The position numbers were made by a program, and so were the translations under genes. A stretch of 41,138 nt of DNA from Syntrophobacterales bacterium (GTDB taxonomy: Bacteria > Desulfobacterota > Syntrophobacteria > Syntrophobacterales > Thermodesulforhabdaceae), in the NCBI GenBank assembly GCA_026992355.1, contig JALXAE010000262.1, positions 1-41,138 of the forward strand, read 5' to 3'. Below are positions 1 to 41,138 of the stretch, piece by piece (the first letter of the stretch is position 1; each line of letters opens with the position of its first letter). A model generated the notes under the pieces. It was not told where the DNA came from, did no database searches, and was given only the letters and a program-made list of their open reading frames with translations.

Positions 1-112
1 GTGTATCAACATCCACGCAGTCAAAATCCACACCACATTCCTTCAAAAACTCTTTAGTATTTTTACAGTGAATACACGTGCTGAGAGCATACACCTTAAC
101 TCTGTTTTTCAC
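1..112 (-). CDS. Glutaredoxin-like protein, partial (N-terminus only)
   Basis: The first 37 codons of a gene that runs off the left edge. Reading the minus strand from a GTG at 112 gives a short beta strand (VKVYAL) followed by the redox motif C-I-H-C and a helix-like segment, which is how small glutaredoxin/thioredoxin-fold proteins begin. A strong Shine-Dalgarno (GAGGAGG) lies 6 nt upstream of this GTG; a second GTG sits one codon earlier, at 115. The start overlaps the end of the cobD-like gene by 17 nt, so the two are probably co-transcribed. The partner reductase cannot be seen. The CxxC makes a dithiol oxidoreductase role likely; the substrate is unknown. Confidence 0.7.
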   Translation of the reverse strand, partial: MKNRVKVYALSTCIHCKNTKEFLKECGVDFDCVDVDT

Positions 113-1229
113 CACAAACCTCCTCGACCAAATCATCTCCAGAATCACCTAATAACCCATCCAACGCATTCATCCATAAGTCATTAATGTTTTTTGTGGA
201 GATAGCAACCCGAACATATTTATCATTAAGCCCATCAAAATTTGCACAGTTCCTGATTAAAATCTTATGTTGCGAAATCAATTCTTCACAAAGCTTATAT
301 GCGTTTATTGGAATTTTTTCAGATATTCGTATCAAAACATAATTTGCTACACTAGGTAATACATTAACATTCGAAATCTTATTTAACCTTTTAATCACCC
401 TGTTTCTTTCCTCTTTGAAAAAAGAAACCGTCTCTTTAATGAAATCCCTGTTTTTAAGACAAAAAACTCCGGCAAATTGAGCGAAGGTATTCACCGACCA
501 AGGAGGCAAAAAATTCGTTAAGTTTTCAATCACACTTTTGGGCGCAAAAATATAACCAATTCTAAGCCCTGGAAGAGAATAAAATTTTGTAAGAGAACGC
601 AAAATAATAATCCTGTCAGATTGATTTACGTAATGCTTCAAAGAGAGTTCTTCAACAAAATCGATAAACACTTCATCAATTACCCAGTAAAAATTCGCTT
701 CTTTAGATGAATCAACTATAAACTGAATCACATCTTCGGTTAAAGGTGTACCAGCAGGGCTGCCTGGATGGGTTAAGAAAAGGGCATCCGGTGTAGAAGC
801 ATGTATAAGGGCATCCAACTGTTCAACACTAGGCTGAAATGAAGTCTCCCAGCTACATATAAGCTTCCTGACAATTGTCCTTTTATTTTTCAGGACTCGA
901 AAATATTCACTAAACGTCGGTAAAACAAGAGCAACTCTATTCCAACCCATCGCATAAGGAAGCCAGTACAAAAGTTCAGTGGAACCGTTCCCTACGGCAA
1001 TGTTTTCTTTCGGGATACCGTGAAATTCTGAAAGCGTTGATATGAGTTCATCACTTCTGATGTCAGGATAATGCTTTATGAAACTGAAACGCCGGACAAT
1101 TTCCTCTTTTAAACCTTCAGGAGGCCCTAATGGGTTGATACTAGCACTCAGGTCTATAAGATCATTAACATTATAACCAAACCTTTTACTTATTTCATAT
1201 ACGTTGCCACCATGAGAAAATTCTTCCAT
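96..1229 (-). CDS. cobD: CobD-like threonine-phosphate decarboxylase (PLP fold type I)
   Basis: A 377-residue fold-type-I PLP enzyme. The N-terminus (HGGNVYEISKRFG, then SASINPLGPPEG) is the CobD signature; CobD makes the (R)-1-aminopropan-2-ol phosphate linker of cobalamin. GNGSTELLY (about 81-89), D186 and the Schiff-base Lys216 in SLTKFYSLPGLRIGY are visible. The start is an ATG at 1229, 8 nt after AAGGG; an adjoining GTG at 1232 is less well spaced. Odd point: the usual NPNNPTG loop reads HPGSPAG, so the Asn that normally contacts the PLP ring is Ser. HisC-type histidinol-phosphate aminotransferase is the main alternative. No other cobalamin-synthesis gene is adjacent. Confidence 0.75.
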   Translation of the reverse strand: MEEFSHGGNVYEISKRFGYNVNDLIDLSASINPLGPPEGLKEEIVRRFSFIKHYPDIRSDELISTLSEFHGIPKENIAVGNGSTELLYWLPYAMGWNRVALVLPTFSEYFRVLKNKRTIVRKLICSWETSFQPSVEQLDALIHASTPDALFLTHPGSPAGTPLTEDVIQFIVDSSKEANFYWVIDEVFIDFVEELSLKHYVNQSDRIIILRSLTKFYSLPGLRIGYIFAPKSVIENLTNFLPPWSVNTFAQFAGVFCLKNRDFIKETVSFFKEERNRVIKRLNKISNVNVLPSVANYVLIRISEKIPINAYKLCEELISQHKILIRNCANFDGLNDKYVRVAISTKNINDLWMNALDGLLGDSGDDLVEEVCGEKQS

Positions 1230-1361
1230 CACAAAAACCCTTAAAAGACAGCCAACTTATTTGCAAAAACGACACAATAAACAAACTCCTCTCTCCGTAG
1301 GCATCCTATGTAACCCTTTCAGATAGGAGTGTAAAGACTGTAAAAGCAATAACTTCCTTAA

Positions 1362-1440
1362 TTTTTAAACCCTGTTCGGCCGGAGGGGGATAGCCGAACA
1401 GGGCCAGGAGGGGTTAGGAGAAGGCGACTTAACGCCATCT
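1362..1440 (-). ncRNA. Putative small RNA with C-rich single-stranded segments
   Basis: About 7 nt after a TTGCAT-N16-TATAAT promoter begins a compact structured segment of about 79 nt. It has a small hairpin (GGCG-TTAAGT-CGCC, 1436-1423), a pyrimidine-rich linker containing CUCCUAACCCCUCCU, and a perfect 11-bp hairpin (CCCTGTTCGGC / GCCGAACAGGG, arms 1403-1393 and 1380-1370) whose 12-nt loop is UAUCCCCCUCCG. The hairpin is followed by UUUAAAAAUU, a weak terminator tail. Both exposed segments carry CCUCC, the complement of the Shine-Dalgarno core. This architecture resembles C-rich-loop regulatory sRNAs that block ribosome binding sites; that role is inference. It could instead be a long leader of cobD with an attenuator. 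Confidence 0.5.
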
Positions 1441-1446
1441 AGCAAA

Positions 1447-1474
1447 ATTATACACAAAGAAAAAATAAATGCAA
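1447..1474 (-). promoter_or_regulatory. Sigma70-type promoter upstream of the putative sRNA
   Basis: On the minus strand, TTGCAT (1474-1469) is separated by 16 bp from a perfect TATAAT (1452-1447). The predicted start near 1440 is immediately before the first hairpin of the structured segment. Confidence 0.55.
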
Positions 1475-1595
1475 TTTTTATGTTAACTTTATTACAAAGT
1501 CATTATAAGCCCCAAGTTTAATAGGATCTTACTCTGATTGCCACTATTAGACTTTGGTTCCAAAATCTATTTAATACCTTATTCAAGTTCAATTG

Positions 1596-2090
1596 TTACG
1601 GGACAAAAAAACGAATAAAATAAGCAACATTGGGTACAAAAATAACTCGTCCTGGGAAAAATGCTTCCTCGAAAAAATTACTCCCCCCAATGAAAACAAT
1701 AGTATCTTCTGGAACCTCTGACACTATACGGTGCAAAGTATTCTTGCTTGAATCATGTAAAATGGTTAACCCCAAGAAATTGGGTTGCATTTCTCTACAC
1801 GCGTCAATTATTTCTTCCGGTGTCAAAAGAAGTCCTAAAAATCTGTACGGTAAGCCTAAAACATCACATGCCTTGTGAATTAATTCTAGTCCCAATCCCC
1901 ACCCATCATCAATCGTTGCCGTTAAAATAAGAGATTCTCTATCCAGAACGGTTTTAATACTTAATTTGATGCGTTTTTCAGCAAGCTCTTCAAGCGTTTT
2001 AAGCATAGTCCAACGGGGAGGACATTTAATGTCCCAACACTCCGCAAGTTTCCTCAGTTCACTTCTAAAGGTATCTCTAGTCGTGTTCAT
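1596..2090 (-). CDS. Cobalamin-binding-like (B12-binding fold) domain protein
   Basis: A 164-residue protein. From about residue 52 it follows the B12-binding Rossmann-like pattern: a strand (LILTATI), a D-x-x-x-x-G loop, a helix, a strand with LGLTIL at about 106-111, and the late VFIGGSNF strand-loop typical of the GG turn. The N-terminal 50 residues are helical and basic. In true B12 proteins the loop is DxHxxG, with His as the lower cobalt ligand; here it is D62-G-W-G-L-G, so His is Trp. It may bind base-on cobalamin, another ligand or none. The start overlaps the end of rdgB by 14 nt, which suggests translational coupling. A role in sensing or corrinoid handling is inference. Confidence 0.5.
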   Translation of the reverse strand: MNTTRDTFRSELRKLAECWDIKCPPRWTMLKTLEELAEKRIKLSIKTVLDRESLILTATIDDGWGLGLELIHKACDVLGLPYRFLGLLLTPEEIIDACREMQPNFLGLTILHDSSKNTLHRIVSEVPEDTIVFIGGSNFFEEAFFPGRVIFVPNVAYFIRFFVP

Positions 2091-2742
2091 GCTCTGTAAA
2101 GCCGAGCAACCTGCGTTCTTCTTCCAACCTTTGCTTAATCCAAACTAACACTTTATCGAACTCTGATTGTAGCTCCCGAAGAGCCATTCCTCTGTGGCTA
2201 ACCTTTGACTTTTCTTCCATGGTCATCTCTGCAAATGTTTTTTCAGCCGGAGGATAATAGAAGAGAGGATCGTAACCAAATCCACTTGTCCCTCTGGGCT
2301 CTTCCAGTATGACACCTTCGCAGGTACCTTCGTAAGTGAGAGCAAAACCAGTTGGAACAGCAATGGAAATTACGCAAACGAACCTGGCCTTCCGATTCTT
2401 TACACCGCGCATTTCATCAAGCAATTTTGCATTGTTCTCATCATCACTTGCATCGGGTCCTGCGAACCTGGCCGAATGTACCCCAGGTTTACCACCAAGT
2501 GCTTCAACCTCAAGACCAGAATCATCAGCAAGCGCCGGGAGTCCTAGAACTTTCGCCGTAAAAGCAGCCTTTTTATACGCGTTTTCCTCAAAAGAACTGC
2601 CATCCTCTTCAATTTCAGGAATGGGACCAAAATCATTCAAATCCCTAATTTCTACCGGGAAGTCTTTCAACAACGCTTTAATCTCATCGGACTTGCCTTT
2701 ATTTCTTGTAGCAATAACGAGAATGATTTGTTCTTTCTCCAT
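2077..2742 (-). CDS. rdgB: RdgB/HAM1 non-canonical purine NTP pyrophosphatase
   Basis: A 221-residue member of the Ham1/RdgB family, which hydrolyses dITP, ITP and XTP to monophosphates and keeps deaminated purines out of nucleic acid. Visible signatures: the N-terminal ATRNKGKSDEI phosphate-binding motif, ADDSGLEVEAL with the catalytic acidic residues, ARFAGPDASDDENN, GFGYDPLF and the C-terminal SHRG. I chose the ATG at 2742 because AAAGG lies 7 nt upstream and tatC ends 11 nt before it; an ATG two codons earlier (2748) is too close to the Shine-Dalgarno, and a longer reading frame would run back into tatC. It is the fifth gene of the ccs-tat operon, where it is a housekeeping passenger. Confidence 0.93.
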   Translation of the reverse strand: MEKEQIILVIATRNKGKSDEIKALLKDFPVEIRDLNDFGPIPEIEEDGSSFEENAYKKAAFTAKVLGLPALADDSGLEVEALGGKPGVHSARFAGPDASDDENNAKLLDEMRGVKNRKARFVCVISIAVPTGFALTYEGTCEGVILEEPRGTSGFGYDPLFYYPPAEKTFAEMTMEEKSKVSHRGMALRELQSEFDKVLVWIKQRLEEERRLLGFTEHEHD

Positions 2743-2753
2743 GTTCATCCCTT

Positions 2754-3524
2754 TCAACCTGAAGTCGAGGTTTCTTCTGCAACTTTCTCCCTTTTCTTCG
2801 AAAAGAAATACGCAATCCAAACGCTTACTTCGTAAAGTATCAGCAATGGACCGGCCATTAAAATCTGAGTAAAAACATCGGGAGGAGTTAATATAGCGGC
2901 CACAGTGAAAATAAGAACAACAGCATATTTCCGCTGTCTTCTCAAAAACTTATCGCTCAGAAGCCCTAATCTGGCCAAAAAGAAGACCACAAGGGGCATC
3001 TCAAAAATTAATCCAAAAACCAAAAGTAATCTGACGGCGAATGAAAGAAATTCCTTTGTGGATATCATTGGGGTAATGTACTGAGATGCAAAGGAGGTAA
3101 AAAACTTAAATCCAAAAGGAAAAACTATAAAATATCCGAAGAGTGCTCCCCCAAGGAAAAACAGAACCGACAATATAACAATTGGAAACAAATACTTCTT
3201 CTCATGTTCATAAAGTCCTGGAGCTACAAATCTCCAGAACTCAAAAATAATAACGGGCACTGCTATGCCAACTCCAGAAAGCAAAGATACTTTAAGATAA
3301 GTCAAGAAAGCTTCATGAGGAGCAGTGTAAATCAGGTGTTTTCCCTGATCAGGCGGGAGAGCTCTAATGAGAGGTAGCATAAGGGCTTGAAAGATTTTTT
3401 CCTTGAAGCCATAGCTTATCAAAAAGCCTATTGCTATGGCGATGAGGCAAACTATTAACCTTTTTCTTAATTCTTCCAAATGGTCTAAAAAAGGGGCCTT
3501 ATCTTCCGGTTCTTTAACACTCAT
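2754..3524 (-). CDS. tatC: Twin-arginine translocase subunit TatC
   Basis: A 256-residue polytopic membrane protein matching TatC, the receptor subunit that binds the twin-arginine signal of folded exported proteins. The cytoplasmic N-terminus carries the diagnostic FLDHLEELRKRL with the signal-contacting Glu. Hydrophobic segments follow in the six-helix pattern, including the FEFWRFVAPGLYEHEKK loop and PLVVFFLARLGLL. Length is normal. It overlaps tatB by 4 nt (ATGA). Because ResB/CcsB are encoded just upstream, the operon links haem attachment with export of folded cofactor proteins. Confidence 0.95.
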   Translation of the reverse strand: MSVKEPEDKAPFLDHLEELRKRLIVCLIAIAIGFLISYGFKEKIFQALMLPLIRALPPDQGKHLIYTAPHEAFLTYLKVSLLSGVGIAVPVIIFEFWRFVAPGLYEHEKKYLFPIVILSVLFFLGGALFGYFIVFPFGFKFFTSFASQYITPMISTKEFLSFAVRLLLVFGLIFEMPLVVFFLARLGLLSDKFLRRQRKYAVVLIFTVAAILTPPDVFTQILMAGPLLILYEVSVWIAYFFSKKREKVAEETSTSG

Positions 3525-3799
3525 GTATTATTCTTACCACCTTCTTCCTTCTTACTTTCATCAACTTCATCAAGATTCACAAGAGGGTTAATACCATGTT
3601 GTACCTTGTTAAGTTCCTCCTTAAATTCCCTGACAACTTCTGTAGACTCAACAGTCTCCTGAAATTCCTGCATAGCCTTTCTAAACTCAGCATAGGCACG
3701 CCCTAAAGCTCTGGCTACATTTGGAAGGTTTTTGGGACCCACAACAATTATTGCTACAGCCAGTATCAATAATATTTCCTGAAATCCCAGATTAAACAT
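3521..3799 (-). CDS. tatB: Twin-arginine translocase subunit TatB (TatA/B family)
   Basis: A 92-residue single-span protein. The N-terminus (MFNLGFQEILLILAVAI, then VVGPKNLP) has the Glu8-type residue and the Gly-Pro hinge that favour TatB over TatA, which normally has FG in place of GP. An amphipathic helix and a charged coiled tail follow. The start is the ATG at 3799 behind AGGAGG; a longer frame would overlap ccsB by about 29 nt. It lies 7 nt after ccsB and shares an ATGA overlap with tatC. No separate TatA gene is in the window, so either this protein does both jobs or tatA is elsewhere. Confidence 0.85.
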   Translation of the reverse strand: MFNLGFQEILLILAVAIIVVGPKNLPNVARALGRAYAEFRKAMQEFQETVESTEVVREFKEELNKVQHGINPLVNLDEVDESKKEEGGKNNT

Positions 3800-3806
3800 T
3801 GTCCTC

Positions 3807-4643
3807 CTACTTTGTGGCATAAGAATGAAGGCCACTTAAAAGAAAATTCACTCCAAAATAGGTGAAAAGCACACACCCAAATCCAGCGATAGACATAATA
3901 GCGACTCGGAAGCCGCGCCAATTCCGAACAGATCTAGCATGCAAAACCGCCGCATAAACCAACCAAGTTATTAAAGACCAAGTTTCCTTGGGATCCCAAC
4001 TCCAGTACGAACCCCACGCAGAATTAGCCCAAACAGCACCAGTTATAATACCAATAGTCAGCCACAAAAAGCCAAACATGATAATTTGATAATTGAATTC
4101 TTCAAGAGACTTCAAATCAGCAAAGATACTACTCAAAAAAGAATCGGGATATTTCTTTTTTAAGACATATATTACGCTAACACCAAAAGAAACTCCAAAA
4201 GCGGCATAGCCAAGAAAGCAGGTGATTACATGAGCTATCAACCAATTACTTTTTAAAGCGGGAATCAATGGCTGGATACGACTGTCTATATCGGGAGAAA
4301 AGGAAGCATAAGCCATAGCTAAAAAAGACAACATGGAAGGTATAAAACCAAGGTTGTACTGCCTGTAGCGCCATTCAAATATAAGATACACTGCCATTAT
4401 GGCCCACGCTCCAAAAACCAGCGATTCGTAAAGATTGGAGAGAGGAGCATGACCTATACCGAGTTCGTAAGATTCTTTCCACCTCAGGAGGATGCCTACA
4501 GTATGCAGCAGCACAACCAGAAGCGCGGACAGGCTTGCCAGTTTGCCAACAACAGATCTTTTGAAAACTAAATAACTTATATAAAATACAGAAACCCCAA
4601 GCCAGGCAAAAGTAACAACGCTTAGTACAAAAGAACTCTTCAT
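3807..4643 (-). CDS. ccsB: Cytochrome c biogenesis protein CcsB (CcsA/ResC family)
   Basis: A 278-residue integral membrane protein with about eight hydrophobic segments. The haem-handling tryptophan-rich WWD motif is clear: WANSAWGSYWSWDPKETW near residues 205-222, followed by HAR and preceded by conserved His residues in LLHTVG and IAHV. In system II cytochrome c maturation it pairs with ResB to carry haem across the membrane and attach it to CXXCH apocytochromes. Its start shares one base with the resB stop (TAATG), so the pair is translationally coupled. The length is normal. Confidence 0.92.
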   Translation of the reverse strand: MKSSFVLSVVTFAWLGVSVFYISYLVFKRSVVGKLASLSALLVVLLHTVGILLRWKESYELGIGHAPLSNLYESLVFGAWAIMAVYLIFEWRYRQYNLGFIPSMLSFLAMAYASFSPDIDSRIQPLIPALKSNWLIAHVITCFLGYAAFGVSFGVSVIYVLKKKYPDSFLSSIFADLKSLEEFNYQIIMFGFLWLTIGIITGAVWANSAWGSYWSWDPKETWSLITWLVYAAVLHARSVRNWRGFRVAIMSIAGFGCVLFTYFGVNFLLSGLHSYATK

Positions 4644-6013
4644 TAAGAATTCACCTCACTTACTCCCAAAGCTTTCTTTAACTCCTCACAAACCCTATGA
4701 AATTCTCTTTCAAAGGCAAGTTGGTTTTTGTTTGTCCTGCCAGCAACATACACATCCCACGAATCGTTGCCCTTAACAATGGTTATCCATAGTTTTCTAT
4801 AGTTCCAGTAAAATGTTGCCATCAAAAACAGTACGAAACCAATAAATCCAAATATAACAATCCATACTCCAGGATCTCTCTTGACTTGCAAGCCAGTATA
4901 GAAAAAGGTTTTGAAATCATCCACAACAACGCGAAACTTCCCTATTTTATTACCATGAAATTTGGGGAATTTTGCCAGTATCCAGGAACCCTGAGGATTT
5001 TGGCCTGGCGTCATAATAGCTATAGCCAGAGCAGGACCAAAGCCACTGAAATTCTCCTTGAAATCAAGTAGATGCACCATGGTTTTAGTATTTCCAAGAG
5101 GTTGAGGCTTATGAGGACTAAGCTTCAGCTTGAAGGTCTTATTGGTTTTCGGTTCTATAAAAGTAACATCTGCCTCTTTAATTAAAGAGCCATAGGTCGC
5201 CTGATAAAAAGTAATTCCCTCAAATGTAAAGGGATGATTCACTTTAATTTCCGCTGAAGCAATTTTTTTATTATTCTTTAAAATAGATATTTTAGATACG
5301 TATTCTTTCGGGGTGCCGTCTTTATAAAATTCTATGTTGAAATCATCGCATCTCACTTTGAAGGGCAGTTTAATTGCTCTATCCTTCTTAGCGATCCGCA
5401 CCAGATTTTCACTAGCACCCTCCACAATATTCATCATACCTCTAAAACCGAGAACAGAACCAAGAAAAGCTCCAAATAAAATCACTAAAATAGTAAAATG
5501 AAGTCCATAAACCATAAAAAGCGAAAATTTACCTTTCTGAATAACACAACTCCATTGATCGTCAGAAGCAATTACAATCTCTGGAGCAGCTCTGAATGTT
5601 TTTCCAACACACTGTTTTACAAGTTCAATGGTTCTATCAAAATTCAGTAAACTCTTTATTACAACAGAGTGAGAAAACTTCGTAAGTCTTGCGGGAGATA
5701 AATCTTTTTCCGTGTGGCTCCACAGTTTAAGTGTCTTAGGGATACGTTCAATGGTACACAATATTATGTTCACGGCAAGTGCAATTAGCAAAAACTGAAA
5801 CCAGCCGGAGTGATAAAGATCATTTATTCCGAAAAAAATTATAAGCTTTGCTTTTAAAGATCCCTCACCATATTGAGAAAAAACCGCTTCATCCGGCATT
5901 CCCTGAGGGAACAAGGTTCCCAGGATAGAAGAAATGGCAAGTAATATCAAAATTAAAATGGCGCATCTGAGAGAAACAATAAAATCATATAGCCTTCTGA
6001 AGAAATTGAGCAT
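4643..6013 (-). CDS. resB: Cytochrome c biogenesis protein ResB (Ccs1)
   Basis: A 456-residue protein of the ResB/Ccs1 family, partner of CcsB in system II. The N-terminus (FIVSLRCAILILILLAISSI, then LGTLFPQG) is the characteristic first span and loop. Two more spans follow, then a large periplasmic region (about 175-375) containing NHPFTFEGITFYQATYG, typical of the family, and a final span near 385-405 before a cytoplasmic tail. It is the first gene of the minus-strand operon. GAAGGAG lies about 15 nt upstream of the ATG, which is long; a nearer AAGG is too close, so the exact start is a little uncertain. Confidence 0.92.
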   Translation of the reverse strand: MLNFFRRLYDFIVSLRCAILILILLAISSILGTLFPQGMPDEAVFSQYGEGSLKAKLIIFFGINDLYHSGWFQFLLIALAVNIILCTIERIPKTLKLWSHTEKDLSPARLTKFSHSVVIKSLLNFDRTIELVKQCVGKTFRAAPEIVIASDDQWSCVIQKGKFSLFMVYGLHFTILVILFGAFLGSVLGFRGMMNIVEGASENLVRIAKKDRAIKLPFKVRCDDFNIEFYKDGTPKEYVSKISILKNNKKIASAEIKVNHPFTFEGITFYQATYGSLIKEADVTFIEPKTNKTFKLKLSPHKPQPLGNTKTMVHLLDFKENFSGFGPALAIAIMTPGQNPQGSWILAKFPKFHGNKIGKFRVVVDDFKTFFYTGLQVKRDPGVWIVIFGFIGFVLFLMATFYWNYRKLWITIVKGNDSWDVYVAGRTNKNQLAFEREFHRVCEELKKALGVSEVNS

Positions 6014-6230
6014 ACCTTATGCTATCTCTCCTTCAAGAGTATGAACAATAGAAAAAATCAAGAGTGTTTTCTATATCTTTATGAGTTAACAAAGCAAGGA
6101 AAAGTTTCACCGAAAGTTTCAGGGCTGCTTACTTGTAGGATAATTTTACACTACATTCCACAAATACGCAGAACCAAAATATTCATAAAGAGCTTGCATA
6201 CACTGTTGAACACGAATAAGCCTTAAAATT

Positions 6231-7067
6231 TCATTTACATTCTTTATTCTGAATAGCATAAACACTACAGAACCTATCTACAAGCTTGGCAAGTAGCTTC
6301 TCAGCTTCATCAATTTCAAAGCCATTTTTAAATTCCGAGCTGTAGGCCTTAAAAAAAGCGTGAAAGGGGGAGCGGTTTCTATGGAATTTTTTATAATTTA
6401 TACTGATTTCTCGATAACCATCACTGTCAAAAATGTATTTACCAAATCGGTTATCGCCTAGAGCTTTGAAAGGCCAGTCCAGTTTAAATTCAAAAAACCT
6501 CAAAAGGAGCGATGACAATTCTTGGCTTCGGGAAATTAGATCAATGTTGAGACCCTCACCTAGCTTATCCGATAAAACCTGATACGTGGCTTTAACAAGA
6601 TCAATATCCGTAATCGTGAGACCATAGAGGTACCAGTCTTTGACAACATTTATAACCAGTAGCTGTTCCTGTAGTGACAGATAATAATAAGACAAACAAT
6701 AATGTTCCTCACATAGCCTGTCACCATAAAAGGAATGGACCCTAAAGTCAGCTCCATTATTAAGCTGAGGATGGAGTAAGCAGCCAACTCTCCTTTCTGA
6801 ACCATCTATAAAACCCACAAATTCACAGTTAAAAAGTGTTTGAAAACATTTCTCTGCCCCATTATCCTTAGCACGGTAAAGGGAACTATGATGTTTTATA
6901 ACTTTTGTGATGTCTTCTTGGCTATTTTGAAAAAAGATGAGAGTGTTTCTTCGTAGGCGTTCAATTGTGTGCTGCCTGTCATTGAGCTTAAAATTGTATA
7001 ACCCGCAGCAGGCCGCACAAGACTTTTTGTTATCTGGTTGGCAAAGATGAATGGGAAACTTTTTCAT
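6231..7067 (-). CDS. Cys-cluster protein, distantly YkgJ/UPF0153-like
   Basis: A 278-residue soluble protein that I do not firmly recognise. The N-terminus carries C9 and then C17-x-x-C20-C21, followed by further cysteines at about 75, 81 and 96 and a C-EEHY-C pair near 118-123. The CxxCC start with a later CLLHP segment recalls the YkgJ (UPF0153) metal/iron-sulfur cluster proteins, but the spacing is unusual and the C-terminal 150 residues are helical with no motif I know. It ends just before the region upstream of resB and starts divergently from the DUF89 gene, 68 nt away. No strong Shine-Dalgarno precedes the ATG. Metal or Fe-S binding is inferred from the cysteines. Confidence 0.5.
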   Translation of the reverse strand: MKKFPIHLCQPDNKKSCAACCGLYNFKLNDRQHTIERLRRNTLIFFQNSQEDITKVIKHHSSLYRAKDNGAEKCFQTLFNCEFVGFIDGSERRVGCLLHPQLNNGADFRVHSFYGDRLCEEHYCLSYYYLSLQEQLLVINVVKDWYLYGLTITDIDLVKATYQVLSDKLGEGLNIDLISRSQELSSLLLRFFEFKLDWPFKALGDNRFGKYIFDSDGYREISINYKKFHRNRSPFHAFFKAYSSEFKNGFEIDEAEKLLAKLVDRFCSVYAIQNKECK

Positions 7068-7135
7068 TCTGTTAAATCACCATTACCATTTAAAAAAGGA
7101 TTTAATACAAACTTTTTTAAGCGAGCAGAGTAAAT

Positions 7136-8032
7136 ATGCAGAAAAAAGGGCTCTTTTCAACAGGAATTTCAGAAACCTGTGAAAACTGTCTAAGAAAGTT
7201 AATAGAACTCACTGTCAGAAATGCAACCAACGACCCAAGTCTTCAGGAAAAAGCTATAAATAAAGCTTTAGAAATAGTAAATCAGCTAAAAGGCTTACCG
7301 GGTATGAATCCAGCTCACATTGCCAACCGCTTTCATCCGCTAATTAAAACAATATGTAAAAATGAAGACCCTTTTGCAGAAATTAAAAAACGAGAAATTA
7401 AAATCTCCAGAGAAATAACATCTCAGGTACCTCCACCTGAAGATCTATCAGGACTTATTATTTATTCTTTATTGGGTAACACTATTGACTTCTTCAGAAA
7501 CCCCGAAGAACTAAAGACTCAGATTTTTAAAACCCAACCAATTACAATCAATGAAGTCCGCGCTCTCGAAGAAAAATTAAACAAAGAACCAATCTCAATA
7601 GTATTTCTCCCCGATAATGCTGGGGAAATATTTTTTGACCTTCCATTGTTAAAAAGGTTGTCTGTAATTGGACATAGGGTTACATACGCCGTAAAAGAAG
7701 CTCCTATCCAAAACGATCTATGCTGGAATGATGTAAAGGAATTAGATATTGACTGGAATTCCATTACTGTCATAAGTACTGGTGCTGCAACAGTAGGGCT
7801 TGAACTGGAAAGAACATCAGGATATTTTCAAAGTCTCTACAAGGGAGCTGACCTAATTATAGGTAAGGGAATGGGACACTTTGAAACCCTATGGACTTCC
7901 AAAGATCCACGAATCTTTCTGATCTTTCAGGCAAAATGTATGCCTGTTGCGGAGACCATTGGTGTGCCTATAAATAGTGGTGTAGCTTGCTTTGTTGGAA
8001 CCGGAGGAACGAAACATGGAAGTACAGTTTGA
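7136..8032 (+). CDS. DUF89 / ARMT1-like damage-control phosphatase family protein
   Basis: A 298-residue protein with DUF89 features. It has an N-terminal Cys pair (ETCENCLRK), the metal-binding PDNAGE motif (D160, N161, E164), and GADLIIGKGMGHFETL (from about 238), equivalent to the family's second catalytic region. Characterised relatives are metal-dependent phosphatases acting on damaged or toxic phosphometabolites; other bacterial members have no known substrate. Length is normal. The start has only a poor Shine-Dalgarno. The stop overlaps the next gene by 17 nt and two 2-oxoacid oxidoreductase subunit genes follow, so the operon ties it loosely to central anaerobic metabolism. Confidence 0.85.
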   Translation: MQKKGLFSTGISETCENCLRKLIELTVRNATNDPSLQEKAINKALEIVNQLKGLPGMNPAHIANRFHPLIKTICKNEDPFAEIKKREIKISREITSQVPPPEDLSGLIIYSLLGNTIDFFRNPEELKTQIFKTQPITINEVRALEEKLNKEPISIVFLPDNAGEIFFDLPLLKRLSVIGHRVTYAVKEAPIQNDLCWNDVKELDIDWNSITVISTGAATVGLELERTSGYFQSLYKGADLIIGKGMGHFETLWTSKDPRIFLIFQAKCMPVAETIGVPINSGVACFVGTGGTKHGSTV

Positions 8033-8414
8033 CGAACTTGTCAAAGAGCTGGAAGGATGCTGGAAAAAAATTCCAAAGCATTTTAAAAATGGAAAAACTA
8101 TAAGAAGAACGTTGCAATGTTGCTTATTTTTTTATTGGACTGAGAAGGGTTTTACGGCAATCGCAGATTACTTTCCGCCAAGAGTAACCGATAGGCCAAT
8201 AGATATAATAGTTTTGAACCCAGAAGATGATAAAAAAATTGACCTGGCTATTTGCATAGATGAACTTGTAACTTTGCATGCTGTTAAAAGCCTCTCTGCT
8301 TTTGACGCGGGAGAAAAAGTTATTTTTACTACTCATTCCCTGAAAAAAAAGGTGGATGAGAGCAGATTCTTCTTGAAACCCGACATTAAGCACTTTCATT
8401 TACAGGAAAAATAG
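8016..8414 (+). CDS. Hypothetical protein
   Basis: A 132-residue protein I do not recognise. I chose the ATG at 8016 because GGAGG lies 8 nt upstream; an upstream TTG at 7992 lacks that support. The sequence starts with an amphipathic helix containing a Cys and two Lys clusters, then has PIDIIVLNPEDDKKIDLAI, a strand-turn-strand with acidic residues, and a basic C-terminus. The alternating acidic strands could suggest a nuclease-like or Rossmann-like small fold, but no catalytic motif is certain. It overlaps the DUF89 gene and is followed after 20 nt by the gamma-subunit gene, so it belongs to that operon. Confidence 0.6.
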   Translation: MEVQFDELVKELEGCWKKIPKHFKNGKTIRRTLQCCLFFYWTEKGFTAIADYFPPRVTDRPIDIIVLNPEDDKKIDLAICIDELVTLHAVKSLSAFDAGEKVIFTTHSLKKKVDESRFFLKPDIKHFHLQEK

Positions 8415-8434
8415 AATGGGAGCAGCTCGATAAA

Positions 8435-9028
8435 ATGGTGAGAGATAAAATAGAAATCAGATGGCATGGTAGAGGAGGACAAGGAGCTGTTACGGGAGCA
8501 ACACTTCTTGCTCAGGCCGCATTTATTGAAGGATATAAAGGGGTTACCGCTGCGCCTTTTTTCGGTGCAGAACGAAGAGGCGCACCAATTATCGCTACCA
8601 ATCGTTTCGGCCCAAGACCTATCAGAACTTTTTCTTTGGTGACCCAGCCCGATGTTGTCATCGTTTTAGATGAATCATTACTAAATATAGTTGATGTTTC
8701 CGCTGGCTTAAAATCCGACGGACTCATTTTAATAAACACGACCAAAAACCCCGAAGAATTTGAATTCTCCAACAATTTCAATGTAGCCACCTCAGACGCC
8801 TTTCACTGCGCAATAAAGGCAGATCTTGTAGTTGCTGGAAATGTCATCTTCAATACAACAATTCTAGGGGGATTTGCCAGAGCAACGGGGTTAATTTCAA
8901 TGGAAAGCATTGAACAAGCCTTTGAGTCTTATTTTAAAGGAACGGCTGCGGAGAAAAACATACACGGAGCAAGACTTGCCTACGATTGCACGAAAGTCTT
9001 AAAACCGTGTACTCTTCAGTGCGCATAA
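8435..9028 (+). CDS. 2-oxoacid:ferredoxin oxidoreductase, gamma subunit
   Basis: A 197-residue protein with the full gamma-subunit (POR/KOR/VOR gamma) signature. It has the N-terminal RWHGRGGQGAVTGATLLA loop, then FFGAERRGAPIIA, and the final segment ERAR-like helices. In four-subunit pyruvate- or 2-ketoisovalerate-type enzymes it completes the CoA-binding part of the complex that decarboxylates a 2-oxoacid to acyl-CoA and reduces ferredoxin. GGGAG precedes the ATG. The delta gene follows after 23 nt, but no alpha or beta gene does. Substrate specificity cannot be read from this subunit. Confidence 0.9.
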   Translation: MVRDKIEIRWHGRGGQGAVTGATLLAQAAFIEGYKGVTAAPFFGAERRGAPIIATNRFGPRPIRTFSLVTQPDVVIVLDESLLNIVDVSAGLKSDGLILINTTKNPEEFEFSNNFNVATSDAFHCAIKADLVVAGNVIFNTTILGGFARATGLISMESIEQAFESYFKGTAAEKNIHGARLAYDCTKVLKPCTLQCA

Positions 9029-9051
9029 CCTTTTAAGGGAGATTGAAAGCC

Positions 9052-9357
9052 ATGAGTTTTGATGTTGAAAAAGACCCCTTCATTTTTGCTCATAGCAAAT
9101 TGTGTGAAGGTGAAGCAGGCAAAACCGGGGGATGGAGAAGCTACAAACCAATTATAAACCATGAAAAATGTACTCCCAGCAAAAATAAAAAACCTTCTTG
9201 CTTTCTGTGTTGGTTGTACTGTCCTGAAGGAGTAGTAAAAAAAACTATACCGGTAACAATTGATTACGATTATTGTAAAGGGTGTGGGATTTGCGCGGAA
9301 GAATGTCCAACCAAGGCAATTGAAATGGTAGACGAATCAAAAGAAAGATGTGCCTAA
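9052..9357 (+). CDS. porD: 2-oxoacid:ferredoxin oxidoreductase, delta (8Fe ferredoxin) subunit
   Basis: A 101-residue ferredoxin-like subunit with two 4Fe-4S motifs. The first is C-x9-C-x2-C-x3-CP (KCT...SCFLCWLYCP) and the second C-x2-C-x2-C-x3-CP (YCKGCGICAEECP). The N-terminal GGWRSYKPI segment is typical of POR/VOR delta subunits rather than free ferredoxins. It moves electrons from the thiamine-diphosphate/Fe-S core to external ferredoxin. I chose the ATG at 9052, ten bases after AAGGGAG; a TTG at 9043 is too close to that site. It is the last gene of the operon and 46 nt from the convergent methyltransferase gene. Confidence 0.88.
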   Translation: MSFDVEKDPFIFAHSKLCEGEAGKTGGWRSYKPIINHEKCTPSKNKKPSCFLCWLYCPEGVVKKTIPVTIDYDYCKGCGICAEECPTKAIEMVDESKERCA

Positions 9358-9403
9358 ATAGGTGCTTATTTGTTGGTATTTTTTAGCTCCATCACACGGA
9401 ACG

Positions 9404-10168
9404 TTAAAAGCCTATTCTCAGTATTGCGCGATAGAAAAGAGAATTAATTATTTCCTGCGCATCCAGTAATGAAACCATGCCAAACCCAACTTTACAACAA
9501 ACTTCTTTAATTTTTTCGAAGGATAACGCTCCTGCCATATTCCAAACCCAGGCATCCAGGTTATGCCTGATATAGATCGGAACACTTTCATTGGCAAGAA
9601 TGTCTGCAATTAGGACAAAACCTCCCCGTAACATTACTCTCCGAACTTCTCTCAGTAACAATTCCTTATTCTCAAACAAATTGAAAGAGCCATTTATAAG
9701 CACGTATTTGAAGGAATTATCAACGAAAGGAAGCATATAACCGTTTCCGCACACCCATTTCAATTTTGAAAAATTGAGGGTTAAAAAATTGTTACTCCAT
9801 TGACGGCCCTTCTTCAGTATAGAATACACTACATCAAGATTTACAACCTCAACTGATGACCTCCTCTTTCCGGCTTTGTGCAGTACGTACAATCCATCCA
9901 GGCCTACCCCGGATCCCAAATTGAGAATTCTCATGGGAGTACAAACGTCTATATAATCTACAACCGAACCACAGGGATATATTTTCTCAAAAGGAAAATT
10001 ATACAAATTCAGTTGTTCCAGAAAATCGGATGCGTATCCAAGTGTCCTAGCCAGACTAATACCAGAAGTAATCTCAACAGAAGGAGATAGCCTTCCGCAA
10101 TAAACATTGGAATAATAATTTTTTACGTGCCTATAAATTGTAGTTCTCAATAATTTCCTTTCGCCCAT
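9404..10168 (-). CDS. Class I SAM-dependent methyltransferase
   Basis: A 254-residue protein with the class I methyltransferase motifs. Motif I is RILNLGSGVGLDGLYVL (about 80-96), followed by an acidic end of strand 2 (VVNLD), a motif II/III region (GNGYMLPFVDNSFKYVLINGS) and a post-motif helix (LLLREVRRVMLRGGFVLIAD), which is characteristic of the ubiE/arsM-like group. Substrate is unknown; it lacks the Cys triad of arsenite methyltransferases. It is alone on its strand and divergent from the ABM gene, from which it is separated by 105 nt that include a near-palindrome (10196-10211). Confidence 0.8.
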   Translation of the reverse strand: MGERKLLRTTIYRHVKNYYSNVYCGRLSPSVEITSGISLARTLGYASDFLEQLNLYNFPFEKIYPCGSVVDYIDVCTPMRILNLGSGVGLDGLYVLHKAGKRRSSVEVVNLDVVYSILKKGRQWSNNFLTLNFSKLKWVCGNGYMLPFVDNSFKYVLINGSFNLFENKELLLREVRRVMLRGGFVLIADILANESVPIYIRHNLDAWVWNMAGALSFEKIKEVCCKVGFGMVSLLDAQEIINSLFYRAILRIGF

Positions 10169-10195
10169 TAGAAAAAAATAAAATTTTTGTGGGTT

Positions 10196-10211
10196 ATACA
10201 GTTAATTGTAT
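10196..10211. promoter_or_regulatory. Near-perfect palindrome in a divergent promoter region
   Basis: ATACAGTTAATTGTAT is a 16-bp palindrome with one mismatched pair. It lies between the divergently transcribed methyltransferase and ABM-protein genes, next to a TATACT that could be a plus-strand -10 element. It could be an operator serving either gene; no regulator is encoded beside it. Confidence 0.3.
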
Positions 10212-10273
10212 GTATACTTAATTAAGAGCATATTCCTTTTCCTTCAAGTGCTATATATCAAGGGGAGGATGTT

Positions 10274-10561
10274 ATGGCTATAAAAGTCTTTATCGAAAGA
10301 GACATAGAACCGGGTAGAGAAATTGACATACATAATGCTTTAATTAAACTTCGTTCTAGAGCCATGCATGCGCCTGGCTATATTTCTGGTGAAACCCTGA
10401 GGTCTTACGAAGATCCGAACAAGTACCTCGTGATAAGTACATGGAACAGTATTGAAGAATGGAAACAATGGGAAAACAATCCTGAACGCCAAGCAATTGA
10501 AGCCGAAATTGCGCCATATCTTCGTAAACCATCGTCAACCAGGATTTATCTTTATTCGTGA
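10274..10561 (+). CDS. Antibiotic-biosynthesis-monooxygenase (ABM) domain protein
   Basis: A 95-residue single-domain protein with the dimeric ferredoxin-like ABM fold pattern: N-terminal strand (IKVFIERDI), a helix with PGREIDIHNALIKLRSRAM, GYISGETLR, then YLVISTWNSIEEWKQW. Family members include heme-degrading and quinone-oxidising enzymes, but many small ones are uncharacterised. A strong Shine-Dalgarno (GGGGAGG) precedes the ATG. It is monocistronic: the convergent speB gene ends 13 nt away. No heme-ligand Asn/His pair is obvious, so function is open. Confidence 0.8.
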   Translation: MAIKVFIERDIEPGREIDIHNALIKLRSRAMHAPGYISGETLRSYEDPNKYLVISTWNSIEEWKQWENNPERQAIEAEIAPYLRKPSSTRIYLYS

Positions 10562-10574
10562 GCGAGAACAATTA

Positions 10575-11492
10575 TCAGCGTTGCTTAGAGAAAATATAGG
10601 CGAGGATTTTATAAAGGAGCTTCGCTGCAGTAAAATCAGGATAAATCATCCCGGGGATTGGTCGGAGCTCCATTATGTCAAAACCAATAATATGCTTTGC
10701 AAGACAAATTCGCTTCAATAGATTTGTAACCTCATACCACCCGAGCCCTCCGGGCTCTGGAGTGCCCACCGCTGGCATCACAGAGGGATCAAACACATCA
10801 AGATCTATTGTTATGTACACGTGGTCAGACAGAAGATTGAGAATATCATCATACAACGTTGGATTTTCCCTTAATTTGTGGGCAAAAAAAAGAGGAATGT
10901 TTTTTCTTGTTGCAAACTCATGTTCTTCCCTCGTTAATGATCTAACACCGACCGAAACTACAGGGAATTTTTCTACAGTTCGCCTTATTACACAGGCATT
11001 GCTGAAACTACTCCCCTGATATTCGTCTCTTAAGTCCGCATGAGCATCTAAGTGCAAAATAGAAATGTCATTATAACTGTCAGAGTTTTTTAGCGCAGAA
11101 ATCATGCCAAGTGTCATCAAATGTTCACCGCCTACAAGAATCGGTAACTTTCTGCTATCTAACACACGCAAAGCAACATCTTCCACAATGGCTATTGTAT
11201 CCACGGGACTCTTTATATCCACAGGCAATTCAGCAAGAGTATGAATTCCAAAGCGGTAAGGTTCTATGTTCATTTCTTCATCATAAGGCTCTAGCTCACG
11301 AGACGCCATAATAATTGCCTTGGGACCTTCACGTGCACCGGAAACATAAGTTGTAGTCCCATCGTATGGTATGGGGATTATCACTGCTAAAGCATTCTCC
11401 CAGGAATTTAAGCTTCCCTTCAATCCCAAGAAAGTATAGGGTGAACCTCCAACATCCAGGGATTCCCCTTTTTCACCACTCAAAGGAGCCAT
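10575..11492 (-). CDS. speB: Agmatinase / N1-aminopropylagmatine ureohydrolase family (SpeB)
   Basis: A 305-residue ureohydrolase that cleaves a guanidinium group to urea and amine. The binuclear Mn ligands are visible: GGEH (H124), DAHAD (D149, H151, D153) and DLDVFDP (D230, D232). It follows speD by 17 nt, and no spermidine synthase (speE) is present, so it may act on N1-aminopropylagmatine, as in the Thermus/Archaea-type route, as well as on agmatine. Odd point: the His found in most family members in the (Y/F)SHA motif is Asn165 (FSNACVIRR). A GGTGGT lies upstream of the ATG. Last gene of the operon. Confidence 0.88.
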   Translation of the reverse strand: MAPLSGEKGESLDVGGSPYTFLGLKGSLNSWENALAVIIPIPYDGTTTYVSGAREGPKAIIMASRELEPYDEEMNIEPYRFGIHTLAELPVDIKSPVDTIAIVEDVALRVLDSRKLPILVGGEHLMTLGMISALKNSDSYNDISILHLDAHADLRDEYQGSSFSNACVIRRTVEKFPVVSVGVRSLTREEHEFATRKNIPLFFAHKLRENPTLYDDILNLLSDHVYITIDLDVFDPSVMPAVGTPEPGGLGWYEVTNLLKRICLAKHIIGFDIMELRPIPGMIYPDFTAAKLLYKILAYIFSKQR

Positions 11493-11509
11493 AAATTACC
11501 ACCAAGCTT

Positions 11510-11956
11510 CTATCTTCTGGATTTTAAAACCCTGTTCATCCGTACAACTTGAGCCGATTTCTGTATGTTGTTAGGAAATTCCTGTCCTCTGTCCAAAACG
11601 TGGACTTCGCACTTCTGTATTGAAAAATATTCCTTTAGTGTATTTACAGCTTTTTCAGTATCAAAGGGCTTACAAGAAAAGATATCGACACTTACATAAT
11701 GTTTCTCGGGAAACGTGTGGATACTTATGTGGCTTTCAGCTATAAGCACAAAACCGGAAATACCCCAGTCTTCCGGAATTACAGCCTCATACCTAAAAAC
11801 ATAGGGAGGCATAATCTTTGTCATTTCCATCTCTTCAGGATAGCGATCCAGGAAGTCGTAAATAGCTTGAATGTCTTCCAAAACAGCACGGTCGCATCCG
11901 TACCCATCAACCATAAGGTGAACCCCAAAGCCGTATTCGGGTTTTCTCATTCCCAT
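11510..11956 (-). CDS. speD: S-adenosylmethionine decarboxylase proenzyme (SpeD)
   Basis: A 148-residue bacterial AdoMet decarboxylase that supplies the aminopropyl donor for polyamines. The self-cleavage site is in LIAESHISIHTFPE: Glu74-Ser75, with Ser75 becoming the pyruvoyl group. His80 and Cys95 (DIFSC) match the processing and catalytic residues of class 1b enzymes. The N-terminus (YGFGVHLMVDGYGCD) and the length are normal. GGGGAGG lies 8 nt upstream of the ATG. It sits between the cupin regulator (73 nt upstream) and speB (17 nt downstream). Confidence 0.94.
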   Translation of the reverse strand: MGMRKPEYGFGVHLMVDGYGCDRAVLEDIQAIYDFLDRYPEEMEMTKIMPPYVFRYEAVIPEDWGISGFVLIAESHISIHTFPEKHYVSVDIFSCKPFDTEKAVNTLKEYFSIQKCEVHVLDRGQEFPNNIQKSAQVVRMNRVLKSRR

Positions 11957-12029
11957 AGGTGTTACCTCCCCTATTGCTATTGTGTCTGTAAACTACAGAC
12001 GCGACCAAAATCCGCGCACAGTAAAACCC

Positions 12030-12587
12030 CTACCATTCAAAACGAGTAGGACTAATTATCCACAGAACCTCAGCATTAGTTTTGCCCACATTTTCAACAA
12101 AGTGCCTTACGGAACTCTTGAAATAAAAGCAATCTCCATTTTTCAGCCTGTATGCCTGTCTGTCCAGCCAAAGGGTTATTCTTCCTCGCAGGACAAAACC
12201 AAATTCTTCGCCGGCATGAGAATCCTCTTCTGGAGTTCTTGCTCCCTGCTTGAGCCTCACCAGAACAGGATCCATCAAACGACCGGTAGCCTTCGGTAAC
12301 AAATAGTAAATTTCACAATCATCAGTAGATGTTGAACTTAAAATACGGTGTTTTTCAGCACCAACTACAGAATTGGTTTCAACATCTCTGAAAAATTCAG
12401 AAAGTTCTACCCCTAGAACATCCAGTATGGACTTCAGAGTAGCGATCGAAGGAGAGGTTAAGTCCCTCTCAACCTGCGAAATGAAGCCTTTTGTCAAGTA
12501 AGACCTACTCGCAAGTTCCTCTTGGGTTAAACCACTCTCCATGCGAAGTTTTCTCAACTTTTCCCCAATTCTGAGCCCGTTCTCCAT
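12030..12587 (-). CDS. XRE-family regulator with C-terminal cupin domain
   Basis: A 185-residue regulator with an N-terminal HTH (about 7-65: IGEKLRKLRMESGLTQEEL, then a recognition helix in KGFISQVERDLTSPSIATL) and a cupin domain (about 110-180: SHAGEEFGFVLRGRITLWL, then NGDCFYFKSSVRHFVEN). HTH-cupin proteins sense small molecules or metals; PuuR of the same class controls putrescine use. It is the first gene of an operon with speD and speB and is preceded by two palindromes, so autoregulated control of polyamine synthesis is the likely role. The effector, perhaps a polyamine, is inferred. Confidence 0.88.
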   Translation of the reverse strand: MENGLRIGEKLRKLRMESGLTQEELASRSYLTKGFISQVERDLTSPSIATLKSILDVLGVELSEFFRDVETNSVVGAEKHRILSSTSTDDCEIYYLLPKATGRLMDPVLVRLKQGARTPEEDSHAGEEFGFVLRGRITLWLDRQAYRLKNGDCFYFKSSVRHFVENVGKTNAEVLWIISPTRFEW

Positions 12588-12595
12588 GGTTTACC

Positions 12596-12620
12596 TTTAT
12601 TAAACCATCTGTTTAGTAAA
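12596..12620. promoter_or_regulatory. Operator-like palindrome 1 upstream of the cupin regulator
   Basis: A 25-bp inverted repeat with 10-bp arms (TTTATTAAAC / GTTTAGTAAA, one mismatch) and spacer CATCT. It lies 9-33 nt before the regulator's start codon and downstream of the predicted -10, where a bound repressor would block elongation or translation. This is a likely autoregulatory site. Confidence 0.5.
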
Positions 12621-12628
12621 GCGGCATT

Positions 12629-12657
12629 ATATAAAGGGCAGATTAATAATCTGTCAA
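12629..12657 (-). promoter_or_regulatory. Promoter of the regulator-speD-speB operon
   Basis: On the minus strand a perfect TTGACA (12657-12652) is followed after 17 bp by TTATAT (12634-12629); the overlapping TATAAT and TATATA frames give spacers of 20 and 18 bp. This is a strong -35. The start falls about 35 nt upstream of the regulator gene. Confidence 0.55.
12639..12653. promoter_or_regulatory. Operator-like palindrome 2 overlapping the -35
   Basis: CAGATTA-A-TAATCTG is a perfect 7-bp-arm palindrome with a one-base centre. It overlaps the edge of the -35 hexamer and most of the spacer of the speD operon promoter, and also lies 81-95 nt before the divergent radical SAM gene. It could bind the same regulator or another one; its sequence differs from palindrome 1. 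Confidence 0.45.
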
Positions 12658-12733
12658 GAAAAGATTTGATAACTCAGTGCTTTTACATAACAATGTTCTT
12701 TACTTTTAATCTCAAACAAGCAGGGAAGGATAA

Positions 12734-14494
12734 ATGAAAATACTACTTTTGCAGCTCCCCGTTCCATCTTCAGATTTTTCCTACGCCTATGAACATGTAC
12801 CTCTCGCTTGCGGTTACTTATGCGCTTCTGTCAGGCACGGCAAACCTCATCTTTTATGTCATATACTGGATCATGAAATATGCTCTTACGGAAGTGACAG
12901 CATGATAATCAACTCAATTCTAGACTACGATCCTGATCTTATTGGTTTCAGCTGTTATCTTTGGAATATTGAACGAACTTTGTATATAGCCAGGAAATTG
13001 AGAGAAAAAGGATGTGGAGCAACAATTGTAGTAGGAGGTCCTGAAATAACGGAAGACAACATCTGGCTCATGTCTAACAATGTTCCGGACATTTATATAA
13101 TTGGAGAAGGAGAACATATATTCACAAATCTTCTAGCCGATTTAAAAAACCTACGGATCAAAAGAGGAACAGTAGTAAAAACTCAAAATAGACTAGATTT
13201 ACAGACCGTGTTCTCCCCTTATTTTTCAGGAGTACTCAACCCATCAAACGCCAACACAATCTTATTGGAAGGATCTCGGGGATGCCTATATACATGCAGC
13301 TACTGTTATTATCATAAAAGCGCCAAAGGTATCAGAAACTTCGATGCAAATTGGATTATTAGACATTTTGAATGGAGTATAGAGCAGAAAATAAAGGAAA
13401 TTATTTTCATAGACCCAAGCTTTCTTGCTCGGCCGGATATTGACAGTTTGTTAAAAGCAATATCTACTATGAACAAAGAAAGAAAAATTGAGCTTTTCGC
13501 TGAGATAAACGCTGAACATTGTAATAAGAAACGGGCAAAGCTTTTGGCAGAAGCTGGATTTGTTCAGGTAGAAGTAGGACTCCAATCAACTAACCCTGTA
13601 GTGTTAAGAAACATAAACAGAAGTTACAATATCAAGAAATTTGTCGAAGGCGCTAAATGGCTTCGAAACAATGACATAAAGGTTACCCTCGACTTGATTG
13701 TGGGGCTTCCGGGAGACAATCTGGAAAGTATTATTCGATCTATAGATTTCGTTGTTGAAAATGGGCTTTGTGACGAATTGAACCTGTACCCACTTAGTAT
13801 CCTACCTGGGACAGAAATAAGAAAAAAGGCCGAGAAGCTTGGTTTAAAATATATGAAACGGCCACCCTACTACGCTTTTGAAACAAAAGACATGAAAACA
13901 GAAGACATTAGAAAAGCCTTTCAATATGCTGAAGAAACATCCGGATTTGATTTTTTCCCACCAGAAATTCCCGTCAGTCTGCAAAAGGTCATCCCCTTAA
14001 CGTCATGTATAGAACTCACCGAAGTTGCCAACCTAAAAAACTATCAAATCCAAAATCTGGCCAACGTTCTAACCATAAAGCTGAACAGCCTATCCTGGTT
14101 GGATGAAACATCATCTCTAAAAAAATTTGCGGCATCTGTAATCGAGGAAAACCCTTTCATACACCTTAATTGGGTAATTCCTCTGGAATTTACCCTACCT
14201 AATTCGATTGGTTTAAATAAGCTTCAAAGTCTTTATGTAAACAGAGATCATCCAAGTGATAGGGAATTCTTTTCAACAAAATCTATAATTAATTCTGTAC
14301 AAGTTTTCGTAACAAAAGAAAATAACCTGTGGATATGGATACCACCGGATGGCGATAACAGTGAATTTCGTTTGATTCCACATAATACATCACCAGAAGA
14401 ACTGGGAATATTGGAAGATGAAGTTCGGAAACTTATTTCAGCATGGACAAATAGCCAAACAGTGTCTTATAAAATTACAGAAGTTTTGGGGTAA
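12734..14494 (+). CDS. B12-binding-domain radical SAM protein
   Basis: A 586-residue protein with an N-terminal cobalamin-binding-like domain (about 1-135; PDLIGFSCYLWN and IVVGGPE, then IGEGE). A radical SAM core follows with the 4Fe-4S motif C184-x3-C188-x2-C191 (RGCLYTCSYC), a second-strand FIDPSF, and GLPGDN near 330. The C-terminal 180 residues have no motif I recognise. Family members include methyltransferases, ring-contraction enzymes and many of unknown reaction, so the substrate cannot be named. The gene is monocistronic, starts 146 nt from the divergent cupin regulator, and converges on the UPF0104 gene. A GGGAAGGA lies close to the ATG. Confidence 0.87.
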   Translation: MKILLLQLPVPSSDFSYAYEHVPLACGYLCASVRHGKPHLLCHILDHEICSYGSDSMIINSILDYDPDLIGFSCYLWNIERTLYIARKLREKGCGATIVVGGPEITEDNIWLMSNNVPDIYIIGEGEHIFTNLLADLKNLRIKRGTVVKTQNRLDLQTVFSPYFSGVLNPSNANTILLEGSRGCLYTCSYCYYHKSAKGIRNFDANWIIRHFEWSIEQKIKEIIFIDPSFLARPDIDSLLKAISTMNKERKIELFAEINAEHCNKKRAKLLAEAGFVQVEVGLQSTNPVVLRNINRSYNIKKFVEGAKWLRNNDIKVTLDLIVGLPGDNLESIIRSIDFVVENGLCDELNLYPLSILPGTEIRKKAEKLGLKYMKRPPYYAFETKDMKTEDIRKAFQYAEETSGFDFFPPEIPVSLQKVIPLTSCIELTEVANLKNYQIQNLANVLTIKLNSLSWLDETSSLKKFAASVIEENPFIHLNWVIPLEFTLPNSIGLNKLQSLYVNRDHPSDREFFSTKSIINSVQVFVTKENNLWIWIPPDGDNSEFRLIPHNTSPEELGILEDEVRKLISAWTNSQTVSYKITEVLG

Positions 14495-14512
14495 TCGCCT
14501 CCAGATCATTTG

Positions 14513-15547
14513 TTAAGGCACTGAAGAAAAACTATGATCAGAGGCCAGGTCATGTCCGAAAAGGATTATTCCAACCAGTGTGGGCAAAAAGTAATAAAAA
14601 AGCCTGTAAACCAATATAGCCACTAGACTTTTTTCATAATCAAGCCCCAGAAAATAAAAAACACTCACCATTGAACCTTCCATAATTCCCAATGACCCGG
14701 GTATGATAGAAATCAGGGATATAAATAAACCAACGCAAAACCCAACAATTAAAATTTGAACTTTCACGTGATAGTTAGCGGCAAGAAAAGAACTTTGCAA
14801 ACACCAAAACATAAGCAGCCAGTCAGCAAGGGCATACAGGCTGGCTCGCGTCAACCTCCCCATATCTTTTACCATTTGACTCATGCTTGCATCGAAATGA
14901 ACAAAGGTAGAATTTAAATTTTCCAGCAATTTACATGAAAACTTGTATTTACAGACCAGGTAACCCAGCATTTTGTGTACTACCTGCCAACACTTTTTCC
15001 TAAACCCTTCATGCACAATGAAAAGTGCAAGTGTAAATATTAGTAAAAACAATATGAAGCATATTATTGGTAAGCTTATACTCACATTGGCCGAATGCCA
15101 ATTGAAATGCCCGTAGAAGAAAAAGAAACCAGCTGCCACAAAAAAAATAGCTATGGTGTTGGTGAAAAAACCGTGGACAATGGAAATGGAAAGTGTTTGG
15201 CTCGGGGGTATTTTCCTCTTCGCAAGCAAGTATATCTTAATAGCAAGACCGCTTACCCCAGCAAGGGCCATTACATAATTGGCAACCGTAGATATAAACG
15301 CAACGTTGAAAACATCCGCATTTTTAAGCTGGTTTCCGGTAGCTTCCAACAGAGTTTTTAAAACCGCCGCAATGCAAATATAACTCCCGGCCGAACAAAA
15401 AAGGGCCACCACAACCCAGAAGAAGTCTAAATCCCTTAAATTCGCAAGAAGATGAGTAAAATCCGCTTTCTCAAGAACAATAAAAAAAAGAATAGAACCT
15501 ACAATTATCGAAATCCAGAACCTCTTTCGACGATAAATTACCTTCAA
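14513..15547 (-). CDS. UPF0104 (LPG synthase TM-region/flippase-like) membrane protein
   Basis: A 344-residue polytopic protein with about eight hydrophobic segments. It has the family marks SISIVHGFFTN, and GLFISLISIIPGSLGIMEGS (near 270-293), the conserved P-G-G-hydrophobic-G-E type loop of UPF0104/YbhN proteins. Relatives are the membrane part of MprF, or stand-alone proteins with lipid- or isoprenoid-related roles. The start is TTG at 15547; no ATG is better placed. It is the last gene of the htrA operon, 13 nt after the small Cys protein. Transported lipid unknown. Confidence 0.8.
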   Translation of the reverse strand: MKVIYRRKRFWISIIVGSILFFIVLEKADFTHLLANLRDLDFFWVVVALFCSAGSYICIAAVLKTLLEATGNQLKNADVFNVAFISTVANYVMALAGVSGLAIKIYLLAKRKIPPSQTLSISIVHGFFTNTIAIFFVAAGFFFFYGHFNWHSANVSISLPIICFILFLLIFTLALFIVHEGFRKKCWQVVHKMLGYLVCKYKFSCKLLENLNSTFVHFDASMSQMVKDMGRLTRASLYALADWLLMFWCLQSSFLAANYHVKVQILIVGFCVGLFISLISIIPGSLGIMEGSMVSVFYFLGLDYEKSLVAILVYRLFYYFLPTLVGIILFGHDLASDHSFSSVP

Positions 15548-15560
15548 TTAGAACTTTCCC

Positions 15561-15740
15561 TTATTGATTGGAAGCCGTAAGTTTTAATCCTTTGCGGATA
15601 GGACAGGCTTCTAAAGCCTCCATTATTTCTTTCATCTCTTTCTTCGTTCTAAAAACCCACTGAGACTCATCACAAAAACAATATATGGCATACTCACAAT
15701 CAGAACACCGACTAGATTCCTGGATTTGCTGTATTTCCAT
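15561..15740 (-). CDS. Small Cys-rich hypothetical protein
   Basis: A 59-residue protein (ATG at 15740) with CSDC, CFC and a later single Cys (C-x2-C-x6-C-x-C...C), followed by a basic helix. An upstream TTG at 15785 is possible but gives a weaker site. It overlaps the end of the HNH gene by 29 nt and precedes the UPF0104 gene by 13 nt, which supports its being a real gene. The cysteines suggest Zn or Fe-S binding. I do not recognise the family. Confidence 0.55.
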   Translation of the reverse strand: MEIQQIQESSRCSDCEYAIYCFCDESQWVFRTKKEMKEIMEALEACPIRKGLKLTASNQ

Positions 15741-16041
15741 TTTCGTCCGCTCGCTTAATTCTTTCAAGGTATTCTTGCCACTCAATAGGCAACATATATT
15801 TCTTTTTGCTGTTACACTCCTTACACGCAGGCACTATATTACCCTTCGTTGACTTCCCCCCTCTAATTAACGGCACCACATGATCCATAGTCAGTTCAGC
15901 AGGTTTGAAAACTCTCCCACAATAATGGCATCTGCCATCAGCTATTTTCCGTTGCCACCATCTGGTTTTCTTTAAGTGCCTGGCCTTGAGCTTTTCACGT
16001 TTTATCTGCTCATCGGAAACCTGAACAATAAAAAAGCTCAT
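15712..16041 (-). CDS. HNH endonuclease-family protein
   Basis: A 109-residue protein with the zinc-finger HNH fold: CHYC (about 38-41), LTMDHVVPLIRGG, GNIVPACKECNSKK. The paired CxxC motifs hold the structural zinc; the DHV His and later Asn match the beta-beta-alpha metal site. The basic N-terminal half suggests DNA binding. It overlaps the previous gene by 4 nt (ATGA) and the next by 29 nt, so it is embedded in the htrA operon. It could be a housekeeping nuclease or defence-linked; nothing here decides. Confidence 0.85.
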   Translation of the reverse strand: MSFFIVQVSDEQIKREKLKARHLKKTRWWQRKIADGRCHYCGRVFKPAELTMDHVVPLIRGGKSTKGNIVPACKECNSKKKYMLPIEWQEYLERIKRADENGNTANPGI

Positions 16042-16613
16042 AAACCAAGCATCCCCTTTTTAAGATCCTTGGAGACCGGTTTTTCCCCAAACCACACGCT
16101 CCATAGAGCCTCCATGAAATCGCTTCCCTCGACTATACCCTTGAGTTTTCCGTTAATTTTCACCTCCGTTCCCGATCTAGGATCATAACTGATAAATACT
16201 TCACCACCTCTAACCACTGGTTCATCAAAAAAGCTGAGGAACTTTTCTATTTTTTCCTTAAGACCAGGAGTATTTGCCTTCACACTGTCTTCAAAGGCTT
16301 CTTTCCATCCTTCAACCCATTTTTTAGGCCCTATTTTTTTGTATACCACATGCATAATGACTGCTTTAGGCACATTATCCTGAACTATTCGTTTGGCATC
16401 GGAGCTTTTATAGGGCAAGTACAAAGCTCCGTAATAAACTTCTATAAAAAACTTTTTGCGAATCCCTATTCCGTTGAGCTCACATTTCTTGTCCCCAACT
16501 ATCACAAAATCAGGGAAATTTACTCCTTTAAAACTCTTTGCCAAAGCCTCTCCACTGACAAAAGTTGCAACACATACCAGAAAAAGCATATAAAACACCA
16601 ATTGCCGTCTCAT
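16038..16613 (-). CDS. Secreted chalcone-isomerase-like family protein
   Basis: About 191 residues. The N-terminus has a basic start (MRRQ), a hydrophobic core and an ALA signal-peptidase site, so it is periplasmic. The mature part reads like the bacterial chalcone-isomerase-like fold: LNGIGIRKKFFIEVYYGALYL, then PKAVIMHVVYKK and ALWSVWFGEKPVSKDLKKGMLG at the end. Bacterial members are not known to isomerise chalcone; lipid or small-molecule binding is a guess. I start at the ATG at 16613, 10 nt after GAGGGAG; an ATG at 16622 is too close to that site. It follows htrA by 42 nt in the same operon. Confidence 0.8.
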   Translation of the reverse strand: MRRQLVFYMLFLVCVATFVSGEALAKSFKGVNFPDFVIVGDKKCELNGIGIRKKFFIEVYYGALYLPYKSSDAKRIVQDNVPKAVIMHVVYKKIGPKKWVEGWKEAFEDSVKANTPGLKEKIEKFLSFFDEPVVRGGEVFISYDPRSGTEVKINGKLKGIVEGSDFMEALWSVWFGEKPVSKDLKKGMLGL

Positions 16614-16655
16614 GACCACCATACTCCCTCAATACCTAAAACGAGTTGATATCCA

Positions 16656-18086
16656 TTAATCCTTTTCCTTAAGAGCAGGGACAACAACATAGAATGTGTG
16701 TTTTCCTCGCTTGACTAAAAGCAATAAGCTTTCAGTTTCCTTTGCTTTTCTCAATACTCTCTTAAAATCCCTTACATTTTGAACTTTGTGCCTGTTAACT
16801 TCTTTAATTAAATCGCCCTTGCGTAATTTTGCTTCCCAGGCCGGAGTTCCAGGTTCAACATTCGTAATCAAAACACCCTTTTCATCTTCGCTCCACCCGA
16901 ATTCCTTGGCTATTTCCGGTGTAAGGTTTTGTACAGACATACCCCATTTTTTGGCTTTTTCAGTCACTTCACCTGTTGCCACACCCTCTTCAGGCATTTT
17001 TCCAATCTTTACTTTAACTGTCCTTTCCTTCCCGTCCCTGAGAATCTTTATTTTCACAGTAGTTCCAGGCCTGGTAGCTGCAACTATCCTAGACAGTGCA
17101 TGGGAATCCGAAACCTCCTTACCATTAAACCCCACAATTATGTCCCCTCGCTTTAAACCGGCTTTATCGGCAGGACCATCGGCTACAATATCTGCTACCA
17201 ATGCTCCTTTTGCTTCTTTCAAACCAAAGGACTTAGCCAGTTCAGGTGTAACATCTTGAATCAGCACTCCCAACCATCCACGGATAATCTCTCCTTTCTT
17301 CAACTGAGGCAACAATTCTTTGGCCATGTTAATAGGTATAGCAAATCCTATCCCCTGACCTCTGGCAACAATAGCTGTGTTTATGCCTACAACTTCACCG
17401 TTGATATTAAAAAGAGGACCACCACTATTGCCGGGATTTATCGCTGCATCGGTTTGCAGGAAATCATCATATGGCCCCGCCCCAATAATTCGCCCTTTCG
17501 CACTGATTATTCCGGCAGTTACAGTATGGCCCAAACCAAATGGATTTCCCACAGCAATGACCCAATCACCGACCCGAATTTTGTCAGAATCACCAAGGAC
17601 AGCTGGATCCGGAAAATCAGCATCAGGTTTAACTTTAATCAATGCCAAATCCGTCTTAGGATCTCTCCCAACAATATGAGCTTCGTACTCCTTGCCGTTA
17701 TCGAGTTTGATTTTAATTTCATCTGCCTTTTCCACTACATGGTTATTAGTGAGAATATATCCATCCTTGCTAATAACAAAGCCAGACCCTAAAGAGTGAG
17801 TTTTAAACTTTCTCGTTGGAACGTCTCCAAAAAAACGCTTAAAAAATTCATCTCCAAAAAAATCTTTGAAAGGAGAATCTGGACCCCAGAAGGGTTCAAG
17901 AGGATGTCCTTTTATAACCTTCGTGGTTGATATGTTAACAACGGAATGCTTTACTTTCTCTGCTAATTCGGCAAAGGAAGGAAACTGGTTCTTATTGTTG
18001 AGCCATGCTCCGTGTGTAAGTGCGGATAGCATCACGAAACAAATGGATAATAGAAAAATGGCACCAAAGGTTGAAAATCTTCGCAT
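16656..18086 (-). CDS. degP: HtrA/DegP family periplasmic serine protease Do
   Basis: A 476-residue secreted trypsin-like protease/chaperone. Order: signal peptide (about 1-26), protease domain with the triad H116 (TNNHVV), D146 (PKTDLAL) and S221 (NPGNSGGP), then two PDZ domains (about 265-355 and 385-470). It degrades or holds misfolded periplasmic proteins. The start is the ATG at 18086 behind AAGGAGG, which gives a clean signal peptide; an upstream in-frame start at 18131 is less likely. First gene of an operon followed by the chalcone-isomerase-like secreted protein. Confidence 0.94.
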   Translation of the reverse strand: MRRFSTFGAIFLLSICFVMLSALTHGAWLNNKNQFPSFAELAEKVKHSVVNISTTKVIKGHPLEPFWGPDSPFKDFFGDEFFKRFFGDVPTRKFKTHSLGSGFVISKDGYILTNNHVVEKADEIKIKLDNGKEYEAHIVGRDPKTDLALIKVKPDADFPDPAVLGDSDKIRVGDWVIAVGNPFGLGHTVTAGIISAKGRIIGAGPYDDFLQTDAAINPGNSGGPLFNINGEVVGINTAIVARGQGIGFAIPINMAKELLPQLKKGEIIRGWLGVLIQDVTPELAKSFGLKEAKGALVADIVADGPADKAGLKRGDIIVGFNGKEVSDSHALSRIVAATRPGTTVKIKILRDGKERTVKVKIGKMPEEGVATGEVTEKAKKWGMSVQNLTPEIAKEFGWSEDEKGVLITNVEPGTPAWEAKLRKGDLIKEVNRHKVQNVRDFKRVLRKAKETESLLLLVKRGKHTFYVVVPALKEKD

Positions 18087-18192
18087 AGTTATTATACCTC
18101 CTTCTGAAAGCATTTTGCTTAAACTAGTCAAACTTCTTAATAAGATTTAGATATAAAATCAAGGACAGTATTGAAAGAGCGGAGGGGAGCTT

Positions 18193-18537
18193 ATGGACGG
18201 TCTCAAAGAAAAACAACCCAAGCTCAAAAAAGCTGCCATCAAAGCTCTGAATACTGTGCTTAAAAATCGGGATGCCCAGGAACTATATAAAAAAGCGTTA
18301 GCAAACTATGGAGAAGGTGAATTACTTACAAAGATACTAGACTACACTATAGCCACTATGGAAAAGGAAAACTCTTATGAAGGATTTTTTGAAAGTGAAG
18401 ATACTCTTGTTTCCGTATGTTGTGCAGTGTGGCTTCAATTTCTCATGGTAGAAATTGGTGGAATTAATCAGGACAGGCTTCAAGTGATTGCAAAAAACAT
18501 TTTCGAAGAACAAAAAAAGTCAATTACAATCCATTAA
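18193..18537 (+). CDS. Small hypothetical protein, helical
   Basis: A 114-residue protein with Lys-rich N-terminal helix (KEKQPKLKKAAIKALN), predicted helical throughout, and a Cys pair (VCC) in a hydrophobic stretch near 75-85. A strong Shine-Dalgarno (GGAGGGGAG) 4-9 nt upstream supports it. It diverges from htrA and its last 18 nt overlap the 3' end of the Rel/SpoT gene on the opposite strand. Function unknown. Confidence 0.55.
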   Translation: MDGLKEKQPKLKKAAIKALNTVLKNRDAQELYKKALANYGEGELLTKILDYTIATMEKENSYEGFFESEDTLVSVCCAVWLQFLMVEIGGINQDRLQVIAKNIFEEQKKSITIH

Positions 18538-20682
18538 GTCAAATCTTTGATATTTTTCTATGGAAATTGTACCAAACTCCCCGTACAATCTCTCAAAAAA
18601 TACCTTGGCCTCCATTAAGGTGTTAAAGACAACAGAAAATCGTGTTTGAGGTACGTTGTGTTTATCTTCTTCCTGAGTAAAGTCTAATAAATTGAAGGAA
18701 TGATCATGAGGCCACTGCGTTATTAACGTCCCTAAAGATATACCTTGTATTGACACCAGGAAACGTAGTCGGCAATCCCAAGAACTATCCATCATCCACT
18801 TAATTTTAAAAAGCCTTTCAACCGGGATATCATGCCTCAAAACAAATTCATTACACCCCACTTTATGCACTGTAACCCCTCGTTCACTAAGCACTGCTAT
18901 GGCTGAATCTTCTCCTGGATATGGCTTGCAGCATTTAGCAAACTTATGCACCGCATTGTCCAGCTGACCTATGGAAATAAAAAATTCCGGCAGATTCCTA
19001 CCAAAAACAATTTCCTCAGAATCACTTTTAAAAAATTCCGGGAAAACTTCCATCAGTGTGCGCTTTAAACTTCGCAGGGATATCAAATCCTGGCCAACTT
19101 TGATAAACAATTCAGAATCGCTCTTTAACCCAAATTCCTTAAGAACATACCACATCTGTGGCTGCTTTAAAATATTTGAATCCGTTCGTAGTTTTTCAAG
19201 AAGCTGTAATACAATTTCCCTACCAACTCGCTCTGCATAAAACCTTCGTCTTTTTTGTATCAAACGGTTTATTCCTGATTTTGCCCTAGCCGTCTTACAA
19301 ACCAGCTCATACTCCGGATCAACATCAATTGTTCTGGAAGTTGTAAGAATTTCTACTCGCGCCCCATCCTGAATAATATGAGTAGGACCCACCAAAATAC
19401 CATTTACAAAAGCGCCTTTGCACCGGTCTCCCAGATCTGAATGAATCTTATAGGCAAAATCAAGAACGGTGCTATCCTTTGGCAATATATGAGAATCACC
19501 ATCGGGTGAGTAAACAATTATTTCGTCCGAAGAAGCAAGCAACTTTTTCCGCTCCGGTGCAGGTCCCCCGTAGGCTCCTATTTCTCTTAGAAATTTTGTT
19601 ATCTCATCATTATGCTCCTCCCTAAAAAAACCCCTGTCTTCCCGCCACTTCCTCAAGATACCATACATAGCCCAGGTATCCATTGAAGCGGTTCTAATCT
19701 TCACAAGAAAATTGTAGCCTGCATGATTAAAACGAGCATGAAGACTTTGATAACCATTCGTTTTGGGATTTGCTATGAAATCTCTAATAGTCCTGGGCTG
19801 GGGAGGAAAAACGGAATTAACAATCCCCAGAATATTGTAGCAGATAAAAGGATCTTCATCATGCACAACAATTGTGAAGTCTACGTAATTTTCTGCATTG
19901 GTTATCTCAAGAGTTTTACGCTCCCTATTGTAATAACTACCCAGCCCTTTAGGCCGGCATCTAACGGTAGTCCTTACAGAGAACGAGCCAAGCACTTCTT
20001 CCAGTTGCTTTTTAATCTTAAGCACTTTAGGATCATCACCAACTCGCTGGATATGGCTTAATATCCTCTTACTTTTTTTGGGATACAGATACATGATAGC
20101 CAGGTTGTAAAGTTCCCTCTTAACATGGAACATGTTCAACGCAGCCGCCAAAGGGGCATATATATCCAGGGTTTCCCTTGCTATGCGTTGACGCCTTGAT
20201 GACGGAAGATAAAAAAGGGTTCTGAGGTTATGAAGTCTGTCCGCAAGTTTAATAACAAATACACCTAAATACTTGCTTCCAGACAATAAAATCTTCGAAT
20301 GAGTCCTGTCTTGCGCCTCCTGGCTTTTTTCGCCCGGGAGTTTAATCTTGGTACAGCCGTCCACAAGCTCCGCAACGGACGATCCAAATTTACTCCTTAT
20401 ATCCTGAATAGAAACTCCACTAACATCTTCCACAACATCATGAAGCAGGGCAGCAGATAAAAGCGGAGCATCCCAAATCTGGAACTCATTGGCAATAATC
20501 TGTGCAACCGATACAGGATGAATTATATATGGCTCACCAGATTTTCTTCTCTGGTCTTTATGCAAATCCGCTGCGTACCTGTAAGCCTCAACAAGGAGAT
20601 GACTTTGTTCGGAACATTTAGCAGCCATCCCCAATATAACTTTGTCTAACCTTTGTTTTCCATTTATTTCCAAAACTTCCAT
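18520..20682 (-). CDS. RelA/SpoT homologue with a degenerate synthetase domain
   Basis: A 720-residue long Rel-type protein (numbering here from a GTG at 20691). HD hydrolase domain: HPVSVA (H58), ALLHDVVED (H84, D85), KLADRLHNLRT. Synthetase domain (about 240-350): RPK and YQSLH remain, but the catalytic segment normally ending EVQIRT or EIQIRT reads FLVKIRT (Glu to Leu, Gln to Lys), the conserved Y-D-x-x-A-x-R stretch reads YVDFTIVV, and the later AAHW region is lost. TGS domain (about 389-452) with IHSDLGDRC, a CC-type zinc region (KCCKPYPGED), and a C-terminal ACT-like end. So (p)ppGpp hydrolysis is likely kept and synthesis doubtful. The start codon is uncertain (ATG at 20682 or 20688). 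Confidence 0.9.
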   Translation of the reverse strand: MEVLEINGKQRLDKVILGMAAKCSEQSHLLVEAYRYAADLHKDQRRKSGEPYIIHPVSVAQIIANEFQIWDAPLLSAALLHDVVEDVSGVSIQDIRSKFGSSVAELVDGCTKIKLPGEKSQEAQDRTHSKILLSGSKYLGVFVIKLADRLHNLRTLFYLPSSRRQRIARETLDIYAPLAAALNMFHVKRELYNLAIMYLYPKKSKRILSHIQRVGDDPKVLKIKKQLEEVLGSFSVRTTVRCRPKGLGSYYNRERKTLEITNAENYVDFTIVVHDEDPFICYNILGIVNSVFPPQPRTIRDFIANPKTNGYQSLHARFNHAGYNFLVKIRTASMDTWAMYGILRKWREDRGFFREEHNDEITKFLREIGAYGGPAPERKKLLASSDEIIVYSPDGDSHILPKDSTVLDFAYKIHSDLGDRCKGAFVNGILVGPTHIIQDGARVEILTTSRTIDVDPEYELVCKTARAKSGINRLIQKRRRFYAERVGREIVLQLLEKLRTDSNILKQPQMWYVLKEFGLKSDSELFIKVGQDLISLRSLKRTLMEVFPEFFKSDSEEIVFGRNLPEFFISIGQLDNAVHKFAKCCKPYPGEDSAIAVLSERGVTVHKVGCNEFVLRHDIPVERLFKIKWMMDSSWDCRLRFLVSIQGISLGTLITQWPHDHSFNLLDFTQEEDKHNVPQTRFSVVFNTLMEAKVFFERLYGEFGTISIEKYQRFDLMDCN

Positions 20683-20778
20683 CAACATCACTCAATATAG
20701 GTCGCAAAAATTCACAATTTTTCAAGTTTTCTATAAACCTAACCAATAGAAAATATTACATCAAGCAACTGTCAAAAT

Positions 20779-20797
20779 CTTACCGAGAACCGGTAAG
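20779..20797. promoter_or_regulatory. Perfect 7-bp-arm palindrome
   Basis: CTTACCG-AGAAC-CGGTAAG. It lies about 90 nt upstream of the Rel/SpoT start and about 140 nt upstream of the znu promoter. It may be an operator for the rel side; no cognate regulator is visible. Confidence 0.35.
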
Positions 20798-20936
20798 TGC
20801 AGCTCGATCTAAAAACTTTCCTTAATGCCCTTTATGAAGCCAACCAGCATAATTTACAAGGCCAAAGTTTGCCATTGTTGAATACTATTCCGGCGTTTTG
20901 CCACTGGTTCGTTTAAGAATCATGTGTTAGATGTCT

Positions 20937-20964
20937 TTGTCAATTGAATGAAGAAAACTAAAAT
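20937..20964 (+). promoter_or_regulatory. Promoter of the metal-transport operon
   Basis: TTGTCA (20937-20942) is separated by 16 bp from TAAAAT (20959-20964). The start codon of the substrate-binding protein is 36 nt downstream, with GGGAGAGG as Shine-Dalgarno. Confidence 0.45.
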
Positions 20965-21000
20965 AGTCGATGAACTAGAACACGAAAAAAGGGAGAGGTC

Positions 21001-21873
21001 ATGCTGGTCATCCACAAGCTCGTCGAAAACTTAACATTAGCGATTCTTATAGCAGCAATCTTCCCAATTCCATCCCATGCCCAAAAGAATATACTAGTTA
21101 CGATACCTCCTGAAAAATACTTTGTGGAACAAATTGCCGGAAACCTTGTAAATGTTTCATCCATAATACCAGCAGGCATAGACCCCCACACCTATGAACC
21201 AAAGCCCAGTGATCTTATGAAACTGAAAAAGGCTGATCTATTCATCGCTGTAGGAACTCTTGAATTTGAACGGAAATGGCTTCCAAAATTCAAGAAAATG
21301 TTTCCTGGCTTAAGATTTATTTCTCTTTTTGAGGGAATTTCTCTGACAAATTTAAAGAATAAAGATCTTATGGCACCCGAAGGTTTTGATCCTCACATAT
21401 GGCTAAGCCCACCTCTTGTTGTATTGGAGTCCAGAGTAATTTATGACAATTTGTGTAAATTGCTTAAGGAACAAAAAACGCTGGAGCAAAAATACAAAGC
21501 ATGGATAAATAGATTAATAACCCTTGATAACATCCTGATGCACAAACTCAGTAATTATAAGGGGAACATCTTTTTATCATATCATCCAGCGTGGCGTTAC
21601 TTTGCGAAATCCTATGGGCTTGTTCAATTAAGCATTGAAATTGATGGAAAGAAACCAGGTCCCCGTAGATTAGCTGCCATAGCGAGCAAAATCAAACTCA
21701 ATCAAATCTCAACTATTTTCGTCCACACCAGCTCTCCCCCCTTGGTTGCTAAAAAACTGGCAACTACTATGAAGCTCGAAATAGAAATCATAAATCCGCT
21801 AGACTATAACTGGGAAGAAAACATGAAAAAAGTTGCAGAGTTAATTTTAAAATCATTCGGTAAGACTGATTAA
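21001..21873 (+). CDS. znuA: Zinc/manganese ABC transporter substrate-binding protein (ZnuA-like)
   Basis: A 290-residue cluster-9 solute-binding protein with signal peptide (about 1-27, SHA cleavage). Metal ligands are H63 (DPHTYEP), H132 (DPHIWLSP), H195 (SYHPAW) and D268 (NPLDYNW). This His3-acid set is typical of Zn or Mn receptors. There is no His-rich loop between residues 115 and 130, which is common in zinc-specific ZnuA, so Zn versus Mn (or Fe) is undecided. It is first in a three-gene operon, followed by the ATPase after 22 nt. Confidence 0.88.
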   Translation: MLVIHKLVENLTLAILIAAIFPIPSHAQKNILVTIPPEKYFVEQIAGNLVNVSSIIPAGIDPHTYEPKPSDLMKLKKADLFIAVGTLEFERKWLPKFKKMFPGLRFISLFEGISLTNLKNKDLMAPEGFDPHIWLSPPLVVLESRVIYDNLCKLLKEQKTLEQKYKAWINRLITLDNILMHKLSNYKGNIFLSYHPAWRYFAKSYGLVQLSIEIDGKKPGPRRLAAIASKIKLNQISTIFVHTSSPPLVAKKLATTMKLEIEIINPLDYNWEENMKKVAELILKSFGKTD

Positions 21874-21895
21874 CTGAATACAGGCAGGGCGACTT

Positions 21896-22654
21896 ATGGA
21901 AAACATCGTATTGGAGTTAAATAACGTAAGTTTTAGTTATAATGGCCTGAAAGTTTTAGAAAATGTTAGCTTCAAGGTTCCTGAAAAGGATTTTCTCGCT
22001 CTTTTGGGACCAAATGGAGGCGGAAAAACTACTCTGCTAAAGTTATGTATAGGTCTTTTAAAACCCTCTCACGGGGAAATAAAACTCTTCGGCTCGGACC
22101 CTCCTTATGTAAAACACCTGGTAGGCTATGTTCCTCAGGAAGCAAACCCTAATCCATCCTTTCCTATAACTGTTTTGGATGTGGTCTTAATGGGAAGGTT
22201 GAACAGAAAAAAAGGAAAAATATTTAAGAAATTTAATAAAGATGACATTGAGGCATGCAGTAATATTATGCAAAAGCTGGGAATATGGGGTCTGAAAAAT
22301 AGGCGAATTAGAGACCTATCAGGTGGTCAGCGACAGCGAGTTATGATAGCAAGAGCCCTAGTCTCTGATCCAAAAATAATTTTCATGGACGAGCCCACCG
22401 CAAGTGTTGATAGAACATTTCAAACCGAGCTTTACGAACTTCTCAGAGAGCTAAACCAGAAAATGACAGTCGTAGTAGTGAGTCATGACCTCAGTGTCTT
22501 ATCATCTTACGTAAAATCCGTTGCTTGTGTTAACAAATTTGTTTATTACCACTCGGCAGCCGAAATTACAAAAGAAATGATAGATGCTATTTACCATTGC
22601 CCTGTGGAACTTGTAGCCCACGGTATTCCCCACAGGGTATTGCAGGAACACTAG
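21896..22654 (+). CDS. znuC: Metal ABC transporter ATP-binding protein (ZnuC-like)
   Basis: A 252-residue ABC ATPase: Walker A GPNGGGKTTLL (about 38-48), Q-loop (VPQEANPNPS), signature LSGGQRQRV, Walker B IIFMDEPTASVD and switch His (VVVSHD). The C-terminal VNKFVYYHSAAEIT and HGIPHRVL resemble the tail of zinc/manganese-family ATPases. It powers the permease encoded 13 nt downstream. Start ATG at 21896; AGGCAGGGCGAC lies before it. Confidence 0.93.
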   Translation: MENIVLELNNVSFSYNGLKVLENVSFKVPEKDFLALLGPNGGGKTTLLKLCIGLLKPSHGEIKLFGSDPPYVKHLVGYVPQEANPNPSFPITVLDVVLMGRLNRKKGKIFKKFNKDDIEACSNIMQKLGIWGLKNRRIRDLSGGQRQRVMIARALVSDPKIIFMDEPTASVDRTFQTELYELLRELNQKMTVVVVSHDLSVLSSYVKSVACVNKFVYYHSAAEITKEMIDAIYHCPVELVAHGIPHRVLQEH

Positions 22655-22667
22655 CTGGAGCCTTACG

Positions 22668-23489
22668 ATGCTCGACATTTCAACTTTCGACTTTATGAAA
22701 TACGTCCTCTTAGGAGCCCTCCTCGCGTCCGTTGCATGCGGTATAGTGGGCACATTGATAGTGGTAAATCGTTTAGTATTTCTCGCCGGTGGTATTGCTC
22801 ATGCAGCCTACGGTGGAGTGGGTATAAGCATATACTTCAATCTTCCTCTTCTGCCATCTGTATTGGTCTTTTCCATAATCTGTTCACAAATACTAGGGCA
22901 TACAACATCCAGATCTCGGTATAAGTCCGATGCCATGGTGGGAATTATTTGGGCTGTTGGCATGTCAATAGGGGCTCTTCTTGTAAACCTATCACCAGGA
23001 TACCATGCCGATGTCATGGGATATTTGTTTGGAAGTATTTTGACGATTGTACCCAAGGATATCATAGTAATCGGTCTCCTAGATCTATTGTTGCTATGGT
23101 GGACTATTTTATTTTATGGTGAAATCCTTGCTGTGTCCTACGATCCTGAATTCGCAATCGTATCAGGAATTAAAGCAAGGCTCTTCTATCAGCTTATTCT
23201 GCTCTTCTCAGCAATTACTGTGGTAGTTCTTATGAGATTCGTGGGGTTGATTCTTGTTATAGCTCTTCTTTCCATCCCATCTTATATTGCAGAAGATATC
23301 ACAGCATCTTTAAAAAAAATGTTTGCGGTATGCGCTCTACTAACCCTCACTTTTTTAATAGCAGGACTCGCTATATCTGTATATCTAGACCTTCAACCCG
23401 GCCCAACAATAATCATATCTGCAACAGTAATGTTCATACTGGTCAAGATAGCAAACAGAATCGTTGCAAAGAATAAATCAAACTTTTGA
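22668..23489 (+). CDS. znuB: Metal ABC transporter permease (ZnuB-like)
   Basis: A 273-residue polytopic permease of the ABC-3 family with about eight or nine hydrophobic segments. It has the conserved N-terminal region LLGALLASVACGIVGTLIVV followed by LAGGIAHAAYGGVG, which is the family's metal-channel motif. GGAG lies 7 nt upstream of the ATG. Its last 12 nt overlap the 3' end of the convergent DUF523-DUF1722 gene. Specificity follows the binding protein and is not resolved here. Confidence 0.93.
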   Translation: MLDISTFDFMKYVLLGALLASVACGIVGTLIVVNRLVFLAGGIAHAAYGGVGISIYFNLPLLPSVLVFSIICSQILGHTTSRSRYKSDAMVGIIWAVGMSIGALLVNLSPGYHADVMGYLFGSILTIVPKDIIVIGLLDLLLLWWTILFYGEILAVSYDPEFAIVSGIKARLFYQLILLFSAITVVVLMRFVGLILVIALLSIPSYIAEDITASLKKMFAVCALLTLTFLIAGLAISVYLDLQPGPTIIISATVMFILVKIANRIVAKNKSNF

Positions 23490-24407
23490 ATTGATAAGGA
23501 TCGTTAAGGGATAAGAGTTGAAAAAATAGTAGTTTTCAAATTCTTTCACAAAATCTCTTTCAAAAATGCTTAGAAATTTTTCCCGTACTTCCAAAAAATT
23601 AACCGATCCTTTTTCATACCTAAAAATAAGATTCTTAAGTTCCGTAAAAATCTTCTGATCAATTATTCCGGCTATCCCCTGCAAAAAACAAGACAAACAA
23701 TAAACTGTCAGCCTTCTATTCTTAGGAACAGCAAGAAGTCGGGCAACACACTTTTTGTAAGTATCCAACTTACTCGTTTTTAAAAATTCATCTAACATCT
23801 CTGCCATTCTCGGATTTCGACAGATAAATAAACAGTAGCTTTTTTGATGAAACTCATAAAAATTTTCCTCAAAAGTGTTTGCAAAAACCTTTTCTAGCCT
23901 CCACGTCATAAAGACTCTTTCCAAAAACTGGTCTAGACGATCGAAGCAATTTAGCTCATCATCCTGTATCGCTGGAAGCCATGGATAGCGTTCTCTAAAA
24001 GCCCTTGCAAACAACCCTTTACCCATTCGCAGATAACCGCCCCCACTCTCATGCCATACCTTTACTTTATACAAACCACAGGAAGGAGAACTTTTCTTAA
24101 ATATGAACCCGAAAAGAGTGAGTTTTTCGAGTTCAACCAGCTTTGCATTTATCCATCTCTGCATCCTAAAAGTTAAATCTTCTCTGGAATGATCCCCTAT
24201 CAAACATGGATTATTTATTTTGCCGATTAACTTAATAGGTTCGCGAGGTACAGGCAGTCCCATTTCAACTTCAGGACATACGGGAACAAGGCGCATGTAT
24301 CTGGATAACACATTTGATATAAAAGCATTTCTAACGTCTTGACCATTGTATCTGAAACTTCTGCCGATTAGACAAGCACTAACACCAACCGTTGGCTTCT
24401 CTTTCAT
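23478..24407 (-). CDS. DUF523-DUF1722 (YbgA-type) protein
   Basis: A 309-residue protein with two domains. Residues 1-150 carry the DUF523 signature (VGVSACLIGRSFRYNG, then CPEVEMGLPVPREPI and SSPSCG); residues about 165-305 match the helical DUF1722 domain (YHQKSYCLFICRNP-like segment and RRLTVYCLSCFLQG). The conserved Cys residues (SACLIG, CPEVE, SSPSCG) suggest metal or Fe-S binding. Biochemical role is not established to my knowledge, although some members are linked to tRNA thiolation or desulfuration. I start at the ATG at 24407, 10 nt after AGGAG; a longer frame starts at 24440. Confidence 0.85.
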   Translation of the reverse strand: MKEKPTVGVSACLIGRSFRYNGQDVRNAFISNVLSRYMRLVPVCPEVEMGLPVPREPIKLIGKINNPCLIGDHSREDLTFRMQRWINAKLVELEKLTLFGFIFKKSSPSCGLYKVKVWHESGGGYLRMGKGLFARAFRERYPWLPAIQDDELNCFDRLDQFLERVFMTWRLEKVFANTFEENFYEFHQKSYCLFICRNPRMAEMLDEFLKTSKLDTYKKCVARLLAVPKNRRLTVYCLSCFLQGIAGIIDQKIFTELKNLIFRYEKGSVNFLEVREKFLSIFERDFVKEFENYYFFNSYPLTILINSKV

Positions 24408-24518
24408 AAATTTTAATCTCCTATTATGGCTGAGAAACACAAACTTCGAAAAAACAATTTTTTAAAACAAACCTGACATTAAGGTCTTGATTTTTTGCAA
24501 GATTGTTTTTATTTTTTG

Positions 24519-24545
24519 TTAGCACTCTATGATATAGAGTGCTAA
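24519..24545. promoter_or_regulatory. CIRCE element (HrcA operator) before groES
   Basis: A textbook CIRCE: TTAGCACTC, nine-base spacer TATGATATA, GAGTGCTAA. It is perfect in both arms. HrcA repressor binding here controls groESL; hrcA itself is not in the window. A TTGTTT (24503-24508) with TATGAT (24528-24533, inside the spacer) is a possible but weakly spaced (19 bp) promoter. Confidence 0.95.
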
Positions 24546-24610
24546 TATTCTTGTTCGTGGTAACCAAGAAAGTTTAATATACTAAAATCTTAAGCCAAAG
24601 GAGGGATTGG

Positions 24611-24913
24611 ATGATGAGGTTGCGTCCGCTTCATGATAGGGTTATAGTCCAGAGAATCGAAGAGGAAACAAAGACTCCTGGTGGAATTATCATTCCCGAT
24701 ACCGCTAAAGAAAAACCCCAGCAGGGCAAGATTATTGCCGTAGGAAATGGAAAGCTTCTTGAAGATGGCAAGGTAATTCCCCTAACCGTTAAGGAAGGTG
24801 ACAGGGTACTTTTCTCCAAATATGCAGGAACAGAGGTAAAGGTACAGGGTGAAGAGTATCTTATCATGAGAGAAGACGACATCCTTGCGATTGTTGAAAA
24901 TTCCAGCAAGTAA
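24611..24913 (+). CDS. groES: Co-chaperonin GroES
   Basis: A 100-residue Cpn10: [22 protein letters not shown] (mobile loop region), then GKIIAVGNG and [11 protein letters not shown], with [15 protein letters not shown] at the end. It caps GroEL during folding. GGAGGG precedes two adjacent ATGs (24611, 24614). A CIRCE element lies 66 nt upstream, and groEL follows after 24 nt. Confidence 0.97.
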
Positions 24914-24922
24914 GACGGATAA

Positions 24923-26554
<1,632 letters not shown>

Positions 26555-26566
26555 TGAGAAATAAAA

Positions 26567-26595
26567 GAGGGGGGCTTTTCATAGCCCCCTTTCTT
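26567..26595. terminator. Bidirectional Rho-independent terminator after groEL
   Basis: A stem of ten pairs (GAGGGGGGCT / AGCCCCCTTT, with two G-U pairs; arms 26567-26576 and 26583-26592), loop TTTCAT. On the plus strand it is followed by a modest CTT tail; on the minus strand it is followed by CTCTTTTATTT, so it can also end the trxB transcript, whose coding region stops 28 nt away. Confidence 0.8.
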
Positions 26596-26622
26596 AATTT
26601 CAAATGCCAAGTTTCCTTCACT

Positions 26623-27537
26623 TTATTCGGCTGTTTTTATTTTCCTGACGTAGGAAGCAGCCTCAATGCCAGCTACGCAACCTTCACCTACTGCTTTAGC
26701 AATTTGCCACGGAGGCCCACAAATATCCCCTGCAGCGTAAACTCCAGGGACATTGGTTTCTTGCCTTTTGTTGGTCACAATAAATTGGAGGGTTTCAGGA
26801 TCCAACTGCACACCCAGAGAAGCTGCTAATTCAATGGCTCCTTTAGCACCAAGCTCAATGAATACACCTTCAACATTAATAATGTTTCCATTATCCAGAA
26901 GAACACCCGTAACACCCTTTTCATCCCCAAGGATCTTTATAACTCGGGTATTTTCATGAATAATTACCGAACTATTTCTAACTTGATTATCCAGGTTCTC
27001 AGTCACCCGCAGTCGTGAATCACAGATTAAGTGAACTTCGTGAGAATAGAACAACATTGTAAATGCACCTGACACAGCAGCGCTTTCACAACCAATTACA
27101 GCAACCGGTTTGTTCCTGAAAAAGTTTGCATCACACTCAACACAATAACTAACCCCCTTCCCCAAAAACTCCTTTTCGCCGGGAACCCCCAAACGCTTTC
27201 TTGAAACTCCCATGGCAAAAACAACAGCAAGACAACTAATTACCCTACCGCTTTCAGTCTGAATTTCAAAGCCATTGCCACTTGGCTTTATAGAGATCAC
27301 ATCTTCGTCAATAAACTCAGCTCCTGCCTGTTGAGCCTGAATTCGACCCTGTTCAATAAGATCTACGCCCGTAATTCCGGGAATACAGCAATAATTCTCA
27401 ATATGAGCATTGTATGCACTACTTTTATGGATCTTGCCCAGTACAACCACCTTGACTTTCTTTCTAGCAGCATGTATTGCCGCTTGCAAGCCGGCAGGCC
27501 CGGTACCTATTACCACAACATCACAAAACAATTCCAT
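26623..27537 (-). CDS. Thioredoxin-reductase-like flavoprotein lacking NADPH motifs
   Basis: A 304-residue low-Mr thioredoxin reductase homologue. FAD site: VIGTGPAGL (about 9-17) and the C-terminal YAAGDICG. Redox disulfide: C132-V-E-C135. The NADPH region is unusual: where canonical TrxB has GGGxxA and HRRxxxR, this has VIGCESAA (about 147-154) and CDSRLRV. NADPH use is therefore doubtful; ferredoxin-dependent (FFTR/DFTR-like) reduction or a non-NADPH donor is an alternative, and NADH cannot be excluded. GGGAG precedes the ATG. It lies 27 nt downstream of the acyl-CoA ligase gene, so it shares its operon. Confidence 0.85.
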   Translation of the reverse strand: MELFCDVVVIGTGPAGLQAAIHAARKKVKVVVLGKIHKSSAYNAHIENYCCIPGITGVDLIEQGRIQAQQAGAEFIDEDVISIKPSGNGFEIQTESGRVISCLAVVFAMGVSRKRLGVPGEKEFLGKGVSYCVECDANFFRNKPVAVIGCESAAVSGAFTMLFYSHEVHLICDSRLRVTENLDNQVRNSSVIIHENTRVIKILGDEKGVTGVLLDNGNIINVEGVFIELGAKGAIELAASLGVQLDPETLQFIVTNKRQETNVPGVYAAGDICGPPWQIAKAVGEGCVAGIEAASYVRKIKTAE

Positions 27538-27564
27538 GAGTTGGACTCCCAGTAACGCAAATAA

Positions 27565-29220
27565 TTACAACATCTCTCTGACTTGCTGACGAATAACCTT
27601 TTTATCCAGTTTACCGACGCTGGTCTTCGGAATCTGGTCAACAAACAGTATCCTATCGGGAACCCCCCATTTAGATATAGTTCCCTTTTCTACAAACTTT
27701 AAATAGAAATTCTTGAGTTCCTCTTCGTCCACCTTGCCAGCAAACTCCTTCTTTAGGACCACCAGAACCACCGGTCGTTCTCCCCACTTCTCGTCAGGTA
27801 CTCCAACAGCGGCAGCCTCACTAACTGCTTCGTGCTGCAAGATAATATTTTCTAAATCCAGTGAAGATATCCACTCACCTCCTGTCTTTATTACATCCTT
27901 TATTCTGTCAGTAATCTTAAGGTAACCTCTCTCGTCAATGTAACCCACATCGCCCGTATGCAGCCATCCGTTAGCCCATAGTTCCTCACTCTTTTCAGGA
28001 TCCTTAAAATAACCTTGAGTCAACCAGGGGCATCTAACCACTATTTCACCGGTAGATTTTCCATCATGGGGTAGAAACTCGCCTTCTGCATTCACGATAT
28101 CAAGATTAACAAGGGGTATTGGAATACCCGTTTTTGTGCGAATCTTAACCTGCTTATCCAAATTCCAATCGATCATATCAGGCCTTAAATTAGCCAGGGT
28201 TAGCACGGGGCATGTTTCCGACATGCCATAGCCTGTGTAAACATCTATTCCTCGTCTCAACGCTTCCTTACAAAGAGCTTCAGGTAGAGCTGAACCACCG
28301 ATTATTACTCTCCAGCAAGACAAATCAATTTCATTGGACAGAGGATGGCTGAGTAACATGTGAAGAATTGTAGGAACACAATGGCTGAAGGTCACTCCTT
28401 CTTTTTCAATTAAACGAAGAAGAAATTCCGGATCATATCTTCCCGGGTAAATCTGTTTAATTCCCAGCATAGTAGCCACATACGGCAAGCCCCAGGCGTG
28501 CACGTGAAACATCGGTGTTATAGGCATGTAAACATCATCAACAGTTATTCCCTTTCCTCCCGGCTTTAAAGCGTTAGCGCCGGCAACAGTGCCCAAGGTA
28601 TGCAAAACCAGCTGCCTATGGCTGAAATACACTCCTTTAGGCAACCCTGTAGTACCTGTCGTATAAAAGGTGGTTGCCTTAGTGTTTTCATCAAAATCTG
28701 GGAAATCGTAGTCGGGAGAAGCATTTTTTAACAAAGCTTCATATTCCCCATCAAAATCACTCCCAGAAGACAAAGCTCCAAAATCATCCTGAAGTAATAT
28801 AAACGCCTTTACTGTAGCTAATTTATCTTTGACCATATCAATAAGAGGAACAAAGTCAGAGTGTACAAGCAAGACATCATCCTCAGCATGATTTATGGTA
28901 TATACAATTTGCTCCGGAGAAAGGCGAACGTTAATCGTGTGCAAAACGGCTCCCATCATAGGCACAGCAAAGAAGCATTCGAGATACCTATGGGAATCCC
29001 AATCCATCACACCGACCGTATCTCCAGGTTTAACTCCCAGGTCCGATAGGGCATTGGCTAATTTACCTATCCTCTGGAAAAATTCATCATAGGTCTGCTT
29101 ATAAACATCACGATACTTAATTTCCTGATCCCTGGCTATTCTTTGGGGTGTATGTAAAAGATGTTTGATAAGCAAAGGAAACTCATAGGCAGACGGTGTT
29201 TTTTCTATAAGCTGTGCCAT
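27565..29220 (-). CDS. Acyl-CoA ligase (AMP-binding, medium/long-chain type)
   Basis: A 551-residue ANL-superfamily ligase that adenylates a carboxylic acid and transfers it to CoA. P-loop motif TFYTTGTTGLPKG (near 188-200), then GYGMSETCP, GWLHTGD, and the C-terminal hinge/Lys motif DRIKDVIKTGGEW and KTSVGKLDKKVI. The opening (MAQLIEKTPSAYEFPLLI) matches the AlkK/FadD-like fatty-acid subgroup, but substrate length is not visible. Shine-Dalgarno GGGAGG lies 8 nt before the ATG. Neighbours: CBS-ACT gene 128 nt upstream and trxB-like gene 27 nt downstream. Confidence 0.92.
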   Translation of the reverse strand: MAQLIEKTPSAYEFPLLIKHLLHTPQRIARDQEIKYRDVYKQTYDEFFQRIGKLANALSDLGVKPGDTVGVMDWDSHRYLECFFAVPMMGAVLHTINVRLSPEQIVYTINHAEDDVLLVHSDFVPLIDMVKDKLATVKAFILLQDDFGALSSGSDFDGEYEALLKNASPDYDFPDFDENTKATTFYTTGTTGLPKGVYFSHRQLVLHTLGTVAGANALKPGGKGITVDDVYMPITPMFHVHAWGLPYVATMLGIKQIYPGRYDPEFLLRLIEKEGVTFSHCVPTILHMLLSHPLSNEIDLSCWRVIIGGSALPEALCKEALRRGIDVYTGYGMSETCPVLTLANLRPDMIDWNLDKQVKIRTKTGIPIPLVNLDIVNAEGEFLPHDGKSTGEIVVRCPWLTQGYFKDPEKSEELWANGWLHTGDVGYIDERGYLKITDRIKDVIKTGGEWISSLDLENIILQHEAVSEAAAVGVPDEKWGERPVVLVVLKKEFAGKVDEEELKNFYLKFVEKGTISKWGVPDRILFVDQIPKTSVGKLDKKVIRQQVREML

Positions 29221-29348
29221 GCTTATAACCTCCCATGTGTTATTTATGCTAACTAAGGTCCCATGCTCCCGCGCACCCTATGTATTTTAAAAACAATTTT
29301 TTTCTGCTAAGGAAAGAATATCGCTCATCAGGATGTACACAGAAGTTC

Positions 29349-30023
29349 TCAGGACGGAAGGTATGGAGTCAGATCATCTGTGTATTCTGTGAGAACTCTG
29401 AATCCATTTTCTTCAAGCACTTCCTTAGCTTTTTCGATCACATTCTGTCGAAACCTTAGGAGCAATTGCCACACGCCTTCATAGTTAGGCAATGGATGGG
29501 ACATTATACTCCGAATATTTATACCGTGATTAGCGAGTATTGAGGTTATTTCACCTAAAACCCCCACTTTGTCCTTAACTAAAATGGTAAGTCGACCACT
29601 GTCATCACTCATTCCCATAGCCTTGAGAAGCACTTCCATTAAATCAACAGTGGTTATTATACCCACAAGCTTCGCTTCATCATTTAAAACAGGTAAACAT
29701 CCTATTTTGTGATCATGCATGATAAGCGCCGCTCGCTCAATGGTCATATCAGGAGTTGCCGTGATTATGTTTTTTTTCATAATACCTTCTACTGTAATTT
29801 TCTGAAGAATATAAGTAAGCTCGTAAACACTCAATGTAGTTGCAGGGGACGCCCACGCTTCTCTAATATCTCTGTCCGTAACCAGCCCTACGAGCCTACC
29901 TTTTTCATCAGTTACAGGAAGATGAGAAATGTTATTTTCCTTCATAAGATCTCTTGCTTTCATAATAGGAGTGTCTGGATCAATTGTTATCAACCTTGTG
30001 GTCATGTGCCATCCAACATACAT
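29349..30023 (-). CDS. CBS-pair and ACT domain regulatory protein (AcuB-like)
   Basis: A 224-residue protein with two CBS motifs (about 8-60, TTRLITIDPDTPIMKARDLM; about 75-135, IITATPDMTIERAALIMHD) and a C-terminal ACT domain (about 145-215, LTILVKDKVGVLGEITSIL). CBS pairs bind adenine nucleotides; ACT domains bind small effectors such as amino acids. It is likely an energy- or metabolite-sensing regulator. AGGAGG lies 8 nt before the ATG, 23 nt after mreB. Confidence 0.9.
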   Translation of the reverse strand: MYVGWHMTTRLITIDPDTPIMKARDLMKENNISHLPVTDEKGRLVGLVTDRDIREAWASPATTLSVYELTYILQKITVEGIMKKNIITATPDMTIERAALIMHDHKIGCLPVLNDEAKLVGIITTVDLMEVLLKAMGMSDDSGRLTILVKDKVGVLGEITSILANHGINIRSIMSHPLPNYEGVWQLLLRFRQNVIEKAKEVLEENGFRVLTEYTDDLTPYLPS

Positions 30024-30046
30024 AATTGAAGCCTCCTGCTTATGAT

Positions 30047-31069
30047 TTAATTAATAAACACCGACTTATAGTAGCCGGTATTTTCTATAACCGTTCCAGC
30101 TCCTCTAACAATGGCAGTAAGAGGATCTTCATCAACATGAACCGGTAAACCAGTTTCTTTTTTTATTAATTTGTCCAACCCTTTAAGCAGAGCGCCACCT
30201 CCTGCAAGCCAAATACCGCGAGAATGAATATCCGCAGCAAGTTCAGGCGGCGTCTTTTCAAAGGCCCGTTTGATCGATTCGATTATAACCTGTGTGGGCT
30301 CCTGGAGAGCTTCACGAATTTCCTGATCGGTTACATAAAAATTTTTCGGAATACCGGTCAATATCTCCTTGCCTGTAACTTTTAGCTTAAGAGGCTTAGA
30401 AAAAGGAATGGCTGATCCTATTTTCATTTTTATTTTTTCAGCTACCAATTCACTAATAATCATTTGATGCTTTTTCTGAACGTATCTGACAATGGCCTCA
30501 TTAGCTTCGTCACCCGCTACCCTCACCGATTCACTATAAGCAACAGCAAACATGGATATCACTGCCACCTCGGTTGTTCCCCCTCCAATATCAACAACCA
30601 TGCTACCTTCAGGTTGATCAATCGGAAGTCCCGCTCCTATTGCTGCGGCCATCGGCTCTTCAAGCAACATTACCTTGCCCGCTCCTGCTTGCTCTGCAGC
30701 TTCAATAACGGCTCTTTTTTCCACAGCCGTTATTCCTGTCGGCACAGCAACAACAAGCTTTGGCTTAACAAGTTGTTTTCTTCTGAGAACTGAACTAATA
30801 AAATACTTTATCATAACACTGGTAATTTCAAAATCAGCGATAACGCCATCTTTCAGAGGTCTTATGGTAACAATGTCTTCACCATGCTTTCCTATCATTT
30901 CCTTAGCAGCATGACCTACAGCTACAACTTGATAATCACTTCTTCTGATTGCAACTACGGATGGTTCGTTCAAGACAATTCCCTGACCTCGCAGGTATAT
31001 CAGGGTGTTTGCCGTACCAAGATCCATGGCAAGATCTCTCGCAAAAAAACTCAACAGTTTTCTCAACAT
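30047..31069 (-). CDS. mreB: Rod-shape-determining actin homologue MreB
   Basis: A 340-residue MreB: the actin phosphate-1 loop (MDLGTANTLIY), the second phosphate loop (VDIGGGTTEVAVIS) and the adenosine motif (GGGALLKGLD). MreB filaments guide lateral cell-wall synthesis, so the organism is probably a rod. GGAG lies before the ATG. It is not followed by mreC/mreD but by the CBS-ACT gene, an atypical arrangement. Divergent from the nuclease gene 154 nt away. Confidence 0.97.
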   Translation of the reverse strand: MLRKLLSFFARDLAMDLGTANTLIYLRGQGIVLNEPSVVAIRRSDYQVVAVGHAAKEMIGKHGEDIVTIRPLKDGVIADFEITSVMIKYFISSVLRRKQLVKPKLVVAVPTGITAVEKRAVIEAAEQAGAGKVMLLEEPMAAAIGAGLPIDQPEGSMVVDIGGGTTEVAVISMFAVAYSESVRVAGDEANEAIVRYVQKKHQMIISELVAEKIKMKIGSAIPFSKPLKLKVTGKEILTGIPKNFYVTDQEIREALQEPTQVIIESIKRAFEKTPPELAADIHSRGIWLAGGGALLKGLDKLIKKETGLPVHVDEDPLTAIVRGAGTVIENTGYYKSVFIN

Positions 31070-31181
31070 ATCCTACTCCATCAAAGCTCAGCCATTTCCA
31101 CTGGACAATTCGAAATGACATTTTTGCAAAGCCTGCATTGTACTTTTGTAAACATCGTTATACATTTATTATCGAAGCAAA

Positions 31182-31205
31182 CAAAAGGTCAAATCAAACC
31201 TTTTG
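31182..31205 (+). other. Hairpin in the leader of the nuclease gene
   Basis: CAAAAGGT (31182-31189) and ACCTTTTG (31198-31205) form a perfect 8-bp stem with an 8-nt loop. It sits just before the Shine-Dalgarno (GGAG) of the gene at 31224. Possible translational control or an operator; no stronger claim is justified. Confidence 0.35.
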
Positions 31206-31223
31206 CTAATTTAGGAGTCTATT

Positions 31224-31886
31224 ATGGATAACAAACCTCATTATAAAATGAGCAGCATCGTTTTTATTATATTTTTTTCAATAAGTCTTCTTGTTTTTGT
31301 ACCAAATTATACAACATCCTTTGACCTTCCCCGTTCTGGCAGGGTCATAGCGGTGTTCGATGGTGATACAATAATGTTAAAAGGAGGAATAAAAATTCGC
31401 TATCTTGGCATCGACGCACCGGAAATTGCGCACGACGACAAACCTGCCGATTGTTATGGCCGGGAAGCAAAATGGTACAACCATAAACTTGTGTATGGCA
31501 AGATTGTCACCCTAAAATACGACAGAGAGAAGAAGGACCGCCATGGGCGCCTTTTAGCTTACGTTTATACCCCCGATGGCAAATGCGTTAACGCTGAATT
31601 AATAAAGCATGGCTATGCCTTTGTCTTTAGAAAACCGGAGGGATTCAAAAAGCTGGTACACTTCTTACGATTGCAGGATCTCGCCATGCAAAAAAGGCGA
31701 GGCATGTGGGGATTCTGCAAAACGAAGCGTGAACGTTTTTATATTGGTAACAAAAACAGCTTTGTCTTCCACAGACCATCGTGCCCTTATGGCAAAAGAA
31801 CAAGCATTAGAAATAGAATCATATTCCGTACCAGAGAAGAAGCTTTTAGAGAAGGCTTTCATCCATGCAGACGATGCAAACCCTGA
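31224..31886 (+). CDS. Secreted/anchored thermonuclease (SNase-like) with Ada-like zinc domain
   Basis: A 220-residue protein. An N-terminal hydrophobic segment (about 10-27) suggests a signal peptide or anchor. The SNase domain (about 38-165) has the catalytic set: VFDGDT (about 44-49), R59 and E67 (IRYLGIDAPE), and R109 (DRHGRLLAYVY). The C-terminal 45 residues (VFHRPSCPYGKR, then GFHPCRRCKP) form a His/Cys zinc-like module as in Ada N-terminal or related domains. It likely cleaves nucleic acid outside the cytoplasm. GGAG precedes the ATG. It overlaps the Nudix gene by 22 nt. Confidence 0.88.
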   Translation: MDNKPHYKMSSIVFIIFFSISLLVFVPNYTTSFDLPRSGRVIAVFDGDTIMLKGGIKIRYLGIDAPEIAHDDKPADCYGREAKWYNHKLVYGKIVTLKYDREKKDRHGRLLAYVYTPDGKCVNAELIKHGYAFVFRKPEGFKKLVHFLRLQDLAMQKRRGMWGFCKTKRERFYIGNKNSFVFHRPSCPYGKRTSIRNRIIFRTREEAFREGFHPCRRCKP

Positions 31887-32350
31887 AGCGAGGTATATCA
31901 AATAGGCGCTATCCAGACCGTCCCTTAATCGGGGTAGGAGGCATTGTATTTCGCGACGACCACGTGCTACTGGTCAAAAGGGCTAGAGAACCGAGCAAAA
32001 ACAAGTGGTCTATCCCTGGGGGTCTTGTAAAGATAGGCGAGACCCTGGAAATGGCTATAAAAAGAGAGATTTACGAAGAAACAAAAGTGAAAGTTCAAGT
32101 AGTCGATATAGTTGCTATCTTGGATAGAATAATTCGGGATGCCCAAAACAAAATCGAATTTCATTATGTTCTTATTGACTTTTTATGTAAACCACTGTCA
32201 GTAAACGAACCCGTAAGAGGGGACGATTCAAAAGACAGCCGTTACGTGAAATTGTCTGATCTGCATAAATTTTCCCTCACAAGAGGAACGAAAGATGTCA
32301 TCATGCAAGCTTTTCTAAAAAAAGAAAACCCTATTTACTTCAAATTGTAG
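31865..32350 (+). CDS. Nudix hydrolase (ADP-ribose pyrophosphatase-like)
   Basis: A 161-residue Nudix protein. The box reads GGLVKIGETLEMAIKREIYE, continuing ET, so the G-x5-E-x7-REUxEE core is intact; the following conserved Gly is Lys. The N-terminal VGGIVFRDDHVLLVKRAREPS is typical of the ADP-ribose/NUDT9-like group. It cleaves nucleoside-diphosphate linkages; substrate not certain. Start at 31865, with GAAGG 9 nt upstream, or the second ATG three codons later. Overlap of 22 nt with the nuclease gene suggests coupling. Confidence 0.88.
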   Translation: MQTMQTLKRGISNRRYPDRPLIGVGGIVFRDDHVLLVKRAREPSKNKWSIPGGLVKIGETLEMAIKREIYEETKVKVQVVDIVAILDRIIRDAQNKIEFHYVLIDFLCKPLSVNEPVRGDDSKDSRYVKLSDLHKFSLTRGTKDVIMQAFLKKENPIYFKL

Positions 32351-32548
32351 ACCCATTGCATGTTAGGATAAATGAAAATAATCAAGTTGGGTAGAGAAGG
32401 TATCGTTAAACTTTTTTTATTTTGTTTTAAAAATTGAACAACTTTAATTCTGTCCTGAACCTCATACTCAAAACACAAAAAAACCCCTTTTCATTCAACT
32501 GCAGAAATACCTTCCCAAAAATCTTTTGTTACTTCTTTTATTCAGTAA

Positions 32549-33067
32549 CTATTTATTTTGAGGTTTTGGGGCCAGAACCATTACCAGATTACGCCCTTCC
32601 TCCTTTGGGCTTTGTTCAACAACTGCCTCTTCCTCAAGTTCCCCCTTTATCCGCTCCAATATTTGATATCCCTGATCCTTATATATTACCTCACGTCCCC
32701 TGAATAAAATTGTAACCTTCGCTTTATTCTTTTGGGATAGGAATCTTTTTATATGCCTAAGTTTCGTCTGAAAGTCATGTTCATCAGTTTTAGGGCGGAG
32801 TTTTATTTCTTTCACCTGAATAACTGTTTGTTTTTTCCTGGCTTCCTGAGATTTCTTGCTAAGCTGGTATTTATACTTACCATAATCCATTATCTTGCAT
32901 ACCGGCGGATTGGCTTGAGGTGCCACTTCCACCAGGTCAAGCCCCTCTTCCTCGGCAATCTGGAGAGCTTGAGATAGGGGCACTACTCCCAGCTGTTTAC
33001 CCTCCGAATTTATGAGCCTTACTTCTCGAGCTCTAATCTGGCTGTTTACTCGTACTTCCTTTTCCAG
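32549..33067 (-). CDS. infC: Translation initiation factor IF-3, probable CUG start
   Basis: Reading upstream from a GTG at 32983 keeps an open frame that completes the IF-3 N-terminus: E-K-E-V-R-V-N-S-Q-I-R-A-R-E-V-R-L-I-N-S, so the GTG is an internal Val. The C-terminal domain (VKEIKLRPKTDEHDFQTKLR, then GRE and VMVLAPK) is normal. No AUG, GUG or UUG lies in frame before the stop at 33095. A CUG at 33067 lies 8 nt after a perfect AAGGAGG, giving 172 residues plus start. infC genes commonly use rare start codons, through which IF-3 represses its own translation. thrS ends 22 nt upstream. Confidence 0.92.
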   Translation of the reverse strand: MEKEVRVNSQIRAREVRLINSEGKQLGVVPLSQALQIAEEEGLDLVEVAPQANPPVCKIMDYGKYKYQLSKKSQEARKKQTVIQVKEIKLRPKTDEHDFQTKLRHIKRFLSQKNKAKVTILFRGREVIYKDQGYQILERIKGELEEEAVVEQSPKEEGRNLVMVLAPKPQNK

Positions 33068-33089
33068 GGCTAATCCCTCCTTGTTTTTT

Positions 33090-35033
33090 TTAAATTATTC
33101 CTAATCCAACACGCCCCTTTGTCTCTTCGCGACATTCTTTTTCAAGAAAATCTATAAATTCCTCAACCTTCATCATACCTAGTTGCTTTCCGTCCCTTTT
33201 TCTAGGGTTTATACATCCAGCCTCCACCTCTCGATCCCCTATAACCAGCATGTAGGGAATCTTTTGAACTTGAGCTTCCCTTATCTTGAAACCCAATTTC
33301 TCATTCCTGTCATCCAATTCCACACGAACACCGGCATCACGAAGCTGTTCGAACACTCTACTAGCAAATTCAAGCTGACTGTCCGTTACTGTAACAATTA
33401 TAGCCTGAACAGGAGCCAACCAGGACGGAAAAGCTCCAGCATAATGCTCAATCAATATCCCAAGAAAACGCTCCATAGCACCCAGAATTACCCTGTGAAG
33501 CATCACAGGTCTGTGTTTTTGACCATCTGGTCCTATGTAGGTTAGATCAAATCGATCAGGGAGAGTAAAATCACACTGGATAGTTGCACACTGCCACTTC
33601 CTGTTTAGAGCGTCTTTTAACTTCACGTCAATCTTTGGACCATAAAAGGCCCCTTCACCTTCGCAAATTTCATAGGATAATCCCTTATCTCTGAGAGCGT
33701 TGATTAAGGCACCGGTAGCCCTTTCCCAATCCTCATCGGATCCAATGGACTTTTCAGGCCTTGTGCTGATTTCCATTTCATAGGGAAATCCAAACATATC
33801 CATAACATCAATAACGAAATCAATAACTCCCTGGATTTCTGATTGAAGCTGATCGGGGGTGCAGATAATGTGAGCATCATCTTGCGTAAATTGTCGTACC
33901 CTCAAAAGACCATGAAGAACCCCTGATTTCTCGTGCCTATGAACAGTTCCAAGTTCAAAATATCTTATGGGCAGATCCCTATAGCTTCTTACTTTGGATT
34001 TATAAATAAGCATGTGAGCCAGGCAATTCATGGGTTTGATACCATATGACTGCCCTTCTATCTCGGTAAAATACATGAACTCTCTGTAATTATCGAAGTG
34101 TCCCGATTTCTTCCACAGTTCTGTCTTGAGGAGAGTGGGACCCATTACAATCTGGTAACCCCTCCTCAAATGTTCTTTTTTCTCAAACGTTTCAAGAATT
34201 TGCCTTATCAGAGCACCTTTCGGATGGTATATAACCATCCCAGCGCCAACTTCGTCGCTAAACTGGAAAAGATCAAGCTCCTTGCCAAGGCGCCTATGGT
34301 CTCTCTTTTTAGCCTCTTCCAGAAACTCCAAGTACTTCTTTAATGCTTTCTTATCGGCAAAAGCTGTTCCGTATATTCTCTGAAGCATCTGATTGTTTTC
34401 ATCGCCACGCCAATATGCACCCGCGACACTGGTTAATTTGAAAGCTTTAATATATCCGGTATCCGGAACATGGGGTCCTCTACACAGATCAACGAAACTT
34501 CCTTGCTCATAAATGGATACAGCGTCTTCATCCATTTCTTTTAGAAGTTCTACTTTGTAGCTTTCCCCCTTTGATTCGAAAAATTTAATAGCTTCATTTT
34601 TGGGTAGTTCCTTCCTTTGAAAAGTATATCTTTTCTTTATTATCTCCTTCATCCGCTTTTCTATTTTTTCTAAATCATCAGACGAAAAAGGCTTAGGCAC
34701 ATCAAAATCGTAGTAAAATCCATTTTCTATGCTAGGACCTATAGCAACCTTGGCCTCTGGGAATAACTCCTTAACCGCCTGAGCCATAACATGGGAAGTG
34801 CTGTGTCTCAAAATATCCAAGCCTTCTGGAGAATCAATGGACACAGGCGTTATGGTGCCACTCTTTTCAATTGTTCGTGTTAAATCATATAGATCACCAT
34901 TTATCTTTGCCGCAACCCATTTGGGGTCAAGCTTTCCAAAAAGCTTTTCAAGAACATCTTTAACCAGTGCACCATGCGGCACTTCAGCTTTCTCACCTGA
35001 TGGGCTATATACTTCCAAAATCGACTCACTCAT
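33090..35033 (-). CDS. thrS: Threonyl-tRNA synthetase
   Basis: A 647-residue class II synthetase with N-terminal TGS domain (about 1-65), editing domain with [10 protein letters not shown] (about 76-85) and later YAFL-like segments, the class II core with motif 2 ([20 protein letters not shown]), the zinc site Cys (KPMNC) and His (QDDAHI), motif 3 ([12 protein letters not shown]) and an anticodon-binding C-terminus. It charges tRNA-Thr and edits Ser-tRNA-Thr. AAAGGAT lies 9 nt before the ATG. A hairpin with a U-tract ends only 16 nt upstream of the ATG, which points to attenuation. Confidence 0.97.
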
Positions 35034-35048
35034 GTCCGTATCCTTTCA

Positions 35049-35100
35049 CGAATAAAAATAAAAAGCATCGCATACAGGCGATGCCTTTCCTTTTTATTCG
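35049..35100 (-). terminator. thrS leader: Terminator-like hairpin directly before thrS (likely attenuator)
   Basis: Core stem GCATCGC / GCGATGC (35065-35071 and 35078-35084) with a 6-nt loop, followed on the minus strand by TTTTTATTTTT. The flanks CGAATAAAAA (35049-35058) and TTTTTATTCG (35091-35100) are also complementary, so the tract can pair further. The hairpin ends just before the thrS Shine-Dalgarno, leaving no room for a promoter between them; thrS must be read through it. It could also terminate the upstream tRNA-Val transcript. No Thr-rich leader peptide or T-box is seen. Confidence 0.75.
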
Positions 35101-35149
35101 GCTTATAATTATGTTCTGCTTAATCCGCCGATTTGCCCCAAGGAATGAA

Positions 35150-35178
35150 CTTATGGCCTCTTATTTAAGTTTTATCAA
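35150..35178 (-). promoter_or_regulatory. Possible promoter between tRNA-Val and the thrS leader
   Basis: TTGATA (35178-35173), 17-bp spacer, CATAAG (35155-35150). The -10 is weak (4 of 6). It would give a leader of about 110 nt containing the attenuator. Confidence 0.3.
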
Positions 35179-35181
35179 TCC

Positions 35182-35256
35182 TGGTAGGCACGGACGGTTT
35201 CGAACCGTCGACCTCTACCGCGTCAAGGTAGCGCTCTCCCCCTGAGCTACGTGCCT
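35182..35256 (-). tRNA. tRNA-Val (GAC)
   Basis: A complete cloverleaf of 75 nt with encoded CCA. Acceptor AGGCACG / CGTGCCT, D-arm GCTC / GAGC, anticodon arm CTACC / GGTAG with loop TTGACGC (anticodon GAC), variable AGGTC, T-arm GACGG-TTCGAAA-CCGTC, discriminator A, then CCA. The anticodon reads GUC/GUU valine codons. It lies 81 nt upstream of the thrS leader hairpin on the same strand. Confidence 0.95.
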
Positions 35257-35276
35257 ACTTACCATTAACAGGCACC

Positions 35277-35305
35277 TACATAGCCAAAGATAGAGTCAAT
35301 GTCAA
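35277..35305 (-). promoter_or_regulatory. Promoter of tRNA-Val
   Basis: A perfect TTGACA (35305-35300) with 17-bp spacer and TATGTA (35282-35277). The -10 ends 20 nt before the mature tRNA 5' end. Confidence 0.55.
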
Positions 35306-35371
35306 GCTGTTTGGAGAATGTGCTTATTGAAAAAAATACAAGAATTTAAAAGGTCGCAACACCAAAAATGT

Positions 35372-35400
35372 TTGACTGTTCTTTGGGTTGAGAATAGGAA
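35372..35400 (+). promoter_or_regulatory. Possible promoter of the acyl-CoA operon
   Basis: TTGACT (35372-35377), 17-bp spacer, TAGGAA (35395-35400). The -35 is good but the -10 matches poorly, so this is only a candidate. It lies 58 nt upstream of the first gene of the operon. Confidence 0.3.
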
Positions 35401-35458
35401 TGAAAAAAACAATAAAAACTGAATTTAAACCTTTTCTCACCTTTTACGGGAGGGAAGC

Positions 35459-36919
35459 ATGGTTGGAATTGCTGCCTTTGGTGCTTATCTGCCACGATTT
35501 CGCATAAAACGAAAAGAAATTCTGGAAGCTATGGCTTGGATAAACCCGTCTTTGTGGAGCCTATCAAGGGGCGAAAAGGCTGTGGCAAATTATGATGAAG
35601 ATGCCATAACTCTTGCCGTTTCTGCGATAAGGAATATGTCCCATGAAAGTCTAGATAACTTCCTAAAACAAAAGGAAAAGGTTTTATTTGTTGCCTCTAC
35701 GACCTTTCCCTATGCTGAAAGATTGAACAGCGCAATCGTTTCAGAAGCTATTGAATGTGCTGAAGCAGTCGAGACCGCTGATTTTTCGGGATCTTCCAGG
35801 GCATCTACGTCCGCTCTAATTGCAGCGCTTAAACAGGCTGCATCTACCGAATCCTTTTCCGCCATAGTCGCATCGGGAGAAGTCCGAAAAGCAAAGCCTG
35901 GGAGTCTCGATGAAGCTTACATTGGAGATGGTGGATGCGCTTTAATGATCGGAACAAAAAACGTAATAGCAGCCTATTGTTCCAGTTTGTCCTTCTCCTT
36001 TGATTTTCCTTCAGACATCAGGTCGTCATCGGAACCTTTCCGTCGATCATGGGAAGAACGATGGATAAAAGATGAAGGTTACAAAAAACATATTCCCTTT
36101 GCAATTGATGCCTACCTGAGGAAAAATGGATTTTTTCCGGAAAACTTTCGTTATGTTATCTATCCCTGTCGTTACGAAAGAGAACACAAAGCTATTGCCC
36201 GAATGCTCCGTCTTCGGGAAGAACAGGTTGTTCCGTCTTTGATCAATAAAATAGGAGATACTGGTTCTGTCCACCCTTTGATTATGCTTTGTTACGCCCT
36301 TGAACGTTCATCCCCCGGCGATCAAATCCTTCTTGTTGGTTATGGAAATGGAGTCGATGTAATTCATTTTGAGGTTTCCCCCGAGATAAAGAATTACATT
36401 CCACGGGTATCCTTTGAAAAACTTTTGGAAATAAACGCTCCCATTAGTTACGAAAAGATGGTTTCATTTAGAGAAATTATGCCTGTCGAAAAGGGAATTC
36501 GAGGGGAGTTTCAGCCTGAAACTCCAATGTCCGTTGTTTGGCGAAACAGAAAAGCAATTTTAGGGCTGGTAGGAAGCAAGTGTCGCAAATGTGGTTTGCC
36601 TCAGTATCCTCCCCAAAAGGTTTGTGTAAATCCCCATTGCCTTTCTGCTGGAGAAATGGAACCTTACTCCTTTTCGAGAAAATCTGCAAAAATTTTTAGC
36701 TATACTGGAGATAATCTCGCCTTCTCTTTAGATCCACCCCAGATTTACGGTATTGTAGATTTTGAAGATGGCGGAAGAATGATGCTTGACTTTACAGATT
36801 GCAAACTGGAGGAACTTAAAGTCGGTATGGAAGTGGAGCTTACTTTCCGTCGCAAATATCATGATGCGCATCGAGGCATTCACACTTATTTCTGGAAGGC
36901 AACACCTCTTAGGACCTGA
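35459..36919 (+). CDS. HMG-CoA-synthase-like protein fused to DUF35 (Zn-ribbon OB-fold)
   Basis: A 486-residue fusion. Residues 1-350 follow the thiolase-superfamily HMG-CoA synthase/KAS III fold (IAAFGAYLPRFRI, SAIVSEAIE, YIGDGGCALMIG, GDTGSVHPLIML). Residues about 355-485 form a DUF35 module with a zinc ribbon (C375-x2-C378...C389-x4-C394) and an OB-fold. At the nucleophile position, where archaeal HMG-CoA synthases read like EFACKAGT, this protein reads ADFSGSSRAST with no Cys (about 107-117). Archaeal thiolase/HMGCS/DUF35 form a substrate-channelling complex; here a thiolase gene follows after 22 nt. GGGAGGG precedes the ATG. Confidence 0.8.
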   Translation: MVGIAAFGAYLPRFRIKRKEILEAMAWINPSLWSLSRGEKAVANYDEDAITLAVSAIRNMSHESLDNFLKQKEKVLFVASTTFPYAERLNSAIVSEAIECAEAVETADFSGSSRASTSALIAALKQAASTESFSAIVASGEVRKAKPGSLDEAYIGDGGCALMIGTKNVIAAYCSSLSFSFDFPSDIRSSSEPFRRSWEERWIKDEGYKKHIPFAIDAYLRKNGFFPENFRYVIYPCRYEREHKAIARMLRLREEQVVPSLINKIGDTGSVHPLIMLCYALERSSPGDQILLVGYGNGVDVIHFEVSPEIKNYIPRVSFEKLLEINAPISYEKMVSFREIMPVEKGIRGEFQPETPMSVVWRNRKAILGLVGSKCRKCGLPQYPPQKVCVNPHCLSAGEMEPYSFSRKSAKIFSYTGDNLAFSLDPPQIYGIVDFEDGGRMMLDFTDCKLEELKVGMEVELTFRRKYHDAHRGIHTYFWKATPLRT

Positions 36920-36941
36920 AATAACTCTGGAGGATTAAAAC

Positions 36942-38138
36942 ATGGCAACTGGAATTAAAGACAAAGTAGCCATAGTAGGAATGGGGTGTACTCGGTTCGG
37001 CGAAAGGTGGGATGCAAGTGCTGAAGATCTTATGGTTGAAGCTTTCATTGAAGCGGTTGAAGACGCCGGAATTGAACCGAAAGAAATAGAGGGTGCCTGG
37101 CTGGGTACATGCTTCGAAGAAATACATGTAGGAAAGAGTGGTATCCCTCTTTCGCAAACGCTTAAGCTTCAAAACATTCCTGTAACCAGGGTTGAAAACT
37201 TTTGTGCAACAGGAACGGAAGCCTTCCGTGCAGCTGCTTACGCCGTTGCCTCCGGCGCCTGTCGTATAGCCCTCGCCCTGGGGGTAGAAAAACTCAAAGA
37301 TACCGGTTACGGGGGGCTGCCGGACTTTGGAACGGTCATGGGAACACTTAACAGGTTTATACTACCCAACTTCACGGCTCCGGGTGGATTTGCACTTATG
37401 GCAACACGATATTTTGCTAAGTACAATATTTCTCCAGAAGAAGGCAAAATGGCTCTTGCAAAAATATCCTGCAAAAGCCACCGCTGCGGTGCTCTGAATC
37501 CGAAAGCCCATTTACGCAAAGAAATAACGGAAGAACAGGTTTTAAAAGCACCTATTATTGCATGGCCTCTTGGACTTTTCGATTGTTGTGGAGTGAGTGA
37601 TGGAGCGGCGGCAGCTATAATAACAACCCCAGATGTAGCAAGGGGACTGCGTAAGGATTTTGTCAAGGTAAAAGCTCTCCAAGTAGCGTGCACATCGGGA
37701 GAAGAAATGTTCACCCAAAACTGGGATGGAACATATCTCAAGACTACGACTCAAGCTGCTATAAGAGCTTATCAAGAAGCAGATGTCAAAAATCCCCGTG
37801 AAGAACTCAGTCTAATCGAAGTACATGATTGTTTTTCCATTACGGAACTGGTGACTTATGAAGATCTTCAGATTTCTGAACGAGGTAAAGCCATAAGGGA
37901 TATAAACGATGGTTTCTTTGAACTCACCGGAAACATTCCATGCCAATCTGATGGAGGCTTGAAGTGTTTCGGTCATCCCATAGGAGCCTCTGGGCTGCGC
38001 ATGATTTATGAAGTCTACAAACAACTCCAGCATAAGGCTGGAGAAAGGCAAATACAAGATCCTCACCTGGGTCTTACCCATAATCTTGGCGGCATCCCTT
38101 CTTTCAGCGTTTGTAGTATTGCTATATTTGGAATTTAA
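36942..38138 (+). CDS. Thiolase (SCP-x/acetyl-CoA acetyltransferase type)
   Basis: A 398-residue thiolase with Cys88 (ENFCATGTEA) as acyl nucleophile, the HDCFS segment (about 293) and the C-terminal GHPIGASG His motif; the final segment (THNLGGIPSFSVCSIAIFGI) has the second Cys-like position. This is the SCP-x-like subgroup found with DUF35 proteins. It probably cleaves 3-ketoacyl-CoA. GGAGG lies 7 nt upstream of the ATG. The nuclease gene separates it from the SDR and hydratase genes. Confidence 0.9.
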   Translation: MATGIKDKVAIVGMGCTRFGERWDASAEDLMVEAFIEAVEDAGIEPKEIEGAWLGTCFEEIHVGKSGIPLSQTLKLQNIPVTRVENFCATGTEAFRAAAYAVASGACRIALALGVEKLKDTGYGGLPDFGTVMGTLNRFILPNFTAPGGFALMATRYFAKYNISPEEGKMALAKISCKSHRCGALNPKAHLRKEITEEQVLKAPIIAWPLGLFDCCGVSDGAAAAIITTPDVARGLRKDFVKVKALQVACTSGEEMFTQNWDGTYLKTTTQAAIRAYQEADVKNPREELSLIEVHDCFSITELVTYEDLQISERGKAIRDINDGFFELTGNIPCQSDGGLKCFGHPIGASGLRMIYEVYKQLQHKAGERQIQDPHLGLTHNLGGIPSFSVCSIAIFGI

Positions 38139-38162
38139 AAATGTTTTTTTATGGTCAGAAGA

Positions 38163-39710
38163 ATGAAGAAATTGCCCATTGGCATTCAGAACATTAGAGA
38201 AATTATAGAAGAAAACTACGTTTATGTTGATAAAACCCCTTTTGCCTACAGATTGATTACCGAAAGGAAGTACTATTTTCTTTCTCGTCCTCGAAGGTTT
38301 GGAAAGAGTCTTTTTTTGGATACTCTATCTGAGATTTTCAAGGGAAGCAGAGAGCTTTTTGAGGGGCTTTATATCTATGGCCGCTATGACTTTAAGCCCT
38401 ATCCTGTGATTCGCATAAGCTTTGGTAGTGGTGATTATGGGATACTTGAGAGTATATCCAAGGAAATTATCTATCTCTTGAAATGGAACGCTGAGAAGCT
38501 TGGGGTTAGCTGCACTGATCTTGATGATGCAAAGATTTGCTTCAAGGAGCTTATTGAGAAAACCTATGACAAGTTTTCCGAGAAGGTAGTTATTCTGGTT
38601 GATGAATATGACAAACCAATTCTTGACAACATACGGGACAGCGAGAAGGCTCGTTATGCTCGGGATATTTTGAAAAATCTCTATTCTGTAATAAAGGATA
38701 TGGATGCCTATGTTAGGTTTGTATTTATCACCGGGGTTTCCAAGTTTTCCAAGCTGAGTCTTTTTAGTGGGCTAAATAATCTTGAAGACATCACTGTGGA
38801 TTCCCGTTATGCGGAGATATGTGGTTATACTCACAGGGATTTAGAAACGGTTTTTTCGGAGCATCTTAAGGGTGCGGATCTTGAGAAGGTACGGCTCTGG
38901 TATAATGGTTACAATTATTTTGGCGAAAAGCTTTACAATCCCTTTGATATTCTTCTTTTTATTGCCAAGGGTTTTGAATTCAGAAATTACTGGTGGAGTA
39001 CAGGCAATCCTTCTTTTTTGATAGATAAGCTTCGGGAGGAGAACTATTACATTCCGGAGCTTGAGGGAGCGGAAATAGCCGAGGAAGCCCTTGACGCCTT
39101 TGATGTGGATTACATAGATGTTCTGGCCCTTTTCTGGCAAACGGGGTATTTGACCTTCAAGGACAAACGAGTGAATCGATTCGGGAGAAATGTCTACCGA
39201 CTTACCATACCCAACCTCGAGATCCGTTTTTCTTTGAATGAGCTCTTTGTGGATTATCTTACCAATCAGAGACACCAGAAGTACCGTTTAAAGGACAAAC
39301 TAGATGATGCCCTTTACAATGGAGATTTTCCAACATTTATAGAGGCGTTGCAATCCATTTTCGCATCCATTCCTTATCACAACTATGCCAACAATATTAT
39401 TTCCCAATACGAGGGTTACTACAGCTCAGTGGTTTATGTGTACCTAGCTGCCCTCGGGTATGAAGTAATACCCGAAGATACGACAAATAGAGGGCGAATA
39501 GACCTTACAATCAAACTTCCAGATAAGATAGTAATTGTGGAATTCAAGGTTGATAGTTCTGAACCACCTCTTAAGCAGGTTTTTGAAAGGAATTACGCAG
39601 ACAAGTATAAGGCTGAGGGAAAGCCTATCTATCTTTTGGGAATAGAGTTTGACAGTTCGGAACGTAACATTGTCGCATGGGAGCTTAAGGAACTAGATAA
39701 TCCTAAATAG
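38163..39710 (+). CDS. AAA-ATPase-like / PD-(D/E)XK nuclease protein
   Basis: About 515 residues of a widespread bacterial family (AAA-ATPase_like plus PDDEXK_9). The start MKKLPIGIQNIREIIEENY matches the family's conserved opening; Walker A is RPRRFGKSLF, Walker B VVILVDEYDKP, and the C-terminal nuclease motif runs GRIDLTI...IVIVEFKVD (D then E-x-K). I chose the ATG at 38163, though an ATG at 38151 is also possible. Its codon use (many AAG, GAG, GGG) differs from the A-rich neighbours. It splits an acyl-CoA operon. The members are often multicopy and of unknown role, possibly selfish or defence-linked; no terminal repeats are seen. Confidence 0.9.
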   Translation: MKKLPIGIQNIREIIEENYVYVDKTPFAYRLITERKYYFLSRPRRFGKSLFLDTLSEIFKGSRELFEGLYIYGRYDFKPYPVIRISFGSGDYGILESISKEIIYLLKWNAEKLGVSCTDLDDAKICFKELIEKTYDKFSEKVVILVDEYDKPILDNIRDSEKARYARDILKNLYSVIKDMDAYVRFVFITGVSKFSKLSLFSGLNNLEDITVDSRYAEICGYTHRDLETVFSEHLKGADLEKVRLWYNGYNYFGEKLYNPFDILLFIAKGFEFRNYWWSTGNPSFLIDKLREENYYIPELEGAEIAEEALDAFDVDYIDVLALFWQTGYLTFKDKRVNRFGRNVYRLTIPNLEIRFSLNELFVDYLTNQRHQKYRLKDKLDDALYNGDFPTFIEALQSIFASIPYHNYANNIISQYEGYYSSVVYVYLAALGYEVIPEDTTNRGRIDLTIKLPDKIVIVEFKVDSSEPPLKQVFERNYADKYKAEGKPIYLLGIEFDSSERNIVAWELKELDNPK

Positions 39711-39721
39711 GAGGGTCCAAT

Positions 39722-40546
39722 ATGGAGAAAATGCTTAAAGATAGGGTATGTTTAATAACCGGTGCAGGAAGGGGCATAGGAAAGGCAACGGCTCTTCTAT
39801 TTGCCAAAGAAGGAGCAAAACTAGTTTTAAGCGATCTTGATGAAGAACCCCTAACTCAGGCGGCAAATGAAGCAAAGCAATTGGGTGCGGATGTAGTCTA
39901 TATTACAGGAGATGTCACGGCTGATGGATTTGCAGAGGCCTTTGTAAAAAAGGCCGTAGATAACTTTGGGCCGGACATTCACGTTATCGTCAATAATGCA
40001 GGCTATACCTGGGACGGCGTTGTTCACAAGATGACCGATGAGCAATGGGAAGCTATGCTTAAAGTCCACTGCACGGCACCCTTTAGGATAGTGCGAGCCG
40101 CAGCACCTTACATACGGGAAAATGCAAAAAAAGAAAAAGCGGCAGGTCAGGTTGTTATGAGGAAGATAATAAACGTGAGTTCTATTGCTGGAACGGACGG
40201 AAACGCTGGACAGGCAAATTACTCCACTGCCAAAGCAGGTGTACTTGGATTTACAAAAACTCTCGCCAAAGAATGGGGTCCTCTGAATGTCAATGTAAAC
40301 GCCGTCGCTTTCGGCTGGATTGAAACAAGGCTTACTCAAGAAAAAACCGATGAAACCGTAATTGAAAAGAACGGAAAAAAGATTCCGATCGGAGTCCCCA
40401 AAGAATTCTTAAATATATTTCGCCATATGATTCCCCTCGGAAGACCAGGATCTCCAGACGAAGCAGCCCGTGTAATTTTATTCCTTGCATCTCCCTTATC
40501 CGATTATGTTTCCGGACAGGTTATTAAGGTAACAGGTGGGTGGTAA
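39722..40546 (+). CDS. SDR-family 3-hydroxyacyl-CoA dehydrogenase (FabG / MFE-2 type)
   Basis: A 274-residue short-chain dehydrogenase: GAGRGIG (about 14-20), NNAG, and the catalytic Ser (NVSSIAG), Tyr and Lys (YSTAK). The long insertion and C-terminus (GQVIKVTGGW) are usual for FabG. It overlaps functionally with the (R)-3-hydroxyacyl-CoA dehydrogenase of MFE-2, because the adjacent hydratase is MFE-2-like. AGGAGGG precedes the ATG. NAD or NADP preference: the acidic residue after the first fold (SDLD) suggests NAD(H). Confidence 0.85.
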   Translation: MEKMLKDRVCLITGAGRGIGKATALLFAKEGAKLVLSDLDEEPLTQAANEAKQLGADVVYITGDVTADGFAEAFVKKAVDNFGPDIHVIVNNAGYTWDGVVHKMTDEQWEAMLKVHCTAPFRIVRAAAPYIRENAKKEKAAGQVVMRKIINVSSIAGTDGNAGQANYSTAKAGVLGFTKTLAKEWGPLNVNVNAVAFGWIETRLTQEKTDETVIEKNGKKIPIGVPKEFLNIFRHMIPLGRPGSPDEAARVILFLASPLSDYVSGQVIKVTGGW

Positions 40547-40568
40547 AAAAACAAAGTGAGGTTCGGCC

Positions 40569-41138
40569 ATGATACAACTTGATATGGTGGGCAAAACTTT
40601 AGGCCCCTATGAATATAACTACACATGGAAAGATGTAATTCTTTACCATCTGGGTATTGGCGCAAAAGCTAATCAATTAAAATATGTGTATGAAAACGCA
40701 AAAGAAGGATTGGTAGTCTGCCCATCCTTTGCTGTAATTCCTGCCTTTAAGCCCTTTGTTGATGCTCTAAAACTATTAAAAGTTGACCTGAAAACGGTAC
40801 TTCATGGCGAAGAATGGGTTAATCTTTACGGAAGCTTACCGACCAGCGGGAAACTTTTAACCAATGTAACCATTTCGGGAATATATGATAAGAGAAAGGC
40901 TGCTCTTATTGTTTTAAAAACCGAGACCTCAAATGAAAGTGGAATAAAGCTTTTTGACACAGAAGCTGTTCTTTACTGTCGAGGGCTCGGAGGATGGGGA
41001 GGAGATCCCGGACCGAAAAGAAAGGTCTATCGTCCCCCTGAAAACATGGAACCCGATTTTTCCGTGGAAGAACAAACGGCGGATAATCAAGCGGCTCTAT
41101 ACAGGCTTTCGGGAGATGTAAATCCCTTGCACATTGAT
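40569..41138 (+). CDS. MaoC-family hydratase 2 (MFE-2-type enoyl-CoA hydratase), partial
   Basis: The first 190 residues of a gene cut by the right edge. The opening half reads DVILYHLGIGAKANQLKYVY, then CPSFAVIPAF, LHGEEW and LPTSGKLLTNVTISG, which closely follow the N-terminal hot-dog domain of peroxisomal MFE-2 hydratase 2. The catalytic hot-dog starts with YRLSGDVNPLHID, the conserved hydratase-2 motif. It would convert trans-2-enoyl-CoA to (R)-3-hydroxyacyl-CoA, feeding the SDR encoded 22 nt upstream. GTGAGG precedes the ATG. Confidence 0.9.
   Translation, partial: MIQLDMVGKTLGPYEYNYTWKDVILYHLGIGAKANQLKYVYENAKEGLVVCPSFAVIPAFKPFVDALKLLKVDLKTVLHGEEWVNLYGSLPTSGKLLTNVTISGIYDKRKAALIVLKTETSNESGIKLFDTEAVLYCRGLGGWGGDPGPKRKVYRPPENMEPDFSVEEQTADNQAALYRLSGDVNPLHID

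Follow-up and report, generated by a model that had tools for sequence, protein, structure and literature searches.

A predicted structural thiolase subunit made of an HMG-CoA-synthase-like domain fused to DUF35

Described complexes that join thiolases to DUF35 proteins

Complexes in which a thiolase, an HMG-CoA-synthase-like (HMGCS-like) protein and a DUF35 protein come together are already known as a type. In PhlABC of Pseudomonas protegens (PpATase; 5M3K, 5MG5), an inert HMGCS-like subunit, PhlA, is bridged by the DUF35 subunit PhlB to the thiolase-family subunit PhlC, which carries Cys88. PhlA lacks the catalytic Cys and Glu (Gly115/Cys83), only residues of PhlC act on the substrate, and activity is seen only when all three subunits are co-expressed (PMC6392133). 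The acetoacetyl-CoA thiolase/HMGCS/DUF35 complex of the archaeon M. thermolithotrophicus (6ESQ, 6ET9) contains the same three domains, and in both systems DUF35 links two condensing-enzyme-like dimers (PMC12329534). MucABC from Streptococcus macacae (9VBO, 9VBT) likewise consists of a Cys-less HMGCS-like, a DUF35-like and a thiolase-like subunit. Other systems share only part of this arrangement: benzoylsuccinyl-CoA thiolase BbsAB from Geobacter (7PXP) pairs a DUF35 subunit with an SCP2-type beta-oxidation thiolase, and in the steroid side-chain aldolases Shy-Sal and ChsH2-Ltp2 a DUF35 fused to a pathway domain (MaoC) binds the thiolase-like enzyme (PMC11321319, PMC12329534). In Shy-Sal the DUF35 domain alone is enough for this binding (PMC11321319).

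The window analyzed here, a stretch of 41,138 nucleotides from a Syntrophobacterales bacterium (contig JALXAE010000262.1), encodes a single protein in which an HMGCS-like domain is fused to DUF35, and a thiolase gene begins 22 bp 3' of it. We consider it highly probable that this fusion protein is an inert HMGCS-like domain plus a DUF35, in effect PhlA and PhlB in one chain, and that it forms a predicted two-gene thiolase complex with its neighbor. From the precedents of PhlABC, the archaeal complex and Shy-Sal, we infer that the PhlA-like and PhlB-like parts brace the thiolase from within one chain. Each of these systems nevertheless differs from the locus. PhlA and PhlB are separate proteins, PhlABC carries out the C-acylation of phloroglucinols without CoA, and PhlA sits on another branch of the tree; the archaeal HMGCS is active (Glu82, Cys114), and its complex is built from separate chains and belongs to the mevalonate pathway; MucABC also consists of separate chains and acetylates tetramates. 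BbsAB has no HMGCS-like domain, while Shy-Sal and ChsH2-Ltp2 carry MaoC as the domain fused to DUF35 and have an aldolase as their thiolase-like enzyme. The complex type is thus known, but the fused, widespread variant is new: we found no study of a fused HMGCS-DUF35 family in the literature searched, and plasmid records annotate its members only as 'OB-fold domain-containing protein' or 'synthase III C-terminal domain'.

The fusion protein and its former active site

The open reading frame of the fusion protein runs on the plus strand from an ATG at exactly 35459 to a stop at 36919 and encodes 486 amino acids; no second homologue was found in the same genome. Residues 1 to about 340 (35459-36478, plus strand) form an HMGCS-like domain of the KAS III fold, as identified by Pfam, NCBIfam, PDB sequence matching, AlphaFold2/Foldseek and a triad census, and we predict this domain to be a non-catalytic, homodimer-forming scaffold. 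Three Pfam models match above cut-off: ACP_syn_III_C (220-299), zf-ChsH2 (370-397; 36566-36649, plus strand) and OB_ChsH2_C (409-464; 36683-36850, plus strand). The last two make up a DUF35, a four-Cys zinc ribbon followed by an OB fold, which we predict to bridge to the thiolase and to cover it on the CoA side. The ribbon had been described as intact on first reading, and indeed Cys375, Cys378, Cys389 and Cys394 are all present and are kept in 159-160 of 160 homologues. In a PDB sequence search the DUF35 half matches the DUF35 chain of the archaeal complex (6ESQ_E, E 1e-15); in the NCBIfam search it matches the BbsA model weakly. The neighboring thiolase clearly matches its BbsAB counterpart.

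The best PDB sequence match to the fusion protein is PhlA (5M3K, E 7e-33), with the archaeal HMGCS (6ESQ) also matched. An AlphaFold2 model built with 53 homologues (pLDDT 91.6, pTM 0.93) has as its best Foldseek matches in the PDB the 6ESQ HMGCS (6ESQ_J, E 3e-28, TM 0.89 by target), PhlA in second place, the PhlA of CsATase and MucABC subunits (ranks 8-10), with TM 0.83-0.91 by target length. Every stand-alone HMG-CoA synthase ranks below these HMGCS-like subunits of DUF35/thiolase complexes.

The sequence-only reading had proposed that the HMGCS-like domain, whose expected Cys region reads ADFSGSSRAST (residues 107-117), lacks its nucleophile. This is borne out, but it understated the loss. 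Glu82, Cys114 and the catalytic His of M. thermolithotrophicus HMGCS (6ESQ) align with T81, S113 and P236 of the fusion protein, such that the entire triad is missing and not Cys alone. The loss is family-wide: our triad and neighbor census covers 160 full-length fusions, drawn from archaea and several bacterial phyla, and not one of them retains Glu, Cys or His at the respective triad column, so that the alignment check for an active-site Cys places none there. The Glu column holds Thr in 138/160 and the His column Pro in 117/160, while the Cys column is most commonly Leu (81) and otherwise mostly Thr, Ile, Gln or Val. These columns are validated by the 42 active-type standalone homologues used as a control, M. 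thermolithotrophicus HMGCS included, all of which keep Glu, Cys and His at the same positions. Sequence error or recent decay of a single gene can be ruled out, as the same loss occurs in 160 homologues and the frame is full-length.

Could the protein be a true, if divergent, HMG-CoA synthase that serves a mevalonate pathway? Its best NCBIfam matches are archaeal HMG-CoA synthase models, which align with residues 1-340, and archaeal HMGCS likewise works with a thiolase and DUF35. The scores, however, fall below the curated cut-offs (190 vs 244 and 148.8 vs 353 bits, with a further HMG-CoA synthase model at 25.8 vs 360), and the triad is wholly absent. Moreover, the source genome encodes DXP reductoisomerase, a marker of the DXP pathway, and no HMG-CoA reductase was found in it, which makes a mevalonate role unlikely. 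On these grounds we reject a true synthase, to which we give almost no credence. The lost triad, taken together with a near-constant and intact thiolase neighbor, instead makes a structural thiolase subunit the most likely identity, in agreement with the earlier proposal of a thiolase scaffold acting through DUF35, for which the fold match and inert PhlA, the nearest precedent, also speak.

A second possibility is that the HMGCS-like domain is another enzyme of the complex that works through a different residue, either Cys237 or an acid/base such as D108, D157, E199 or R201. The former cleft does retain conserved residues, with W198, E199, R201, D157 and D108 conserved at 94-99% within the fused family, and E199 and D157 resemble neither active HMGCS nor PhlA. 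Two substitute nucleophiles were considered and rejected: position 112, one before the catalytic column, is Cys in 22/160 and Ser in the window protein, and Cys237, the best candidate, which lies beside the lost His, is present in 123/160 and hence not invariant. Indeed, we found no invariant Cys, Ser or Thr in the HMGCS-like domain of the 160 fusions, which makes covalent catalysis there unlikely; the catalytic Cys column varies freely between Leu, Ile, Val, Gln and Thr, and the thiolase evolves more slowly than this domain. Catalysis by another residue, which had been raised as an option beside the scaffold, is therefore improbable in our judgment. A pseudo-active cleft with conserved residues of its own may nonetheless do more than brace the complex. 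We tentatively entertain, as a minority view, that the former HMGCS active site was rebuilt as a conserved second pocket (W198, E199, R201, D157, D108), which would serve the thiolase by binding or gating the long acyl chain or CoA; the family would then be a dedicated two-pocket beta-oxidation thiolase with a dead condensing enzyme as its specificity subunit.

The thiolase partner and its operon

The adjacent thiolase seen on first reading is confirmed at 36942-38138 on the plus strand. It is an SCP2-type thiolase by Pfam, NCBIfam and PDB matches and the predicted catalytic subunit, with the motifs Cys, HDCF and GHPxGAxG present and all four catalytic residues kept (Cys88, His295-Asp-Cys297-Phe, Gly-His345-Pro). 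Its association with the fusion protein is near constant: in 152/160 fusions a thiolase homologue follows on the same strand, no more than 300 bp downstream, and the remaining eight comprise two at contig edges, two with a thiolase further downstream and four without one in the stretch examined. The two frames are at most 30 nt apart in 136 of 175 cases, and Cys88, His295, Cys297 and His345 are kept in every one of 177 neighboring thiolases. In all 151 pairs compared, the thiolase is more conserved than its fusion partner (65.7 vs 43.5% identity to the window proteins). Evolutionary distances of the fusion protein and the thiolase are correlated (r = 0.88), and the DUF35 half tracks the thiolase (0.90) more closely than it tracks its own HMGCS-like half (0.78), although shared ancestry feeds such correlations, which are thus supportive only.

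In one relative (56% and 84% identical to the two window proteins), the fusion and thiolase genes share a reading frame and are separated by a single TAA. We modeled an artificial joined chain in which this TAA is read as a Ser linker, the natural proteins being separate; AlphaFold2 gave pLDDT 87.4 and pTM 0.74 over 890 residues, with no confident interface, against roughly 0.5-0.6 that we would estimate for random halves, which mildly favors a defined arrangement. No natural single-chain HMGCS-DUF35-thiolase fusion was found among the homologues. Proteins of about 915 amino acids (L031-L036, L038, L167 and others) were ruled out as thiolase fusions: their extra domains are SDR and SCP2, giving HMGCS-like, DUF35, SDR and SCP2 in one chain beside a separate thiolase, an MFE-2-like arrangement (Pfam scan run on L031, L034 and L036). 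Another homologue (L037:3885-5018) has an open N-terminal stretch of 378 amino acids before the fusion protein, either a real domain or a chance open frame, which has no match in Pfam or the PDB.

Downstream of the thiolase, the window contains an SDR at 39722-40546 (plus strand; Pfam adh_short_C2), probably a 3-hydroxyacyl-CoA dehydrogenase of the same module, and an MFE-2-type hydratase 2/MaoC at 40569-41138 (plus strand; Pfam MFE-2_hydrat-2_N) that is cut by the contig end. The nearest relative (L071) has the order fusion protein, thiolase, SDR, complete MaoC, acyl-CoA ligase and acyl-CoA dehydrogenase; the SDR is placed in the same order there and in Desulfosarcina alkanivorans (L136), and a similar gene set occurs in D. 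alkanivorans, a Bacteroidota bin, and Sphingomonas and Variovorax plasmids. Neither an acyl-CoA dehydrogenase nor a ligase is present in the part of the operon that the window covers. Between the thiolase and the SDR lies a PF09820 AAA-ATPase-like/PDDEXK_9 gene (38151-39710, plus strand; Pfam). It is absent from the L071 operon and has an 88% identical copy elsewhere in the source genome (C310), which points to the insertion of a mobile or duplicating gene into the operon.

The combination of MaoC hydratase 2, SDR and SCP2-type thiolase is reminiscent of the peroxisomal MFE-2/SCPx branch of beta-oxidation, through which branched and bulky acyl-CoAs are processed. The most likely reaction is thus the thiolytic cleavage of 3-ketoacyl-CoA in an MFE-2-like beta-oxidation route, with direction and substrate read from the neighboring genes only; the substrates are perhaps branched or bulky acyl-CoAs. 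Within such a complex the HMGCS-like part would dimerize and serve as scaffold and cavity wall, DUF35 would bridge to the thiolase and help hold or cover CoA, and the chemistry would be done by the thiolase alone through Cys88. It is also possible, at odds somewhat better than those of catalysis by another residue in the HMGCS-like domain yet still low, that the complex is a PhlABC-like C-acyltransferase or a biosynthetic Claisen enzyme and not a degradative thiolase, with the fusion protein remaining an inert subunit. Thiolases are reversible, and the nearest characterized relatives by sequence and fold, PhlA and MucA, are acyltransferase subunits. But in the tree PhlA and MucA fall outside the fused family, the thiolase itself is closest in sequence to acetoacetyl-CoA thiolases and SCP2-thiolases, well ahead of PhlC, and the genes neighboring its relatives (acyl-CoA dehydrogenases, ligases, MaoC hydratases and SDRs) are a beta-oxidation set.

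A widespread family of predicted thiolase subunits

Our searches covered 198 genomes from the same phylum, 68 of them positive, as well as 60 close relatives, ten genomes of other lineages, an archaeal set, a Chloroflexota set, plasmid records and a named genome collection, the last of which yielded at least 543 confirmed relatives, 80 of which were kept. Record titles among the matches listed include Desulfobacterota, Chloroflexi, Spirochaetes, Nitrospirae, Bacillota, Actinomycetota and archaeal bins. In an unrooted tree, in which the long branches L170, L213, L173 and MucA are unsure in placement, a branch with SH-aLRT 95 separates the triad-less fused family from both active HMGCS and PhlA/MucA, and the family does not group with PhlA. 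Two standalone HMGCS-like proteins without the triad (L173, L177; about 366-369 amino acids) also occur, in an archaeal and a Chloroflexota bin, and are possible unfused PhlA/MucA relatives. Some genomes (G189, G075, G077, G248) have 5 to 8 paralogous matches to the fusion protein each, hinting at substrate-specialized thiolase complexes.

The most likely role of the family, in fat-degradation operons of many bacteria and some archaea, is that of the structural partner in a thiolase of two subunits. With at least 543 candidate relatives it is a large family, hydrocarbon and fatty-acid degraders are among its hosts, and model matches alone would name its members HMG-CoA synthases. If our reading is true, anaerobes and archaea contain many predicted HMG-CoA synthases that are in fact subunits of thiolases, and pathway reconstructions that now contain false mevalonate or HMG-CoA steps would change. 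The fusion protein and its thiolase also offer a compact two-gene system in which to test the role of dead subunits in DUF35 complexes.
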